NCBI GenBank assembly: GCA_003388505.1
Contig: QQVO01000009.1
Coordinates: 1-64,000 of the forward strand
Length of the DNA stretch: 64,000 nt
Direction of reading: 5' to 3'
Source: Planctomycetota bacterium
GTDB taxonomy: Bacteria > Planctomycetota > Planctomycetia > Planctomycetales > Planctomycetaceae
The notes beneath the pieces were generated by a model. It was given only the letters and a program-made list of their open reading frames with translations. It was not told the origin of the DNA and did no database searches. Of this stretch, positions 1 to 64,000 are shown piece by piece (the first letter of the stretch is position 1; the number at the start of each line of letters is the position of its first letter). A program made the position numbers and the translations under genes.

Positions 1-582
1 ACCGTCGAATTCGGTATTTCAGGCTTGCTCTACAACAGCAACGTGCTGCTGTACGACCGGGGCGCAGATGAGCTTGAGAGCCTCTGGTCACAGATGAAAT
101 CAGAAGCAGTCTCAGGGGACGCCTCAAGCGCCGAACTGGCGACGATCCCCTTCGAAATGACAACCTGGTCGGACTGGCAGTCGCGTCATCCGGAAACCGA
201 GGTTCTCTCGACGGAGACGGGATTCACACGCGATTACTCCCACAACCCGTATGCGGGTTACTTCGCGGAAGGGGATTTTTATTTCCCCGCCGATCAACTG
301 CCCACCGGTGGAACGCCCGGAATGCGCGACCGGATCCTCGGCGTGTGGGTCGACGATTCGTCCAGGGCCTACCCAGTGAAGGAGTTTTCCTCAGTCGACG
401 AGCCGGTGACGATCGATGAGGAATTAAGCGGGAAGACGTTCCGAATACGATACGAACCGGAGCACCAGACCTTGCGCGTGCTCGACCGGGACGACGGCGT
501 CAACCACGCGTACAGTTTATGGTTTGCGTGGTACGCTTTTCGTCCTGAGACAGAAGTCTTCGAGTACACACCGGCGGACTGA
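1..582 (+). CDS. DUF3179 domain protein, C-terminal part (left edge)
   Basis: The frame is open from base 1 to the TGA at 580-582, so 193 residues of C-terminus are visible and the start lies off the left edge. The stretch FGISGLLYNSNVLLYDR followed by SLWSQM is the hallmark of DUF3179, a family of unknown function common in planctomycetes and some archaea. The rest (a WSDWQSRHPET block, then a beta-rich region with Y-x-F-P-x-D and a conserved AYP motif) also fits the family. No catalytic role is established. It is convergent with the reductase gene that ends 18 bases downstream. Family assignment is confident; function is unknown. Confidence 0.85.
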   Translation, partial: TVEFGISGLLYNSNVLLYDRGADELESLWSQMKSEAVSGDASSAELATIPFEMTTWSDWQSRHPETEVLSTETGFTRDYSHNPYAGYFAEGDFYFPADQLPTGGTPGMRDRILGVWVDDSSRAYPVKEFSSVDEPVTIDEELSGKTFRIRYEPEHQTLRVLDRDDGVNHAYSLWFAWYAFRPETEVFEYTPAD

Positions 583-600
583 GCGGCCGGTTTTCGCCAC

Positions 601-1611
601 TCACCCGTCCCGGCGAGACGCCCAGCGATCCAGGTCGGCTTGCATTCGCTGGAGTCCTTCCTCGATGCTGATCTGCGGCTGGTAACCGAAGTCCCGGCGG
701 GCGGCGGAGATGTCGTAGTAGTGCGACTGGCTGAGTTGTGATGCGACGAATCGTGTCATCGGCGGCTCGGACGTGATGCGCAATACGCCATAGATGCGTT
801 CCAGCGCCGCGCCGATCCGCCAGGCGGCTTTCGCTGTGATGGAACGCTCAACCGGCGGGAGACCCGCGCGGCGAAGGATCGCGTTCACGAAGTCCCAGAG
901 GTTGACCGGCTCCGGTTCGTTGAGGAAGTAGGCGCGGCCGGCGACTGGGGAACCGGGCTGCAGTGCGTCGGCCGCCTGCAAGTGGGCTCGGGCGGCGTTC
1001 TCTACGTAAGAGACGGAGATGAGGTTGCGTCCGTCTCCCACGCGCCGCAGTCGACCGGTTCGGGCCTTCCGGATCAGGCGCGGAATGAGATGGTTGTCGC
1101 GCGGTCCCCAGATGAGATGCGGCCTGAGTGATAGGGTGAGCAGCCTGTCCGGATCGTTCGCCTCGAGAACTTCCCGTTCCGCGAGCGCCTTGGTGTGGGA
1201 ATAGTGGCAGAGGTACTGATCGGGGTACGGCAGCGATTCGTCGGCGTTTTCGTGGGGGTTGCCGTCGTAGACGACGCTGGGAGAACTTGTGTAGATGAGC
1301 TTCCGGACGCCGTTCGAGCGGCAGGCGGTGAGGATGTTGCGGGCGCCGACGGTGTTGATCTCGTAGAAGAGTTTCCACGGTCCCCAGACTCCGGGAATCG
1401 CCGCGCAGTGAAAGACGGTCTCGACATCGCGGCAGGCGTTCTGGACTGCCGACTCGTCACGCAGGTCGCCCTGCACCACGGTCACCCCGAGTTCGGAAAG
1501 TTCCGGGTAGTCGCGACGGGAAAAGATGCGGACGTCCTCTCCCCGATCGAGGAGTTGCTCGACGATGTAACGGCCGAGGAACCCGCCGCCTCCGGTGACA
1601 AGACAGCGCAT
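601..1611 (-). CDS. NAD(P)-dependent epimerase/3-beta-HSD family reductase, OleD-like
   Basis: This 336-residue short-chain dehydrogenase of the extended (3-beta-hydroxysteroid dehydrogenase/epimerase) type has the Rossmann motif GGGGFLG at residues 7-13. The catalytic set is Ser110, Tyr137 and Lys141 (YSHTK). Length and the [12 protein letters not shown] and HLIWGPRD blocks resemble OleD, which reduces 2-alkyl-3-keto acids in long-chain olefin/beta-lactone biosynthesis, but related sterol or sugar-nucleotide enzymes share these features. It begins at an ATG and lies 3 bases downstream of the TVP38 gene on the same strand, so all three minus-strand genes here may be co-transcribed. An OleC-like ligase is at the other end of the window. 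The fold is certain; the OleD assignment is an inference. Confidence 0.75.
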
Positions 1612-1614
1612 GGG

Positions 1615-2574
1615 TCAACTATGGTGAGTGTGGAAATCGCTCCCAACGGAGGAGCCCTGCGAACAGGTTGTGAGGTACTCCGCGACGGCGTCGCGCTGAA
1701 GATGCGCCACGGCGGCCAGCGCCAGCATGAGCAGGGCCGCGACGACGAACAGTGCGGGACTTGACGGCTGCGAAGGGTCATCGGTCTTTTCGCCGGATTC
1801 CGCGATTCTGGAAGAAGTCTCCCGAAGTTTCTTGCGGGCCAGGCGGGTGATGTAGAGCGTGACGGCGATCGTCGCGATGAGGCCGACGCCCAGCAGAACC
1901 CATTCTCCCGTGGTTCGTTCGCGCCCGCCCGCCGCGGCCGCGCCGGCGATGTGTCCCAGGTAGACGTACAGGAAGGTGCCGGGAATCATCGCGAGCCAAC
2001 TGGTGAGCACATACGGCCCGAAGCGAATGGCCGTCAGGCCGTACAGGTAGTTCTGAATATTGAACGGGACCGCCGGAGAAAGCCTGAGCAGAGCGACGAT
2101 CTTCCAGCCTCCTTCGCTGATGGCGGAATCAATCGCCGCGAACTTCGGATTGCCGCGAGCCATTTGCTCGACTTTTTCTCGCGCCAGATAACGGGCGATC
2201 AGAAACGCCGCCGCCGCCCCCGTCGTGGAGGCGAAGGAAACGGCGATGAATCCGGTCGCCAGGCCGAAGACCGCGCCTCCCAGCAAGGTGAGGACCGATG
2301 CCGGCAGCAGACAGACGGTGGCGACAATATAAATCAGGACGAAGACAAAGACGCCGACCGGACCGAGCCCGGTGATCCATTGTTGCAGGCGGTCCCGCAG
2401 TTGCTCGATCGGCAGCGCGCGCATCAGCACAACCAACGACGCGGCGATGACGGCGATCGCAATCCACTTGATGGGACGGGCGAAGCGGTTCACAGAGCCG
2501 GTCTCCGGATCGTTATCGGTGCGGTGCTTGCATCGCGCGAGGATAGCGGCCGCTAACGCTTCCAGGCGAGCCAC
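1615..2574 (-). CDS. TVP38/TMEM64 (VTT/DedA-type) membrane protein
   Basis: A 319-residue polytopic inner-membrane protein. Hydrophobic segments are visible at about residues 35-53, 70-110, 118-130, 185-205, 225-246 and 270-290. The central LPASVLTLLGGAVFG block and the following LRLSPAVPFN segment are typical of the SNARE-associated/TVP38 (VTT) domain, thought to act in lipid or small-molecule transport. The first ATG overlaps the end of the upstream flavoprotein gene by 22 bases, and a GTG at 2493 would remove the overlap. TVP38 genes are frequently adjacent or fused to this class of flavoprotein disulfide reductase, so a joint function is plausible. The substrate is unknown. Confidence 0.85.
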   Translation of the reverse strand: MARLEALAAAILARCKHRTDNDPETGSVNRFARPIKWIAIAVIAASLVVLMRALPIEQLRDRLQQWITGLGPVGVFVFVLIYIVATVCLLPASVLTLLGGAVFGLATGFIAVSFASTTGAAAAFLIARYLAREKVEQMARGNPKFAAIDSAISEGGWKIVALLRLSPAVPFNIQNYLYGLTAIRFGPYVLTSWLAMIPGTFLYVYLGHIAGAAAAGGRERTTGEWVLLGVGLIATIAVTLYITRLARKKLRETSSRIAESGEKTDDPSQPSSPALFVVAALLMLALAAVAHLQRDAVAEYLTTCSQGSSVGSDFHTHHS

Positions 2575-4076
2575 TTCTGCATCAGCGAGCGGACCGGGGG
2601 AGTCAGCCGGGTGCGGTTGTAGAGATCGCCGACCTTGCGAATCGCCTCGGACTGGGTGGGATACGGGTGGATGGTGTCGGCGATCTGTTTGAGACCGAGG
2701 CCGCTGGTCATGGCGAATGTGACGTGCGCGATCATGTCGCCCGCGTGAGCGGCCACGATGGTTGCTCCGACGATGCGATCGCTTCCCTTCCGGACGTGGA
2801 TTCGGACAAAGCCCTGCTGCTGGCCGTCGAGGACAGCCCGGTCGACGCCGTCGAGCGGTTGCTCGAACGTGTCAATGCGGATTCGCTGCTCCGCCGCCTC
2901 GTGCTCGTACAGGCCGACGTGAGCAAGTTCCGGAGACGTATAGGTGCACCAGGGGATCGTCAGTGCTGAAACGCGGGATCGTCCCAGAAAGAGGGCGTTG
3001 CGGAGGACGATGCGCGCCATGAAATCGGCTGCGTGAGTGAACTTGTATGCGGAACAGACATCGCCGGCGGCGAAGATGTCGGGATTAGTCGTGCGCAGGC
3101 GATCATCAACCGTGACTCCCTGACGGTCGTACTCAACACCGGCGGCTTCGAGATTCAGGTTCTCGACGTTCGGGGCGCGACCGACCGCGACGAGCAATCG
3201 GTCGACCGGTTCGTCGTGCCGGACTCCGTTGCATGCAACCTGCAGGCGGACCTCGCCGCTCTGCTGCACTTCGGCATCCTTGCCGCCGCAGAGAATCGTG
3301 ACGCCGTCCCGCCTCAGCGACTCGCGGACGATCGCGGCTGCATCGCCGTCTTCGCGCGGGAGAATCTGGTCGGAGGCCTCCACCAGAATGACGTGCGAAC
3401 CGAACCGGGCGAAGGCTTGAGCCATTTCGCATCCGATCGGGCCGGCGCCGATGATGCCGAATCGGTCCGGCAATTCAGTGAGCGAAAAAACGGTCTCGTT
3501 CGTGAGGTAATCGACTTCAGCAAGGCCGGGGATCGGCGGGGCGGCAGCGCGGGCGCCGGTCGCGATGACCGCCCTGCGGAAGGAGAGCCGTTGGCCATCG
3601 ACTTCGACGGTCGCACCGTCCGTGAAGCGTCCTTCGCCCAGATAGACGTCGACGCCGAGATCGCGGAATCTCGCCGCCGAGTCGTGATGACTGATGCCGG
3701 CTCGCAGGCGGCGCATGCGTTCCATCGCGGCCGGGAAATCGACCCGCACGTCGCCATCGACGGTGACGCCGAAATTGGCTGCGTTTCGGACGGCGGCGGC
3801 GGCGCGGGCTGCGCTGAGGAGGCCTTTGGAGGGGACGCATCCCACGTTCAGGCAGTCGCCCCCCATCAGGTGCTTTTCGATGAGCGCAACGCGGGCGCCC
3901 ATCTGGGCGGCGGCCGAGGCGGTCACCAGGCCGGCCGTGCCGGCGCCGATGACGACGAGGTTATAGACGCCGTCCGGTGTTGGATTCCGCCAGTCCGGCG
4001 GGTGGACGTTTTCCACCAGTTCCCGGTTATGGGCATCCATAGGCGGGAGACTGATGCCTGCGGTTTCGCTGCTCAT
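2553..4076 (-). CDS. FAD-dependent pyridine nucleotide-disulfide oxidoreductase, MerA-like
   Basis: A 507-residue group I flavoprotein disulfide reductase. An N-terminal FAD motif GAGTAG (residues 44-49) is followed by the redox disulfide in GGDCLNVGCVPSK (Cys75 and Cys80). Next come an NAD-binding GAGPIG, the second FAD motif FAAGDVCSAYKFTH and a C-terminal dimer domain with HPYPTQSE. Such proteins are often labelled mercuric reductase, but the vicinal Cys-Cys pair near the MerA C-terminus is absent (the end is MQKWLAWKR) and there is no N-terminal HMA domain, so mercury reduction is not supported. It overlaps the TVP38 gene. A reductase tied to a membrane transport step is the likely role; the real substrate is unknown. 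Confidence 0.88.
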   Translation of the reverse strand: MSSETAGISLPPMDAHNRELVENVHPPDWRNPTPDGVYNLVVIGAGTAGLVTASAAAQMGARVALIEKHLMGGDCLNVGCVPSKGLLSAARAAAAVRNAANFGVTVDGDVRVDFPAAMERMRRLRAGISHHDSAARFRDLGVDVYLGEGRFTDGATVEVDGQRLSFRRAVIATGARAAAPPIPGLAEVDYLTNETVFSLTELPDRFGIIGAGPIGCEMAQAFARFGSHVILVEASDQILPREDGDAAAIVRESLRRDGVTILCGGKDAEVQQSGEVRLQVACNGVRHDEPVDRLLVAVGRAPNVENLNLEAAGVEYDRQGVTVDDRLRTTNPDIFAAGDVCSAYKFTHAADFMARIVLRNALFLGRSRVSALTIPWCTYTSPELAHVGLYEHEAAEQRIRIDTFEQPLDGVDRAVLDGQQQGFVRIHVRKGSDRIVGATIVAAHAGDMIAHVTFAMTSGLGLKQIADTIHPYPTQSEAIRKVGDLYNRTRLTPPVRSLMQKWLAWKR

Positions 4077-4326
4077 TCATGCTCCTGCGACTGATGAACG
4101 ATTCTTCGGGCCGGTCGCAGCGTCAGCAATCAGGTTTTCCGGGATGAAGCGATCGAATTCCGGACGGTGTTCGGGATTGTCACTCACGGCTTGCGGCGGG
4201 ACTGTAACCTGCGCCACACATTCGGCACAATTCTCCGGGCGGACCGCTGTCTGCCGCGAAAGAAACCTCGCCTCGGATCAGCGCGGCGTCCATTGCGGAT
4301 CAACTCTCACACGAAGGACTCCACGA

Positions 4327-5175
4327 ATGCCCGCCCTCATCTCACGCTTCAGCAAACTGACGGCCGTACTGCTGATTGTCATCCTGGTCATGTCGGCTTC
4401 GGATGGAGCGGCCCAGGAAAGCGGACCAACACCGGTGTTCGAGTCGATGTTCGGTGAATCGTCACGGATCGTCGATCTCACGTACACGATCAACGACCGC
4501 AGTCCATACTGGCCGGGGGACAACTACGAGCCGTTTGAACTGAAGACGATCGCGACCCTGGAAGAAGACGGCGTGCTGTCAAAGACGTTCTGCATGCCGG
4601 AGCATCTGGGAACGCACATCGACGCTCCCAATCATTTCGAGGCCAATCGGATCCCGGTCGATCAGATTCCGCCCGAACAACTGATCGGCCCCGGCGTGGT
4701 GATCGACATCGAAACACGGGCCGAGCAGGATGCGGACACAATGCTCTCGCTGGAAGACCTGGAAGAATGGGAGCAGCAGCACGGCGTGATCCCAGGCGGG
4801 GCCATTGTACTGCTGCACACCGGCTGGGGCCGGCATTGGGAGAACATCCCCCGGTATCAGAACCGTGACGCGCGGGGACAGATGCACTTCCCGTCCTACT
4901 CGCCGGAGGCGGCCGAGTTTCTTGTCGAAGAGCGCAAGGTCCGCGGGATCGGCGTCGACAATCTCAGCATCGACCGAGGCCTCTCCAGGGATTTCGAAGT
5001 GCACCACATCGTCAACAAGGCGGGACGCTTCGGTCTGGAGAACGTCGCCAAACTCGACGAACTGCCGCCGCGCGGGTTCTGGCTGATCGTCTCACCCATC
5101 AAGATCGAAGACGGCAGCGGCGGCCCGGCGCGGATCTGGGCGGTCGTGCCGGGGGACGAAGATGCGAAGGATTAA
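4327..5175 (+). CDS. Secreted cyclase family protein (KynB-like metal hydrolase)
   Basis: Starting at the ATG at 4327, which follows a GAAGGA ribosome-binding site, this encodes 282 residues with a Sec signal peptide (hydrophobic VLLIVILVMSASDGAAQ). The open frame extends further upstream but without leader features. The metal-binding signature of the cyclase/kynurenine formamidase superfamily, EHLGTHIDAPNHF, is present, as are the HTGWGRHW and GVDNLSID blocks. These enzymes use a divalent metal to hydrolyse or cyclise amide or ester substrates. It is divergent from the MerA-like gene and stands alone. The substrate cannot be told from sequence. Confidence 0.88.
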   Translation: MPALISRFSKLTAVLLIVILVMSASDGAAQESGPTPVFESMFGESSRIVDLTYTINDRSPYWPGDNYEPFELKTIATLEEDGVLSKTFCMPEHLGTHIDAPNHFEANRIPVDQIPPEQLIGPGVVIDIETRAEQDADTMLSLEDLEEWEQQHGVIPGGAIVLLHTGWGRHWENIPRYQNRDARGQMHFPSYSPEAAEFLVEERKVRGIGVDNLSIDRGLSRDFEVHHIVNKAGRFGLENVAKLDELPPRGFWLIVSPIKIEDGSGGPARIWAVVPGDEDAKD

Positions 5176-5277
5176 CGATTCCAATGCGGGTGCGATCCAT
5201 CCGATCAATTATCGAACTGATCGCGGCGGCATGAAACGGGATGGGAAACAAACGAGAGCGAAGGATGAGGCATTCGT

Positions 5278-5297
5278 CCGAAGTCTGACGACTTCGG
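5278..5297. repeat. Short perfect palindrome followed by GGCTAC
   Basis: CCGAAGTC, loop TGAC, GACTTCGG: an 8-bp perfect stem, followed directly by CTACG. It lies in the 278-base gap between the cyclase gene and a small downstream gene. It is one member of a set of short palindromes in this window that end in GGCTAC or a close variant (see 7393, 19560, 34871). It has no T-run, so a terminator role is not clear. Confidence 0.6.
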
Positions 5298-5453
5298 CTA
5301 CGTGTTGGGTGCATCCTGGCGGGTCTGGGATCGAGATTTCGTTTGAACCCTGGAACGCGGGTTCGGTATCCTGCAAGCACGGACTGAACAAGCGATGCCC
5401 CAATGCCGCCGGGCGAACTGAGGCCCGGAGTTCGATTGAAGGGAGAGACCCCC

Positions 5454-5663
5454 GTGGCCGACGCTCCGAATCCCCAGAGTGATGCTCAACGGAAATACCG
5501 TGAGTTTCTCGAACTTCTGCCGCTGACGCTGGCTCTGGCGGGGCTGCCGCCGAGCGAGCCGGGCAAGTACTACGGCGAAGAACAGATCGAGACGCGGCTG
5601 TTCGCCGTGCGTCATGCCTTCAAGGCGGCCAAACAGATCGTCCGCGAGGCGGTGAAGCAGTAG
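5454..5663 (+). CDS. Small hypothetical protein, 69 residues
   Basis: The GTG at 5454 is preceded by GGGAGAGA, a good ribosome-binding site, and gives a 69-residue soluble acidic/basic protein beginning MADAPNPQSDAQRKYREF. An in-frame ATG further upstream at 5405 has no comparable site. The sequence is predicted largely helical (a LLPLTLALAGL segment, then KYYGEEQIETRLFAVRHAFKAAKQIV). No domain is recognised. Good codon use and a sensible start argue for a real gene, but no function can be given. Confidence 0.6.
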   Translation: MADAPNPQSDAQRKYREFLELLPLTLALAGLPPSEPGKYYGEEQIETRLFAVRHAFKAAKQIVREAVKQ

Positions 5664-5761
5664 CACCCAGTGAGGGCATTATTTTCGGGTTGGTGGAACC
5701 GAAATCCGCACAAAACCCTGCGGGATTCGTGCTTCCGAGCGAACCGCTCCACCCGAAGCTT

Positions 5762-5859
5762 TAGAGCAAATTGCTCTACCATGTGTCCGCGTCGAACGGT
5801 ATTTGGACTGTCGGGGACGAGAATCCGCGAGACAGATCGCCAACCCTGATTTGCAAATC
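5762..5859 (-). repeat. Dispersed ~95 bp repeat, copy A
   Basis: Read on the minus strand, this matches two other stretches in the window (38660-38750 and 61785-61880). Shared blocks are ATCAG-GTTGGCG, CTGTCTCGCGGATTCTCGTC, CGACAGTCC and CGACGCGGACA. All end in a palindrome; here it is TAGAGCAA-A-TTGCTCTA at 5762-5778. The copy fills much of the 356-base gap between the small gene and the sigma factor gene, 160 bases upstream of the latter. It could act as an untranslated regulatory element, a terminator for the upstream gene, or a miniature mobile element. Confidence 0.85.
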
Positions 5860-6019
5860 GCTATAACGTGCAGGGCGAGTCGTCTCTGCGCTCGGTGCGG
5901 CCCGGCTGGTGTGCCCGGCAGCCTGATCTGTGAGGGTTGAGCGAGGCGGTTTCTTGCGGGATTTTCGCGAAACCTGCTGGAGCAAACTCGGGTAGAATGA
6001 TGACGAGGATCGTCGTTTC

Positions 6020-6580
6020 GTGGCTTGTGAAATCACTGAACTCGTCGGGCGGTGTCTGACCGGCGACGAAGCGGCGATGCGCCAATTCGTCGGACGGTTT
6101 CAGCAGGTGGTGTTCGCGTTGTGCCTCAAGATGCTGGGGCACCGCCAGGATGCGGAGGACGTGACTCAGGAGACGTTTCTGCGGGTGTTCCGGAATCTGG
6201 ATCGCTGGGACAACCAGCGCCCGATTCTGCCGTGGCTGATGGCGATCGCGGCCAATCGTTGCCGGACGGCGCGGGCGCGGCGTGTCAGCCGGCCGGCGGC
6301 AAGCCCGCTGCTGCCCGATCCGCCTGATCGCAGGCCGGAATCTGATCCGGAACTGGGAGAGGAACTGGATCAGGCGTTGGGAGAACTGCGGGAGGAGTAC
6401 CAGACCTGTTTTCGACTTTTCTATCAGCAGGAATCGTCCTGCGCGGAAATTGGAGAAGTGATGGGCGTTCCGGAAGGGACGGTCAAGACGTGGCTCCATC
6501 GCGCCCGAGCAGAACTGGCAGAGAAGCTTAAGCGACGGGGAGTGTTGCCGGGAGGTTCCTATGAATTGCACCGACTTTAG
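6020..6580 (+). CDS. ECF-type sigma-70 family RNA polymerase sigma factor
   Basis: A 186-residue sigma factor starting at GTG 6020 (GACGAGGAT upstream). Region 2 spans about residues 20-85, with LGHRQDAEDVTQETFLRVF and the aromatic DNA-melting segment around LDRWDNQRPILPWLMAIAAN. Region 4 lies at about 120-175 and carries the helix-turn-helix CAEIGEVMGVPEGTVKTWLH. Regions 1.2 and 3 are missing, as expected for the ECF group. The gene downstream overlaps by 20 bases and looks like its membrane anti-sigma factor. The regulon is unknown. Confidence 0.93.
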   Translation: MACEITELVGRCLTGDEAAMRQFVGRFQQVVFALCLKMLGHRQDAEDVTQETFLRVFRNLDRWDNQRPILPWLMAIAANRCRTARARRVSRPAASPLLPDPPDRRPESDPELGEELDQALGELREEYQTCFRLFYQQESSCAEIGEVMGVPEGTVKTWLHRARAELAEKLKRRGVLPGGSYELHRL

Positions 6581-7262
6581 ACGCTGGATCGAAGCATCCG
6601 TTGAAGAACGGCAGCCGGTTGAACGCGACCGAGCCGCCGACCATCTGCGCGAGTGTCGCGACCCGGAGTGCCGTGGCGCCTGGGAAACAACGGTTGGATT
6701 GAACGCGGCGGTCGATGCTTGGCAGACAACCGTTCCGAGAATCGACGTCGCTGCGCCGGTGGCGGAACGGTTTGCGGAGGAGAGGCAGCGGGAACTGTCG
6801 GTTTCGAAGGGCCCGGCGAGCCGGGGCGCTTCCGGCGCGTCGAAGTGGCAGTTCCCCTGGGCTGCCGCAGCGGCCGCGCTGGTGCTGGGCATCACACTGT
6901 TTGCGGTGTGGTCGAGCGACCGCAACGACGCAGATCCCGTGGCCGAGGGATCGCCCGTGACGGAGGATCCCGGCGGACCGCAGGTGGCGGAGACGCCTGT
7001 GCTCGAAAGTCCGCGACTGGAGGACGATGGGACGGAGAGCGTGGGTGACTCTTATGTGAATATCGCGCACAACGCGACGGCTACCGTGACGGACCTCGTG
7101 ATGCTCACGTTCGGCGGCGATGCCGACGAGATTGAGGATCCGAGCCCCGGCGCCGAATGGGTGGACGACTGGCAGGAGCGGATGGGCCCGGTCGGCAGCA
7201 ACGTCGGCGACGCACTCGATCGGTTCTTTGATTCGCTTCCCGAACCGACCCCTGCGACGTAG
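6561..7262 (+). CDS. Membrane anti-sigma factor-like protein
   Basis: A 233-residue protein whose start overlaps the sigma gene by 20 bases, indicating translational coupling. The N-terminus carries a zinc-finger-like HLRECRDPEC (His28, Cys32, Cys37; H-x3-C-x4-C, one residue longer than the usual HC2 spacing). One transmembrane helix is at about residues 98-117 (WAAAAAALVLGITLFAVW). The C-terminal half is acidic and presumably periplasmic, with no recognised domain. Known anti-sigma factors of this layout hold the ECF sigma factor at the membrane until a signal releases it. The role rests on position and architecture rather than strong sequence similarity. Confidence 0.75.
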   Translation: MNCTDFRRWIEASVEERQPVERDRAADHLRECRDPECRGAWETTVGLNAAVDAWQTTVPRIDVAAPVAERFAEERQRELSVSKGPASRGASGASKWQFPWAAAAAALVLGITLFAVWSSDRNDADPVAEGSPVTEDPGGPQVAETPVLESPRLEDDGTESVGDSYVNIAHNATATVTDLVMLTFGGDADEIEDPSPGAEWVDDWQERMGPVGSNVGDALDRFFDSLPEPTPAT

Positions 7263-7272
7263 ACCAACGTAC

Positions 7273-7293
7273 GCGACTCGCTCCGCGAGTCGC
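7273..7293. repeat. Palindromic hairpin GCGACTCGC/GCGAGTCGC
   Basis: A 9-bp perfect stem with loop TCC, 10 bases after the anti-sigma stop codon. It may end that transcript, although no T-run follows. The same arms recur at 19560-19584, and closely similar arms at 7393-7414 and 47077-47098, so it also belongs to a dispersed family. Confidence 0.6.
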
Positions 7294-7392
7294 ACGTGCG
7301 CCCGATCAGCTAGAAAGTCCGGGTTGTCTTCGTCGCGGTTCTGGAGTCCTCCAGGTGTTGAAGCGGTGCTTCCTGTGTACGCGGCACGCCGG

Positions 7393-7414
7393 CCGACTCG
7401 GCGGAGCGAGTCGG
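7393..7414. repeat. Palindromic element CCGACTCG/CGAGTCGG followed by GGCTACATT-type sequence
   Basis: An 8-bp perfect stem with loop GCGGAG, preceded by GCGGCACGCC and followed by CTACATTGACAG. The same GGCACGCC block (reverse complement) and CGAGTCGG arms occur together at 19451-19647. It lies in the gap before the amidase gene. Confidence 0.6.
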
Positions 7415-7495
7415 CTACATTGACAGTTTCAGTTCTCACGCGATTTGGCGGCAGCTACGCTTTAGCGGTACCCCCAATCGCAAGTGGACCAGTCG

Positions 7496-8899
7496 ATGGC
7501 TGTTGATCCGGGACTCGCATTCGCCTCCGTGCAAACGCTGGCTGCCGAACTGCGCCGCGGAGCGGTCACGTCGGTCGAGCTCACGGAGTTCTTTCTGGAT
7601 CGCTGCGAGCAGATCGGGCCGAAGTTCAACGCGGTGACCACCGTTCTGCGAGACGACGCGCTGGCGGATGCGGTGACGCAGGACGAACGGCTCAAAGCGG
7701 GCGAGGATCTGGGGCCGTTGCACGGAATCCCGTGCGGCGTCAAGGATCTGCTGGCGACGAAGGGGCATCCGACGTCGTGGGGAGCGGCGCCGTACCGCGA
7801 TCGCGTCATTGACGCCGATGCGGCCGTTGTGACGAGGCTGCGGAAGACGGGGGCGGTGCTGATTGCAAAACTGGCGATGGTCGAGATCGCCGGCGGCCTG
7901 GGCTATCAGCAGGCGAACGCTTCGTTTACGGGGCCGGGGCTCAATCCCTGGGATGCCTCGCGCTGGTCGGGGGGATCGTCCACCGGTCCGGGTTCGGCCG
8001 TCGCAGCGGGACTGGTGCCGTTCGCTATCGGATCGGAAACGTGGGGATCGATCATGAGCCCGGCGTGCTACTGCGGCCTCTCGGGCCTGCGGCCGACGTA
8101 TGGCCGGGTGAGCCGCCGCGGCGCGATGGCGCTCTCGTGGACCATGGACAAACTCGGGCCGATGTGTCACACGGCGGATGACTGCGGGCTGGTCCTCAAT
8201 GCGATTGCCGGCCCCGATCCGGACGACCCGACAGCCGCGGAACGCGACTATTCGTATCCGGACGCGAACGAACCCGGCTCACCGTTTCGCATCGCCACGA
8301 TCAAAGGTTCGGCGGACCGGGTACAGGAGGGGGTGGCTGCGAACTATCGTGCGGCATTGGATGTGTTGGGTGATTACTGCGAGTTCGGGGAGATCGAACT
8401 GCCGGACCTGCCATACAACGATGCGGCCGACCTGATTCTTTCCTGCGAAGCGGCAGCGGCCTTCGAGGACATCGTGCGTTCGGGGGAGATACAGGAGATG
8501 ACGGCCGAAGAGGATCGCTGGCGGATGTATTCCGACCTGGCGACTCCGGCGAAGGACTACATCAACGCACTCAGGGTGCGCGGCAAAATTCAGCAGGCGC
8601 TCGATAAGTTGCTGAAGCCCTTCGATGCCGTCGTCACGCCGACGCTGGTGGCCGTGGCGGGACCGATTGACAGACCGTTTCGGGAATGGGCACAGGGCTT
8701 CACTTCGACCGACATCGGCGGCGCGGGCAACGTGGCCGGGATTCCGGCGATCACGGTGCCGAGCGGGTTCGGCGAAGGCGGGTTGCCGACCGGCGTGCAG
8801 TTCGTCGGCCGGGCGTTCGACGAAAACCGGTTGATTGCAATTGCCCGCGAGTACCAGCAGAGAACCGACTGGCACATGCGGCATCCGGAGGTGTTGTGA
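7496..8899 (+). CDS. Amidase signature family enzyme
   Basis: 467 residues from the ATG at 7496; a GTG at 7484 would add four. The amidase-signature catalytic triad is complete: Lys83 in GVKDLL, cis-Ser162 in the GGSSTGPGSAVAAG block, and nucleophile Ser185 in ETWGSIMSP. Their spacing matches GatA and related amidases. The usual DTGGS is ETWGS here, which together with the shorter substrate region argues against a true GatA subunit of the tRNA amidotransferase. These enzymes hydrolyse carboxylic amides in the cytoplasm. No partner gene is adjacent and the substrate is unknown. Confidence 0.9.
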   Translation: MAVDPGLAFASVQTLAAELRRGAVTSVELTEFFLDRCEQIGPKFNAVTTVLRDDALADAVTQDERLKAGEDLGPLHGIPCGVKDLLATKGHPTSWGAAPYRDRVIDADAAVVTRLRKTGAVLIAKLAMVEIAGGLGYQQANASFTGPGLNPWDASRWSGGSSTGPGSAVAAGLVPFAIGSETWGSIMSPACYCGLSGLRPTYGRVSRRGAMALSWTMDKLGPMCHTADDCGLVLNAIAGPDPDDPTAAERDYSYPDANEPGSPFRIATIKGSADRVQEGVAANYRAALDVLGDYCEFGEIELPDLPYNDAADLILSCEAAAAFEDIVRSGEIQEMTAEEDRWRMYSDLATPAKDYINALRVRGKIQQALDKLLKPFDAVVTPTLVAVAGPIDRPFREWAQGFTSTDIGGAGNVAGIPAITVPSGFGEGGLPTGVQFVGRAFDENRLIAIAREYQQRTDWHMRHPEVL

Positions 8900-8970
8900 G
8901 TTGAGCCTGTCACGCAGCGTCCTGGGTCGATCGGATGCGTCGGCCGGGTGACGCAGGCCGCTCGCCTTTG

Positions 8971-11250
8971 TTACTTGCGTCCCTTGGGTGACTTGCGCTT
9001 TTGGTTGGAACCCTTTTTCTTCGGCTTGGTGCGCATCGCCTGCGATCTGGCGGGGGCGGCTCCCTTCTTCCTCGAATTGTTCTTCTTCTTGGGGCGTCGG
9101 GACGTTTCGTGGCGGACGAGGCGGAAGTCGAGTTGTCGGCGGCCGACGTCGACGTGAGCGACGCGAACTCTCACGCGGTCGCCGAGGCGGAAACGCTCTC
9201 CCGTGCGGCGGCCCACGAGAGAATGGGCGTCGCGGTCGTACTCGTAGTAGTCGATGTTCGAGAGCGTGCTGACGTGGACCAGTCCCTCCGCCGGCAACTC
9301 GATGCCGCGGGCGAAGAAGCCGTAGCGGTCGACGCCGGTAATCACGGCGTCCCATTCGCTGTCGATGCGGGTTTCGAGATAGGCCAGCAGCTTGATGTTT
9401 GTCAGCTCGCGTTCGGCATCGGCAGCCCGCCGCTCGTTCGTGGAGCACTGCCGGCCGAGCCGCATCAGCTCCTCGCCCGACGGTCCGCGATAGGTCTTGT
9501 TTTCCAGCAGGAGGGCGTCGATCCAACGGTGGATCGTGAGGTCGGGATAGCGGCGGATCGGGCTGGTGAAGTGGCAGTAGTTCTGCACGGCGAGCGCGTA
9601 GTGGCCCGTGTCGAGCGGTGAGTAAACCGCCTGCTTGAAACTGCGGAGCAGCCCATAGTGGATGGCCCGCTCTTCGGGCGTTCCTTTGGCCTGTTCGAGC
9701 AGACGTTGCAACTCCGGCTTGCTTTGAGGGTTCTTGATCTTGTAGCCGAGCACCTTTGCGAACTCGGCGAAGGCCTGCATTTTCTTCTCGCTCGGCTCGC
9801 CGTGCGTGCGGCGGAGGAATTCGATGCCCCGGTCAGTCAGTTCCGTGGCGACCGCGATGTTTGCGGCCAGCATGAACTCCTCGATGAGCTGGTGGCTCTC
9901 GTCGTGAACCGTCTCATGGGCGCCGGAGACTCGGCCTTCGTTGTCGAATTCCAGCTTGATTTCGGGGAGATCGAGGTTCATCGCCCCGGCAGAGAAGCGC
10001 CGGCCGCGCAGCAGCATGGCCAGTTCGTGCATCTCGGTGAGGAGCTTGCGGATTTTGGCCGGCACGTCGCCGCGCTGCGGTCCGTCCCCCTCGATGATGG
10101 GGAGCACCTGTTCGTAGGCGAACCGCTTGTTGACTTTGATCGCCGAGCGGGCAAAGCGGGTGTGGACCGGAATCCCCTCCGCCGTGTATTCGATGAACAC
10201 CGACTTCGCGAACCGCACCCGCTTCTCCTGCAGGCTGGCGAGCGAATTGGAGAGCACCTCCGGCAGCATCGGAATCACCTTGGTCGGAAGGTAGACGCTC
10301 GTGCCGCGAAGCTGGGCCTCCCGGTCGAGCGGCGTGCCGGGCTGCACGAAGTGGGCGACGTCGGCGATGTGTACGCCCAGATGCCAGTGTCCGTCTTCGC
10401 TGCGCGTGAGGGAGATGGCGTCGTCGAAGTCGCGGGCGTCGACCGGATCGATTGTGACCATCAGTTCACCGGTCAGATCCTCGCGGTCGGTCAGGTCGTT
10501 CTCGTCAAAGTTCTCCGCTTCGATCCGCGCGGCGTCGAGGACGTCTTCCGGGAATTCGTCCCGCAGGCCGAACTCGTGAATCACGGTCAGCGTGTCGACC
10601 CCCGGTTCCCCGCGCGGCCCGAGCACCTTGGTCAGGACCGCTTCCCCCTGCGTGTGCTGCGTGGGGAAGCGGATCATCTCGATGACGACCTGGTCCCCCT
10701 CCTGCGCGCCCTTTGCGCCGGGGTCGCCGACCCAGACCGGCTCGGTGAAGTTGGTGCCGTCGATCTCGACGTAACCCTGTTCTCCCTCTTCGAAGTACTC
10801 CCCGACGAAGACGTTGGTCGCTCGCTCGACGACCTCCGCCACAACGGCGCAGCGACGCCCCCCCGGCCCGCGCCGTTTGCGAAGACGAACGAGAACTTCG
10901 TCGCCGTTGTGGGCGTCGTGCATGTCTTCCGGATGGACATAGAGGTCTCCGGTGATTCCGCCGGTCAGCGGAGGATGCGGTATGACGAACCCGGCGCCGC
11001 TGGAACGCTTGCGCATCACGCCCGCGATGAGACCGGCCGGCGCGTTGGCCTGGATGCGGCCGCTTTCAGAGATTCTCAGCCGGCCTTCCGAGTGCAGCTT
11101 GTCCAGCAGCAACTCGAACTTCTCTCGGTGCTTTTTCCGCACCCCGAGCTTGCGCGACAGGCTCTGCGGCCTGGCCGGCTTGTATTCCGGCTGGTTGACG
11201 TAATCGAGAATCGCCTGTTCCAGCGAACCGATATCGGACGATTGGGCCAT
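8971..11250 (-). CDS. rnr: Ribonuclease R (RNase II family 3'-5' exoribonuclease)
   Basis: From the ATG at 11250, with GAGGA upstream, this is 759 residues, normal for RNase R; the frame extends 24 codons further upstream without support. The order is an N-terminal winged-helix segment (EQAILDYVNQPEYKP), cold-shock domains, the RNB catalytic domain with the metal-binding DPVDARDFDDAISL, and an S1 domain (WDAVITGVDRYGFFARG). The C-terminal tail of about 45 residues is lysine/arginine-rich (RRPKKKNNSRKK). It degrades structured RNA processively from the 3' end. The basic tail is a feature of RNase R rather than RNase II. Confidence 0.96.
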   Translation of the reverse strand: MAQSSDIGSLEQAILDYVNQPEYKPARPQSLSRKLGVRKKHREKFELLLDKLHSEGRLRISESGRIQANAPAGLIAGVMRKRSSGAGFVIPHPPLTGGITGDLYVHPEDMHDAHNGDEVLVRLRKRRGPGGRRCAVVAEVVERATNVFVGEYFEEGEQGYVEIDGTNFTEPVWVGDPGAKGAQEGDQVVIEMIRFPTQHTQGEAVLTKVLGPRGEPGVDTLTVIHEFGLRDEFPEDVLDAARIEAENFDENDLTDREDLTGELMVTIDPVDARDFDDAISLTRSEDGHWHLGVHIADVAHFVQPGTPLDREAQLRGTSVYLPTKVIPMLPEVLSNSLASLQEKRVRFAKSVFIEYTAEGIPVHTRFARSAIKVNKRFAYEQVLPIIEGDGPQRGDVPAKIRKLLTEMHELAMLLRGRRFSAGAMNLDLPEIKLEFDNEGRVSGAHETVHDESHQLIEEFMLAANIAVATELTDRGIEFLRRTHGEPSEKKMQAFAEFAKVLGYKIKNPQSKPELQRLLEQAKGTPEERAIHYGLLRSFKQAVYSPLDTGHYALAVQNYCHFTSPIRRYPDLTIHRWIDALLLENKTYRGPSGEELMRLGRQCSTNERRAADAERELTNIKLLAYLETRIDSEWDAVITGVDRYGFFARGIELPAEGLVHVSTLSNIDYYEYDRDAHSLVGRRTGERFRLGDRVRVRVAHVDVGRRQLDFRLVRHETSRRPKKKNNSRKKGAAPARSQAMRTKPKKKGSNQKRKSPKGRK

Positions 11251-11442
11251 GACGGTGTCCTCAAAGAATTCCCGGCAACAGTATCGGTCCGGGACCACCG
11301 TCACAAGCACGGGACGGGGCATCGACGCTGCATCGGACCGTAAACGCCGGTCGTTGATCGTCTCTCAGGACACGCCTATAGTGCCTTTGGCTCGTTCAGT
11401 TTCTGTTGCGAGACGAGCCGGTTCAGGGAATGGAAGCTGATT

Positions 11443-11643
11443 GTGGAAGTCACCGTAAACGGCCGGCCGCGAGAAGTCCCTGACGGGTCCACGCTGGCGG
11501 AGTTGATTGAGTCGCTGGAGATCGATCCTCGTTATCTGGCAGCCGAGCGGAACCTGGAGCTTGTGCCGCGGGAGCAACATGCCGAGTGCGTCCTGCAGCC
11601 GGAGGATCGCATCGAGATTGTCACGCTCGTGGGCGGCGGATAG
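11443..11643 (+). CDS. thiS: Sulfur carrier protein ThiS
   Basis: A 66-residue ubiquitin-like protein beginning at GTG 11443 (GGAAGC upstream) and ending in the diagnostic Gly-Gly tail (VTLVGGG). It starts EVTVNGRPREVPDGSTLAELIE, the normal ThiS beta-grasp opening. The C-terminal glycine is adenylated and thiocarboxylated and delivers sulfur to ThiG for the thiazole of thiamine. thiG follows 125 bases downstream. No THI-box riboswitch could be recognised upstream. Confidence 0.93.
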   Translation: MEVTVNGRPREVPDGSTLAELIESLEIDPRYLAAERNLELVPREQHAECVLQPEDRIEIVTLVGGG

Positions 11644-11768
11644 GTTCTTGCCAGAGATCAGAGTTGAGAGGTCAGTGATTTTCTTTCTCTGCCTTCCGAA
11701 GTCCGGCTTCCCACGGATCGCAAACAACGACCACGCAGACCACCGATACCGAGAGCCCCGAGACCCCG

Positions 11769-12626
11769 ATGTCTGATTCGCTGACTACGGAAACGTCCGC
11801 TGCCTTCGATGCGCCGCTGGAACTGGGGACACACACACTCACGTCGCGGCTGATCGTCGGGACGGGCAAGTATGCGACCTATCCCCTGATGAAGGATTGC
11901 CTCGAAGCGAGCGGGGCGCAGGTGATTACGGTGGCCGTGCGCCGCGAGCGGCTGATCGACGCCGAGGGGAACAACATCCTCGATTTCATCGATCTGGAGC
12001 GGTACACGATCCTCCCGAACACGGCCGGCTGCTTCTCGGCGGAAGACGCCGTCAGGGTCGCGCGAATGGGCCGGGAGATCCTGCGGAATCTCGAGAACCC
12101 GGGGGCCGACTGGGTCAAAGTCGAAGTGCTCGGTGACAAGAAAACGCTGCTGCCCGATCCCGTCGCCACGCTGGAGGCGACCCGCCAGCTTGTCGAAGAC
12201 GGTTTCCAGGTGCTGTGCTACACCAGCGACGATCCGATCTCCGCGCAGCGGATCAAGGAGGCGGGGGCGACGTCGGTGATGCCGGCCGGGAGTCCGATCG
12301 GCAGCGGCCAGGGCATTCTCAACCCGAACAACATCCGCATCTGTCTGGAGTACCTGAAGGACGGCGATCCCGATTACCCTGTGATCGTCGATGCCGGCGT
12401 GGGGACCGCGAGCGATGTGGCGATCGCGATGGAACTTGGCTGCGACGGCGTGCTGCTCAATACAGGCATCGCCGGGGCTGACGATCCGCTGACGATGGCG
12501 CACGCCATGCGGCACGCCTGCCTCGCCGGCCGCGCGGCCTGCCTCGCCGGGCGGATTCCGAAAAAGCTCTACGCCACCGCATCGAGCCCCGACACCGGCA
12601 TCGTCGCACCCCGCTCGCAACCGTAG
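11769..12626 (+). CDS. thiG: Thiazole synthase ThiG
   Basis: 285 residues with the TIM-barrel features of ThiG: the catalytic lysine in WVKVEVLGD (forms the imine with deoxyxylulose phosphate), [31 protein letters not shown] and [29 protein letters not shown] stretch of about 15 residues precedes the usual ThiG start. It condenses the ThiS thiocarboxylate, deoxyxylulose 5-phosphate and dehydroglycine or glycine imine into the thiazole phosphate. It lies next to thiS. ThiO/ThiH and ThiF partners are not in the window. Confidence 0.96.
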
Positions 12627-12649
12627 GGCGGGCTTGACGCGATGTCGTT

Positions 12650-12960
12650 TCCACACAACTCAGCTTCAATCTGCCTGATCGGTGTGGACGGGGCTGGAGC
12701 GACCAACGGGAGTGAAGCCCCGGTCGTGGGAAGCACGAATATCGACCGGGGCTTCCTTCGCTTCGCTCAGTCCAGCCCCGGCCACCCGGTTGGGCCCAGG
12801 GGATTCTCAAGCAGGACACAGATTTTCGCGGGGTATTCCTCAAATAACGGCAGCACAGAGACTGCATCGATTCAGCCGCGCATCGCGTCGACACACAAGA
12901 AAACAATCAGCGAAAATCGGTCCCATCCGTGGTCATCCGCGTTCCATTCGAGACTCTTGT
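12650..12960 (+). repeat. Dispersed repeat family, copy 1 (about 310 bp)
   Basis: Most of the 346-base gap between the convergent thiG and DUF1549 genes is one copy of a repeat also found at 19055-19305 and 31237-31484. Shared landmarks in order are ACTC(A/G)GCTTCAA, GGGCCC-A-GGGATTCTC, AGGACACAGATTTTCGCGG, GGTATTCCTCAA and ATCAGCGAAAATCGGTCC, then CCATCCGTGG-CATCCGCGTTC. This copy carries about 100 extra bases between the first two blocks, including an inverted pair (GGGGCTGGAGCG..., TCCAGCCCC). It has no coding content. Confidence 0.88.
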
Positions 12961-12972
12961 GAAGCGCGCTCA

Positions 12973-15960
<2,988 letters not shown>

Positions 15961-16013
15961 GGAGGCTCTCACTGTCGGAGGGCAAATCGTGTACGGCGAA
16001 ACACCGCAGACGT

Positions 16014-16205
16014 TCATGTCGCGTTGGTCGTGCGCTCGGCGCTCGCGCGGGCAGGTCGTTTCGGCGACCGTCGGACAAGCGTTCGGTCGGAGTGCGCCTG
16101 TTGTTCCTGAAGATCACGGCAGATCGCATCCAGATCGTTATGGAATCGTCGCGCGTATTCATCCCGGATTCGGCGCGTTTCCGCCACAATCGGGTCGTCA
16201 TACAT
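16014..16205 (-). CDS. Small antitoxin-like partner of the PIN protein
   Basis: A 63-residue protein beginning MYDDPIVAETRRIRDEYARRF with a basic C-terminal tail (RRSPKRPARAS). Small proteins with this MYDDPIV...RDEYA...LDAI opening are regularly found directly downstream of PIN-domain toxins in cyanobacteria and planctomycetes, and are taken to be the antitoxins. Its start overlaps the end of the PIN gene by 8 bases, which implies coupled translation. No DNA-binding motif is obvious. The assignment rests on position and family resemblance. Confidence 0.65.
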   Translation of the reverse strand: MYDDPIVAETRRIRDEYARRFHNDLDAICRDLQEQQAHSDRTLVRRSPKRPARASAERTTNAT

Positions 16206-16668
16206 TGATCAACTCCTGCGGCGTGCAAATGATCGGCGGCGAAACATCCGCCGCGATCAGGACTTCGTCAATTATACGCCTCAACGAGGGATTCGCGATA
16301 TGTCTGCAATTCCATGTCAGCAGATAGTCGACGCCGTTCATGGCAGCGGTTGCGATGTGCAGCGCGTCCACCTCGGCGTTCGGAGGCAGCGGAACCTCAG
16401 CCAGCAGCGTCTTGGCCAACTCCCGATCGTCGTCGGTGATTTCGAGAATCGGAATGCCTTCCAGATAGAACCGCCGCTCATCCGCAGCGACGGGGTCGCC
16501 CGCCGAGCACTCGGCAATCACCGCTTGCGATACGAACAACTCGAATGAAGAACGGTGATCCGTCCACCAATCAAGTGTCAATCGTTGATTGCCTGCCGCA
16601 ATCACGTCGGCAAGCGGTCGAGACGCCAGGTAACCGATGACGGATGTTGCAAGATAGACGGATTGCAA
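16198..16668 (-). CDS. PIN-domain (VapC-like) toxin, active-site residue substituted
   Basis: 156 residues from a TTG start at 16666-16668; no ATG or GTG is available before the in-frame upstream stop. The PIN fold is recognised from the opening VYLATSVIGYL, the SQAVIAECSAGD and PPNAEVDALHIATAA blocks, and the closing LLTWNCRHIANP. In this family the first block normally reads VYL(D/E)TS, the first acidic metal ligand. Here it is Ala (codon GCA), so nuclease activity may be lost. The other acidic positions (Glu in AEC, Asp in VDALH) are kept. The small partner gene follows with an 8-base overlap. Confidence 0.82.
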   Translation of the reverse strand: MQSVYLATSVIGYLASRPLADVIAAGNQRLTLDWWTDHRSSFELFVSQAVIAECSAGDPVAADERRFYLEGIPILEITDDDRELAKTLLAEVPLPPNAEVDALHIATAAMNGVDYLLTWNCRHIANPSLRRIIDEVLIAADVSPPIICTPQELINV

Positions 16669-16769
16669 ATCCGGACTCGGTCGGGGTTGGTGACGTTACG
16701 AGCATGGTGGCTGATACATCTCTGCTCTTCGACTCCGCTGAATCCGGAGAGCATACCACCCCGCATCCC

Positions 16770-17420
16770 TCACAGCGACACTTCGCGGATCCAGTCTTCG
16801 CAGCGGTTGTCGCGCTGGCTGCCCGGTTTGCGTTCGCGGGAGTCGTCCCTCATTTCGGGGTACTCGATGAAGAGGGCGGCGAGCAGGCGTTCGGCTTCGG
16901 GGATGCCGAGGTAACGGTACATCTCCGGGGTCTGGAAACTTCCGCCGCTGGACCAGTAGGTGCCCATGCCGTGGGCGGTGAGGAGCAGGAGGAGGTTCTG
17001 GACCATGGCGGCCGCCGCGGCGAGGTGCTCTTCGTCGCGAGCCCGTTTTTCCTCAGTCTGTGACTGGAAGTCCGTGCACTCCGGCAGCCAGGTGACGAGC
17101 ACCAGAGCGCTGCACGCGGCGGCGAGGCGGGGGCCTTTCGAGGTGACGTGCAGTTCATCGCGGAGGTGAAGCGCGGCTTTGTGCGCGGCGTCGTACCACA
17201 GGACGTGGGCCCGCCACGGTTCAGCGATGCCGTCGACTTTGCGGGGATAATGGAAGGGGGCCCAGCCGGCGGTCTTGATGGCTTGCAGGACGATGTTTCG
17301 GTTGCGCTCGGCGACGTCGGGCGGGACGGGGCGGGCGGCATCGGGGTCGCAGAGGACTTTTTCGGTGCGGCGGGCGCGGATGATGGATTCGATGGTGGTT
17401 GGGTTCAGGTTGTCGAGCAT
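16770..17420 (-). CDS. Nitroreductase family flavoprotein
   Basis: A 216-residue protein with the nitroreductase layout: an N-terminal ESIIRARRTEKVL (FMN-binding RR(T/S) motif), AIKTAGWAPFHYP, a central MVQNLLLLLTAHGMGTYW helix and the terminal LGIPEAERLLAALFIEYPE. These enzymes are FMN-dependent NAD(P)H oxidoreductases acting on nitro compounds or quinones. The ATG start at 17420 lies about 140 bases downstream of the SUKH gene. It shows no obvious operon partner, and the natural substrate is unknown. Confidence 0.87.
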   Translation of the reverse strand: MLDNLNPTTIESIIRARRTEKVLCDPDAARPVPPDVAERNRNIVLQAIKTAGWAPFHYPRKVDGIAEPWRAHVLWYDAAHKAALHLRDELHVTSKGPRLAAACSALVLVTWLPECTDFQSQTEEKRARDEEHLAAAAAMVQNLLLLLTAHGMGTYWSSGGSFQTPEMYRYLGIPEAERLLAALFIEYPEMRDDSRERKPGSQRDNRCEDWIREVSL

Positions 17421-17560
17421 GGTCGATGTTCAGGGGATGAGCTGCTGACTCAGCCAATCCGCCGTGAATGTCGTCGAAGTTTGGGGTTAGCGACGAACAG
17501 TGTTGCTTTCAGATCGCGCCCCGCGTGTGGTTACGAGTCAATCGATTGTCATGCAGTAAG

Positions 17561-18103
17561 TCATGCTTCGGCAATCGTTTTGATCGTGCCGTTGCCCGCG
17601 ATGTACGCAGCGAGCAATTGAACGAAGTCCGGATACAGTTTGCCCCATTCGCGGGGCCACACTTCGTGGAAGGCGTCCAGCACGGGGCATTCATTGCTCG
17701 TGTGATCCAGCGGACCGAATACAAGTAGCTCTTGTCCGTCGGTATGGCAGAACGGGACATACTTCCAAGGATCTTTCCAGCCGAGATCAGCAGTGAATCT
17801 TGTCTTCAGGTCGTCGAATTCCGCAAGCAGCTTGTCCGTTCCGAACAATGAGTTGCTGTTCCATTCGGCGTGGTCTTGGTCCCAGATTTCATCATTGGTC
17901 GTCCCGGCAACGGAGATAAAGCCACCGTTAAAGACACGTAGGAACGATTTGAATGATGCGGGCAGCGGTGTACCGATCTTGGATTCAGTTACCGTGATTT
18001 GTGATTCAGTTGCAGGCGGATTAAAGAATGACCGTTCCGGTGTCGCGGTGACGACTGCCGTCAGTTCGCACAGCAGACTGTCAATGTTCGGTTCTTGGGC
18101 CAT
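17561..18103 (-). CDS. SMI1/KNR4 (SUKH) family protein
   Basis: 180 residues from the ATG at 18103 (MAQEPNIDSL); the frame runs 29 codons further upstream but into sequence that looks non-coding. The SUKH fold is indicated by ESKIGTPLPASFKSFLRVFNGG, the DELKTRF-like helix, and WKYVPFCHTDGQELLVFGP. SUKH proteins commonly act as immunity proteins against contact-dependent or polymorphic toxins, though many are stand-alone. No toxin gene is adjacent. It has a lower GC content than its neighbours, consistent with recent acquisition, which is an inference. Confidence 0.78.
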   Translation of the reverse strand: MAQEPNIDSLLCELTAVVTATPERSFFNPPATESQITVTESKIGTPLPASFKSFLRVFNGGFISVAGTTNDEIWDQDHAEWNSNSLFGTDKLLAEFDDLKTRFTADLGWKDPWKYVPFCHTDGQELLVFGPLDHTSNECPVLDAFHEVWPREWGKLYPDFVQLLAAYIAGNGTIKTIAEA

Positions 18104-18369
18104 GAGAGATGAATTGCTCAAGCGGCACGAATTCTGATTCTCTTGAAGGGATGCAATAAGAATACCGCGCCGCGTCAGCGGGACATACACCCAGCCAATC
18201 CGCCACCCCCATCATGGACGGAGCGGCTGCGCCGCTGCCTGTGGGAATTGTTGTGGTACGCTTTTTTGGTACGGCTTGCTACACCTATCTGTTCACTGTG
18301 AGAATTTGCTCTTGTTCGCCGATTTTCCGTGAACTCCGTCGAACATTCTGCGTCTAATCGGCGGTCATC

Positions 18370-19040
18370 AGAAACCGAAACACGTCCGTGATGTCGTCCG
18401 GACGTTAAACCGGTCTGCCCCGGCATGGGCGATCGGCTTCCTTCCAAGGGAGATAGACGAAAGGCGGACCGGGGATCGGCGTTCATCCGTCGTGCCCCCG
18501 GCGATGAGGCCGGTGGATAACCGTGTGGGAGCGGGACGCCACCAGGTAACTGACGGCGTGAGCCGCCTTCCCATGGGCGGAGTGCTGCCCGAAAGATCAC
18601 GGATTCTGTGCGGTTATCGTGAAACGTGCCATTACGGCTGTAATAGCCGTGGACACCATCGAAGTGTCCGGGAAGTCGCCTAACCTTCGGGGGCGGCGAC
18701 AAGCCGTGCGTGTGACAGAGTCGAAGTGCCTACGGCGGACTCCGCAAGGAGTTCGCGCTGCCCGAAAGGGGATCGGGGGACGGCTTCCCGGAGCCGAAAG
18801 CCGATCGAGCCCGGTGAGAGTCTCCGACGGGGGGCTCCAGCCAAACCCAGAAGACTCGTCGCACTACCGCCTGCTGTTGGGCGATGGAGACATCAACAAC
18901 AGGGGTGAAGACGATGAAGGGTTTAACACGCCCGTGTGCAGACCTCGTGGAGTCCACCAGACGCTGAAGCGAGGGCCATCGTCAGGTCAGGATAGGGCTT
19001 GCGCTAAAACTGACCTTGTTTTGAATTCGAGAGCGACTTG
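18370..19040 (+). ncRNA. Large structured RNA, possibly the 5' domain of a group II intron
   Basis: About 670 bases with no convincing gene but dense local pairing on the plus strand. ACGGCT/AGCCGT is at 18634-18650. GGACAC/GTGTCC is at 18651-18669, loop CATCGAA. GTCGCC/GGCGAC is at 18675-18700. ACTCC-GCAA-GGAGT is at 18739-18752. CCC-GAAA-GGG is at 18761-18770. The GNRA loops set the strand. Large size, GNRA hairpins and sequence such as GGGAGATAGACGAAAGG resemble domain I of bacterial group II introns, and a degraded intron 3' end lies at 41.2-41.6 kb on the other strand. No maturase or domain V follows here, so it would be a truncated copy. The identity is an inference; the structure is seen directly. 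Confidence 0.45.
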
Positions 19041-19054
19041 AAGGTTGCCAGTTA

Positions 19055-19305
19055 CACATGACTCGGCTTCAACCTGTCGAATTGGGGCCTGGCCCCGAGG
19101 AACCGGGCCCAAGGGATTCTCGAATAGGACACAGATTTTCGCGGAATTGACGGATCAGCACGGAATTCGCGGGGTATTGCTGAAGAGGCGGCAGCGCCGA
19201 GGCCGCATTGATTCAGGAGCGCAAGGCGTCGACACGCAAGAAATCAATCAGCGCAAATCGGTCCCATCCGTGGTCATCCGCGTTCCATTCGAATCTCTCG
19301 GAGAG
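19055..19305 (+). repeat. Dispersed repeat family, copy 2 (about 250 bp)
   Basis: This is the most complete uninterrupted copy of the family seen at 12650 and 31237, in the same orientation. It runs from GACTCGGCTTCAACCTG through GGGCCCAAGGGATTCTCG, GACACAGATTTTCGCGG and AATCAATCAGCGCAAATCGG, to CCATCCGTGGTCATCCGC and CTCTCGGAGAGTGA. Its last 60 bases are almost identical to copy 1. It starts about 15 bases after the structured RNA ends. Confidence 0.88.
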
Positions 19306-19450
19306 TGACTCAATCGGAGATCGAGAGAAGTGTGTAAACGAAAGGACTTGAAGGGGAGCGCGCCGCTGCGGGTCGCGGCGGAACGGGATCTCGACCCGGA
19401 TGACTCACCACGCGGAGATACGGAGTGGCCTGCGGCCACAACCAGAGTAG

Positions 19451-19647
19451 ACGAGTCGGTCGGCGTGTCACTCCCGCGAGGCGTGCCGCATCCGAAGCGC
19501 ACAGACTCTGAACCAACACCGATTCGCGTTCGGTGAACGTTGATCGATCGAACGCACACGCGACTCGCGGAGACAGCGAGTCGCTTACATTGCCATCGAG
19601 TCGGTCGGTGTGTCGCCCCCGCGAGGCGTGCCGCATCCGAAAGCGCA
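19451..19647. repeat. Direct repeat pair flanking a palindrome
   Basis: Two near-identical units of about 52 bases (19451-19502 and 19595-19647) share CGAGTCGGTCGG(C/T)GTGTC, CCCGCGAGGCGTGCCGCATC and CGAA-GCGCA. Between them is the hairpin GCGACTCGC-GGAGACA-GCGAGTCGC at 19560-19584, followed by TTACATTGCC. The same blocks occur once at 7381-7414. The rest of the gap (19648-20017) holds no recognisable gene or signal. Confidence 0.75.
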
Positions 19648-20017
19648 CTGGCGGAGGCATTTTCACGCGATGACAGGCGCAACCCCTCGAATCAGTGTTG
19701 GTTGATGCTTGCGGGCGTCAAGCGGCGCGCGTAGAATTAGGGAGTTCGGTTTCCGGGCAGGTCCGAAGGGGCGGGCGTGTCGGCGGCCGTTCCCTGCCTG
19801 TCGGGCTCTGTCGCCCGGAGACGGCAATCCGCCTGCGGTCGGTCCGCCGTCCGCCGCTCACTGCATTGTTCGCGGATCCTGCCTCATTTTCCGGAAAGTC
19901 TCGCGTGCCTCTCGACGCGGATGAGGTGCACGCGCTCTCCTTCATCGAAAGTCGCATCAGCGGAGGCGTTTTCTCCGCGAGCGGCGATTGCCGATTTTGA
20001 CGGTCAAGGAATTCAGT

Positions 20018-23000
20018 ATGTCAGCCTGCATGCGCTCGCTGGGAGCATTCGCCCTGCTCGTCCCTGCGGTCCTTCTGTTCGCTCAAGACGACGAACCGGC
20101 CACTCCGGACGGGGCCAAGCCGGTCAGTTACTACAAAGATGTGCGTCCGATTTTTCAGGCGCACTGTCAAGGATGCCATCAGCCGGCGAAAGCCAGCGGC
20201 GAATACGTGATGACCGACTTTGCGAAGCTGGTCGGCGGCGGCGAAACGGGCGAAGCGGCGATCGTCCCGGGCAAGCCGGAAGAGAGTTACCTGATTGACC
20301 TGATTACGCCGGTGGACGGGGCGGCGGAGATGCCGAAGGGCAAGCCGGCCCTTTCCCAGACCGATGTTGATTTGATTACGCGGTGGATCGCCGAAGGGGC
20401 GGAGGACGACACGCCGGCGAACGCCGTCGAGCGGTACGACGCCGATCATCCGCCGGTCTATTCGCGGCCTCCGGTTGTAACGTCGATCGATTTTTCGCCC
20501 GACGGCAGCCTGCTGGCGATCTCCGGGTTCCACGAAGTGCTGCTGCACCACGGCGACGGCTCGGGCCTGGTCGCGCGGCTGGTGGGGATGTCGGAGAGAA
20601 TCGAATCGGTCAGCTTTTCGCCGGACGGAAAGTTCCTGGCGGTGACCGGCGGCCTTCCCTGCCGGATGGGTGAACTGCAGATCTGGGACGTCGAAAAACG
20701 CGAGTTGACGATATCAGTGCCGATCACCTTCGATACGACCTACGGCGCAAGCTGGTCGCCCGACGGCACGCTGGTCGCCGTGGGATGCGCCGACAAGACG
20801 GTTCGGGCGTTCAATGCGCAAACGGGAGAGCAGGTGTTCTTTAACGGGGCGCACGACGACTGGGCGCTCAACACGGTCTTCTCCGTGGACGGCACGAAGA
20901 TCGTTTCGGTCGGCCGCGACATGGCGACCAAGTATTACGACGTGCCGACGCAGCGGTTCATCGACAACGTGACGTCGATCACCCCCGGCGCGCTCAAGGG
21001 CGGTCTGTCGGCTCTCGACCGGCACCCGCAGCGGGACGAAGTCCTGGTGGGCGGCAGCGACGGCACGCCGAGAATCTACCGGATGGAGCGGATCACAAAG
21101 CGCGTGATCGGCGACGACGCCAACCTGATCCGCCGCTTCCCGCCGATGCGGGGCCGCGTGTTCGACGTGGCCTATGCTCCCGACGGCAACTCGTTCGCTG
21201 CGGTGAGCAGCCTCGACGGGAAGGGGCAGGTGTTTACCTATTCGGCTCAATTCGATCCCGAGATGCCGGAGGATATCAAAGGGATCGTGCAGAAGGTCGT
21301 GACAACGCAGTCGGCTGAAGAGAAAGCACGGCTGGAAGAGTACGTGACGGCCGACGTCAAGATTCTCACGCAGACCGAACTGCCGACGGCGGTGTATGCG
21401 GTGTCGTATTCGCCGGACGGTTCCACAATCGTCGCCGCGGGAGCGGATGGAATCATCAGGTTTATCAATCCGGCTGACGGGCAGGTCACGCGTGAACTGA
21501 CGCCCGTGGAAGTCGATCCCGAGGCGGCCGGGGCCGACGAAGACCTGCTGGCGGCGAGCTACATGCCGAGCGAGGAATTCTTCAGCAAGGAGTCGCTGCC
21601 CGAGGGAGCAAGTGTCGACGCGCTGGAAGTTATTCCGCAACAGGTCGAGATCGCCCGCAAACACGGCTATGTGCAGTTGCTCGTGACGGGCGTTCTGAAC
21701 AGCGGCGACCGGGTCGACCTGACGCGACTGGCCGATATCTCCGTCAACAACGACGCGGTGCAGGTGAGCGAAGGAGGCCGCGTGACGGCCGGCTCGGACG
21801 TGACTGCCGAGATTTCGATCAAGTTCGGCGGCCAAACGCTGGCCGTGCCGGTGCAAGTCAGCGGCGTGACAGAGAGCCGGCCGATGAACTTCATCCGGGA
21901 CGTGAATCCTGTGATCTCACGACTGGGGTGCAACGCCGGGACGTGTCACGGCGCGAAGGACGGGAAGAACGGGTTCAAGCTGTCGCTGCGCGGTTACGAC
22001 CCGATCATGGACGTGCGGGCGTTTACCGACGACATGGCGTCGCGGCGGACGAACTTCGCCTCTCCCGATGACAGCCTGATGCTGCTCAAGGCCACCGGCG
22101 CCGTGCCGCACGTCGGCGGACAACTAACGAAGCCCGGTCACCCGTACTATGTGACAATCCGGCAGTGGATCGCGGAAGGGGCGCCGCTCGATCTGAATAC
22201 GCCCCGCGTGGTGGGCATCGACATTGAGCCGAAGAACCCGGTCATCCAGCAGATCGGGGCGAAACAGCAGTTACGGATCGTGGCGACCTACGAAGACGGG
22301 CAGACGCGGGACGTGACGGGGGAAGCCTACGTCGACAGCGGAAATACGGAGGTCGCTGAAGTCAACCGGCATGCGCTGGTGACCACCATTCGCCGGGGCG
22401 AGGCGCCGCTGCTGGCCCGGTATGAAGGCAACTACGCGGCCACGACGGTCACGTCGATGGGGGACCGGTCCGGCTTTGTGTGGCAGGAACCGGAGGTGTG
22501 GAACGAAGTCGACCGGTTTGTCGCGGAGAAATGGGAGCGGATGAAAATCCTCCCGTCGGAGTTGTGCTCGGATGACGAATTCCTCCGCCGGGCCTATCTC
22601 GACCTGACCGGTCTGCCTCCCACCGCCGAAGAGGTCCGCGACTTCCTGGCCGACGAGCGGGAAACGCGCGTGAAGCGCGACGAAGTGGTCGACAAGCTGA
22701 TCGGCAGCGACCCGTACATCGACTACTGGACCAACAAATGGGCCGACATGCTGCAGGTGAACCGCAAGTTCCTCGGGGCGGAGGGGGCGGCGCTGTTGCG
22801 GCAGTGGATTCGCGGCGAGGTGGCGGAGAACACCCCGTATGATGAGTTCTGTTACAAGGTGCTGACGGCGACCGGGTCGAACAAAACGAATCCTCCCGCT
22901 TCGTACTTCAAGATTCTCCGCGATCCTGAAATCACGATGGAGAACACCACGCACCTGTTTCTGGCGGTGCGGTTCAACTGCAACAAGTGCCACGACCATC

Positions 23001-25135
23001 CGTTCGAACGGTGGACGCAGGATCAGTACTACGAAACGGCCGCGTTCTTCTCGCAGGTCGGTTTGAAGCGCGACCCGGAAAACGCCGAGGGCAACGTCGG
23101 AGGCACGGCGGTCGAGGGCGCGAAGCCGCTGTGGGAGGTCGTCTTCGACAAGACTGACGGCGAAGTGACGCACCAGCGGACCGGAGAGACGGCCGAGCCG
23201 ACCGTTCCTTATGACGAAGAGATTCCCATGCCGGAATCGGAGTCCGCATCGCGCCGCGAACAGTTCGCGCGCTGGGTCACGTCGCCGGAGAACGACTACT
23301 TCGCCAAAAGCTATGTGAACCGGATCTGGGGCTACCTGATGGGTGCCGGGCTGATCGAACCGCTGGACGACATCCGGGCCGGCAACCCGCCCACCAATCC
23401 GGAACTGCTCGACTGGCTCACGGAACAGTTCATTGCGTCCGGTTTCGACGTGCGGCAGTTGATGCGCACGATCTGCACCAGCCGTACGTACCAGCTTTCG
23501 ATCGCCACGAACAAGTGGAACGAAGACGACACGCGGAACTACTCGCACGCCCTGCCGAAGCGGCTGCCGGCGGAAACTCTGTATGACGCCATTTATACGG
23601 TGACCGGGGCGAAGATGCAGATTCCCGGCGTCCCGGAAGGAACCCGCGCGGCGGCGATTCCGGATGCGGGCGTGGAACTGGCCGACCGGTTCCTGGCCAA
23701 CCTGGGGCGTCCGGCCCGTGAGAGTTCCTGCGAATGCGAGCGTTCCTCGGAACTGCAGCTTGGGCCGGTCATGGCGTTGATGAACGGGCCGACCGTCAGC
23801 GAGGCGATCTCGCAGCCGGACAACGCGATCGCCCGACTTGTCGCCGCGCAGCCCGATAACGCGGCGCTCGTCAACGAATTGTTCCTGCGGATCCTCAACC
23901 GCCCTGCGCGGCCGGAAGAAATTCAGGCGACGATCGCCGTGATGGGGGATCTCCCCCGCGAGCATGAAGCGCTCCTCGCTGAACTGGCCGATTACCAGGA
24001 GCGACTCAAACCAATCACTGCGGAGAAGGAGCGCCGGCGAGACGAGCGGATCGCTGTGGCTCAAGCCGCGCTGGACGCGTACACCGAAGAAATCCGGCCG
24101 CGCGTCGAGCAGGCGGAAGCGGATCGGTTGGCGAGAATCGCCGCCGCCGAGCAGGCGCTGGCCGATTACGACGCGGCGCTGCCGGGCAAGATTGCGGAGT
24201 GGGAGAAGACGATCGACGTCGAGAGCACCGGCTGGGTGACGCTCGACGCCTCCGAGCTTTCGACCACGACCGGCGCAACGCTCGAGAAGCAGGACGATCT
24301 GTCGATCTTCGCGACCGGACCGAATAATCAGCAGGGGCTGTACGTCGTTAATGCGGCGACCGAACTGAACACGATCACCGGCATCATGCTGGAGGCGATC
24401 GCTGACGACCGGCTGCCGATGAAGGGGCCGGGACGCGCAGCGGACGGCAACTTCGTCCTTTCGGAACTGACCCTCGAATACTGGCCGGCGGATGCCCCCG
24501 ATCAGAAGCAGACGGCCGCATTGCAGAATGCCAAGGCCGACTTCTCGCAGCAGGGGTACGACGTCGCAACGGCGATCGACGGCCAGGCGCCGAATGCCGG
24601 CAACGGCTGGGCCCTTTCGGGCGATCTGGGGAAAACTCACTTTGCCACCTTCGAGTTGACCCAGCCCATCACCACCGACAAGCCGCTGGTGCTCTCGTTT
24701 TCGCTCAACCAGCAGTACCGGAGCAAGCAGCATTCGCTGGGACGGTTCCGGCTGTCGGCGACCGGTTCTCAACCGCCGCTACAGCTTGGATTGCCGGATA
24801 GCGTTCTGCAGGTCGTGAAGACGGCGGCTGAAGAGCGCAGCGACGAGCAGCGGGCCGTTCTCGCGGCTTACTACAAGTCGATCGACGAAGAGCAGAAGAC
24901 GCTGCAGGCGAATCTAGCCGAAGCGAACAAGCCTCTGCCGGAAGACCCGAAGCTGGTTGCACTACGGAACACTCTGGAGGAGGTGAAGCAGCCGCTTCCG
25001 GTCGATCCGCAACTGGCGCGGTTGCAGCGGGCCGTGGAACTCAGCCAGGCCCAACTCCAGAACGTGCGGCTCACAACCGCGCAGGATCTGGCATGGGCCT
25101 TGATTAACAGCCCTGCGTTTTTGTTTAATAGATAA
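20018..25135 (+). CDS. Giant secreted cytochrome/WD40/Ig-like/DUF1549/DUF1553 protein
   Basis: 1,705 residues from the ATG at 20018 (Sec leader LGAFALLVPAVLLFAQ). In order: a PSCyt cytochrome domain with CQGCH at residues 50-54; WD40 propeller repeats at about 145-495 (repeated SFSPDG-type units); and a second Cys/His motif CNAGTCH at about 638. A BIG2 Ig-like domain (about 730-820) and DUF1549 (about 828-1030, with CNKCHDHPFERW near 988) follow, then DUF1553 (about 1080-1295). A charged coiled coil lies at about 1315-1405. An inserted beta-rich domain precedes the terminal AQDLAWALINSPAFLFNR. Extracellular surface location is likely. Function of the family is unknown. Two small genes separate it from a DUF1501 gene. 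Confidence 0.92.
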   Translation: MSACMRSLGAFALLVPAVLLFAQDDEPATPDGAKPVSYYKDVRPIFQAHCQGCHQPAKASGEYVMTDFAKLVGGGETGEAAIVPGKPEESYLIDLITPVDGAAEMPKGKPALSQTDVDLITRWIAEGAEDDTPANAVERYDADHPPVYSRPPVVTSIDFSPDGSLLAISGFHEVLLHHGDGSGLVARLVGMSERIESVSFSPDGKFLAVTGGLPCRMGELQIWDVEKRELTISVPITFDTTYGASWSPDGTLVAVGCADKTVRAFNAQTGEQVFFNGAHDDWALNTVFSVDGTKIVSVGRDMATKYYDVPTQRFIDNVTSITPGALKGGLSALDRHPQRDEVLVGGSDGTPRIYRMERITKRVIGDDANLIRRFPPMRGRVFDVAYAPDGNSFAAVSSLDGKGQVFTYSAQFDPEMPEDIKGIVQKVVTTQSAEEKARLEEYVTADVKILTQTELPTAVYAVSYSPDGSTIVAAGADGIIRFINPADGQVTRELTPVEVDPEAAGADEDLLAASYMPSEEFFSKESLPEGASVDALEVIPQQVEIARKHGYVQLLVTGVLNSGDRVDLTRLADISVNNDAVQVSEGGRVTAGSDVTAEISIKFGGQTLAVPVQVSGVTESRPMNFIRDVNPVISRLGCNAGTCHGAKDGKNGFKLSLRGYDPIMDVRAFTDDMASRRTNFASPDDSLMLLKATGAVPHVGGQLTKPGHPYYVTIRQWIAEGAPLDLNTPRVVGIDIEPKNPVIQQIGAKQQLRIVATYEDGQTRDVTGEAYVDSGNTEVAEVNRHALVTTIRRGEAPLLARYEGNYAATTVTSMGDRSGFVWQEPEVWNEVDRFVAEKWERMKILPSELCSDDEFLRRAYLDLTGLPPTAEEVRDFLADERETRVKRDEVVDKLIGSDPYIDYWTNKWADMLQVNRKFLGAEGAALLRQWIRGEVAENTPYDEFCYKVLTATGSNKTNPPASYFKILRDPEITMENTTHLFLAVRFNCNKCHDHPFERWTQDQYYETAAFFSQVGLKRDPENAEGNVGGTAVEGAKPLWEVVFDKTDGEVTHQRTGETAEPTVPYDEEIPMPESESASRREQFARWVTSPENDYFAKSYVNRIWGYLMGAGLIEPLDDIRAGNPPTNPELLDWLTEQFIASGFDVRQLMRTICTSRTYQLSIATNKWNEDDTRNYSHALPKRLPAETLYDAIYTVTGAKMQIPGVPEGTRAAAIPDAGVELADRFLANLGRPARESSCECERSSELQLGPVMALMNGPTVSEAISQPDNAIARLVAAQPDNAALVNELFLRILNRPARPEEIQATIAVMGDLPREHEALLAELADYQERLKPITAEKERRRDERIAVAQAALDAYTEEIRPRVEQAEADRLARIAAAEQALADYDAALPGKIAEWEKTIDVESTGWVTLDASELSTTTGATLEKQDDLSIFATGPNNQQGLYVVNAATELNTITGIMLEAIADDRLPMKGPGRAADGNFVLSELTLEYWPADAPDQKQTAALQNAKADFSQQGYDVATAIDGQAPNAGNGWALSGDLGKTHFATFELTQPITTDKPLVLSFSLNQQYRSKQHSLGRFRLSATGSQPPLQLGLPDSVLQVVKTAAEERSDEQRAVLAAYYKSIDEEQKTLQANLAEANKPLPEDPKLVALRNTLEEVKQPLPVDPQLARLQRAVELSQAQLQNVRLTTAQDLAWALINSPAFLFNR

Positions 25136-25196
25136 GGAATGGTTTATGCCAAACAGGCTGGGCCCGGGCCGATGACCACAGATTGCTGACCACGTC

Positions 25197-25508
25197 ATGC
25201 TGGTTCGAGTGACTGCACCGGACAGGCATCCGTTCCAGCTGCGGAGAGGAGAAGAAGGCGTATCAGTTTTTGACACGGACGGCGTTGCCCCGGAATTGAC
25301 GACAGCCGAGATTCTGGCGGCGTTTCGCCCCGGAAGTGGATATGTTGAGTTAACACGGGAGGATGTCGAAGCGGTCGGATTAGAGGTGGTCGCCGTTCCC
25401 GGCGGGACGACGCTGCCGGAAAGACTGCAGATTGCTCATCGGGAGATCCGGCCGCCGACTGACATGTCACGATCACAGTTCAAAGCATTGTTGAGAAACT
25501 TGATTTGA
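25197..25508 (+). CDS. Hypothetical protein, 103 residues
   Basis: Starts at an ATG 61 bases after the giant DUF1549/DUF1553 gene and ends one base before the next gene. The sequence begins MLVRVTAPDRHPFQLRRGEEG and has a mixed alpha/beta appearance with no transmembrane segment, signal peptide or recognised motif. Tight spacing to the following gene suggests a two-gene unit. Function unknown. Confidence 0.6.
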   Translation: MLVRVTAPDRHPFQLRRGEEGVSVFDTDGVAPELTTAEILAAFRPGSGYVELTREDVEAVGLEVVAVPGGTTLPERLQIAHREIRPPTDMSRSQFKALLRNLI

Positions 25509-25509
25509 T

Positions 25510-25800
25510 ATGGCGACTGACGTTGTTCGATCACTGGATGTCCCGGCTGATCTGATCGATGCCGTACGGAATTTTCCGACGCATCGCAGCGTCGCGCATT
25601 GCGGAGAGACGTTCACGGTGGGGCCGTTTGAGCATTACGCAACCTGTCCTCAATGCGGTGAACGCCTGAAGTTGCGGTCGTTTTCAGCAAACTACGAGAT
25701 TGAAGACGTTTTCGACGCAGTATTCGAGTGGATGAATGATCCGCAGGCGCAAGTGATCGCGGAAGCGCGGCGACGCGTGATTCAAGTGGACGACGACTGA
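25510..25800 (+). CDS. Small protein with zinc-ribbon-like motif, 96 residues
   Basis: A 96-residue protein one base downstream of the preceding stop. It carries HCGETFTVGPFEHY followed by TCPQCGERLKLRSF. The CPxCG knuckle, plus an upstream Cys or His, could bind zinc. The C-terminal helix is acidic and ends VIQVDDD. No named family is recognised. Placed between a DUF1549/1553 gene and a DUF1501 gene, it may be co-transcribed with them, but no functional link is evident. Confidence 0.6.
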   Translation: MATDVVRSLDVPADLIDAVRNFPTHRSVAHCGETFTVGPFEHYATCPQCGERLKLRSFSANYEIEDVFDAVFEWMNDPQAQVIAEARRRVIQVDDD

Positions 25801-25881
25801 CGACCGATCTCGCGGAACAGAACCGAGTCTATCATTCGCAGCAGACAGATGCCGTAAGCGGCAAACCAGGAAGGAACAAGT

Positions 25882-27354
25882 ATGCTCATTCGAGTTCCCG
25901 GACAACCCGGCAAAGATCTTTGTGATTCTCATCTCGGCGTGACGCGCAGGGACGTGCTCCGCGTGGGGGGCTCGGGCATGCTCGGCCTCAGTCTGGGCGG
26001 CATGCTGCAGCTTCAGGCGCAGGCCAACTCCGGGGCCGCCGTCGGCGGACCGGGGTGGGGCAAGGCGAAGAGCGTCATCCTTTGCTATCTGCAGGGCGGA
26101 CCCAGCCACCTCGACCTGTGGGATCCCAAGGAGAACGTGCCGGACAACGTGCAGTCGGCCTTCTCCAACATCGACACCAAACTGCCCGGCGTGAGGTTCA
26201 CCGAGAACCTGCCCAAGCTGGCGCAGGTGATCGACAAAACCACGCTCATCCGCTCGATGAGCTACACGCCCAACGGTCTGTTCAACCACACGGCCGCCAT
26301 CTACCAGATGATGACCGGGTACACGACCGACAAGGTCAGCCCGTCCGGCCAGCTCGAGCCGCCCGATCCGCGGGACTTCCCCAACTTCGGTTCGAACATC
26401 ATCCGCATCAAGCCGCCGCAGGAGCCGATGCTCCCCTTTGTCATGCTGCCGCGTCCGCTGCAGGAGAGCAACGTCGTCGGCAAGGGGGGGACCGCCGGGT
26501 TCCTGGGTCGCGCGTACGATCCGTACTATCTGTACCCGCCGGGTGACGACCTGGACATGACCAAGATGGACAAGATCAACGTCTCCGATCTGGAGATGCG
26601 GGCCGACGTGTACGGCGGCCGGCTCGAGCGCCGCGAGCGGCTGCGGGACGTGATCAACCAGGGCATGCCCGAAATCGACCGGGCGGTCGCCGATTACAAC
26701 CTGAATGAATACTACGACCAGGCCCTGTCTCTCGTCGCCTCCGGCCGCGCACGAGACGCGTTTGCGATCGAGCAGGAGCCGCGTGAAATTCGTGAACGTT
26801 ACGGACGCAACACCTTCGGCCAGTCCTGCCTGCTCGCCCGGCGCCTGGTCGAAGCGGGCACGCGCGTCGTTGAAGTGATCTGGCCCAAGGTCGCCAACAG
26901 CGACAATCACTCCTGGGACGTGCATGTCGGCCTGACGGACCGCATGAAGAACCAGTCCGGCCCGATGCTCGACGCCGGCCTCTCCGGCTTGATCGAAGAT
27001 CTCGACGAGCGCGGCCTGCTGGATGAAACCCTGGTGGTCGCCGTCGGCGAGTTCGGCCGCAGCCCGCAGCGGGGCGTCTCGACCTCGGGCAACAGTAACA
27101 ACGACGACGGCCGCGACCACTGGCCCTACTGCTACACGGCCCTCATCGCCGGCGCCGGCATCAAGCGAGGCTATGTGCACGGTCAGAGCGACCAGACAGC
27201 CTCCGCTCCGCTGAAAGACCCGGTCCACCCGGGCGAACTGCTGGCGACGATTTACCACAGCGTCGGCATCGACCCGCTGAGCATCGTCTACAACCACCTG
27301 AACCAGCCGCGAGAACTGGTGAAGGCCGAGGCGGTCTCGAAGCTGTTCGTGTAG
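25882..27354 (+). CDS. DUF1501 protein, Tat-exported
   Basis: 490 residues with a twin-arginine leader ([20 protein letters not shown]). Typical DUF1501 blocks follow: [63 protein letters not shown] and [21 protein letters not shown]1501 resembles the alkaline phosphatase/sulfatase superfamily in its metal-site-like motifs, but no activity is established. It is almost always encoded beside DUF1549/DUF1553 proteins, as here. Start at ATG 25882 after AGGAA. A terminator follows directly. Confidence 0.92.
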
Positions 27355-27371
27355 ACTTTTTGCGCAACCGC

Positions 27372-27410
27372 AAGCCCCGGTTTCTTCGCGGGAAGAGGCC
27401 GGGGCTTTAT
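27372..27410 (+). terminator. Intrinsic terminator-like hairpin after DUF1501
   Basis: AAGCCCCGG at 27372-27380 pairs with CCGGGGCTT at 27399-27407 (9 bp, 18-base loop), followed by TTAT. It lies 18 bases after the DUF1501 stop codon. The rest of the gap to the MOSC gene includes a degenerate AACCACAACGACACAAAGGA stretch, typical of short repeats in this phylum. Confidence 0.7.
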
Positions 27411-27586
27411 TCTGCGCAGCGGAATGTTTGATCCTCGAACCTGGTTTCTTGCTCTGATTGCGAACCACAACGACACAAAGGACACCAAGGCATGAATTTG
27501 GTGGGCCATTGTCGTTCGGTATAACCTTCGCGTTCGTCGTGCCGTTGTGGTTCCGAACCAAACCTGACGCTGGGTGAGTACGTTCC

Positions 27587-28075
27587 ATGTCGCAAATGAA
27601 CGACCTCCTGGATTCCCTCCCACAGACCGGCCGCGTCGAGTGGATTGGTCTCTCGCCTGAGCCGCGCGGGGAGATGCGAGTGGTGGAGTCGGCGGCGGCG
27701 CGGGTCGGGAACGGGCTGGAGGGGGATCATCATGCGGAGAGCGCGAAGCCTTCGAAGCGGCAGGTGACGTTGATCCAGGCGGAGCATCTGCCGGCCGTCG
27801 CCGGGCTGTGCGGTCTGGATGAAGTCCGGCCGGAGCAACTTCGCCGAAACGTTGTCGTCGCCCGGATCAATCTGCTGGCGCTGAAGGACCGGCGGTTTCG
27901 CGTCGGCGAGGCGCTCCTCGAAGGAACCGGGCCTTGCGTTCCCTGTTCCCGGATGGAAGAGAATCTCGGGCCGGGTGGTTACAATGCGATGCGAGGTCAC
28001 GGCGGCATTACGGCGCGGGTCGTCGAACCGGGTGTGATTCGCATCGGCGATGCGGTCCGCCTCGAACTTGAATAA
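27587..28075 (+). CDS. MOSC domain protein
   Basis: 162 residues with the MOSC (MoCo sulfurase C-terminal) layout: GNGLEGDHHAESAKPSKRQVTLIQ, the EQLRRNVVVARINL block, and the conserved-cysteine end GPCVPCSRMEENLGPGGYNAM followed by RGHGGITARVV. MOSC proteins are thought to transfer sulfur to molybdenum cofactor or handle related adducts, and some act in N-hydroxylated base detoxification with a partner reductase. No molybdenum enzyme gene is adjacent. The start ATG at 27587 is assumed; an internal ATG four codons later is also possible. Confidence 0.85.
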   Translation: MSQMNDLLDSLPQTGRVEWIGLSPEPRGEMRVVESAAARVGNGLEGDHHAESAKPSKRQVTLIQAEHLPAVAGLCGLDEVRPEQLRRNVVVARINLLALKDRRFRVGEALLEGTGPCVPCSRMEENLGPGGYNAMRGHGGITARVVEPGVIRIGDAVRLELE

Positions 28076-28125
28076 CCGCGCCGCACCGGGCGGAGCTGCT
28101 CCGCCGCGTTCCTGCAGGTACTTTG

Positions 28126-29760
28126 ATGCGCATCCTGACGCTGCTGGCTCTGATCGCCTTCTCTTCGCTCCCCGCCCGAGCGGCGGACGACAAATTGCTT
28201 GGACACTGGCCGCTCGAAGCAGACGGCCGCGACCATTCCGGGAATGACCGTCACCTGACTCTCGACAACGTCGAATTCGGGCCCGGACCGGACGGACGAG
28301 AATCGGCTGCGTTCAACGGCGTCGACTCGAAGGGCTGGCTCGATTCGCTGGAGGCGCCCGATCTGGGGACCGGCGATTTTTCGATCTCCACGTGGGTGCA
28401 CACGGCGGAAGAACTGGACGACGCGCTGGGGGACGTCGTCAGCCAGTTCGGCCCGCAGGGCCGGCGCGGTTTCCACCTCACGCTGGTCAACGCGGCCGGG
28501 GTGACGTCGAGCCAGGCGAACTACCGCAACGTGCACTTCGGCATCGACGACGCAAAGCAGGAAGAAGAGTGGACCGATCACGGCCGGATTGGCAACGCGG
28601 TGCTGATCTTTGCGATGGCCGTTCACGACGGGCAGCTCTTTACGGGGACCTGTGAAGCAGGCGAGGAGGAGGCGGGCCGCGTGTTTCGCTTCGACGGCGA
28701 GGCCTGGCATGACTGCGGCAGCCCGTATCCCTGCAACTCGGTGGCTTCGCTGGCGGTCTATCAGGGCGACCTCTACGCCGCGACCAGCAAGTACCGATTG
28801 GCCGGGTCGTCGCTGACCGAATCCGAGAACCCGAATCCCGGCGGGCGGATCTATCGGTACGTCGCGGACGAAGAGTGGGAAGAGGTCGGCGTGCTGCCCG
28901 AGACCGAGGCGATCAACGGCATGGTGGTCTACAAAGGCCGGCTGTACGCTGGCTCAATGTACGCTCCGGCCGGGTTCTTCCGGTACGAACGCGACGGCGA
29001 GTGGACCAATCTCGGGACGTTCAATGACAAGCGGGCCGAATCGCTGACGGTCTACAACGGTTACGTGTACGCCACCGGGTACGATGAGGGAGCGGTCTAC
29101 CGCTTTGACGGTGAGGAGTGGACGCACGCCGGCCTTGTCGGCGAGTCGCGGCAGACGTACGGGTTCGCCACGCATTACGGCGAACTCTACGTCAGCGAAT
29201 GGCCGAACGCACAAGTGTTCCGCTTCACCGATCCCGGCTGGGAACTCGCCGGACGGCTCGGCCAGGAACTCGAAACGATGCCGCTGTACGTCTACAACGG
29301 GAAAATGTACGGCGGCACGCTGCCGACGGGGGAAGTCTACCGCTACGAAGGGGGCGAAGAGTGGACGCGCTTCGCGCGGCTCGACCACACACCCGACGTG
29401 AAGTACCGCCGCGTGTGGAGTATGGCGCAGTACCAGGGACGGTTGTTCGCGGGTGTGCTCCCTTCGGGACACATCCATTCGATCGAAGTCGGACGAAACG
29501 TCACCTACGACCATGCCCTCGCGCCCGGCTGGCGGCATCTGGCAGCGGTGCGGGACGGCGACCGGCTCAGGCTCTACATCGACGGGGAACAGGTCGCCGA
29601 GTCGACGCAATTCGGAGCAGACGACTACGACCTGACGACGCAGGAGAAACTGTGGGTCGGCTACGGCGCCAACGACCTCCTCAACGGTCGCCTGCGCGAC
29701 CTCCGACTGTACGACGGAGCGCTCAGCGGTGAAGAGGTCGCCGAGTTGGCTGCCGATTGA
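28126..29760 (+). CDS. Secreted LamG protein with an inserted repeat propeller
   Basis: 544 residues from ATG 28126 (preceded by an in-frame TTG), with a Sec leader MRILTLLALIAFSSLPARA. The N-terminal part (LLGHWPLEADGRDHSGNDRH, then DFSISTWVHT) is the first half of a LamG/concanavalin jelly roll. Residues of about 150-455 carry at least six repeats of the form V-Y-x-G-x-L-Y-A-x-T or similar, followed by G-x-x-Y-R-Y and E-W, which suggests a beta-propeller. The C-terminal 90 residues (PGWRHLAAVRDGDRLRLYID, then GRLRDLRLYDGALSGEEV) complete the LamG. Carbohydrate or surface binding is plausible, and no enzyme motif is seen. Confidence 0.85.
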   Translation: MRILTLLALIAFSSLPARAADDKLLGHWPLEADGRDHSGNDRHLTLDNVEFGPGPDGRESAAFNGVDSKGWLDSLEAPDLGTGDFSISTWVHTAEELDDALGDVVSQFGPQGRRGFHLTLVNAAGVTSSQANYRNVHFGIDDAKQEEEWTDHGRIGNAVLIFAMAVHDGQLFTGTCEAGEEEAGRVFRFDGEAWHDCGSPYPCNSVASLAVYQGDLYAATSKYRLAGSSLTESENPNPGGRIYRYVADEEWEEVGVLPETEAINGMVVYKGRLYAGSMYAPAGFFRYERDGEWTNLGTFNDKRAESLTVYNGYVYATGYDEGAVYRFDGEEWTHAGLVGESRQTYGFATHYGELYVSEWPNAQVFRFTDPGWELAGRLGQELETMPLYVYNGKMYGGTLPTGEVYRYEGGEEWTRFARLDHTPDVKYRRVWSMAQYQGRLFAGVLPSGHIHSIEVGRNVTYDHALAPGWRHLAAVRDGDRLRLYIDGEQVAESTQFGADDYDLTTQEKLWVGYGANDLLNGRLRDLRLYDGALSGEEVAELAAD

Positions 29761-29780
29761 TTGAAGCAAATCGGTGCAAT

Positions 29781-29813
29781 TGTCCGTCGTCGGACAGGTC
29801 TGCAACCCTGTCC
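29781..29813. terminator. Overlapping hairpins between convergent genes
   Basis: TGTCCG-TCGT-CGGACA (29781-29796) and the alternative GGACAGG/CCTGTCC (29792-29813) share bases, so only one can form at a time. They sit between the convergent LamG and DUF1801 genes. A terminator for either is possible, but there is no T-run. Confidence 0.4.
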
Positions 29814-29870
29814 CACGAAGGCGAAAGCCGCCGATGTTTAGGATGCCTCTCCGCTGGGGAGCCTGAGTGA

Positions 29871-30260
29871 TCATTTCAGGCGTTCAAGTCGCCCTTTGCG
29901 TCTCGCAATGCGCTTGTAGTCCCACTGGATATCGCGCGCCTTCCTGATCCAGCGCTGAAGTGCTTTCCGATCCACCTGTGCGGCGTCAGTATACCGGGCT
30001 TCCGCGGCTTTGAACGTGCCTTCCTTTTTCAGCCTGTCTTCATCAAACGACTGGCCGCTCCAGAAGAGAAGCCGGACGCAGTGCTTGAGCTTGCTGTACC
30101 CGACGACAGGGTTTCCATCGAGAAACCAGACGGGATGCGCGTGCCAGATCTTGTTTTCCGCTTCCGGAAGGCGCTTGTCGATCTCCTCCGCAAGCAGGTC
30201 GCAGATCTCCTTGTCGGTCGGCGTCAGGGACGCGTTGTACTTGGCGATGTCAGCGTTCAT
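29871..30260 (-). CDS. DUF1801 domain protein
   Basis: A 129-residue protein with the DUF1801/YdhG features IWHAHPVWFLDGNPVVGY and KHCVRLLFWSGQSFDE, and a basic C-terminus rich in Arg and Lys (YKRIARRKGRLERLK). The family is small, cytoplasmic and of unknown function. It lies 3 bases after the HicA gene on the same strand, so it probably forms a unit with hicBA, but no functional link is known. Confidence 0.8.
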   Translation of the reverse strand: MNADIAKYNASLTPTDKEICDLLAEEIDKRLPEAENKIWHAHPVWFLDGNPVVGYSKLKHCVRLLFWSGQSFDEDRLKKEGTFKAAEARYTDAAQVDRKALQRWIRKARDIQWDYKRIARRKGRLERLK

Positions 30261-30263
30261 TCT

Positions 30264-30461
30264 TCAGCCGTCGCGCTCGCCTTCATCGTTGCGCAGCATA
30301 CGGATCATTCGCCGAGCGAGGTGCTCCTTGATCTCTCGGTGACGAGGGACCGGCTGCGAGACGCCGGTGTTGGGGTTGCGATACCAATCGTGCTTTGCTC
30401 CGTGGCGAATCAAGACACAGCCGAATCCCTCAATCGTCTTGATCAGGTCGACCCGTTTCAT
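30264..30461 (-). CDS. hicA: HicA-family mRNA interferase toxin
   Basis: 65 residues with the HicA double-stranded-RNA-binding-like core: LIKTIEGFGCVLIRHGAKHD, WYRNPNTG and PVPRHREIKEHLARRMIRML. The conserved catalytic histidine would be in the HGAKHDWY segment. HicA toxins cleave mRNA and are neutralised by HicB. It overlaps the upstream hicB by 4 bases (ATGA type), so translation is coupled. The antitoxin gene comes first, the less common hicBA order. Confidence 0.88.
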   Translation of the reverse strand: MKRVDLIKTIEGFGCVLIRHGAKHDWYRNPNTGVSQPVPRHREIKEHLARRMIRMLRNDEGERDG

Positions 30462-30649
30462 GACACGACCAGATCCTCGACTCGCCGCGCGCCGGGAATC
30501 AGACCCGCAGAGAGGTCTGAATAAAGATCCCTGAGGTGCTCTTTCAGCTCATCGAGGGTGTCGCCCTGAGTCCAGTAGTCAGGGTAATCCTGGAGATAAC
30601 CGATCCACGCGTCGTCTTCCTGCCAAACCACGACCTTGACCGATTGCAT
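30458..30649 (-). CDS. hicB: HicB-like antitoxin
   Basis: 63 residues from ATG 30649; the open frame continues upstream into sequence that is probably untranslated. The HicB partial RNase H-like fold is visible in VVVWQEDDAWIGYLQDYPDY, WTQGDTLDELKEHLRDLYSD. There is no C-terminal helix-turn-helix or ribbon-helix-helix, so it is a short HicB that may not bind DNA itself. Coupled to hicA. Confidence 0.82.
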   Translation of the reverse strand: MQSVKVVVWQEDDAWIGYLQDYPDYWTQGDTLDELKEHLRDLYSDLSAGLIPGARRVEDLVVS

Positions 30650-30772
30650 GCTTCCGCTCGATTCTCTTGGCGTATGTGGTCCGTGCCGTTTCCACCGTTC
30701 GTCCGCCGACGTCCGTTTCGCGAGACGTTGCACCGCGAGTCGCCCGAGTCAAACTCCCGACATCATCATCGC

Positions 30773-31105
30773 CTATCCCTCTTTGGGCTTGTAGGCCCAT
30801 TTACCGTCAATCTCTCGCCGGTCGAAGGCGTGGTCCCAGTCCGAGTCACCGGAAGTAATCCGCTGGCTGAACCACGCAACCATGTTATGAGCCAACCATT
30901 CGGGCGATCGGTCCGATTCTTGGTCGTGGGCGTCGGCGATAATCCCGACCGCGGCAGGGTCCGCCAGCAACTGTGATGTGATTTCATCGTGTGTGATGTA
31001 ACGCGGCTCCTGAGCGTAAGAATCGCGAATGATGTCAGCGATGATGGGAAAGACGTCCGCGTGTTTCCAGGTTGGCATGAGAGGCAGACCCCAATCGTTC
31101 GTCAT
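30773..31105 (-). CDS. Hypothetical protein, 110 residues
   Basis: From the ATG at 31105 (an alternative ATG is at 31123) the protein begins MTNDWGLPLMPTWKHADVF and contains a helical stretch (IIADIIRDSYAQEPRYITHDEITSQLLADP) that could be a winged-helix-like fold. It ends KWAYKPKEG. No named family is recognised and there is no signal peptide. It lies upstream of hicBA on the same strand with a 123-base gap. Confidence 0.55.
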   Translation of the reverse strand: MTNDWGLPLMPTWKHADVFPIIADIIRDSYAQEPRYITHDEITSQLLADPAAVGIIADAHDQESDRSPEWLAHNMVAWFSQRITSGDSDWDHAFDRREIDGKWAYKPKEG

Positions 31106-31236
31106 CGAAACGCCGCCCTTCATTCAACCAGACCCCGCCGCCTCCTGCAACGCCCGGCAATGCGCCGCCTGTGCAGCATGGACTTCGGCGGCGTCGGAAC
31201 GGACACAGCCCTCCCCCGCAGGACAGGACTTCATCC

Positions 31237-31484
31237 TGGCCATGCCACACAATTCGCCTGGGCCCGGCCCCAAGGAACCAAGCCCACGGGATTCTCGAAC
31301 AGGACACGGCATTCCACGGATTCGGCGGATCGACACGGATTCTGCGGGCTATTCCTCAAGAGGTGGCAGCGCGAAAACCGCATCGATGCGGGCGCGCATG
31401 GCGGGGTTGCGCAACAATGCAATCAGCGAAAACTCGTCCAATCCGTGTCCATCCGCGTTCTATTCGATTCTCTCGGAGAGTGAA
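31237..31484 (+). repeat. Dispersed repeat family, copy 3 (about 250 bp)
   Basis: The third and most diverged copy of the family at 12650 and 19055, same orientation. It has ACACAATTCGCC, GGGCCCGGCCCCAAGGAACC, GGGATTCTCGAACAGGACACGG and GGGCTATTCCTCAAGAGGTGGCAGC, then CAATCAGCGAAAA and CCATCCGCGTTCTATTCGAT, and ends CTCTCGGAGAGTGA. It occupies the middle of the 519-base gap before the glycosyltransferase gene; the flanks hold nothing recognisable. Confidence 0.85.
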
Positions 31485-31624
31485 TCTCCCTCTCCTTCAG
31501 CCAGCGGAAGCCGGCCGGTTCTCTTTCGCGATGCGCCCGCGTTCTCGCCGCGCAACGGCGCCGGGCGATGCAGAGAGCCTTCAATTGACCGGCCAATCAA
31601 TGTCTCAACGAACTCGCGACGTCA

Positions 31625-32650
31625 ATGCAAACCGACAACAGCGAATCATCGACCATGTCCATCTCAATCGCCCTCATCACTCCCACTCTGGGGCGCGAAA
31701 CGCTCGAAAGGACGCTCGAGAGCGGGCTGAGTCAACTCGCGGCGGAGGATGAGTGGCTGATCGTCGGGGACGGGCCCCAGCCGCATGCTCGACAGGTGGT
31801 CGCGGAGCGGGCCGACGAGCGGATCCGTTACTGGGAGCATGCGGATGCGGCGTCGAGTTATGGAAACGCACACCGGAACTGTGCGATGGGGGCTGCGCAA
31901 GCGGACTATTTCCTGTTCGTTGACGACGATGACGTTCTGCTCGACGGGGCGCTCGATGCCGTCCGCCGGAAGGCGGCGAGCGGCAAGCCGCTGATGTTTC
32001 GGATGGACTACGGGCCGAAAAACTGCCTGCTGTGGCGGGAACGGATCGTGAGAGAGGCGAACGTCGGCGGGGCGATGTTCGTCATCCCGAACCGCTCCGG
32101 GCTTTTCGCCGAGTGGGCCGAGACCGCGCGGCCCGGCATGAGCGATTTCCAGTTCATCACGCGGACGCTCGACCTCTGGCCGCCCGATTCGCTCCGCTGG
32201 TGCGAGGATGTGATCTGCCGCTGTGAGGCGCACGGCAAGGGCTTGGGCGGGACGGTCACTCAGGGTAAGCAGGCCGTGATTCACCCGACTGCCAACATCT
32301 ACCAGTCGACGATCGGGGCGGAGACGAAAGTGGCCGCCTTCGTCGAGATCGGCGGCGCGACGGTTGGCGCACGCTGCAAGGTTCAGGCGTTCGCATTCAT
32401 TCCACCCGGCGTGACGATCGGAGACGAAGTGTTCATCGGCCCGCACGTCTGCTTCACCAACGACCGTCATCCGCGCGCCGTCGGCGAGTGGAGCGGCGAG
32501 TCCACCGTGGTCGAAGACGGCGCCAGCATCGGGGCGCAGGCGACGATTCTCCCGGGCGTGACGATCGGCTCGGGAGCGATGATCGGCGCCGGCGTGACAG
32601 TCACCCGCGATGTGCCGCCCGGAGAAACGGTGAGCCGCAGTCCCTGGTAA
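31625..32650 (+). CDS. Glycosyltransferase family 2 fused to a hexapeptide-repeat (LbH) domain
   Basis: 341 residues; the ATG at 31655 (MSISIALITPT) is an alternative start. Residues of about 12-215 are a GT-A glycosyltransferase: ALITPTLGRETLERTLESGL, the SYGNAHRNCAMGAA block, and the metal-binding FVDDDDVLL. From about residue 218, TANIYQSTIG, GATVGARCKVQAFAFIPPGV, GDEVFIGPHVCFTNDRHPR and LPGVTIGSGAMIGAGVTV form a left-handed beta-helix of hexapeptide repeats, as in sugar N-acyltransferases. One chain could therefore transfer a sugar and acylate it. The gene precedes the ACP and C45 genes by 171 bases. Confidence 0.87.
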   Translation: MQTDNSESSTMSISIALITPTLGRETLERTLESGLSQLAAEDEWLIVGDGPQPHARQVVAERADERIRYWEHADAASSYGNAHRNCAMGAAQADYFLFVDDDDVLLDGALDAVRRKAASGKPLMFRMDYGPKNCLLWRERIVREANVGGAMFVIPNRSGLFAEWAETARPGMSDFQFITRTLDLWPPDSLRWCEDVICRCEAHGKGLGGTVTQGKQAVIHPTANIYQSTIGAETKVAAFVEIGGATVGARCKVQAFAFIPPGVTIGDEVFIGPHVCFTNDRHPRAVGEWSGESTVVEDGASIGAQATILPGVTIGSGAMIGAGVTVTRDVPPGETVSRSPW

Positions 32651-32821
32651 CGACGGCCACATATAAGGTGCGGCGGCTTCGGTTCCATCCGATGCCGCTT
32701 CGGCGCGACGGCCTCTCAGTGCAGCGCCCTGGTCGTTTCCGACCGAGTTGAGTCTCCCGGCTTTTACCTCTACGCTGGTGAGGCGACAGGCTGCTGCATG
32801 CGTCGATAAGGCGAATGCTCG

Positions 32822-33226
32822 ATGACCGTCTCTTCGCGGACGCCGGAAGGATTTCCTGAACGCTGCGTGTTGTGCGGCGCGGTGACGAGACTTGAATTCT
32901 CTGGTCCTGCGGGCGATGCGCCGTGCCCGAACTGTGGGTGCCTGGTATGGAAGTCAGCGCAACTGCTGGATCAATTCCAGACGCGATTCGGCGATCATCT
33001 CTTTCTGACGCGTGATGAAATCAGTCCCGAGATGTCTCTGGCCGCATTCGACATCGATTCAATGGAAGTCGTCGAACTGGTCATGCAGTTTGAAGACACG
33101 TTCGGCGTTTCGATTCCGGATGAAGATTACGATCGGCTCCGCACAATCGGCGACGTGATTCGATACATCCAGCAGCGGCAGAACGACCGCGGCGAGGACC
33201 GACCGCCGTCTGGAGACGATCAATGA
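32822..33226 (+). CDS. Acyl carrier protein with N-terminal zinc ribbon
   Basis: A 134-residue protein. The first 40 residues contain two CxxC knuckles (Cys15/Cys18 in CVLCG and Cys35/Cys38 in CPNCG), a zinc ribbon. From about residue 46 it is an acyl carrier protein: the phosphopantetheine-accepting Ser80 in DIDSMEVVELVMQFEDTFGV, then IPDEDYDRLRTIGDVIRYI. The downstream C45 gene overlaps by 4 bases (ATGA), so the two are made together. Dedicated ACPs of this type serve specialised acyl transfers rather than bulk fatty acid synthesis; the acyl group here is unknown. Confidence 0.88.
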   Translation: MTVSSRTPEGFPERCVLCGAVTRLEFSGPAGDAPCPNCGCLVWKSAQLLDQFQTRFGDHLFLTRDEISPEMSLAAFDIDSMEVVELVMQFEDTFGVSIPDEDYDRLRTIGDVIRYIQQRQNDRGEDRPPSGDDQ

Positions 33227-34269
33227 ACGACCGACTCGCGTTGACCGAAATCGCCGGCACGCCGCGGCAGTGCGGTGAGGAGTACGGCCGGCGGTTTGAG
33301 CAGCGGATCATGGGCTTCTGCCAGCAGGAGGTGAAGCCGGACCGGTCCCGTTTGAAGTACGCCGAACGATGCTGGAAGCACATCGAACGGGACGGGCCGG
33401 CGTCGGCGCAGTTTTTGAAAGGGATGGCGGCCGGTGCGAACCTTTCGTTGCCGCATGTGACCTTGCTGTCGCTGCACGAGGAGATTTACCACATGCCGCA
33501 TTGCACGGCGTTTGTGGCAACGGGTGAAGCGACGCGTGGCGGAAAGACGATCAACGGGCAGAACTGGGACTGGGCGCCCTCGCTCTTTGACTGGCCGGGG
33601 CTGCTCCGGATGCGGGCGAAGGGAGGGCGAGAGACTCTGACCTATCACTATCCGGGGTTGTGGATGTGCGCGGGAGTAAACGACGCGGGGCTGTCGCTGA
33701 TGTGGACCGGGTCGGGGTATTTCCCGCAACTGAAGCCGCGCGTCGGAATGCCGACCTACGTGCTGATCGCGGAGATCCTCGGGAAGCGATCGGTCGACGA
33801 GGCGGTCGGTTACCTGAAGTCGGTGAAGCATGCGGGGTCGTTCATCTTCTTTCTCGGGGACGCTGCGGGGAATGCGGCCGTGGCGGAGGGGATGCCGGGA
33901 CCACTGGAGGTGGAGCGGGCGGAACGCTGGGCGACCCGCGCCAACCACTACGTTTGCGACGAACTGGTGAGCTGCTCGCAGCAGAAAGTCCCGCGGCACC
34001 GGAAACAGACCACACGCCCGCGCGCGTCGCGAATGGCGGAACTGGTTCGTCAGGCCGAAGGAAAGCTCACCATCGCAATCGCAAAGAAGATCCTTATCGA
34101 CCGCGACGGCGAGTGGCCTTGGCTGCACCAGTTTCCCGGCGGTGGCGAGCATGCCGTGACGCTGGGCGGGATGACGGTCGACAGCCTGATTGCGGAGAGT
34201 GGCGACCGCGTGCTGCACACCTGCCGGGGCGGACGCACGCCGGGGGCGTGGCAGAGCGCGTCGATCTGA
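33223..34269 (+). CDS. C45-family (penicillin acyltransferase-like) Ntn hydrolase
   Basis: 348 residues resembling the acyl-CoA:6-aminopenicillanate acyltransferase (C45) family. GTPRQCGEEYG is near the N-terminus; HCTAFVA has the candidate nucleophile Cys94; NGQNWDW, AGVNDAGLSLMWTG and the RANHY block follow. Enzymes of this group cleave themselves before the cysteine and then hydrolyse or form amide bonds to acyl chains. No signal peptide is present, so it is probably cytoplasmic. It is translationally coupled to the zinc-ribbon ACP, suggesting that the acyl group comes from or goes to that ACP. This link is inferred. Confidence 0.85.
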   Translation: MNDRLALTEIAGTPRQCGEEYGRRFEQRIMGFCQQEVKPDRSRLKYAERCWKHIERDGPASAQFLKGMAAGANLSLPHVTLLSLHEEIYHMPHCTAFVATGEATRGGKTINGQNWDWAPSLFDWPGLLRMRAKGGRETLTYHYPGLWMCAGVNDAGLSLMWTGSGYFPQLKPRVGMPTYVLIAEILGKRSVDEAVGYLKSVKHAGSFIFFLGDAAGNAAVAEGMPGPLEVERAERWATRANHYVCDELVSCSQQKVPRHRKQTTRPRASRMAELVRQAEGKLTIAIAKKILIDRDGEWPWLHQFPGGGEHAVTLGGMTVDSLIAESGDRVLHTCRGGRTPGAWQSASI

Positions 34270-34481
34270 GGTGCGGCCGATGTGTGTCGGGACGGGAGCG
34301 GGTTGTTCACCGCGGAGACGCGGAGGCACGGAGGTGTCGCCGAGTAGACGAAACCGGTGTGTCATGAGCGGCGAAGCGGTATGCTTCAGTCTGCAGCAAG
34401 GACATCTGCTTGACCGCCCGCGCATGTTTTGAGAGTGTGTGAATTGCAGATCCAATACACAGTTGGTTAGAGGAGAAACGA

Positions 34482-34856
34482 ATGCCGACATTGACGCTGC
34501 AAGTTGCTGCGACGCCTGCGGGGGAACTCCCGGACATGCCGATCGAGCCGTCCTGGATCAAAGAAGGGAACCCCGTGGCGCGGGGGACGGTGTTGACTCA
34601 GAGCGAGGACAAGCAGGTTTCGAGCGGACTGTGGGCGTGCGAGCCGGGGAAGTTCGAATGGTCGTTCGGCTGGGACGAGTTCGTGCACCTGCTCGAAGGC
34701 GAGGTCGACGTCACCGAGGACGGCACGGATCACACCGTGACGCTGCGGCCGGGCGACATGGCGCACTTCCCGCTGGGGATGAAGACGCACTGGCACGTGA
34801 AAGAGGCCGTGCGCAAGTTCTTCGTGATCCGCACGCCGGAGCCGCTTGAGCTGTAG
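34482..34856 (+). CDS. Cupin domain protein (DUF861-like)
   Basis: 124 residues, ATG 34482 after GAGGAG. A single small cupin barrel with WACEPGKFEWSFGWDEFVHL, LEGEVDVTEDG, LRPGDMAHFPLGMKTHW and a metal-site-poor pattern typical of the DUF861/Cupin_3 group (relatives include ureidoglycolate-related and uncharacterised proteins). It stands alone 212 bases after the C45 gene. Function unknown. Confidence 0.82.
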   Translation: MPTLTLQVAATPAGELPDMPIEPSWIKEGNPVARGTVLTQSEDKQVSSGLWACEPGKFEWSFGWDEFVHLLEGEVDVTEDGTDHTVTLRPGDMAHFPLGMKTHWHVKEAVRKFFVIRTPEPLEL

Positions 34857-34870
34857 AGATCTGTTCCGGG

Positions 34871-34938
34871 CCGGGCTCAGTGAGCCCGGTTACCGTGGAG
34901 GGCCGACAGGCTGAATACTCCGGGCACAATGAGCCCGG
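34871..34938. terminator. Two palindromes between convergent genes
   Basis: CCGGGCTCA-G-TGAGCCCGG at 34871-34889 is a perfect 9-bp palindrome followed by TTACCG. CCGGGC/GCCCGG at 34920-34938 is followed by CTACAG. They lie between the convergent cupin and DUF1501 genes and may terminate both. They also belong to the family of palindromes ending in GG(C/T)TAC. Confidence 0.55.
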
Positions 34939-34961
34939 CTACAGTTCTCGCTTGCGGTGTC

Positions 34962-36386
34962 TCAGCCGATGAGTTCGGGGATCGGTTCGCCGTGGTCGAC
35001 GAGGATCGGCGTCGGCCGGCCGTTGAAATCCTCGAGCAGGACGCTGGATGAGTCGATGCCGAGGTGTCGGTAGATCGTGGCGATGAAGTCGCCCGCCCCG
35101 CAGACGCGTTCGATCGAGTCTTCTCCGAGACTGTCCGAAGCGCCGATGAAGCGTCCGGTCTCGATCCCGCCGCCGGCCCAGATGTTGGAGAACGCACGGG
35201 GCCAGTGGTCGCGGCCGGGCTGCTTGGTGCCGGCCGGTGCGCTGGCGTTGCCCTCGCCGGTGCTCGGCTGGTAATTGACCTTCGGTGTTCGGCCAAACTC
35301 ACCGGTGACGACGACGAGCACGCGTTCACTGAGGCCGCGCTGGTAGATGTCTTCGATGAGGGCCGAGACCGCCTGATCGTACACTCCGGCCCGGAACCGG
35401 AGCGCGTCGAACACGTGGTGATTGACGGCGTGATCGTCCCAGTTCTGGACGCGGCCGCAGAGCGGTCCGCTGAGACTGGTCGTGAGCACGTCGACGCCGG
35501 CTTCAACGAGTCTGCGGGCCATCAGGAGTTGCTGGCCCCACGTGTTGCGCCCGTAGCGGTCGCGGGTTTCGTCGTCCTCCCGGCTGAGGTCGAAGGCGTC
35601 CTTTGTGGCGGGATTGGTGAGGAGCGTCATCGCCTGCGTCTCGAACTCATCGAGCGCTTCAAGTTCTCCGGCCTGGTCGAACGCGCGCTCCAGCGTGTCG
35701 AGATTCTCCCGGAGCGACGCGCGGCGGTTGAGGTGATTCACTTCCTTCTGGTCGGAAAGACCGATATTCGGGACGACGAAATCAGGACTGTTTGGATCTC
35801 CGCTGACCGTGAACGGCGAGTAGGCGTCGCCCAGGTAAGCGGCGCCGACGCGCTGCGAGGACATGTTGAGGGCGATGTAGCGCGGCAGGGGGTTGTCGCG
35901 GCGTCCCTCCTGCGAGCGGAGGTAGTTGGTGACCGACATCCAGTCGGGATAGCGGGGAATCTCCTTGTCGCGGGTGTCGGGATCACCGCACAGCATGCGC
36001 ATCGTGCCGGCCGGGTGACCGGCGCTCCCGTGCCGCATGGAGCGGAGAACGGTGAACTTGTCGGCGATTTTGGCCTGCATCGGCAGCAGTTCGGTGAACT
36101 GCAGGCCGGGGACCGCGGTCGGAATGGTGCTGAACGGGCCGCGGTATTCGCTCGGGGCGTTGGGCTTGGGGTCGTAGGTGTCGATGTGCGAACAGCCGCC
36201 CGGCTGCCAGACCAGGATGACGGCAGTCTTTTTGTTGCGATCGGCAGCGGGGCTTTCGGCGCGGAGTCTGAGCACGCCCGGCAGGGTGAGAGCCGAGAAC
36301 CCGGCGAGCCCCATCTTCAGGAAACCGCGACGAGTCTCCGGTCCGGGACAGTAAGGAACGGACGATGCATGAAAGGGATGCGTCAT
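34962..36386 (-). CDS. DUF1501 protein, Tat-exported
   Basis: 474 residues with a twin-arginine leader (ETRRGFLKMGLAGFSALTLPG). Blocks: VILVWQPGGCSHIDTYDPKP, VLRSMRHGSAGH, RDRYGRNTWGQQLLMARRLV, ALIEDIYQRGLSERVLVVVT, GEFGRTPKVNY and GRDHWPRAFSNIWAGGGI. Its ATG overlaps the end of the PPC-domain gene by 4 bases, making it the last gene of a three-gene operon with that gene and the DUF1549/DUF1553 gene. Activity is not established. Confidence 0.93.
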   Translation of the reverse strand: MTHPFHASSVPYCPGPETRRGFLKMGLAGFSALTLPGVLRLRAESPAADRNKKTAVILVWQPGGCSHIDTYDPKPNAPSEYRGPFSTIPTAVPGLQFTELLPMQAKIADKFTVLRSMRHGSAGHPAGTMRMLCGDPDTRDKEIPRYPDWMSVTNYLRSQEGRRDNPLPRYIALNMSSQRVGAAYLGDAYSPFTVSGDPNSPDFVVPNIGLSDQKEVNHLNRRASLRENLDTLERAFDQAGELEALDEFETQAMTLLTNPATKDAFDLSREDDETRDRYGRNTWGQQLLMARRLVEAGVDVLTTSLSGPLCGRVQNWDDHAVNHHVFDALRFRAGVYDQAVSALIEDIYQRGLSERVLVVVTGEFGRTPKVNYQPSTGEGNASAPAGTKQPGRDHWPRAFSNIWAGGGIETGRFIGASDSLGEDSIERVCGAGDFIATIYRHLGIDSSSVLLEDFNGRPTPILVDHGEPIPELIG

Positions 36387-38650
36387 GGTTGGGTTGCCTC
36401 TTCCGCAGGTTTGACCCGAAGTGTGATCGGCGTCGAAACGACGATGTCGACAATGTCTTTGGGCTTGGCCCGATTCGTCGCCGCCTGCAGCCGCTTTTCG
36501 GCCGCGGCGACGGCGGCGTCGGCCGCCTTCTGTTTCTCCGCGGCCGCCTGGGCCGCAGCTTCGGCGTTCGCCTTTTCTTCCTCAGCGGCGGCCTGCGCCG
36601 CTTCTGTCAGCCTTTGCGCTTCCGCGGCGGCCGCGGCGGCTTCTTCCTGCGCTTGCTTCAGCGCGGTCTCGGCAATGGCGACGGCCGCGAGGTTTTCCTG
36701 ATACTTGGCAACGGCGCTGCCGTAGAAGGCGACTGTGTACTCACCGGGCGGAGTCTTCAGGGCGGCGAGATCGAGCACCGCTTCGGAGTTGTCCGCCTTG
36801 AGCGACGCATCGAAGGCCGGGACATTCCCCAGTCCGGGGGTCGCCCATGTGTTCAGGTTGATGCTCGGTCCGGAGAACTCGCTGCGCCGTGTGTGGACGA
36901 GCGGAATCTTGACCGTCTCGCCGGCGGTCGCCTCGATCACGTTGCCGTTTGCGGCCGCGATGGTGATGGGCGCCTGTTCCGACCCGCAGACGGACACCGG
37001 CACATCGGCCAGCAGCCGGGGGCTGGGGATCTCGCTCCAGGCATTGGGAACGGGCCATTGCATGGAAGCCAGCCGGCAGGGCCTGGTGACGACTTCGCCG
37101 TTGATGGTCGCGCGGCCGTAGAAGTTTGCGCTGGTCAACCCGCGCGGAGCGTCCGGAGCAGCGGTGACGAGCATCTTACCGTCCGACTTACCGGCGGGAA
37201 TCTTCAAACCGGCGGCCGTGACCCCTTCCGGCAGGTTCTCCATGACGAGTTCAATCTCGCCGTCAAAGCCGTCGCGGCGGACGACGACCACTTCAAACGC
37301 CATTGTGTTGCCGCCGCGAAGAGCCATCGGCTTGGAGAGGGCGTTGCGGTCTCCGTTGCGGAGGTTCATGTGCAGCGCCCAGCCGACGAGGGCGAAGTCG
37401 GGTTCCGCCTTGCGAATCACCATGCGATAAATGTTGTTGGGATCGCTCCGTGTGCCGCCGAACAGGTCACGAAGCTGCAGGCGATGCACTCCGTCCGCCT
37501 GGATCTCGACTTTGCCGAGGATGTCGGAGGAGCCGGCATTGTAGGGAGGTCCGTCGTAGGAATAACCGTTGCTGGAGACCTTGACGGGGCTCGGAATGTC
37601 GCTGAGTTCCACAACGTCGGTCAGCGTCTCGTTCTCGCCTTCGCCGCTGACGTGCTGAACGATAATGGACGGATCGGTCGGCAATCCGAATCGTTCGGAG
37701 GCGACTTCGACCCACCAGACCTCGCCTTTCCTGGCAGTGAACTCAAACGTGTCGACGTCGGCGGCGGGATAGAAACTGCCGCTGATGTCGCAGGGCAGGG
37801 TGATCTGCTGCGCTTCGCTGTGCTCGTTGTTCGGTTCCAACTCGGCAATGAGGTTGTCGTCGGTGAGGCCGGTCGGCGGCCAGGAAAACGCACTGACCAT
37901 CCTGACGGAAGGCTGCCGTTCAACCAACTCATCAGCGGCCGCCTGCCGGACCGCGAGCCGGTAGAAATACTCATTGCCGCCGTTGAAGGTGAGGTCGTGC
38001 ACCTTGACGACATACGTGCCGGAGATCGGGACTGTGAAATCGAGCAGTCCGCCGCGCCGCTCGACGAGGAGATCGCCCCCCTCGGCGTCCGCGATGACGA
38101 CGACCGGCTTGAGTTTTGAATCGATGCCCTTGGCGGCGCAGTCGACGATGATCCGCTGCCCCTGTGCGGCTTCGAAGGTGAAGTAATCGATCGCCTGCCG
38201 TGTCACCGAGGCGTTGCAGATCGAGTCGACCTGCAAAGGCATGGCGGTTTCAAGCGAGGTGTTGGAGGTCGTTCTCGTGACTTCCGGCAACGCTCCGACG
38301 TTGAAAGCGCGGGAGGAAGAAACGCCGAGCCGGGTCATCACGCGGGCCTCGTGCACGCCGACGGGGCAGTCTGCCGCGATGGTGACGACATACGTGTTCG
38401 GGACCGGGAGCCCCTTGTCGTCGAGTTTGTAGGCGGCGGTGATCCCCGGATGGGAGAACCGCAACTCTTCCGCGTCTTCGATGTGATCGCCGGCGATGGT
38501 GACTTCCACAGTCGTCCCGGCCTGCCCGCCCATCGGGGTGGTCGTCAGCAAACGCGGGGCCGGCAGACAGACCGACTGCGCGTTCGCCGCCGTTGAGAAC
38601 AGCAGCACGGCCGCGGTCCAGGCGGTCGCGGTTGCGAAAACCCAACTCAT
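36383..38650 (-). CDS. Secreted PPC-domain protein with Ala/Glu-rich coiled coil
   Basis: 755 residues from ATG 38650 (leader TAWTAAVLLFSTAANAQ). The open frame runs upstream only because it crosses a dispersed repeat. After an IPT/TIG-like Ig domain (GGQAGTTVEVTIAGDHIEDA), two pre-peptidase C-terminal (PPC) type domains are visible. One is at about 130-240 with DYFTFEAAQGQRIIVD, the other at about 265-420 with AELEPNNEHSEAQQI and DTFEFTARKGEVWWVE. The last 130 residues hold a long Ala/Glu/Lys coiled coil (LKQAQEEAAAAAAEAQRL). A surface or periplasmic role is likely; no enzyme motif is seen. It is the middle gene of the operon. Confidence 0.85.
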   Translation of the reverse strand: MSWVFATATAWTAAVLLFSTAANAQSVCLPAPRLLTTTPMGGQAGTTVEVTIAGDHIEDAEELRFSHPGITAAYKLDDKGLPVPNTYVVTIAADCPVGVHEARVMTRLGVSSSRAFNVGALPEVTRTTSNTSLETAMPLQVDSICNASVTRQAIDYFTFEAAQGQRIIVDCAAKGIDSKLKPVVVIADAEGGDLLVERRGGLLDFTVPISGTYVVKVHDLTFNGGNEYFYRLAVRQAAADELVERQPSVRMVSAFSWPPTGLTDDNLIAELEPNNEHSEAQQITLPCDISGSFYPAADVDTFEFTARKGEVWWVEVASERFGLPTDPSIIVQHVSGEGENETLTDVVELSDIPSPVKVSSNGYSYDGPPYNAGSSDILGKVEIQADGVHRLQLRDLFGGTRSDPNNIYRMVIRKAEPDFALVGWALHMNLRNGDRNALSKPMALRGGNTMAFEVVVVRRDGFDGEIELVMENLPEGVTAAGLKIPAGKSDGKMLVTAAPDAPRGLTSANFYGRATINGEVVTRPCRLASMQWPVPNAWSEIPSPRLLADVPVSVCGSEQAPITIAAANGNVIEATAGETVKIPLVHTRRSEFSGPSINLNTWATPGLGNVPAFDASLKADNSEAVLDLAALKTPPGEYTVAFYGSAVAKYQENLAAVAIAETALKQAQEEAAAAAAEAQRLTEAAQAAAEEEKANAEAAAQAAAEKQKAADAAVAAAEKRLQAATNRAKPKDIVDIVVSTPITLRVKPAEEATQP

Positions 38651-38659
38651 AGCGCGTCT

Positions 38660-38750
38660 CGAATCAGTGTTGGCGGCCTGTCTCGCGGATTCTCGTCCTC
38701 GACAGTCCGAACACCGCTCGACGCGGACATATGGTAGAGCAATTTGCTCT
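38660..38750 (+). repeat. Dispersed ~95 bp repeat, copy B
   Basis: Matches 5762-5859 (reverse orientation) and 61785-61880: GAATCAGTGTTGGCG, CTGTCTCGCGGATTCTCGTC, CGACAGTCC-AACACCGCTCG and ACGCGGACATATGG, then the palindrome AGAGCAA-T-TTGCTCT at 38736-38750. It sits in the gap between the DUF1549/DUF1553 gene and the PPC-domain gene, with the palindrome 24 bases past the former's stop. It could end or attenuate that transcript. Confidence 0.87.
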
Positions 38751-38774
38751 GAGCGTGCGTACTTCATCATTTGA

Positions 38775-41018
38775 TCAGTGATTGAACAGGAATTCCTTGG
38801 TGTTCACGATCGCCCAGATCAGGTCTTGCCAGTTCTGCTGCGCCGCCTGCGAGGGATCCATCGGGTTGCCCTCGGCGTCGACGATCTGTTCATTGAGATA
38901 GCTGAGGGCGACTCCCATCTCGTCCGGACGCGGAGGCCTGGCGAACGCGGCGAGATAAAGTTCCGTGATCTTGTCCTCCGCCGGTTGCTCCGAGGCCGCC
39001 GATTGTTGCGCCCGCCCGTCCTTGGCGGCCAGCTTCGACTTCATTTCGTTGGAGTTGATCAGATGCAGACTCTGGGCCAGGCTGGAGGACTGCACCCGCT
39101 CGCACTCGCAGACACTGGCGCTGTTCGGCCGGCCGAAGACCTGCAGAAACGCCGAGGCGCTGTTGTAGCTGTTGTCCGGCAGGGCGACCGCCCGCGTTCC
39201 GGGCGGGAGATTGGCGAACAGAGTCGCAGCGCCGGTCACGTCGTCGATCGAGTCCAAAAGGACTTCCGCCTGCATCCGCCGGGGATAGAACCGCGAGTAG
39301 TTCTGGCGATCGACGAGGTTGTGTTCGTTCGGTTGTGAACTGAGTTGGTAGGCACGGGACTGAGTGATTGCGCGGATGAGATCCTTGAGATCGAACCCGC
39401 TGCTGATGAATCGCTCTTCGAGCGCGGCCAGCAGTTCCGGATTCGTCGGCGGATTGGTGTCCCGGATATCATCTTCGGGTTCGATCAGGGCCCGCTTGAA
39501 GAAATGCTTCCAGTAGCGGTTGACCAGCGCCTTCGCGAAGTAGGGATTGTCGGGAGAACTCATCCAGTCGGCCAGCCGCAGCCGCGGGTCTTCATCCGGA
39601 GGAATCTCGCCGATGTCGTCTCCCAGCGCCACCGGTTTGAGCATTTCGCCGGTCTTGACGTTCTTCGCCTGGGCGACGCCCCGCTGGTGGAAAATGAGAT
39701 CCTCACCGGCGGTGGCGGTCGGCTTGCGGCCGATCTGCGAGAAGAACGCCGCCATGCTGTAGTAGTCGTCTTGGCTCCAGCGCTCGAACGGGTGGTGATG
39801 GCACTGCGCGCACTGCATGCGGACGCCCAGGAAAAGCTGCGCGACGTCTTCGAGCTGTTCCTTGGGATCTTTGACCCGCTTGTACCAGGCGACCGGCGGA
39901 TTCCCGACGATTGTTCCGGTGGCGGCCAGCAGTTCGCGGACCATCTGGTCATACGGAACGTTGGCCAGAAAGCTGTCGCGAATCCAGGCGTGGAAGGCGA
40001 AATTCGCCGTGATGTCGGCGGCATTCTGCCTCTGGTTCTTCAGCAGCGGCGCCCATTTGCTGGCGAAGTAGTCGGCGTAGCCCGGGCTCTGCAGCAACCG
40101 GTCGACCAGTTGATCGCGCTTGTTCTCATCAGTGTTTTCGAGAAACGCGGCGACTTCTTCGCTGGTCGGCAGACGGCCGGCGATGTCGAGCGTAACCCGG
40201 CGGATGAACGTCGCGTCGTCGCACACCTCAGAGGGCGGAATCCCGAGTTCGGTGAGGTTGGCGAAGACGTGCTCGTCAATGAAGTTCTTCGGTTCCGGCA
40301 GCGCGCCGATCGGAGCGCCGAGCGGCACCGCGCCGGTAAAGGCGGTCACCTTGCCGTTAAAGCGAACCATGACGGCGACCTTGCCGGGGATGTCGTGCAT
40401 CTGCACGAGCCCGGCCCCATCAACTTCCGCGATGGCCGGGTCATTCGTCTCGTACAGGGCGAGAGGCGTCACGTCGCGGACACTGCCGTCGGAATACGTC
40501 GCGACGGCCTTCAGTTGTTGTTGCCCCTGCATATCAACCACCGCACGCGGCGGCTGAACCTCAATGGAAACGAGCTGGGGTTCATCTCCGAGTGAGAACT
40601 TTGCTCCTTGTTCGATCCACCTCTTGACCAACGCGTAACCCGCGGAGTCTCGCGCCAGCCGCACGCCGCCGCCGTGGGGCGCCTGGCCGGAAGCTTTCCT
40701 GAGCACGAGGCTGAGTTCCGGAACCGTGCGCGAGAGCCGTCGTCCCCGGCCTTCTTCAACCAGACTCTGGTAGTCCTCCGCCGGTTCGAAGCCGAGCAAC
40801 GAGAGTTGAAAGCCGTTCTGTCCGCCCCCCGCCTTGGCGTGGCAAACCCCCATGTTGCAGCCGGCCTTGGTCAGGACCGGCACCACGTCGTTCACGAAAC
40901 TGACCGGCGCAGCCCCGTCGTCGGCCGAACTCTGAGACGATACGGCCAGCGCGAGAACGATGGAACAGGGCAGCAGCGTTCTCAGCCGGAATCCAAGTTG
41001 AGCGCGATGAACGGACAT
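38775..41018 (-). CDS. Secreted BIG2/DUF1549/DUF1553 protein
   Basis: 747 residues from ATG 41018; an ATG three bases upstream is too close to the GAAGG site. Sec leader: LLPCSIVLALAVSSQSSA. Near the N-terminus is GCNMGVCHAKAGG, a Cys/His motif like the second one in the giant protein at 20 kb. A BIG2 Ig-like domain (IEVQPPRAVVDMQGQQQLKA), DUF1549 (FIRRVTLDIAGRLPTSEEV, CAQCHHHPFERW) and DUF1553 (NPYFAKALVNRYWKHFFKRA, ending LIWAIVNTKEFLFNH) follow. It heads the operon with the PPC and DUF1501 genes. Function unknown. Confidence 0.92.
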   Translation of the reverse strand: MSVHRAQLGFRLRTLLPCSIVLALAVSSQSSADDGAAPVSFVNDVVPVLTKAGCNMGVCHAKAGGGQNGFQLSLLGFEPAEDYQSLVEEGRGRRLSRTVPELSLVLRKASGQAPHGGGVRLARDSAGYALVKRWIEQGAKFSLGDEPQLVSIEVQPPRAVVDMQGQQQLKAVATYSDGSVRDVTPLALYETNDPAIAEVDGAGLVQMHDIPGKVAVMVRFNGKVTAFTGAVPLGAPIGALPEPKNFIDEHVFANLTELGIPPSEVCDDATFIRRVTLDIAGRLPTSEEVAAFLENTDENKRDQLVDRLLQSPGYADYFASKWAPLLKNQRQNAADITANFAFHAWIRDSFLANVPYDQMVRELLAATGTIVGNPPVAWYKRVKDPKEQLEDVAQLFLGVRMQCAQCHHHPFERWSQDDYYSMAAFFSQIGRKPTATAGEDLIFHQRGVAQAKNVKTGEMLKPVALGDDIGEIPPDEDPRLRLADWMSSPDNPYFAKALVNRYWKHFFKRALIEPEDDIRDTNPPTNPELLAALEERFISSGFDLKDLIRAITQSRAYQLSSQPNEHNLVDRQNYSRFYPRRMQAEVLLDSIDDVTGAATLFANLPPGTRAVALPDNSYNSASAFLQVFGRPNSASVCECERVQSSSLAQSLHLINSNEMKSKLAAKDGRAQQSAASEQPAEDKITELYLAAFARPPRPDEMGVALSYLNEQIVDAEGNPMDPSQAAQQNWQDLIWAIVNTKEFLFNH

Positions 41019-41239
41019 CATGACCTTCACCGAAAATGGGCGGGCTACGTTGTCGGAGGGCCAGCACCGGCCGCAAGTGCTGGAAACGGGGTAGGCAACT
41101 TAAATCCTACACTGGTAAGGCCCTGCGGTCAACATTTCGGCGACCATTGATGCGATTCGCGCGGCTCATCGGGGTGTGAAACGTCCGATTTTGACGCGAA
41201 GACGCGAAGAGGCGAAGAACCCCAATGATAGGGGTAGGG

Positions 41240-41640
41240 GAGTGACGGTCGCCCGGCTCCCCTCCCTCCGAACCGTGCGGACCACCCTGCGGGCGGTGCC
41301 CGTTCTCCCGCACACGGCTCTCCAGAAAGTAGGTCACCTCGTTGAGGATTGACAGGCAAGCTCATGAGCTGTGCGCAGGCTGAACAACTCAAGTTTGCCA
41401 AAGTAAGCCCTGGGCCAGCGCTGAAAGTCTCGGCCGGTAGACCTTGTCAATCAGACTGAACCATTGGCCTCCTTTCACTCCGCCGCGGGCGGACGAAACG
41501 GCACGGCATGGAATGTTCCGCGACGGGCATCCACACATCACGCCGCGGCAACTCTCCGGCCGTGCCGGCACCAGAGCTGTCAACATGCGGTCTGTCCAGA
41601 CCCAGGGTTTGGTCTACGCCCAGTTGTGACCTATTCCCAC
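41240..41640 (-). pseudogene. Deleted group II intron with reverse transcriptase remnants
   Basis: On the minus strand, an ATG at 41586 opens a frame containing GGVKGGQWFSLIDKVYRPR, the standard N-terminus of a group II intron maturase (LtrA type). It is followed almost at once, in another frame, by AYFGKLELFSLRTAHELA and CQSSTR-stop (41334-41408), the standard C-terminus. About 1.1 kb of reverse transcriptase is missing. Downstream, GAGAGCCGTGTGCGG and CCGCACGGTTCGGAGGGAGG (41262-41323) form the paired 3' intron structure, with an enlarged loop. The element cannot be mobile on its own. The terminal boundaries are approximate. Confidence 0.82.
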
Positions 41641-41789
41641 AAGGTGTTTTGTAGGAAGATCATAGTTCAAGGGAGTGGACGGTTCGAGGATTCCGTGGAG
41701 AGAGCCATGAAGGGTTCGATAGAGCGGCGCAAGGCGGAGTTGGAACGCGAGTGTGAGGTCGATTCCGGTCTGTTCGAGGAGGTCAGCGA

Positions 41790-42100
41790 GAGGCGGGCCT
41801 GGCGGATTATGAGGTTCGCAACTGGGTGGGCTGGCAACACCACATGACGCTCAGCCTGCTGGCCACTTGGTTCCTGACCGTCGAGACTCGGCGGGCGGAA
41901 AAAAAAGACACCGGCCATCACGCTGCCGCAAGTGCGCGGGGCCATCGCCGCGATCCTCCGCGCGAGCCTCGAGTACGATTCACCCCCCGTCGTCGTGGCC
42001 CGCATGCAGCAGCGCCTGATCCGAAATCAACAGGCCCGCTACTATCACTGGAAAAGCCGTAACATCCGGCCACCACTCAATCTTGAACGAAGACGTTTCT
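41790..42100 (+). pseudogene. IS701-like transposase C-terminal fragment, frameshifted
   Basis: GLADYEVRNWVGWQHHMTL and SLLATWFLTVETRRAEKK (from about 41796) change frame at a run of eight A (41899-41906). The fragment then continues as LPQVRGAIAAILRASLEYD, VVARMQQRLIRNQQARYYHW and KSRNIRPPL. This is the C-terminal end of IS701/IS4-type DDE transposases. The catalytic DDE region is absent. No terminal inverted repeats were identified. It lies next to the intron remnant, so the 1.2 kb gap is a mobile-element scar. A 12-bp inverted repeat GGCTGGGGTCGA/TCGACCCCAGCC lies just beyond (about 42142-42206). Confidence 0.78.
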
Positions 42101-42247
42101 GGGACAGTCGAACTAAGCTCTTCAGAAAACCCGCAAAAGGCTTGGCTGGGGTCGACCAGAGGGAGCCGCCCGACGCGAACGCTGGGGGCTTGGCTGCGAT
42201 TCGACCCCAGCCACCCTTCCCTGACAGCAGTTTTTCAGCAAAGACTC

Positions 42248-43423
42248 GTGGTCCGTCAATACAACCTTCTTCTGCCCCGCCAGGTTGTCTTCGGATGGGG
42301 ACGGCGTGCGGAGCTTCCCGAACTCGCGGCCGCGCCGTGTCGCCGTGTGTTTCTGGTGCGCGGATCGCGCACTCTCGATGCACTCGGCCTGATCGACGAG
42401 ATCGCCGGCGGACTGCGCACGTCCGGCGTGGAGGTGGTCGACCTGACGACTGTCTCAAGAGAGCCCCTCGTTGAAGATGTCGACGACGTTCAGGCGCAAT
42501 TGCTTTCGCATCGAGTTTCGCCGGAAGACGGCGTGATCGCAGTCGGTGGAGGAGCGGCCATTGACCTGGGCAAAGCCGCAGCAGCGCTGGCAACCAATCA
42601 GCACGGCGATTCTGTGCAGGATTTTCTGGAGGGCGTGGGACGCGGCTTCACGCTGAAACAACACCCACTGCCGTTCATCGCCGTTCCAACGACGGCCGGC
42701 ACCGGAAGTGAGGCCACGAAGAACGCGGTGATTTCATCGACCGATCCCCAGTTCAAGAAGAGCCTCCGATCTGATTGGATGATGCCGCAGACAGTTGTCA
42801 TCGATCCGGAGTTGACGGTTTCCGCTCCGCCGACCGTCACGGCCCACTCGGGCATGGATGCCCTCACACAGCTCATCGAAAGCTACGTCTCATGCCGGGC
42901 GCAGCCGGTGACGCGGGCGCTTTGTATTGAAGGCCTTCAGGCCGGTCTGCCGGCCGTCGAGGAAGCGTATCGCAACGGCAACTCCCGGCCGGCGCGCGAA
43001 GCAATGGCGCACGCGGCATTTCTGTCGGGAGTCGCGCTGGCGAATTCCGGCTTGGGAATCGCGCATGGCGTCGCCGCGGCATTGGGAGTGCATTGCAATG
43101 CGCCGCACGGATTAGCCTGCGCCGTGATGCTTCCGGTCGCATTAAAACTCAATCGCTCCTGGATCACGCACGACCTGGCGCGGCTGGCAAGGCTCACCTT
43201 GCAGTTGGAGATCGCCTCCGACGAAGAAGCCGCCCGCTGCTTCATCGAGCGAATCGAACAGATCTGCCGGCACGTCGGAATTCCGGACCGGCTCTCCGAG
43301 ATCGGCGCGACTGCCGGGCAGATTCCGGACATTGTCCGGAGTTCCCACGGCAACAGCCGTCGCGGCAATCCGCGCGAGATCAGCGACGACGAGTTGGCGC
43401 AAGTGCTGGAGGAATCGCTGTGA
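42248..43423 (+). CDS. Iron-containing alcohol dehydrogenase family protein
   Basis: 391 residues from GTG 42248; the frame extends upstream into insertion debris, but family length and the opening RQYNLLLPRQVVFGWGRR support this start. It has the NAD site GVIAVGGGAAIDLGKA, AVPTTAGTGSEATKNAV, and the metal ligands expected in HSGMDALTQLIESY, GIAHGVAAALG and NAPHGLA. The group III (iron) alcohol dehydrogenases oxidise or reduce alcohols and polyols. The stop overlaps the PfkB kinase start (GTGA), so the two work together, perhaps in sugar or polyol catabolism. Confidence 0.88.
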   Translation: MVRQYNLLLPRQVVFGWGRRAELPELAAAPCRRVFLVRGSRTLDALGLIDEIAGGLRTSGVEVVDLTTVSREPLVEDVDDVQAQLLSHRVSPEDGVIAVGGGAAIDLGKAAAALATNQHGDSVQDFLEGVGRGFTLKQHPLPFIAVPTTAGTGSEATKNAVISSTDPQFKKSLRSDWMMPQTVVIDPELTVSAPPTVTAHSGMDALTQLIESYVSCRAQPVTRALCIEGLQAGLPAVEEAYRNGNSRPAREAMAHAAFLSGVALANSGLGIAHGVAAALGVHCNAPHGLACAVMLPVALKLNRSWITHDLARLARLTLQLEIASDEEAARCFIERIEQICRHVGIPDRLSEIGATAGQIPDIVRSSHGNSRRGNPREISDDELAQVLEESL

Positions 43424-44346
43424 TCGTCGCCGCAGGTCTGTCTCCCGCCTGGCAGCGGATTCTCGTGTTCGATTCATTCGAAACCGGCGAAGTCAACCGG
43501 TCCCGCGCGAGCTGCGAATGTGCTTCCGGCAAGGTGCTCAATGTCGGCCGCGCATTGCATGCGCTCGGTGCAGAATCGAAAACGGTCTCACCGATCGGCG
43601 GCATGTCGGGCGCTTTGATCCGCACGGAGTTCAAGACCGACGGAATCGAAGCGGCCTGGGTCGACGCGCCGCCCCCGACCAGGGTCTGCACGACGATTCT
43701 CAATCAGAAGGACGGAACGACGACCGAACTGGTCGAGGAATCGGCGCCACTGGATGACGACGTCGTCACGCGGTTCCAGCAGACACTGAAGACCGCCGTC
43801 GACGAAGCGAAATCTGTCATCCTGTCCGGCTCGCTGCCGGCAGGAGTCCCGGCGGATTGTTATCAGCAACCGGTCTCCGGGACGTCCGCCAGACTGATCC
43901 TCGATTTGCGCGGCGACGAATTGCTGGCGCTGCTGCCACTGCGGCCGTTGGTCGTAAAGCCGAACCGCAGCGAGTTGGCTCAAACGCTCAGGCGTGATCT
44001 CAATAATGACGCCGACTTGGAACAGGCGATGCGCGACGTCAATCGGCTCGGCGCGGAGTGGGTCGTCGTCACGGACGGTCCGCGAACGGTTCGGGCTTCG
44101 CACCGGGACGGCTTCCTGCAGGTGGGGCCGCCCCAGGTTGACGCCGTCAACCCGATCGGCTGCGGCGACTGCCTGGCAGCCGGGTTGGCGGTCGGTCTTG
44201 GCAACGGACTGGACTTTGCGGAGGCGCTTCAATTCGCGGTCGCCGCCGCTGCTTTGAATGCGACCGACCTCCTCCCGGCGCGGCTTGGGCGATCCGCCGT
44301 ACAGGAGTTGGCGAACACGGTGTCGGTGACATCGAGCGCCCGTTGA
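43420..44346 (+). CDS. PfkB-family sugar kinase (1-phosphofructokinase-like)
   Basis: 308 residues from GTG 43420, overlapping the alcohol dehydrogenase stop by 4 bases, with GGAGG upstream. Family features: ASGKVLNVGRALHALGAES (substrate loop), SVILSGSLPAGVPADCY, PLVVKPNRSEL, and the catalytic NPIGCGDCLAAGLAVGL, where GCGD replaces the usual GAGD but keeps the catalytic Asp. The subfamily resembles tagatose-6-phosphate and 1-phosphofructokinases. The substrate is unproven. Confidence 0.86.
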   Translation: MIVAAGLSPAWQRILVFDSFETGEVNRSRASCECASGKVLNVGRALHALGAESKTVSPIGGMSGALIRTEFKTDGIEAAWVDAPPPTRVCTTILNQKDGTTTELVEESAPLDDDVVTRFQQTLKTAVDEAKSVILSGSLPAGVPADCYQQPVSGTSARLILDLRGDELLALLPLRPLVVKPNRSELAQTLRRDLNNDADLEQAMRDVNRLGAEWVVVTDGPRTVRASHRDGFLQVGPPQVDAVNPIGCGDCLAAGLAVGLGNGLDFAEALQFAVAAAALNATDLLPARLGRSAVQELANTVSVTSSAR

Positions 44347-44367
44347 CTCGCCCGCAGTTGAGCCCGC

Positions 44368-45561
44368 TCAACGCGTGATTTCATTCAGTATCTCAACTCG
44401 CTTCAAGTACGCGTCTTTCAGCCCGGGAACGATCCGCAAAGCGTTCTCGAAGTAGACCTGCCGCAGCACTTCGTCCGGCAGCCCGATGCCGTAGATGTTC
44501 CAGAATCCCTGCGGCGGGAACCGTGTTGGGTCGTCCACATACGGAAAATACTCGTCAAACGTCTCCAGCATGCGGAACTGCGGGTTCAGCTTGTCCGGCG
44601 TGCCCGGCCCGTCGGTTCCAAACAGGATGCGGTCCCGGTAGTCGAGGAAGAACTCGCGGGCCGTATACGGCTGCCGACCGAGTTCCGCGATGCGCGCCGA
44701 TGTCTCGACGTACATGTTGGGATGCTCGTCCAGCAGCTTGCCGAGCCGCTCCAGATCGACCGGCAGATTCGCCATGTGGGCGCAAATGAAGTTCGTCTTC
44801 GGGTGCCGCGCGATGACCCGCATTTGCGCCTCGATCAATTCGCTGTGCGAGGGGAACTCGTCTCCATAGAAGCTCCACTCCGGCCGACGATACAGCTCCT
44901 CCCACCTCTCATTCCGTGCATCGGTCGGCTCAAAGAACGCAATCGGGTCCGCGCAATGCCACAGCACCGGTACGCCCAGTTCTCCCGCCCGCTGCCAGAC
45001 CGGGTCGAACCGGGGATCGTCGGGAGCAAGCAGCCGCCCGTCGGCGTCCTTCACGCCGAGACCGAGATCCTTCAGCAGCTTGAGCCCGCACGCCCCCAGC
45101 CGCACCGATTCCGTCAGCTTGTCCGCCATCCGCAACCCGTATCCCGGCTGGTTTACGTCCCACGTCGTAAAGTCTTCCGGATCGCCGTCGCCCCTGTAGT
45201 CCATGCGGACGAAGACGACAAACCGATCCGGCGCGTTCTCGCTTAATCGCCGCAGGTGTTCTGCGACCCGTCCGCCCGCCTGCCCGTCGAGACTGATCGA
45301 GACCGCCACGTTGGCCGCGTCCATCACTTCAGCCAGTTCGCGGAGTTCTTCCGCGCTCAGCCGGCTGGGGTGCGTGTGCATGTTCACGCACGGGAACTTC
45401 GACCGCGTGAGCGGATGGGCCTCGACCTGCAGTTGAGGAACGGGTCGGAACTCGTCGAGAAAGAGCCGGGGTGCTTCGCCGTTCGGCGGTTCCCGGTCCT
45501 GCGCCTCCGCCGAAACAACCGTCGAGAGCAATATCGTCGCGGCGTAGAAGAGAATTCGCAT
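44368..45561 (-). CDS. Secreted amidohydrolase-2 family protein
   Basis: 397 residues with a Sec leader (ILFYAATILLSTVVSAEAQ). The TIM-barrel metal hydrolase features are NMHTHPS, GACGLKLLKDLGLGV, VPVLWHCADPIAFFEP, TNFICAHMANLP and ILFGTDGPGTPDKLNPQF. This is the ACMSD-like amidohydrolase-2 group, with His-x-His, His, His and Asp ligands. These enzymes decarboxylate or hydrolyse small substrates; secretion is unusual for ACMSD but common in this phylum. It is convergent with the kinase gene and divergent from the propeller gene. Confidence 0.87.
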   Translation of the reverse strand: MRILFYAATILLSTVVSAEAQDREPPNGEAPRLFLDEFRPVPQLQVEAHPLTRSKFPCVNMHTHPSRLSAEELRELAEVMDAANVAVSISLDGQAGGRVAEHLRRLSENAPDRFVVFVRMDYRGDGDPEDFTTWDVNQPGYGLRMADKLTESVRLGACGLKLLKDLGLGVKDADGRLLAPDDPRFDPVWQRAGELGVPVLWHCADPIAFFEPTDARNERWEELYRRPEWSFYGDEFPSHSELIEAQMRVIARHPKTNFICAHMANLPVDLERLGKLLDEHPNMYVETSARIAELGRQPYTAREFFLDYRDRILFGTDGPGTPDKLNPQFRMLETFDEYFPYVDDPTRFPPQGFWNIYGIGLPDEVLRQVYFENALRIVPGLKDAYLKRVEILNEITR

Positions 45562-45730
45562 GGGTTGGTATCTCGGTTGCGAGGGGAGTACCGGATCGGC
45601 TCAGCAGCGAGCGCACTGGAGGCGATCGGGCGTCGTTGACGATCCTCACGGCAGGTGAGAAACTGTCTGTCGAGGGGGGCGCGGGATCTCCCCGCCCATG
45701 TTGTATTGAATGGCTTACGAGGAGCGAAGA

Positions 45731-47050
45731 ATGCGGTTGCTTTCCCTTCCGGCTGTGGTGTTCGGACTGATGCTGGCATGCGGCTCGTCGCTCAGTCAAG
45801 CGGAGAACTGGCCGCAATGGCGCGGACCGCACAATAACGGGATCTCAGGCGAAACGGGAATCGCGACGACATGGAGCAAGAGCGAAAACGTCGCCTGGCG
45901 GCTGCCGCTGCCCGGGCCCGGCGGCGCAACCCCGGTCATCTATGAGGATCGTATCTTCGTGACCTCTTCGGATGGCCCCGAAGACGGCGCCGATCTGCTG
46001 CTGCTTTGCATTTCGACCGACGGCGAGGAACTGTGGCGGACCAAGGTCGCCGGCGGAAACAAGAACGCCCGCACCATCGAAGGCAATTCGGCCTCCCCCT
46101 CCCCCTGCACCGATGGCAAGCACGTCTGGTGCTTCTTCGGCACCGGCGTGCTGGCCTGTTACACGGTGGACGGCGACGAAGTCTGGAAGTTCAACACGCA
46201 GGATCGCTACGGCGAATTCGACATTCAGTTCGGAATGACGTCGACCCCCGTATTGCACGACGACTCGCTCTACCTGCAACTGATCCACGGGACCTGGGGC
46301 GGAGACTACAAGGTCGGCAAGGTCATCAGGCTCGAAAAGGAGACAGGGGAAGAAGTCTGGGCGGTCGACCGGCCCAGCCAAGCCGTCGATGAGTGCAAGC
46401 ACTCCTATGCCTCTCCGATTGTCTACTCCGACGGCGACACGGAATTCCTCGTGACGCATGGGGCCGATAACGTAGTCGCCTACGATCTGGAAACCGGAGA
46501 CGAACTCGGACGCCTCGGCGGCCTCAACGGGCCTTCGGACCTCAATTCCAACAACTACGACAACACGTTCCGCTTCGTCGCCACGCCCGCCTTTACCGAC
46601 GGCGTCGTCATCGTGCCGACCGCCAAGGCGGGTCCGCTCGTGGCCGTGAACATTCGCGATGATCTGACCGGCGATCTGACCGAACGCCCCGATGCAGTCC
46701 GCTGGGTCAATGACAAAACCCCCGACGTTTCGATTCCGCTGCTGGTCGACGGTCTGTGCTACGTCGTCATGAAGCCCGGCCAGGTCTTCTGCGTCGATCT
46801 CAGCACCGGCGAGGAACTGTATTACGAACGCATCCACAACGCCGAACACCGCGCAAGTCCCGTCTACGCAGACGGACACATCTACGTCTGCTCCCGCGAC
46901 GGCATCTGCACCGTGCTGAAGGCCGGCCGCGAGTTTGAAGTCGTGGCGGAGAACGACATCGGCAACGAACCGATCACCGCCTCCCCCGCCATCTCCGACG
47001 GCACCCTCTACCTCCGCTCCTACGACGCCCTCTACGCGATTGGCGAGTAA
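45731..47050 (+). CDS. Secreted PQQ-like beta-propeller protein
   Basis: 439 residues from ATG 45731 (GAGGAGCGAAGA upstream) with a leader ending SSLSQAENW. Repeats of the form W-x-F-x-x-x-D/G and V-Y-x-D-x-x-x-F/Y-V-T (for example SPIVYSDGDTEFLVTHGADN, PVYADGHIYVCSRDG) form a PQQ-like or outer-membrane-assembly-like propeller. Opening WPQWRGPHNNGIS is characteristic of planctomycete members. PQQ ligand residues were not identified, so it is probably a binding or assembly protein rather than a quinoprotein enzyme. Confidence 0.87.
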   Translation: MRLLSLPAVVFGLMLACGSSLSQAENWPQWRGPHNNGISGETGIATTWSKSENVAWRLPLPGPGGATPVIYEDRIFVTSSDGPEDGADLLLLCISTDGEELWRTKVAGGNKNARTIEGNSASPSPCTDGKHVWCFFGTGVLACYTVDGDEVWKFNTQDRYGEFDIQFGMTSTPVLHDDSLYLQLIHGTWGGDYKVGKVIRLEKETGEEVWAVDRPSQAVDECKHSYASPIVYSDGDTEFLVTHGADNVVAYDLETGDELGRLGGLNGPSDLNSNNYDNTFRFVATPAFTDGVVIVPTAKAGPLVAVNIRDDLTGDLTERPDAVRWVNDKTPDVSIPLLVDGLCYVVMKPGQVFCVDLSTGEELYYERIHNAEHRASPVYADGHIYVCSRDGICTVLKAGREFEVVAENDIGNEPITASPAISDGTLYLRSYDALYAIGE

Positions 47051-47062
47051 ATGACATTCGGG

Positions 47063-47098
47063 GTCGGCCAATGTGGCCGACTCGCTCCGCCGAGTCGG
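47063..47098. repeat. Two mutually exclusive hairpins, GACTCG family
   Basis: GTCGGCC-AATGT-GGCCGAC (47063-47081) and CCGACTCG-CTCCGC-CGAGTCGG (47077-47098) share the segment CCGAC, so only one can form. They begin 13 bases after the propeller stop. The second uses the same arms as the elements at 7393 and 19560. Confidence 0.6.
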
Positions 47099-47140
47099 AT
47101 GTCTACCGCCTCGATCAGAGATTCCATCGCAGGAATGCCC

Positions 47141-47208
47141 CTCGTTCCCAAACTTCCGTTTGGGAACGAGCTGCACTTTGTGCCCAAACGGAAGTTTGGG
47201 CACAAAGT
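47141..47208. repeat. Mirrored double hairpin between convergent genes
   Basis: CTCGTTCCCAAAC-TTCC-GTTTGGGAACGAG (47141-47170, 13-bp perfect stem) is followed by ACTTTGTGCCCAAAC-GGAA-GTTTGGGCACAAAGT (47175-47208, 15-bp perfect stem). The cores are reverse complements of each other, and so are the loops (TTCC and GGAA). The pair lies between the convergent propeller and PmoA-like genes and could act as a two-way terminator or a cruciform-forming element. Confidence 0.8.
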
Positions 47209-47238
47209 GAGGGAGCTTCGCGGCGAACGGAAACCGAA

Positions 47239-48180
47239 CTACTCGCTCACATACCTCCCCGCAGCAGCGTCCGCGTCAAACCCCGCCCCCGGCCGGCCAT
47301 CGTGGATCACCACGCCGAACCGCAAACGGAACTCCTCGCCCGGTGCGACAACCACGCGGCTCTTTTCTTTCCGTGTGAACGCGTTCCGACCGAATGGGTT
47401 CGCGGCGAAGAAGCCGTAGTTCCGCGCATGCCACCATGAGGCCCGAAAGTTCTCCGGATGCGGAATGATCGTGATGCCGACCCGATGTCCTTCGATCGCT
47501 CCGCTGTAGTCGCACCATGCCGCCTGCCGGCTCCAGATCTCCCCGGCGGTCGTCCGCCCTTCGGCGTCGGTCAACAGCCCGCCCTGCGCCTGGTTCTCCG
47601 CAATCGGCGTCGCCAGCCGCGCCCCTAGCCCCATCTCCTCCTGGTCGCCGAACACGAATTCGCGATCGGATGAGAACCGGCTGTCCCACCGCAGCAGCCA
47701 GGCGTCGACGAGCAGCTCAATCTCATACCGGCAGACCTCTTCGCAGATCGTCGAATCGCCGTCTTCGGTCAGATACCGATTGCGAACGCTGAAACTTGCA
47801 ACGCCGTCCCCGGCGGCTGGTTCTCGGACAAACTCAACATGCCGGACGGCCGCCTTCAGCCGCCACGAATCGTGCCCCGACAGATCCCCGAACGCCATCC
47901 AGATCCCCGGATGAAACGTCGCATGATCCAGCAGATCGCCCTCCTCAGGCGGGTGATTCCGTGTCACCTGCACTCCGGCGGGCGTGCAGACGTCGCAAAA
48001 GTAGGGCCGCGAAATCTCATCATCGACGTAGACATACGTCGCCAGAATCTGATCCCCGCAGGCGATCGCGACGCGTCCGTCCGCGCGGTCAACCGACAAC
48101 TCAAGTCGCGGTTCCGCAGCAAAGACCACACCCGCACCGACAATCGTGATCGTAAGTATCGTAAGCATGCGAGCCGTCAT
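47239..48180 (-). CDS. Secreted DUF6807 (PmoA-type) protein
   Basis: 313 residues, leader MLTILTITIVGAGVVFAAE near the start. RPYFCDVCTPAGVQVTRNHP, DHATFHPGIWMAFGDLSGHD and HPENFRASWWHARNYGFFAANPFGR match the DUF6807/methane-oxygenase-PmoA-like family, common in Planctomycetota and Verrucomicrobia with sugar catabolism genes. Despite the name, there is no evidence for monooxygenase activity. The ATG overlaps the end of the CCA transferase gene by 4 bases. Confidence 0.82.
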   Translation of the reverse strand: MTARMLTILTITIVGAGVVFAAEPRLELSVDRADGRVAIACGDQILATYVYVDDEISRPYFCDVCTPAGVQVTRNHPPEEGDLLDHATFHPGIWMAFGDLSGHDSWRLKAAVRHVEFVREPAAGDGVASFSVRNRYLTEDGDSTICEEVCRYEIELLVDAWLLRWDSRFSSDREFVFGDQEEMGLGARLATPIAENQAQGGLLTDAEGRTTAGEIWSRQAAWCDYSGAIEGHRVGITIIPHPENFRASWWHARNYGFFAANPFGRNAFTRKEKSRVVVAPGEEFRLRFGVVIHDGRPGAGFDADAAAGRYVSE

Positions 48181-49490
48181 TCAGCCCCCCTTTCGCGAAT
48201 CAGACGCTGCAACAGAGTCCGCGCATCCGCTTCGGTTTCGATTTCCTCGTTCAGTTGCGCGACTCGAACTGCCTCGAGCAAGTCGTGAAACACACGCCCC
48301 GGCGTCAGGCCGAGTGCAATCAGATCCGTCCCGCTCACAAGCGGCGGCGGATCGATCCGCTCGGGAGGCGTTTCGTTCACGTAACGGTCGACGAACTCAA
48401 TCGCCGAGCGGTCGCCGCCCGTCGCCGCCGCATCCGCCCGCATCAGCTTGCGGAGGTCGGTTCCGTAAGGACTCGCCAACGTTCGCTTGAGTTCAGCCAA
48501 CGGCAACGACGACCCGGCGGCGAGCCGCTCGCGGTTTCGCACCAGCCACGAAATCGCATCGAGTTCGTGGTTGGAGAGCTTCAGCCTCTTACAGATGGCC
48601 CGCACCGTGCCCGATTCCGCCGCCTGCCGTTTCGACTCCTCGGCAGGACACGGCACCGTTCGCAAGAGCGCAGCCGCGGCCAGTTCGAATCCGGGATCTT
48701 CAAGCTGCTCGAGCAGATCAAGCGTGTGCGACCACTCGCGCGGCTCCTTCGGCTGCAGCAGCGGCTCCAGTTCCGGAAAGATCACCGTCAACAGGTTGAG
48801 TTGCTGCAGCAGGCGCACCGCCCGTCGTCGATGCCGCCCCGCCAGCATGCGTCGCAACTCCTGGGCGATCCGTTCCGGGCTGACCACCCGCAGTTGCTGG
48901 GCCATTTCGCGAATGGCACGCGCGGTCGACTCGTCGAGTTCAAAATCAAGCGTCGCGGCGAAGCGCACCGCCCGCAGCATCCGTAGTTTGTCCTCCTGCA
49001 TCCGGTCATGCGGTTCGCCGATGGCGCGGACGATTCCGGCCCGCAGATCCTCTTCGCCCCCGACATAGTCCCGCACGTGCTCGTGGACCGGGTCGTAAAA
49101 CATCCCGTTAATCGTGAAGTCTCGCCGCCAGGCATCCTCCTCGGGCGTCGTGAACCGGATGTGTTGCGGGTCGGGTCGCCGGCCGTCCAGATAGGCCCCC
49201 TCTGCGCGAAAGGTTGCGACCTCCACCTGCAACGTCGCTCCTTCGTGTTTCGGCCCGAGCACCACGATCACGCCGAAGCTCTCCCCCACCGCCAGCGTCC
49301 TCCGCTTCCCGAAAAGGTCCCGCACCCGTTCCGGCGTCGCATCGGTCGCAACGTCATAATCCTTCGGATCCCGCCCCATTAGCAGGTCGCGCACGCACCC
49401 CCCCGCCCACAACGCGAGATGCCCTGCCTCCTGCAGGCGCTTGACGACGCTCACGGCGAATTCGCGATTCGGATCGGCGGCTTGGGGCAT
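48177..49490 (-). CDS. CCA tRNA nucleotidyltransferase
   Basis: 437 residues of class II nucleotidyltransferase. The catalytic GGCVRDLLMGRDPKDYDVAT carries the Asp pair, followed by RRDFTINGMFYDP, VGGEEDLRAGIVRAIG and the template-binding EDKLRMLRAVRFAATLDF, then RISPERI-type VVSPERIAQELRRML. It adds or repairs the 3' CCA (or A) of tRNAs, or could be a poly(A) polymerase of the same family. It stands upstream of the DUF6807 gene and overlaps it by 4 bases. Confidence 0.92.
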   Translation of the reverse strand: MPQAADPNREFAVSVVKRLQEAGHLALWAGGCVRDLLMGRDPKDYDVATDATPERVRDLFGKRRTLAVGESFGVIVVLGPKHEGATLQVEVATFRAEGAYLDGRRPDPQHIRFTTPEEDAWRRDFTINGMFYDPVHEHVRDYVGGEEDLRAGIVRAIGEPHDRMQEDKLRMLRAVRFAATLDFELDESTARAIREMAQQLRVVSPERIAQELRRMLAGRHRRRAVRLLQQLNLLTVIFPELEPLLQPKEPREWSHTLDLLEQLEDPGFELAAAALLRTVPCPAEESKRQAAESGTVRAICKRLKLSNHELDAISWLVRNRERLAAGSSLPLAELKRTLASPYGTDLRKLMRADAAATGGDRSAIEFVDRYVNETPPERIDPPPLVSGTDLIALGLTPGRVFHDLLEAVRVAQLNEEIETEADARTLLQRLIRERGAE

Positions 49491-49733
49491 GCGAATCGGT
49501 AAGTCTGCAGTCGCGTTTCACAACAGCAGAACCGGTTTTCGTCCTGTCCTGCGCATGCCATATCTTGCCAGATTGGAGTCGCAGCCAAAAGTCGCACAAC
49601 GATTGATTCTTGACGGGCCATCGTCGATGGCGGCAGCGCGGATCTCCCGGTCGCAAACGGAGATTGATATGCTGCTGAAGACTTGTCGTTGTTCAGGAGA
49701 GTTCGTGCAGGCTTGCTCAACAGAGAGGTTTCA

Positions 49734-50201
49734 ATGTCAGCGATCAAAGTCTTGCAGCGGCCGCGGCAGTCGATTCTCGGGATCGGCTACGAACTGATCC
49801 TGCGCGGCGCCGACACAGGCGGCCAATACGAACTGATGCGGTTTATCGCACCTCCCCAGGTCGGGCCACCGCCACACGTCCACAAGCACGAGGACGAATG
49901 TTTTCACATCCTGTCCGGGCAGTTTCGCGTGCTGCTTGGCGAAGACTGGTACGACACGCGGCCCGGTGACACGGTTCACCTGCCGCGCGGAGTGCCGCAC
50001 GCATTCCAGAACACGTCGAATACGATCTCCGAGTTGCTGTGCTGGGTGACGCCCGCGACGCTGGAAGACTTCTTCGCCGCCTTGGTCAGCGACTGGCCGG
50101 AAACCCAGGAGTTCCCCACCCCGCCGCAGGGGACCGACATCCAGTCGATGCTGGCCGCCGCGCAGCAGCATGAAATTGAGATGCTGATGGGCGAGAGTTG
50201 A
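49734..50201 (+). CDS. Cupin domain protein (quercetin dioxygenase-like)
   Basis: 155 residues from ATG 49734, after AGAGAGG; the frame has a weaker start at 49683. The cupin motifs are clear: GPPPHVHKHEDECFHILSGQ (motif 1, His/His/Glu ligands) and RPGDTVHLPRGVPHAFQN (motif 2 with His). The metal site is complete, so enzymatic activity is possible, but the substrate is unknown. It is divergent from the CCA transferase gene and convergent with the collagen-like gene. Confidence 0.86.
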   Translation: MSAIKVLQRPRQSILGIGYELILRGADTGGQYELMRFIAPPQVGPPPHVHKHEDECFHILSGQFRVLLGEDWYDTRPGDTVHLPRGVPHAFQNTSNTISELLCWVTPATLEDFFAALVSDWPETQEFPTPPQGTDIQSMLAAAQQHEIEMLMGES

Positions 50202-50245
50202 TCGTCCGGTCGTCCTGCCCGCACGTTCGTGTTCGAGTCAAAGCA

Positions 50246-50275
50246 GACAGGACTGCACCACGGTGCAGTCCTGTC
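50246..50275. terminator. Bidirectional hairpin terminator candidate
   Basis: GACAGGACTGCACC-AC-GGTGCAGTCCTGTC, a perfect 14-bp stem with a 2-base loop, lies between the convergent cupin and collagen-like genes. It is the only strong structure in the 107-base gap and could end transcripts from both sides. Confidence 0.7.
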
Positions 50276-50308
50276 GGATCCGGAGTCGATCTGCTCGTGC
50301 GAAGCGCG

Positions 50309-51229
50309 TCACACGTGCGCCTGATTCCAGAAGGCGTTGTTGCGGTCCATCTGCTCTGCGGTTCGCTCAGGGAACCGGACGTCACTGCGGCCGGCGCGGA
50401 CACCACTCAATTTCACGGTGACGTAGGGCGGCAGATCGCCGTCGATCCGGATGCGGAGAAGGTTGTCGATCGCTTCCGCCCCGATGAGGCACGGCGTCGG
50501 AGCGGCGACGCCCACGACCTGCAGCGACCCCGGTTCGCAGACATCGCTAAAGATGCGGTCGACGACGTGTGTGGAATCTGCGTCTTCAATCGGGATGCGA
50601 ACGACGTCCTCAAAACGGACTTCAGGCGACTCCACGCAGAACAAAGCCACGAACTGACCCCGCGCCGGAACGATCGCGGTCTTGTCCGGCGGTCCGGTCG
50701 GTCCGGTCGGACCCGGGAATCCCCGCGGTCCCATCGGTCCCTGCGGACCGGTCGGTCCGGGGTATCCCGCCGTGCCGGGCGGACCCTGCATTCCCGTGGG
50801 ACCAGTCGGTCCGGGAAAACCTTGCGGTCCTTGAGAGCCCTGTGGTCCGGTCGGCCCGGTCGGTCCGGGGAAGCCTGCCGGTCCCGGCGGTCCTGCGGGC
50901 CCTGTGGCGCCCGTCGGTCCGGGGAAGCCTGCTCCGCCGGGAGGTCCGGTCGGCCCTGTGGGGCCGGGAAAACCGGGACCGCCTTGAGGGCCGGTCGGTC
51001 CGGTTGGTCCAGGGAACCCGGGGACGCCCTGCGGTCCGGTGGGTCCGGTCGCACCTGCAAACCCCTGTGGTCCGGCGGGCCCCAGGGGGCCGGTCGGCCC
51101 TGTTGCGCCTGAAAATCCCTGGGGGCCCGGCTGACCGGGATTTCCCTGAAGTCCCTGCGGACCTTGCGGACCTGGTGGTCCCATTGGTCCGGTTGGTCCT
51201 GTCGGTCCTGTTGGCCCAACTTCAGGCAT
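50309..51229 (-). CDS. Collagen-like protein with C-terminal globular domain
   Basis: 306 residues from ATG 51229, with GGGAG upstream; the open frame continues further upstream without support. Residues 5-181 are 59 uninterrupted Gly-x-y triplets, very rich in GPT, GPQ and GFP, with a supra-repeat GFP-GPT-GPT or GPT-GAT every five or six triplets. About 125 residues of C-terminal domain follow ([20 protein letters not shown] onward), perhaps for trimer assembly or anchoring. There is no signal peptide, unusual for a collagen-like surface protein. It lies 65 bases after the kinase gene on the same strand. Confidence 0.9.
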
Positions 51230-51294
51230 GGCAAACTCCCGATCGGTGTCGTGGGAACGTTGGGTGCGGCCTTCTGGAGTGGAGGTCGGTGCGG

Positions 51295-53283
51295 TCAGGG
51301 AGAAATCTCCAAACCTTGACGCATCTCCTCCAAGGTTCCTATATCCTCCGTTGTAAACTGAGTCTCCATTAAAAACAAGTTGGATAAACTCGGAAGAGAG
51401 GACAGTTTGGGGATCGACGCGGGAGTCACATCGGTCCTGTTCAAGTTGAGCCACGTCAATTCGGAGTGAGAGCCAAGCAGCGAGACAAATTCATCGTCAG
51501 CCGGCGTCCCCGGCACGCTGAGGCTGGTCAACCAGGTCATGCCGGCGATGTGTCGCAGGCCCTGCATCGTGACCGGTTGACCGTCCCCCACGCTCAAGAC
51601 CTCCAAAGTCTCGCACTGCGCCAGTTGTTCCAATCCTGCGTCGGAGACTTGAGTCCGCTGCAGATCCAACTCACTGAGTTGGGGCAACCGCACGAGAGTT
51701 CCCACGGCGGCGTCATCGACCGCCGTCCCCTGTAGATACACTGTTTTGAGTTCCGTACACGTCGCCAGCGACTGCACGCCGTCGCTGGTGACATCGGAAC
51801 CGGCAAGGTTGATCCAGTCGAGTTCCGGCAATCGGCCGACGCTCGGCAAGAGGTCATCGGTCCCACGAGCGCCGGTTAATGTCACACGAACAATTCGGAC
51901 TTCACCCGCGGGGAGGCTGGGGGCGTCGCCCACGCTTTTCAGTCCCTGGACATCGTCTGGCACGTCGATCGTCCCGCCCAAGGCAATGATCCGCTCCGCC
52001 AACTCGCGGGGAGTGAGCAGTGGTGCGGCGACGGGATCGTCACTGGAATCAGGACTCGTTCGTACCGTTTCCTCCGGCGTTTCGCCCGGTGTCATAGCGA
52101 CGCTGACCGCCGGATCTTGCGCGACAAACTGCAAGAACGCGAACACGATCAAACCGGCAACCGCACACATTGCCAGCCACATGGCAACCCGCCGACCGTC
52201 AGTCGCCTGACCGCCGTTTTTCGAACGATCGACGACCGGCGACGACGTCGAGAGAGGTTCGACGGCGTTCTGCAAAGCGGCGGCGACATCCCGCATGGTC
52301 TGAAATCGGTCCTCAGGGCTCTTGGCGACCATCTTATCGAACACAGACTGGAGGGCCGGCGGGATCTCTCCATGCGGGCTGCTGAGTCGAGGGATCTCTG
52401 CCGTTCGATGGGCAAGAACCTTGTCGACGTAGGACGACCCGCCGTAGACGGACGACCCGGTCAACAGGAAATGCAGCGTGCAGCCGAGGGCGTAGATGTC
52501 ACATCGGTGATCCACTTCGTGCGGGTTTTCCGATTGTTCCGGCGCCATGTAGGCTGCGGTTCCCAGCAGATCCCCGTCCTCCGTGGCGGCGTCTGTAACA
52601 TCCTCGGGGTCGAGTTCCGTCGGCAGACAAAGCCGGGCCAGGCCAAGATCGAGCAGCCGGATCTTACCCGACGGCTCCCGCATGAGATTGCTCGGTTTCA
52701 CATCGCGATGAATGATTCCACTCTCGTGGGCATATTCAAGACCTGCAGCCGCCTGGATGACGCAATCCACGGCCTCGGCGACGGGCAAGGGACCGTTTCG
52801 CCGAACATGACGAAACAGATCTTCCCCATCGATGTACTCCATCGCGAGATAATGCGTCTCATCAAATTCGCCGGCATCGTAGGCGCGAACGATATTCGGA
52901 TGATCCAATGCGGCGACCGCCTTGATTTCCCGCGAGAACCGTTTCACCGCCTGCCGCGACGAGAATTGCCGCTCACGAATCAACTTCAGCGCGACGATTC
53001 GGCCCATGCGGCGATGCCGGGCTTTGTAGACGCGTCCCATGCCCCCGGCGCCCCGTTCGTCGATGAGGACGTAGTCGTCGATGAGCAGCGGTTGATGAGA
53101 TTGCAGCCGGTCCGCCTGATACCTGGAGAGCCGGCCGTTGCGGACCAACTCGTCCGCAAGTCGCGTTGGATCGGAGTCCCAGCGGCCGTCGCAATGCTGC
53201 TCGACGAGCCTTTGCAACTCTTCACGCGGCATGACATCGGTCTCGTCAAGCCGCTCGACGAAATCACGAATCGTGGAAGACAT
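51295..53283 (-). CDS. Serine/threonine protein kinase with C-terminal leucine-rich repeats
   Basis: 662 residues from ATG 53283. An N-terminal helical region (about 1-65, [11 protein letters not shown]...[10 protein letters not shown]) is common in planctomycete kinases. The kinase domain (about 70-330) has [11 protein letters not shown], Lys100 in VALK, the catalytic loop IHRDVKPSN and a DLG in place of DFG. A single transmembrane helix is at about 367-388. The extracytoplasmic part holds leucine-rich repeats of the L-x-x-L-x-L-x-x-T-x-V/I type ([19 protein letters not shown]). Signal sensing outside and phosphorylation inside is the expected arrangement. Confidence 0.93.
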
Positions 53284-53347
53284 CCCGGACCCCGAGGGAT
53301 TGCTGTTTGTCAGCCAGACGACATTCTCATCAGCGATCGTCGAGAAA

Positions 53348-54478
53348 TCAAACTCGCTCCCGCGAGCGCTCGCCGTGCGGACCGCTTGCATCCGGGCTGC
53401 ACGCGGCCATCAGTTCGACGTTTCTCTGAAGCCGCTCGTTCGCCGGGTCCAATCGAGCCGCATTGACGGCGTGCCGCCGCGCATAGTCGTAGAGGCCGAT
53501 TTCCCAGGCGCAGATTGCTGCCAGATCGTCGGGCAGCGATCCCCAGGCGTGAGGTTCCGAGAAGTAGTCGGGGGACCGTGTCGCCAGCGACAGCGCCCGC
53601 CGCGCTGCGAAGTAACCTCCCTCATAGTCGCCGCGGTGATAGAGCGCAGACGCCAGATCGACCCAGGGTTCGCGCTGGGTCGGGTGTTCGGCGACAGCCC
53701 GCCAGGCCCAATGCAGAGCTTCGTCCAATCGCCCGAGTTGCTCGCACGACTTGGCGATCAAGCGGCATGCCTCTGCCCGCTGAGGCGCCCAGGAGTTTCG
53801 CGGCAATTCGAGAGATCTGCAAAGCTCGCGAATCGCCTCGTCGTGGCGCTGATGGAAGCCGTACTCCCGGCCGAGATAGTGGCTCAGGCGCGGATCCTCG
53901 GGCGACTCCGCAGCCGCGGTGCACAGGAGCGGCAGGTAACTGCTGCGGCTCTTCTGTTCGTCCGGGTGATGATGGACGACGAAGTCTTCGGTAGCGACTT
54001 CCCGTTCCTCTCCTTCGCCGCGCCACTCGAGAATCTCATGGATCGGCAGCCGCCAGCGGTATCCGCGCCGCGCGTGCACGCGGTTATTGCGGAATGTGAC
54101 GCCCGGAGTGCCGTCGTCATTCCATGACGAAACAAACGGATATCGCAGCCGCGTCGCGCCTGCCGTCCAGGTTGCCTCCAGAGCCTTCCGCCACCCCGGC
54201 TGAAGGACTTCATCGAGATCGAGTGAAATACAGACGTCGACGTCCGCCGGCACGAGCGCCAGGGCCGTGTTCCGCGCGTCGTCGAATCTCCAGGGATCGA
54301 TGCAGGTCTCCGTGACCTGTGCGCCCCGCTCTCGCAGCCGATGGGCGGTCTCATCCGACGACCCGGTGTCGGCGATGACCACATGGTCAGCGTCTTCGAT
54401 GGACGCCGTAAACCGCTCGACGTGTCGTGCCTCGTCGCGGGCGATCGCATACAATGCGATGCACAATCGGTTGGTCAT
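53348..54478 (-). CDS. Glycosyltransferase family 2 with TPR-like C-terminus
   Basis: 376 residues from ATG 54478. The GT-A part has LCIALYAIARDEARHVERF, VVIADTGSSDETAHRLRERG and the acidic LDLDEVLQPGW; an HEILEW and VVHHHPDEQKSR segment follow. The C-terminal half is tetratricopeptide-like (ALHWAWRAVAEHPTQREPW, ASALYHRGDYEGGYFAARRA). Similar proteins are often annotated as putative glycosyltransferases acting on cell-surface glycans. It lies 64 bases upstream of the kinase gene on the same strand. Confidence 0.85.
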   Translation of the reverse strand: MTNRLCIALYAIARDEARHVERFTASIEDADHVVIADTGSSDETAHRLRERGAQVTETCIDPWRFDDARNTALALVPADVDVCISLDLDEVLQPGWRKALEATWTAGATRLRYPFVSSWNDDGTPGVTFRNNRVHARRGYRWRLPIHEILEWRGEGEEREVATEDFVVHHHPDEQKSRSSYLPLLCTAAAESPEDPRLSHYLGREYGFHQRHDEAIRELCRSLELPRNSWAPQRAEACRLIAKSCEQLGRLDEALHWAWRAVAEHPTQREPWVDLASALYHRGDYEGGYFAARRALSLATRSPDYFSEPHAWGSLPDDLAAICAWEIGLYDYARRHAVNAARLDPANERLQRNVELMAACSPDASGPHGERSRERV

Positions 54479-54723
54479 CGTGTTGTTTTCTGCGCCCGCG
54501 GAATGCTTGATGTCGAAGTTCGGCGGCGCTCGATGTGAGGGCGGGCGTCTTGATATTTTCAGCCGGTGAGCCAACGCGATGCAAGGCAAGTTCGCAGAGC
54601 AATGAACTCTTCGAGACTCTCGACCTGGCACTCATTCTGCGGGCCGTCGCCCGGCCGTGACGTCCCTGGTGATGTCTCGACAACCCGAACGGGCGCCTCA
54701 GAACATTTTGTCGGGAAGCGTGA

Positions 54724-55320
54724 ATGCACAAGAAAATCGGCGTTCTGAAAACGACGGCCCTCGGCGGAGTCATCTTTCTCCTGCCGTTGATCATCATCGG
54801 CGCGCTGCTGGGTCAGATTGCGCAGGTCGTTTATGCCATCGCCGGCGTGCTCGGCGAATGGCTGCCGATCAAGTCGGCGGAAGGAGTCGCGCTGCTGCTG
54901 GCGCTTGCGATTCTGATCGTCCTGCTGATCTGCTTCATCGCCGGATTCGTGGCGCGGCGGTCGTTCGGCAGGCGGTTTTCCGGGTTCGTGGAAAAGCACC
55001 TTGTGATGTTTTTCCCCCGTTACGCCATCATCAAGGAGCAGATGACGGGAACCATCGGGGGCGACGAAACCAGGCCGACTCTCAAGCCGGTCTCTGTTTC
55101 GTTCAGCGACTGTTCCCGGATCGGCTTTCAGGTGGAAAGCGCAGGCGAGAACGAACCGGTCACGATCTATCTTCCCGGCTCGCCCGACCCGTGGATCGGC
55201 TCGGTGGTGCTGGTCGAACCTCATCGTGTGCGGCCTCTGCCACTTGAGTTCGCGGAGGCGTCGGCGGTCTTCGAGCAACTCGGGCGGGGAACCGCGGCCG
55301 CACTGGCGAAACGGGCGTGA
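54724..55320 (+). CDS. DUF502 membrane protein
   Basis: 198 residues with two transmembrane helices (about 10-34 and 54-76) and the DUF502 features LKTTALGGVIFLLPLIII, MFFPRYAIIKEQMTG and the VTIYLPGSPDPWIGSVVLVE block. Planctomycetes, proteobacteria and plants carry related proteins of unknown function. It ends four bases before a GTG start of the cardiolipin synthase gene, so the two are probably co-transcribed. Confidence 0.87.
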   Translation: MHKKIGVLKTTALGGVIFLLPLIIIGALLGQIAQVVYAIAGVLGEWLPIKSAEGVALLLALAILIVLLICFIAGFVARRSFGRRFSGFVEKHLVMFFPRYAIIKEQMTGTIGGDETRPTLKPVSVSFSDCSRIGFQVESAGENEPVTIYLPGSPDPWIGSVVLVEPHRVRPLPLEFAEASAVFEQLGRGTAAALAKRA

Positions 55321-55388
55321 CCGCGGGGGAGTCGCCGCCGCGGCGACCTGTCGGGAGACGCGAATTGCATCTGGAAGACGGAGAATCA

Positions 55389-56903
55389 ATGTTTCGACGC
55401 ATGACAGACCGGCTGTCCGACCGATTCCCGCGGTTCAAACGATTTCTCGAGTGGAGGCGACGGCACCGCAAGAAGCTGATCGCCGCCTTCGTGGTCACAA
55501 TGCACACGCTGGGCGCGATCAGCTCGATCCAGGCGATCATGTCGACGCGAACGCCGCAGGGAGCGATCGCCTGGGCCGTTTCCCTCAACACATTCCCCTA
55601 TGTCGCCGTTCCCGCCTACTGGGTGTTCGGCCAGTCTCGATTCGACGGCTATGAGTTCGTGCGACAAAAAGAAATGCTCGCCAAGAGCGCGACGGAGAAC
55701 CGGGTCATCCAGGCCCTGCGCGAGCAGGAAATGATGGCCGAGCCGCGCTCCGAACGCGAGGAGGCACAGTTGCGTCTGCTCGAAAGCCTCTCACTGCTCC
55801 CGCTCACGCGCTACAACGACGTCGATCTCCTGATCGACGGGCAAGCGACGTTCGATGCCATCATCGAGGCAATCGAGTCGGCCGAAGAGTATGTGCTGTT
55901 TCAGTTCTACATCATCCGCGACGATGAATTGGGGAACCGCATCCAGGAGGCTTTGCTCGCCAAAGCCGTCGAGGGGGTTCGCGTCTACGTCCAATATGAC
56001 GCGCTGGGAAGTCTCGATCTTCCTCCGTCGTATGTGGAGGAACTTCGCGACGGAGGGGTTGAAGTCTCTGCTTTCAAGACGGCGGGAGGCTGGGGGAATC
56101 CCTTTCGCATCAACTTCCGCAATCATCGCAAGATCGTGGTGATCGACGGCCGCGAGGCGTTCGTGGGCGGGCACAACGTGGGCGACGAATACCTGGGGAA
56201 GCATCCGGAACTGACCCCGTGGCGCGACACGCACGTGGCGTTCCGCGGGCCGGTCGTTCTGGCAACGCAGGTCTCCTTCGTCGAAGACTGGCTCTGGGCG
56301 ACCGGCGAGGAGATTCACGAACTCCACTGGACTCCGGAGCGGGCGCCGCAAGGCGACGTCGCCGCCATGTGCTTTCCCACCGGACCCGCCGACGAACTGG
56401 AAACCGGGACGCTCCTCATGCTCGACGCGATCAACGTCGCCAGGAAACGGATCTGGATCGCCACCCCGTATTTCGTACCGGACGAACAATTCGTCTCCGC
56501 CCTGCAGCTCGCCTCGCTCCGCGGCGTCGAAGTCAAGGTGCTGATCCCGGAAAACAACGACGACCGGCTGGTCGACCTGACGTCTTACTCGTACCTCGAG
56601 GAAGGAGACGCGGCGGGAATCGAGTTCTACCGCTACCAGCCCGGCTTCATGCACCAGAAGGTGGTGCTGGTCGACGACGAGATTTCAATGGTTGGCACCG
56701 CAAATTTCGACAACCGTTCGATGCGGCTGAACTTCGAGGTGACAATGTTGATCGTGAACGCCGACTTTGCGCGAGAAGTCGAAACCATGCTCCAGGCCGA
56801 TTTCGAGAAGAGCCTCCCCGTCACTCCGAAAGCCTACACGGAGAGTTCCGCCCCCTTCCGCTTCATGGTCCGCACCGCCCGATTGCTGGCGCCGGTGCAA
56901 TAG
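55389..56903 (+). CDS. cls: Cardiolipin synthase (phospholipase D family)
   Basis: 504 residues from ATG 55389 (GGAGAATCA upstream); a GTG at 55317 overlapping the DUF502 stop would give 528. Two N-terminal transmembrane helices (KLIAAFVVTMHTLGAI and AWAVSLNTFPYVAVPAYWVFG) precede two HKD phospholipase D motifs: NHRKIVVIDGREAFVGGHN and MHQKVVLVDDEISMVGTAN. The enzyme condenses two phosphatidylglycerol molecules to cardiolipin. Full-length and intact. Confidence 0.94.
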   Translation: MFRRMTDRLSDRFPRFKRFLEWRRRHRKKLIAAFVVTMHTLGAISSIQAIMSTRTPQGAIAWAVSLNTFPYVAVPAYWVFGQSRFDGYEFVRQKEMLAKSATENRVIQALREQEMMAEPRSEREEAQLRLLESLSLLPLTRYNDVDLLIDGQATFDAIIEAIESAEEYVLFQFYIIRDDELGNRIQEALLAKAVEGVRVYVQYDALGSLDLPPSYVEELRDGGVEVSAFKTAGGWGNPFRINFRNHRKIVVIDGREAFVGGHNVGDEYLGKHPELTPWRDTHVAFRGPVVLATQVSFVEDWLWATGEEIHELHWTPERAPQGDVAAMCFPTGPADELETGTLLMLDAINVARKRIWIATPYFVPDEQFVSALQLASLRGVEVKVLIPENNDDRLVDLTSYSYLEEGDAAGIEFYRYQPGFMHQKVVLVDDEISMVGTANFDNRSMRLNFEVTMLIVNADFAREVETMLQADFEKSLPVTPKAYTESSAPFRFMVRTARLLAPVQ

Positions 56904-56970
56904 GACGCCTTCCGGTCAATCCGGCTCAAGTCAGAAGGAAGTCGATCAGAACCTTGCAAGACACTGCGAC

Positions 56971-58848
56971 TTACTGCTTTGAGAACTGTAACGGATCGGA
57001 TCCACTGGTGTCTCCCAGCATGTAGAAGTCCATGGTCTGGCCGTTCAGATCGAGTTGGGCCAGCATCACGCCCTCGTCGTTCATCTCCATCGCCAGGACG
57101 CCGTCGTCGTCGATGCTCCACACACCGGTGACCTTCTGCGTGTCGCCCCCTGAAGTGAAGCTCCACGCGAACGTGCCGTCCTGGTCGAGATCCATCTCGA
57201 AGCTGCTGTCGCCTCGCTTGGCCGTCCAGTTACCGGTGATTTGATCACTGGTGATCGGCGACGAAGGCTTCGGCGGTTCCACCTTTTTCGGCGGATCCGG
57301 AAGCTCGGCCTCCGGATCGAGTTCGGTCAGGAGTTGCGCGGCGAGTTGATCATCCGGTTGAATCTTCAGCAGCGCCTTGAGTTGACCCGCGGCGGCGTCA
57401 TCGTGCCCCGCCGTGAGATACTGATACGCCAGCACGAACCGCGCGGCCGCCTCGTCCGGGTGAGCGTCGCGGTATGATTCCAGCGCTCTGAGTTGCTGCG
57501 TGTACGTGTCCACGCTCGGGTACAGCCCGCTGAGCGTCGTCCAGTCCCAGCCCGGTCCCACGCTCAGCACGGGATAGAGTGTCGCCGCAGCATCGGCGTA
57601 CTTGCCCTGCGCGAAGAGCACTAACGCTCGAAACTCATGGATCACGGTGTCATTAGGAAGCTCTTTGAGCGCGTCATCCGTCGACTGCAGGGCCGCGTCG
57701 TAGTCGCCGTCATAGAACTGCTGCCGCGCCTGATCAAAGGACGAGAGCGACTCATCCGGTGCCTCCGACGGGGGCGGGAGATCGTTTGGGTCGTTTGCCA
57801 GCGTCGTTTCGTCCGGCGTCATCACGATCGGTTGCGAGTAGTTGTAGACGCTGTTGTCGACAACGACCGAGCCCGTGTAATAGGGGTTGTAATACTGGTT
57901 GTAGCCGAAGGCCCAGCCGACGCGGTTGACGGCCCACGTCGTGAGACCGAACGCGGTCATGGCGGGGTACCTGTTCCACCAGTAACCCCAGTAGCCTCCC
58001 GGTCGCCAGTAGCCGTGCCAGTGCCCGTTGTGCCAGTGGCCGTGATAGTGGTAGTGCCTGTCGTGCCAGTTGTTCCAGTGATTGTGGCGGTCGTTGTATC
58101 GATCCCGCGCATCCGCCGGCAGTTGGTTGGGTCGATTGGCCAGCCGATCCTGCAGATTGTCACGGCGATCGCCGACATTGGGGCGTTCACCGGGTCGCGG
58201 TCGATCTCCAATTCCGGGTCGATCGCCGATTCCGGGCCGGTCTCCAATTCCCGGTCGATCGCCGATGCCCGGCCGGTCTCCGATCTCGGGTCGGTCCCCC
58301 AGGCCGGGCAACGTCGTGGGACGATCGCCGGCGCCGGGGAGTGTCGGGCGTTGGGAAGGCCGCTCGATACCGGGGCGTTCAATTCCCGGTCGATCGATGC
58401 CCGGTCGCGAGCCGCCGGGCCGTTCCACGGAAGGCCGCTCGATCCCCGGCCGCGTGCTGGGTCGGTTGCCCGGCTGAATCGACGGACGCGAGCCGGGCGT
58501 CAAATCGGGTCGCGTTGACGGACGCTGCGAGGGGCGGGCTGACGGAGTGGACGGACGAGTCGACGGACGCTGAGACGGCATCGAAGGCCGCGCTCCCGGA
58601 GACGGCCTGGTCTGCGCGGGTCGGGACGGACGGCTGTGACTCGGCATCGACGGGCGTGAAGCGGGGCGACTCGGCCGCGCTGCCGGCCGACTGGGACGCG
58701 CCGCCGGTCGGCTCACGCGACCGCCTCCCCCGCCGCCCCGGAATCCACCGCGGCCTCCGCCTCCACGACCTCGACCGTCGGCGACCATCAGGGGGGCAAG
58801 GGTCATGAGAATCGCAGCCAACGCCACCAGGGAGCTTCGTGAAAACAT
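56971..58848 (-). CDS. Secreted Pro/Arg-rich repeat protein with TPR region
   Basis: 625 residues from ATG 58848 (leader MFSRSSLVALAAILMTLAP), though the open frame reaches 59280. After a Gly/Arg-rich stretch (GRGGGGRGGFRGGGGGG) comes a long low-complexity region of RPS, RPSRP and GDRPGI repeats (about residues 40-255) and a His/Trp/Tyr-rich stretch (HNHWNNWHDRHYHYHGHW). A TPR-like region (FDQARQQFYDGDYDAALQST, LVLFAQGKYADAAATLYPV) and a C-terminal lipocalin-like beta domain (GNWTAKRGDSSFEMDLDQDG) follow. Similar proteins occur widely in planctomycetes and have no known function. Confidence 0.83.
   Translation of the reverse strand: MFSRSSLVALAAILMTLAPLMVADGRGRGGGGRGGFRGGGGGGRVSRPAARPSRPAARPSRPASRPSMPSHSRPSRPAQTRPSPGARPSMPSQRPSTRPSTPSARPSQRPSTRPDLTPGSRPSIQPGNRPSTRPGIERPSVERPGGSRPGIDRPGIERPGIERPSQRPTLPGAGDRPTTLPGLGDRPEIGDRPGIGDRPGIGDRPGIGDRPGIGDRPRPGERPNVGDRRDNLQDRLANRPNQLPADARDRYNDRHNHWNNWHDRHYHYHGHWHNGHWHGYWRPGGYWGYWWNRYPAMTAFGLTTWAVNRVGWAFGYNQYYNPYYTGSVVVDNSVYNYSQPIVMTPDETTLANDPNDLPPPSEAPDESLSSFDQARQQFYDGDYDAALQSTDDALKELPNDTVIHEFRALVLFAQGKYADAAATLYPVLSVGPGWDWTTLSGLYPSVDTYTQQLRALESYRDAHPDEAAARFVLAYQYLTAGHDDAAAGQLKALLKIQPDDQLAAQLLTELDPEAELPDPPKKVEPPKPSSPITSDQITGNWTAKRGDSSFEMDLDQDGTFAWSFTSGGDTQKVTGVWSIDDDGVLAMEMNDEGVMLAQLDLNGQTMDFYMLGDTSGSDPLQFSKQ
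58195..58310. repeat. In-frame 18-base tandem repeat
   Basis: Within the preceding gene, units of 18 bases encoding GDRPGI or GDRPEI are repeated in tandem (codons vary between GATTCC, CCGGGT and CCCGGT forms). The coding minisatellite could expand or contract by slippage and vary the length of the low-complexity region. Confidence 0.75.
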
Positions 58849-58910
58849 GGATCGAGTCTGCCTCGTTGATGCTGTGTCGGATTCGCCGTCGCCGCAGAGC
58901 GATTCGATAA

Positions 58911-59972
58911 TCAGTCTTCGTTCGGTTGCGGAGGCAAACGAACCATCGTGACGGGGTCGCTGGATTCCCGCATCTCGTCTCCGACGATCAGGCCCTGGTG
59001 CTGCCAGATAATCATCTCTTCGTCGACGACGGTGTAGACCGCGGTGCCGGTCGTCGTCTCGCCATCTGCGGTGACTCCGGCGGATGTGACGATCCACTGG
59101 TCGTCCTGCCGCGTCCACAATCCTGTGAAGAAACCCCCTTCCGAATCGAACGTCCAGGACCGCAGCTTCTTGCGGGAGGCGTCCCAGCCGATGCGCTGAA
59201 CGCCGTTCATCTCGAGGCCCTCGTACGTCTGCACGGTGAACTCCCGCAGCAGATAGTTCCCGTCCTCCGACCAATTGCACGAAGTGTGAACAACGGTGTC
59301 ATCGTCCTGGTTCACCCAGTCGCCCAGCAGCCACTCCAGTTGCCGCAGTTGCTCCTGCCGGCTCGCATGCTCCCGGGGGAAGTCCTTGAGCGTATTAATC
59401 CGCCACTTGCCGTCCCCTCCTTTCAGATGCAGGGCGGCATATTTTGAGGTAAATCGCGGTGCGTCGGCGGACTCGGAAGAGACGACGATTCCCTCTTCCA
59501 GAGCGACGGTGTCCGAGATGCGACGCACGCTCAAGATCTGGATTTCTTCGATCAGTGCGTCCGGAGAATGATCGAAGACGTTCTGAAACATCGCGACGAT
59601 CGCATCGCGACCCACGGTGCGCTCGCCGAACTCGTCCAGAACTTCCGCGTCTTCCGTGAACATCTCTCCGATTGCTGCTGCATCACCACTCCGGTAAGCC
59701 TCCAGGAACGCCGCGGCCGAGTCCCAGAACGGTTTCTCTTCGTCCGGGATCTCAAAGCGTTCCTCGGCTTCTGATTCGTCATCGGCGATGGCAGCGACTG
59801 CCGTCGTTGGTGGCGCCGGGCACGACGCCCGTGTTCCTCCCACCAACTCGCAAGCAGTTCCCGCAGGCAAATCCGCGCGCATTGCGACGCCGTCGTTGAA
59901 GGCGGCATCCCCCAGGACTGCTCCCAGAAGAGATGCCGAGAGACAGAGCAGGAGAATCGTCAGCTTGCGCAT
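58911..59972 (-). CDS. Secreted SnoaL-like/DUF4440 protein with C-terminal lipocalin-like domain
   Basis: 353 residues, Sec leader ILLLCLSASLLGAVLG. Residues of about 78-200 form a SnoaL-like (SgcJ/EcaC-type) domain: AAAFLEAYRSGDAAAIGEMF, TEDAEVLDEFGERTVGRDAI. The second half (LRQLEWLLGDWVNQDDDTVV, SEDGNYLLREFTVQTY, GVQRIGWDASRKKLRSW) is a lipocalin-like beta-barrel seen after such domains in planctomycetes. Binding rather than catalysis is likely, and the ligand is unknown. It lies 62 bases upstream of the Pro/Arg-rich gene on the same strand. Confidence 0.82.
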   Translation of the reverse strand: MRKLTILLLCLSASLLGAVLGDAAFNDGVAMRADLPAGTACELVGGTRASCPAPPTTAVAAIADDESEAEERFEIPDEEKPFWDSAAAFLEAYRSGDAAAIGEMFTEDAEVLDEFGERTVGRDAIVAMFQNVFDHSPDALIEEIQILSVRRISDTVALEEGIVVSSESADAPRFTSKYAALHLKGGDGKWRINTLKDFPREHASRQEQLRQLEWLLGDWVNQDDDTVVHTSCNWSEDGNYLLREFTVQTYEGLEMNGVQRIGWDASRKKLRSWTFDSEGGFFTGLWTRQDDQWIVTSAGVTADGETTTGTAVYTVVDEEMIIWQHQGLIVGDEMRESSDPVTMVRLPPQPNED

Positions 59973-60019
59973 GTCAGGCAGTCCCGAGTTAATCGGTTCT
60001 TCTCGATCGAGAGATTCCG

Positions 60020-61396
60020 TTACGCCAGCGCCTCAATCGGTTTCCCGCTGAAGAGCAGCGGCACCGGACGGCCGGCGAAGTCGTCGAACGTGTGTTCTGA
60101 ATCGATGCCCAGATGCCGGTACACCGTCGCCATCAGATCCTGCGGCGTCTGCGGGTCTTTGAGCGGATATTCGCTCCTGGAGTTGGTTGCGCCGACGACC
60201 TGTCCCATCCGCAGGCCTCCGCCGGAAACCCAGACGCTGAACGCATGCGGCCAGTGGTCGCGGCCGAGACCGATCTGATCGGAAAAGTTCTTGGGAGCGT
60301 GCGTCAACTTCGGAGTCCGGCCGAATTCTCCGCACGCCAGAACCAGCACATCCTGATCGAGGCCCCGGTCATACAGATCGTCGATCAGTGCCGACAGCGC
60401 CTGGTCCATTTGCGGGAGTCGTTCCCGCTGCGCGTAATCGATGTGAAACGCCGGAGCGTGGTCGTCCCAACTGAAGTGCTTCGTCGTGTCATTGGGCGCG
60501 GTGGCGTCCACGTTGATCACAGCGACGCCCGCCTCCGCCAGCCGCCGGGCAAGCAGACAACTCTGCCCCCACCGGTGCCGGCCGTAGCGGTCCCGTGTTT
60601 CGTCAGACTCCTGCTTGATGTCAAACGCGCCGGCGACGTCCGAACTGGTCAACAGGTCGAATGCCGCGTTGCGGAAGCGGTCGGTCGCCCGGAGCGCGCT
60701 CTGCTCCTCGGCGTCGCGGCGGAATCGGTCGAACTGATTCAGCAGCCCGCGGCGATCCTCCAGCCGCTGCAGATTCATGCCGTCGCTCAGGCTCAGGTTC
60801 CGCGGTTCGTAGTCGTCGGCCGCCGGATTGCCCGTCTCAAACGCCTTGTGTGAGACGCCCAGGTAGACCGGCCGCGTCATGAACGGGGCCTTCTGTGCAC
60901 CGACGTACTGAGGAATCCCTCTCGCCTGCGCATTGCGAATGCGGCTGGCGACCATGCCGAAATCGGGATGTTCAGAAATCGCCTGCGACGTGGGATCTTC
61001 GCGGGCCGGTGTCTTTCCGGTCAGCACTTCAATGCTGCCGTCGTTGTGCGCCGACATCTTGTGATGCATCGAGCGGACGAGCGAGTAGCGGTCGGCCCGC
61101 TGCGCAAGCAGCGGCATGTATTCACAAATCTCGATCCCGGGCACGTTTGTCGAGATCGGATTAAGCGGCCCGCGATACTCGCTCGGCGCATCGGGCTTCA
61201 TGTCAAACGTTTCAAGCTGGCTCGGTCCGCCCCACATCCAGAACAGGATGACCGACGTCCCCTTGCCTTCGGCGCTTGCAGCCGCGCGCTTCGCCATCAC
61301 GTCCGGTAGTGTCAGACCGCCGAGCGCCAGCGCTCCCGCACGGAGGCACTCCCGCCGACGGATCGGACCCTGACACAATCGTCCCAACTTCAGCAT
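60020..61396 (-). CDS. DUF1501 protein, Tat-exported
   Basis: 458 residues; a twin-arginine-like leader RRRECLRAGALALGGLTLP opens the protein. Blocks: [90 protein letters not shown] and GRDHWPHAFSVWVSGGGLRM. No DUF1549/DUF1553 gene is adjacent in the window, so it may be an orphan. Function unknown. Confidence 0.92.
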   Translation of the reverse strand: MLKLGRLCQGPIRRRECLRAGALALGGLTLPDVMAKRAAASAEGKGTSVILFWMWGGPSQLETFDMKPDAPSEYRGPLNPISTNVPGIEICEYMPLLAQRADRYSLVRSMHHKMSAHNDGSIEVLTGKTPAREDPTSQAISEHPDFGMVASRIRNAQARGIPQYVGAQKAPFMTRPVYLGVSHKAFETGNPAADDYEPRNLSLSDGMNLQRLEDRRGLLNQFDRFRRDAEEQSALRATDRFRNAAFDLLTSSDVAGAFDIKQESDETRDRYGRHRWGQSCLLARRLAEAGVAVINVDATAPNDTTKHFSWDDHAPAFHIDYAQRERLPQMDQALSALIDDLYDRGLDQDVLVLACGEFGRTPKLTHAPKNFSDQIGLGRDHWPHAFSVWVSGGGLRMGQVVGATNSRSEYPLKDPQTPQDLMATVYRHLGIDSEHTFDDFAGRPVPLLFSGKPIEALA

Positions 61397-61784
61397 GACA
61401 ACCGTACCGCTTCGGATGCGGGTCGACTTCAGGAACCCCCGTTCGTCTCACGAACTCGGGAACCCGAACTTTCCAGCACCAATTATGCTCTCCCCAACCC
61501 CCGGCGCGAAGCCAGTCATTGGGCACGGAAGCCAATTACGAAATCGGATGTGCCGATTGCGCCACATGGAGCAAGCCGGCGGTGCGCAGTTGGCCGCGTT
61601 ATTCGCATCGCTCACAGAGAGGCCTGTGACCCATCCGCTTCCTGAAGCCCGTCTTGACGGAACGGCCGATTCGCCACTTCTCTCCAACGCATCTGTCGCG
61701 TTCCCCGTATTTCCCCTGCAGGCGGGATGCTGCGATCGCCCGCTTGACGACTGCCGGGGCAGGCTTTCCAATGATCATAGCACG
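61397..61784. other. Gap with no recognisable gene
   Basis: Nothing could be recognised in the 388 bases between the DUF1501 start and the third copy of the ~95 bp repeat. Open frames exist on both strands (a plus-strand frame runs through into the next gene), but their composition, lack of ribosome-binding sites and lack of any known domain argue against coding. A divergent promoter pair probably lies here. Confidence 0.5.
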
Positions 61785-61880
61785 TTGCAAATCAGTGTTG
61801 GCGAACTGTCTCGCGGATTCTCGTCTTCGACAGTCCAAACACCGCTCGACGCGGACACATGGTCGAGCAATTTGCTCGAA
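61785..61880 (+). repeat. Dispersed ~95 bp repeat, copy C
   Basis: Shares with copies A and B the blocks TTGCAAATCAGTGTTGGCG, CTGTCTCGCGGATTCTCGTC, CGACAGTCCAAACACCGCTC and GACGCGGACACATGG, and ends in the palindrome TCGAGCAA-T-TTGCTCGA (61863-61879). The arms differ from the other copies by paired changes (A to C on one arm, T to G on the other), so the hairpin is kept. It lies 60 bases upstream of the phosphatase gene. Confidence 0.87.
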
Positions 61881-61940
61881 AACGCTTTGCACGTCGATGC
61901 ATCGACGACGTCTATGACTGTTCGGGAACCGGTCACCGCG

Positions 61941-62939
61941 ATGGAAACCAGAATCACATCGATGACGGTCGTCGCTCTACTGCTGTCGATTGCCGCCTGC
62001 TCCACACAGAAACCGCCCGAAGCGCAAGTGGGCGAAACGCAGGTCTCCGACGCGGCCGAGTCCTGGTCACCGCAGGCGATTGACCGGCCCCATCTGCCGA
62101 ACGCTTACCGGTTGCATCCGAAGGTGATTTCGGGAGGGCTGCCCGACGGCGAGGAAGGATTCCGTGAATTGAGCGAACTGGGCGTCAAAACGGTCATCAG
62201 CGTCGACGGAGCCAAGCCGGACGTCGATTCGGCGCAGAAGTACCAACTCCGCTACGTCCACCTCCCGCACGGTTATGACGGCGTCCCGGAGGAACGGGCC
62301 CAAGAACTGGCGAAGGCGGTCCGCGATCTGCCGGGGCCGATCTATATCCACTGCCATCACGGCAAACACCGCAGCCCCGCCGCCGCAACGGTCGCTTGCG
62401 TCGGTTCCGGGCTCCTCGAAGCGGACCTGGCTCTCTCCGTGCTACGCACCGCCGGAACGAGCGAAAACTACCTGGGCCTGTACGAATCCGCCAAGTCCGC
62501 CCGACGGTTCGAAGACGACCTGCTCGACGCCCTGGAGGCGGAGTTCCCCGAAACGGTCGACGTCCCTCCGATGGCCGAAGCGATGGTTGCGATCGAGCGC
62601 ACCTTCGACCGCTTGCAGGCGTTCAGCAGCAACGACTGGCAGCCGCTGGAGGAACATCCCGATCTGGACGCCGCTCACGAAGCCCTCCAGCTTCGAGAAC
62701 ACTTCACGGAACTACTGCGAACCGAAGAAGCTCAACGACGGCCCGCCGGTTTCGTGGAAGCCCTTCGCGAAAGCGAACTGGCGGCAACTGATCTCGAGAC
62801 AGCCTTGCGCCAAAGACGCGATTCGGCTCAACCAGTTCCATCGGCGGCGCATAGTTCGCTGGACCGGCTCGCCGCCGATTGCAAGTCTTGCCACCGCCAG
62901 CACCGGGACGTCCCGCTCAGCGAAAAGCAACGTCCTTGA
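61941..62939 (+). CDS. Lipoprotein: tyrosine phosphatase fused to a cytochrome c'-like haem domain
   Basis: 332 residues from ATG 61941. A lipoprotein leader ends in the lipobox IAAC (Cys20). Residues of about 50-165 form a dual-specificity/tyrosine phosphatase: RLHPKVISGGLPDGEEGF, then HCHHGKHRS with nucleophile Cys138 and Arg144 (HCx5R). Beyond it is a helical region of about 140 residues ending in CKSCHRQHRD (Cys314, Cys317, His318), the CxxCH plus downstream Arg at the C-terminus typical of cytochrome c'. Together this would be a periplasmic phosphatase with a covalent haem. No similar fusion is known to me. The start excludes upstream open frame that crosses a repeat. Confidence 0.83.
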   Translation: METRITSMTVVALLLSIAACSTQKPPEAQVGETQVSDAAESWSPQAIDRPHLPNAYRLHPKVISGGLPDGEEGFRELSELGVKTVISVDGAKPDVDSAQKYQLRYVHLPHGYDGVPEERAQELAKAVRDLPGPIYIHCHHGKHRSPAAATVACVGSGLLEADLALSVLRTAGTSENYLGLYESAKSARRFEDDLLDALEAEFPETVDVPPMAEAMVAIERTFDRLQAFSSNDWQPLEEHPDLDAAHEALQLREHFTELLRTEEAQRRPAGFVEALRESELAATDLETALRQRRDSAQPVPSAAHSSLDRLAADCKSCHRQHRDVPLSEKQRP

Positions 62940-62966
62940 GCGCCTGCCGCCAGCCTCGTCGTTGTC

Positions 62967-64000
62967 TCATCGCTCAAGCCGCATCGACGCCCATGCGGCC
63001 AATGCATCCCGGTTGATCTTCACGTTATGCCGCGTGTCGACCGGCAACGACTCGTGCAGCAGGAACGTCTCAATCCGCTCGGTCAGTGGGTTCTTTGCTC
63101 CCAAAGCACGCAACTCTCTCCGCACGCGTTCTGCATCCGCCGGATCGGTGGGAAACTGACCTGCTTCCGGTTCAGCAATAATCACAGGCTTTTGACGCGG
63201 CTTCGGTCCCACCCCCACGAGCGCCGTGCGATAGATTCCCGGATGCTCGTTGAAAATCGCTTCACAGCAGACGGTGTACATTCGGCCGGCTTCCGTCTCG
63301 ACGATGTGCGCCTTACGCCCGCAGAACCAGAGCAGGCCGTCGTCGTCGAGATATCCGACGTCTCCGATGCGATGCCAGATCGTCTCCCCGTCGGGAATCT
63401 TGGCCATTCGTGTGGCGTCCGGCCGCCGAAAATACTCCCGGGTCACACTCGGTCCGCGGACGACGATTTCCCCGATTTCACCCGGCGGCAATTCGCGCGC
63501 CTGGTCGATCGCACCCAGCGGTCCGTCCGTCACTTCAATGATCCTGACGTCCACTCCGGGAAATGTCCGGCCGACGCACGTCCCTGCTCCCCGTCTGGTC
63601 GCATCAGCCGTCTTCGCAAAGACTTCACTCGCTGAGATCGACGCGACCGGCAGGCTCTCCGTCGCTCCGTAGGGAGTATGAAAGTCGGCCCTCTTGCCGG
63701 TCAATGCGCGCGACATCCGCTCCAGCACGTGGCCGGGGACCGGTCCGCCCGCCGACAGAGCACGACGCAGCGTCGGCAACTCGATCTCTTCCTCCTCGCA
63801 ATACCGTCCCACGCGGTTCCAGAAGGCCGGCGAACCGAACGCCTGCGTGACCTGCTGTTCCTCGATCGCCCGCACGATCTTCCGCGGATCAACGTCCGCC
63901 GGCCGCGTCGGGTCCATCTCAGGAATCACCGTCGTCACCTGCATCGCGGCGTTGAACAGACCGAACAGCGGAAATCCGGGCAGGTCAATCTCTCCCGGTT
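62967..64000 (-). CDS. AMP-dependent ligase, OleC-like, C-terminal part (right edge)
   Basis: The gene runs off the right edge; 344 C-terminal residues are visible (the frame is open to 64000). The adenylation-superfamily blocks are [33 protein letters not shown] and [20 protein letters not shown], ending [15 protein letters not shown] (candidate catalytic Lys). The upstream sequence [15 protein letters not shown] and [11 protein letters not shown] matches fatty-acid ligases of the OleC type, which form beta-lactones in olefin biosynthesis, but acyl-CoA ligases also fit. The plus-strand phosphatase gene ends 27 bases away. Confidence 0.83.

Follow-up and report, generated by a model that had tools for sequence, protein, structure and literature searches.

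We describe a planctomycete gene at positions 61941 to 62939 (+) of the window (the whole 64,000-nucleotide stretch of DNA analyzed) whose product joins, in one polypeptide, a phosphatase-like domain and a domain resembling class II c-type cytochromes. On a narrow balance of the evidence, we read the product as a Cys-based phosphatase of the cell envelope, probably lipid-anchored in this organism, with a class II c-type redox haem as its permanent partner. Computation supports the underlying observation, i.e., that both domains lie in one confidently modelled chain with catalytic and haem sites intact and that the pair is widely kept in Planctomycetota. The initial annotation had noticed the joining of an HCx5R phosphatase motif to a helical region carrying CxxCH, and the motifs themselves, a match to the tyrosine phosphatase TpbA, and a structural model with a mean pLDDT of 95.1 bear this out.

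The two halves come from known superfamilies, but the combination, which the initial annotation did not recognize as a described family, was not found in print in the literature searched. No published phosphatase-cytochrome c fusion was among the matches listed in searches on this pairing, made in a library with a minority of subscription papers, or among those listed for the literature on NaxLS, TpbA, haem ligation, and Siw14/PFA-DSP. If the haem gates the phosphatase, the protein would directly link electron flow to extracytoplasmic phosphate signalling or scavenging.

Gene product and export

The open reading frame (61941..62939, +), whose identification is reinforced by homologues, encodes 332 amino acids plus a stop, with a lipobox (IAAC) at residues 17 to 20, HCHHGKHRS at residues 137 to 145, and CKSCHRQHRD at residues 314 to 323. 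Upstream of 61941 the frame is open as far as 61395; relatives, though, begin near a signal peptide. The signal peptide with its lipobox (61941..62000, +) was recognized by eye and has Cys20 (codon 61998 to 62000) as the predicted lipidated residue. The 332-amino-acid product is predicted from these features to be a lipoprotein, in agreement with the earlier claim of an exported lipoprotein, and we infer that it is exported to the cell envelope. A strict lipobox rule of our own definition is satisfied in 48 of 158 relatives. Haem would presumably be attached by the assembly system of the organism itself, and its genome encodes two cytochrome c assembly family proteins.

Distribution and conservation of the fusion

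When compared with Pfam as a single sequence, the window protein finds models for both of the proposed halves, PTP-SAK (E 5.5e-4) and Cytochrom_C_2 (E 0.027; 15.8 bits against a cut-off of 26.5 bits), but both matches lie below cut-off. Because the protein alone matches both halves only weakly, the family had to be gathered. A protein search of 99 genomes, including that of the organism itself, gave matches in 55 and full-length matches (rows with E below 1e-30) in 52 by hand count; in three genomes (G003, G066, and G093), only the phosphatase half was matched. C-x5-R and CxxCH are kept in 52/52 of the full-length proteins (L128 included), a retention that speaks against a chance origin of the motifs. 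A scan of one genome per species across bacteria and archaea yielded 166 confirmed relatives, and 80 of these were retained. They carry mostly planctomycete names; the few others comprise Verrucomicrobia, Pedosphaera, and Abditibacteriales and, in addition, some that may be misnamed assemblies.

The same fusion was sought in other planctomycetes with an alignment of 105 sequences (A1; profile length, 297). Some match was found in 238 of 392 Planctomycetota genomes, and 132 of the 392, by hand count and with the genome of this organism included, encode the two-domain protein, scored as a row that extends to at least position 291 of the 297-position profile (three further rows end early). G586, the genome of a relative bearing the name Verrucomicrobia, was chosen because it was known to carry the gene; 33 of 240 genomes of its phylum match at E <= 1e-10, with both domains in two of the 240, one being G586 itself, and the other listed matches covering the phosphatase half. 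Two planctomycete plasmids also carry the fusion gene, and their public annotations read "dual specificity protein phosphatase" or "hypothetical protein," with the haem domain unmentioned.

The 193 loci collected comprise 191 matches, 186 of them full-length and 158 distinct; the 158 relatives are not independent, with an effective number of 140 at 80% identity. Seven residues are invariant (158/158): C138, G141, R144, M215, C314, C317, and H318. The initial annotation had made its fusion depend on the presence of CxxCH in close homologues, and the motif is found in close and distant homologues alike. Since the species scan used as queries peptide pieces that contained both motifs and the Met, conservation was recounted on 90 distinct members from searches without motif seeding, and the P-loop Cys and Arg, M215, both haem Cys residues, and the haem His were again found in 90/90. 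Four residues that follow the P-loop helix (T173, Y177, G179, and L180) are near-invariant. One genome with a full gene also has a truncated copy of the cytochrome half (L133:3113-3496, -) beside a large recombinase-like gene; by eye, it looks like a duplication remnant.

Phosphatase domain

Assignment of the first half (about residues 45 to 200; 62073..62540, +) to the PTP/DSP superfamily is supported by its P-loop and by its modelled fold. With the single sequence, phmmer retrieves TpbA (4r0s) at E 2.2e-5, and 2m3v, labelled by its depositors as a putative uncharacterized protein, is matched at E 8.8e-6; the family profile matches TpbA 4r0s at E 3.9e-9. In fold comparisons (VIA) of the modelled half, the TpbA 4r0s structure is the best match (Z 16.0, with 156 residues aligned at an rmsd of 3.1), with a Foldseek E of 6.2e-8, and AtPFA-DSP1 and Siw14 are matched with Z 14.4 and 14.7. 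The catalytic P-loop, HCHHGKHRS (62349..62375, +), contains the predicted nucleophile C138 and R144, as indicated by conservation in the 158 relatives, and its histidines are nearly constant (H139 in 155, H140 in 154, and H143 in 156). The candidate general acid, D113 (62277..62279, +), faces the TpbA Asp in the profile alignment; this position is Asp in 127 relatives and Asn in 21.

With respect to substrate, likeness to TpbA suggests a phosphoprotein. Phosphotyrosine is no likelier than a phosphoanhydride or a nucleotide-like compound, because AtPFA-DSP1 has the same Lys-His-Arg ending of the P-loop; the accessible part of its report describes it as an inositol-pyrophosphate phosphatase and proposes that it acts without an amino acid general acid (PMC9038691). 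The loss of Asp at position 113 from a fifth of the family would fit that proposal. The P-loop terms had no match in the accessible part of a further paper (PMC10653929).

A different chemistry has to be weighed here: the protein may be a redox enzyme rather than a phosphatase, in which the HCx5R loop performs a sulfur reaction (e.g., through a Cys138 persulfide) or a thiol reaction and the cytochrome removes the electrons. The top NCBIfam match of the window protein is the bifunctional sulfur transferase/dioxygenase Blh, albeit far below cut-off (E 0.0024), and 55 of the 105 members of A1 match the BLH_phosphatase model at E <= 0.05. The general acid is also not Asp in 31 of 158 relatives, and Ser145 is replaced in 60, the position being Ser in 98, Gly in 57, and Ala in 3. 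Yet the Cys, Gly, and Arg of the loop are kept in all 158 and the Asp in most, and the best named match, by fold and by sequence, is a tyrosine phosphatase. We consider a redox enzyme rather unlikely, and the domain fusions described below bear on the same choice.

Cytochrome domain

The second half (about residues 203 to 323; 62547..62909, +) is a class II c-type cytochrome, as supported by Pfam, profiles, models, and fold, and covalent haem is predicted from its motif. The attachment motif CKSCH (62880..62894, +), in helix 4, provides C314 and C317 and the predicted fifth ligand, H318, all present in 158/158 relatives, and is followed by R322 (62904..62906, +), an arginine four residues past the haem His that is found in 157/158, with a gap in one. 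Across A1, 87 of the 105 members match Pfam Cytochrom_C_2 at E <= 0.05 (best E, 2.8e-8). A profile of the domain (A2) matches cytochrome c' (3vrc; E 3.6e-6), cytochrome cb562 (5awi; E 4.1e-6), and cytochrome c-556 (1s05; E 2.1e-4).

AlphaFold2 prediction of the mature chain from A1 gave a mean pLDDT of 95.1 and a pTM of 0.89, and the ten-residue blocks from residue 161 to residue 200 (mature numbering), which span the domain join, have means of 95 to 98 each. The initial annotation had anticipated a confident four-helix bundle whose last helix carries CxxCH, and this is what was modelled: the predicted C-terminal helices occupy mature residues 191 to 211, 225 to 246 (with one break), 250 to 271, and 282 to 303, and CxxCH (295 to 299) would lie inside the last of them. 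Modelled alone, the domain has a pLDDT of 95.8. Its best match in fold comparison is NaxLS (Z 13.2 over 105 residues; rmsd, 2.6), followed by b562 derivatives and cytochrome c' (Z about 11 to 12). Fold alone fails to discriminate the cytochrome half because other, unrelated helical bundles, e.g., the designed bundle 6w6x (11.8) and GIT1 (11.2), also score Z 11 to 12 in the same comparison. With Foldseek, the domain alone gave nothing at E <= 0.001, the first match being a cytochrome c' at E 0.10. The domain profile, unlike fold, does discriminate, and by this sequence comparison the cytochrome half is related to class II cytochromes.

The same genome encodes two further class II cytochrome-like proteins, one of 393 amino acids (contig C22, L164:658-1839) with CTPCHNKFR and a short tail at its end and one of 160 amino acids (contig C11, L165:1471-1953) with CNACHEQF near its end. 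Only the longer one passes the Pfam cut-off.

Haem ligation

The predicted sixth (distal) haem ligand is M215 (62583..62585, +), in helix 1, as indicated by its invariance (158/158 relatives; 105/105 in A1) and by structural-alignment offset. Structural alignment with cytochrome b562 pairs domain residue 7 with residue 1 and domain residue 120 with residue 106; by gap-free counting along helices 1 and 4, M215 would fall on b562 residue 7 and H318 on residue 102, which we take to be the two haem ligands of b562. The NaxLS alignment pairs domain residue 6 with residue 25, and the starting offset would put M215 on residue 32, the position of a Cys named in the titles of mutant entries and presumably a haem ligand. 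Because only the alignment end points are reported, both placements of M215 depend on an assumed gap-free step. Sequence-profile alignment instead puts b562 Met7 opposite I218, three residues off M215, but only 18 of 158 relatives have Met at position 218, whereas all have it at position 215.

His/Met ligation is likely on these grounds. We rate it slightly lower than we otherwise would because in one cytochrome c', that of Rhodospirillum molischianum, a Met near the distal position is reportedly not an iron ligand. Even so, the invariant Met would occupy the sixth-ligand position of b562 and NaxLS, which makes a His/Met redox haem likelier than an open, five-coordinate haem that binds NO or CO as in cytochrome c'. 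His/Met ligation would fit electron transfer better than gas binding. The domain had been called cytochrome c'-like: the class II bundle and CxxCHxxxR agree with that description, but its sequence favours a His/Met class II cytochrome over a strict cytochrome c'.

It had further been suggested that either redox change or NO/CO binding at the haem controls dephosphorylation, and redox is the better reading given the invariant Met. In the gas-sensing version, a class II haem that is open, or opens readily, would bind NO or CO, and binding would switch the phosphatase. A distal Met that need not bind iron, like that of the Rhodospirillum protein, would permit this, and cytochrome c' relatives do appear in the domain profile search. 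Moreover, the closest structural match, NaxLS, is described in the accessible part of one paper as nitric oxide-binding (PMC11897245). The accessible part of another paper describes NaxLS as a low redox-potential complex (PMC7438415). A Met at the b562/NaxLS distal-ligand position in every relative is, however, more constant than a space-filling residue needs to be, and we regard a gas sensor as unlikely.

Additional fused domains

Four genomes from a single genus (G387, G445, G465, and G467) encode an extra N-terminal domain in frame with, and ahead of, the phosphatase and cytochrome. Two of the four proteins were scanned against Pfam, and in both the extra domain is a glutathione peroxidase (E 8.4e-41 and 1.9e-39); the proteins of the other two genomes align over nearly the whole three-domain query. 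The peroxidase-phosphatase-cytochrome proteins include those at L159:859-2346 and L162:820-2355. In a fifth genome of this genus (G469), the two parts are encoded apart. Two genomes of another genus (G439 and G556) have a Na+-dependent nucleoside transporter ahead of the phosphatase-cytochrome pair, identified by Pfam at L166:1415-3772 and by the same layout, a 760-amino-acid frame, at L210:1071-3353. The fused partners hint at a connection with the membrane and with peroxide/thiol chemistry.

The peroxidase fusions would be at home in a redox enzyme, and the D113 position is Asn in the peroxidase-fused proteins (L159, L162, L176, and L177). The nucleoside transporter fusions better suit a phosphatase, in particular one that would convert nucleotides to nucleosides for import.

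A Na/Ca exchanger precedes the pair in one genome (L169), and here the P-loop is changed to VTCETGRDR with the haem site intact. This protein raises the alternative that the family is an electron carrier with a scaffold, in which the cytochrome does the work and the phosphatase domain merely binds a phosphorylated ligand. The haem site is indeed kept in 158/158 relatives, but the catalytic Cys and Arg are just as invariant, which binding alone would not demand, and we judge the alternative improbable.

A 513-amino-acid frame (L184) has an extra 200 N-terminal residues with a cysteine-rich part (CNEREDDLCPTPADLCCE) ahead of the phosphatase half. Apparent C-terminal extensions at L101 and L109 were rejected as fusions, since the stretch lies beyond a stop, and the very long frames of L167, L168, L170 to L173, and L181 seem, by eye, to be overlong upstream readings in which a signal peptide starts inside.

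Gene neighbourhood and covariation

Comparison of 128 loci, including short and near-duplicate ones, showed the commonest group of neighbouring genes at 12 of them. Of 93 nearby same-strand neighbours, 91 were scanned (two long ones, L099:1904-5998 and L052:2036-5935, were left out), and the top family, Radical_SAM, accounts for 4 of the 91. Among these 128 loci and 91 neighbours, there was no operon partner or conserved neighbourhood that names a partner or substrate. Upstream of the fusion gene in the window, a 769-amino-acid frame (56971-59280, -) contains, by eye, a long Pro/Arg/Ser repeat stretch.

Covariation was analyzed in the 158 sequences (effective number, 140). The highest-ranking interdomain pair comes ninth, and its signal may stem from lineage. 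One of many intradomain pairs, A212-D323, is consistent with helices 1 and 4 coming together at the haem.

Proposed function

We propose that electrons pass between the haem and either the respiratory chain or peroxide/thiol chemistry, and that the haem thereby sets phosphatase activity. This could occur in two ways. First, the redox state of the haem could cause a shape change that is transmitted through the domain contact and moves the active-site loops. Second, the haem could keep the oxidation-prone catalytic Cys138 reduced: the thiolate of Cys-based phosphatases (PTPs) is easily oxidized, and an attached electron carrier could therefore protect or switch it. The wide occurrence of the domain pair across the phylum suggests that dephosphorylation may respond to extracytoplasmic redox conditions. 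More tentatively, and with rather less than even confidence, these proteins may constitute phylum-wide haem-regulated phosphatases in which the cytochrome reports the redox state of the envelope or repairs peroxide-damaged Cys, such that dephosphorylation follows electron flow. The built-in peroxidase of one genus may be part of the Cys-repair variant.

Comparison with known systems

TpbA of Pseudomonas aeruginosa (PDB 4r0s and 4r0t) resembles the first half in fold, in sequence, in its HCx5R loop, and in having an Asp at the place of D113. It is exported to the periplasm but is not known to have a haem domain or to be a lipoprotein; its solved chains (length, 161 to 165) consist of the phosphatase domain only, and its P-loop reads HCKHGNNRT rather than HCHHGKHRS.

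The best fold match of the second half is NaxLS (Kusta0087/Kusta0088; PDB 6r6m, 6r6n, and 6r6o), which comes from the anammox planctomycete Kuenenia and consists, according to the accessible part of PMC8388095, of two small cytochromes in complex. The window protein differs from it in having, by offset, Met rather than Cys at residue 32 and in being a single fused chain rather than two separate small cytochromes, and NaxLS has no phosphatase half.

The class II His/Met cytochromes b562 and c-556 share the four-helix bundle, and by the alignment end points b562 residues 7 and 102 would lie opposite M215 and H318; in the window protein the bundle is fused to a phosphatase, and natural b562 is not known to carry CxxCH. 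Cytochrome c' (Pfam PF01322) shares CxxCHxxxR at the C terminus, and its model is the one matched by 87/105 relatives, but the window family has an invariant distal Met and the window protein itself scores below the Pfam cut-off.

AtPFA-DSP1 and Siw14, atypical DSPs whose substrates are inositol pyrophosphates, are eukaryotic cytoplasmic enzymes not known to contain haem. The P-loop residues of AtPFA-DSP1 given in the accessible part of its report, Cys150, Lys154, His155, and Arg156 (PMC9038691), have the same spacing as C138, K142, H143, and R144 of the window protein.
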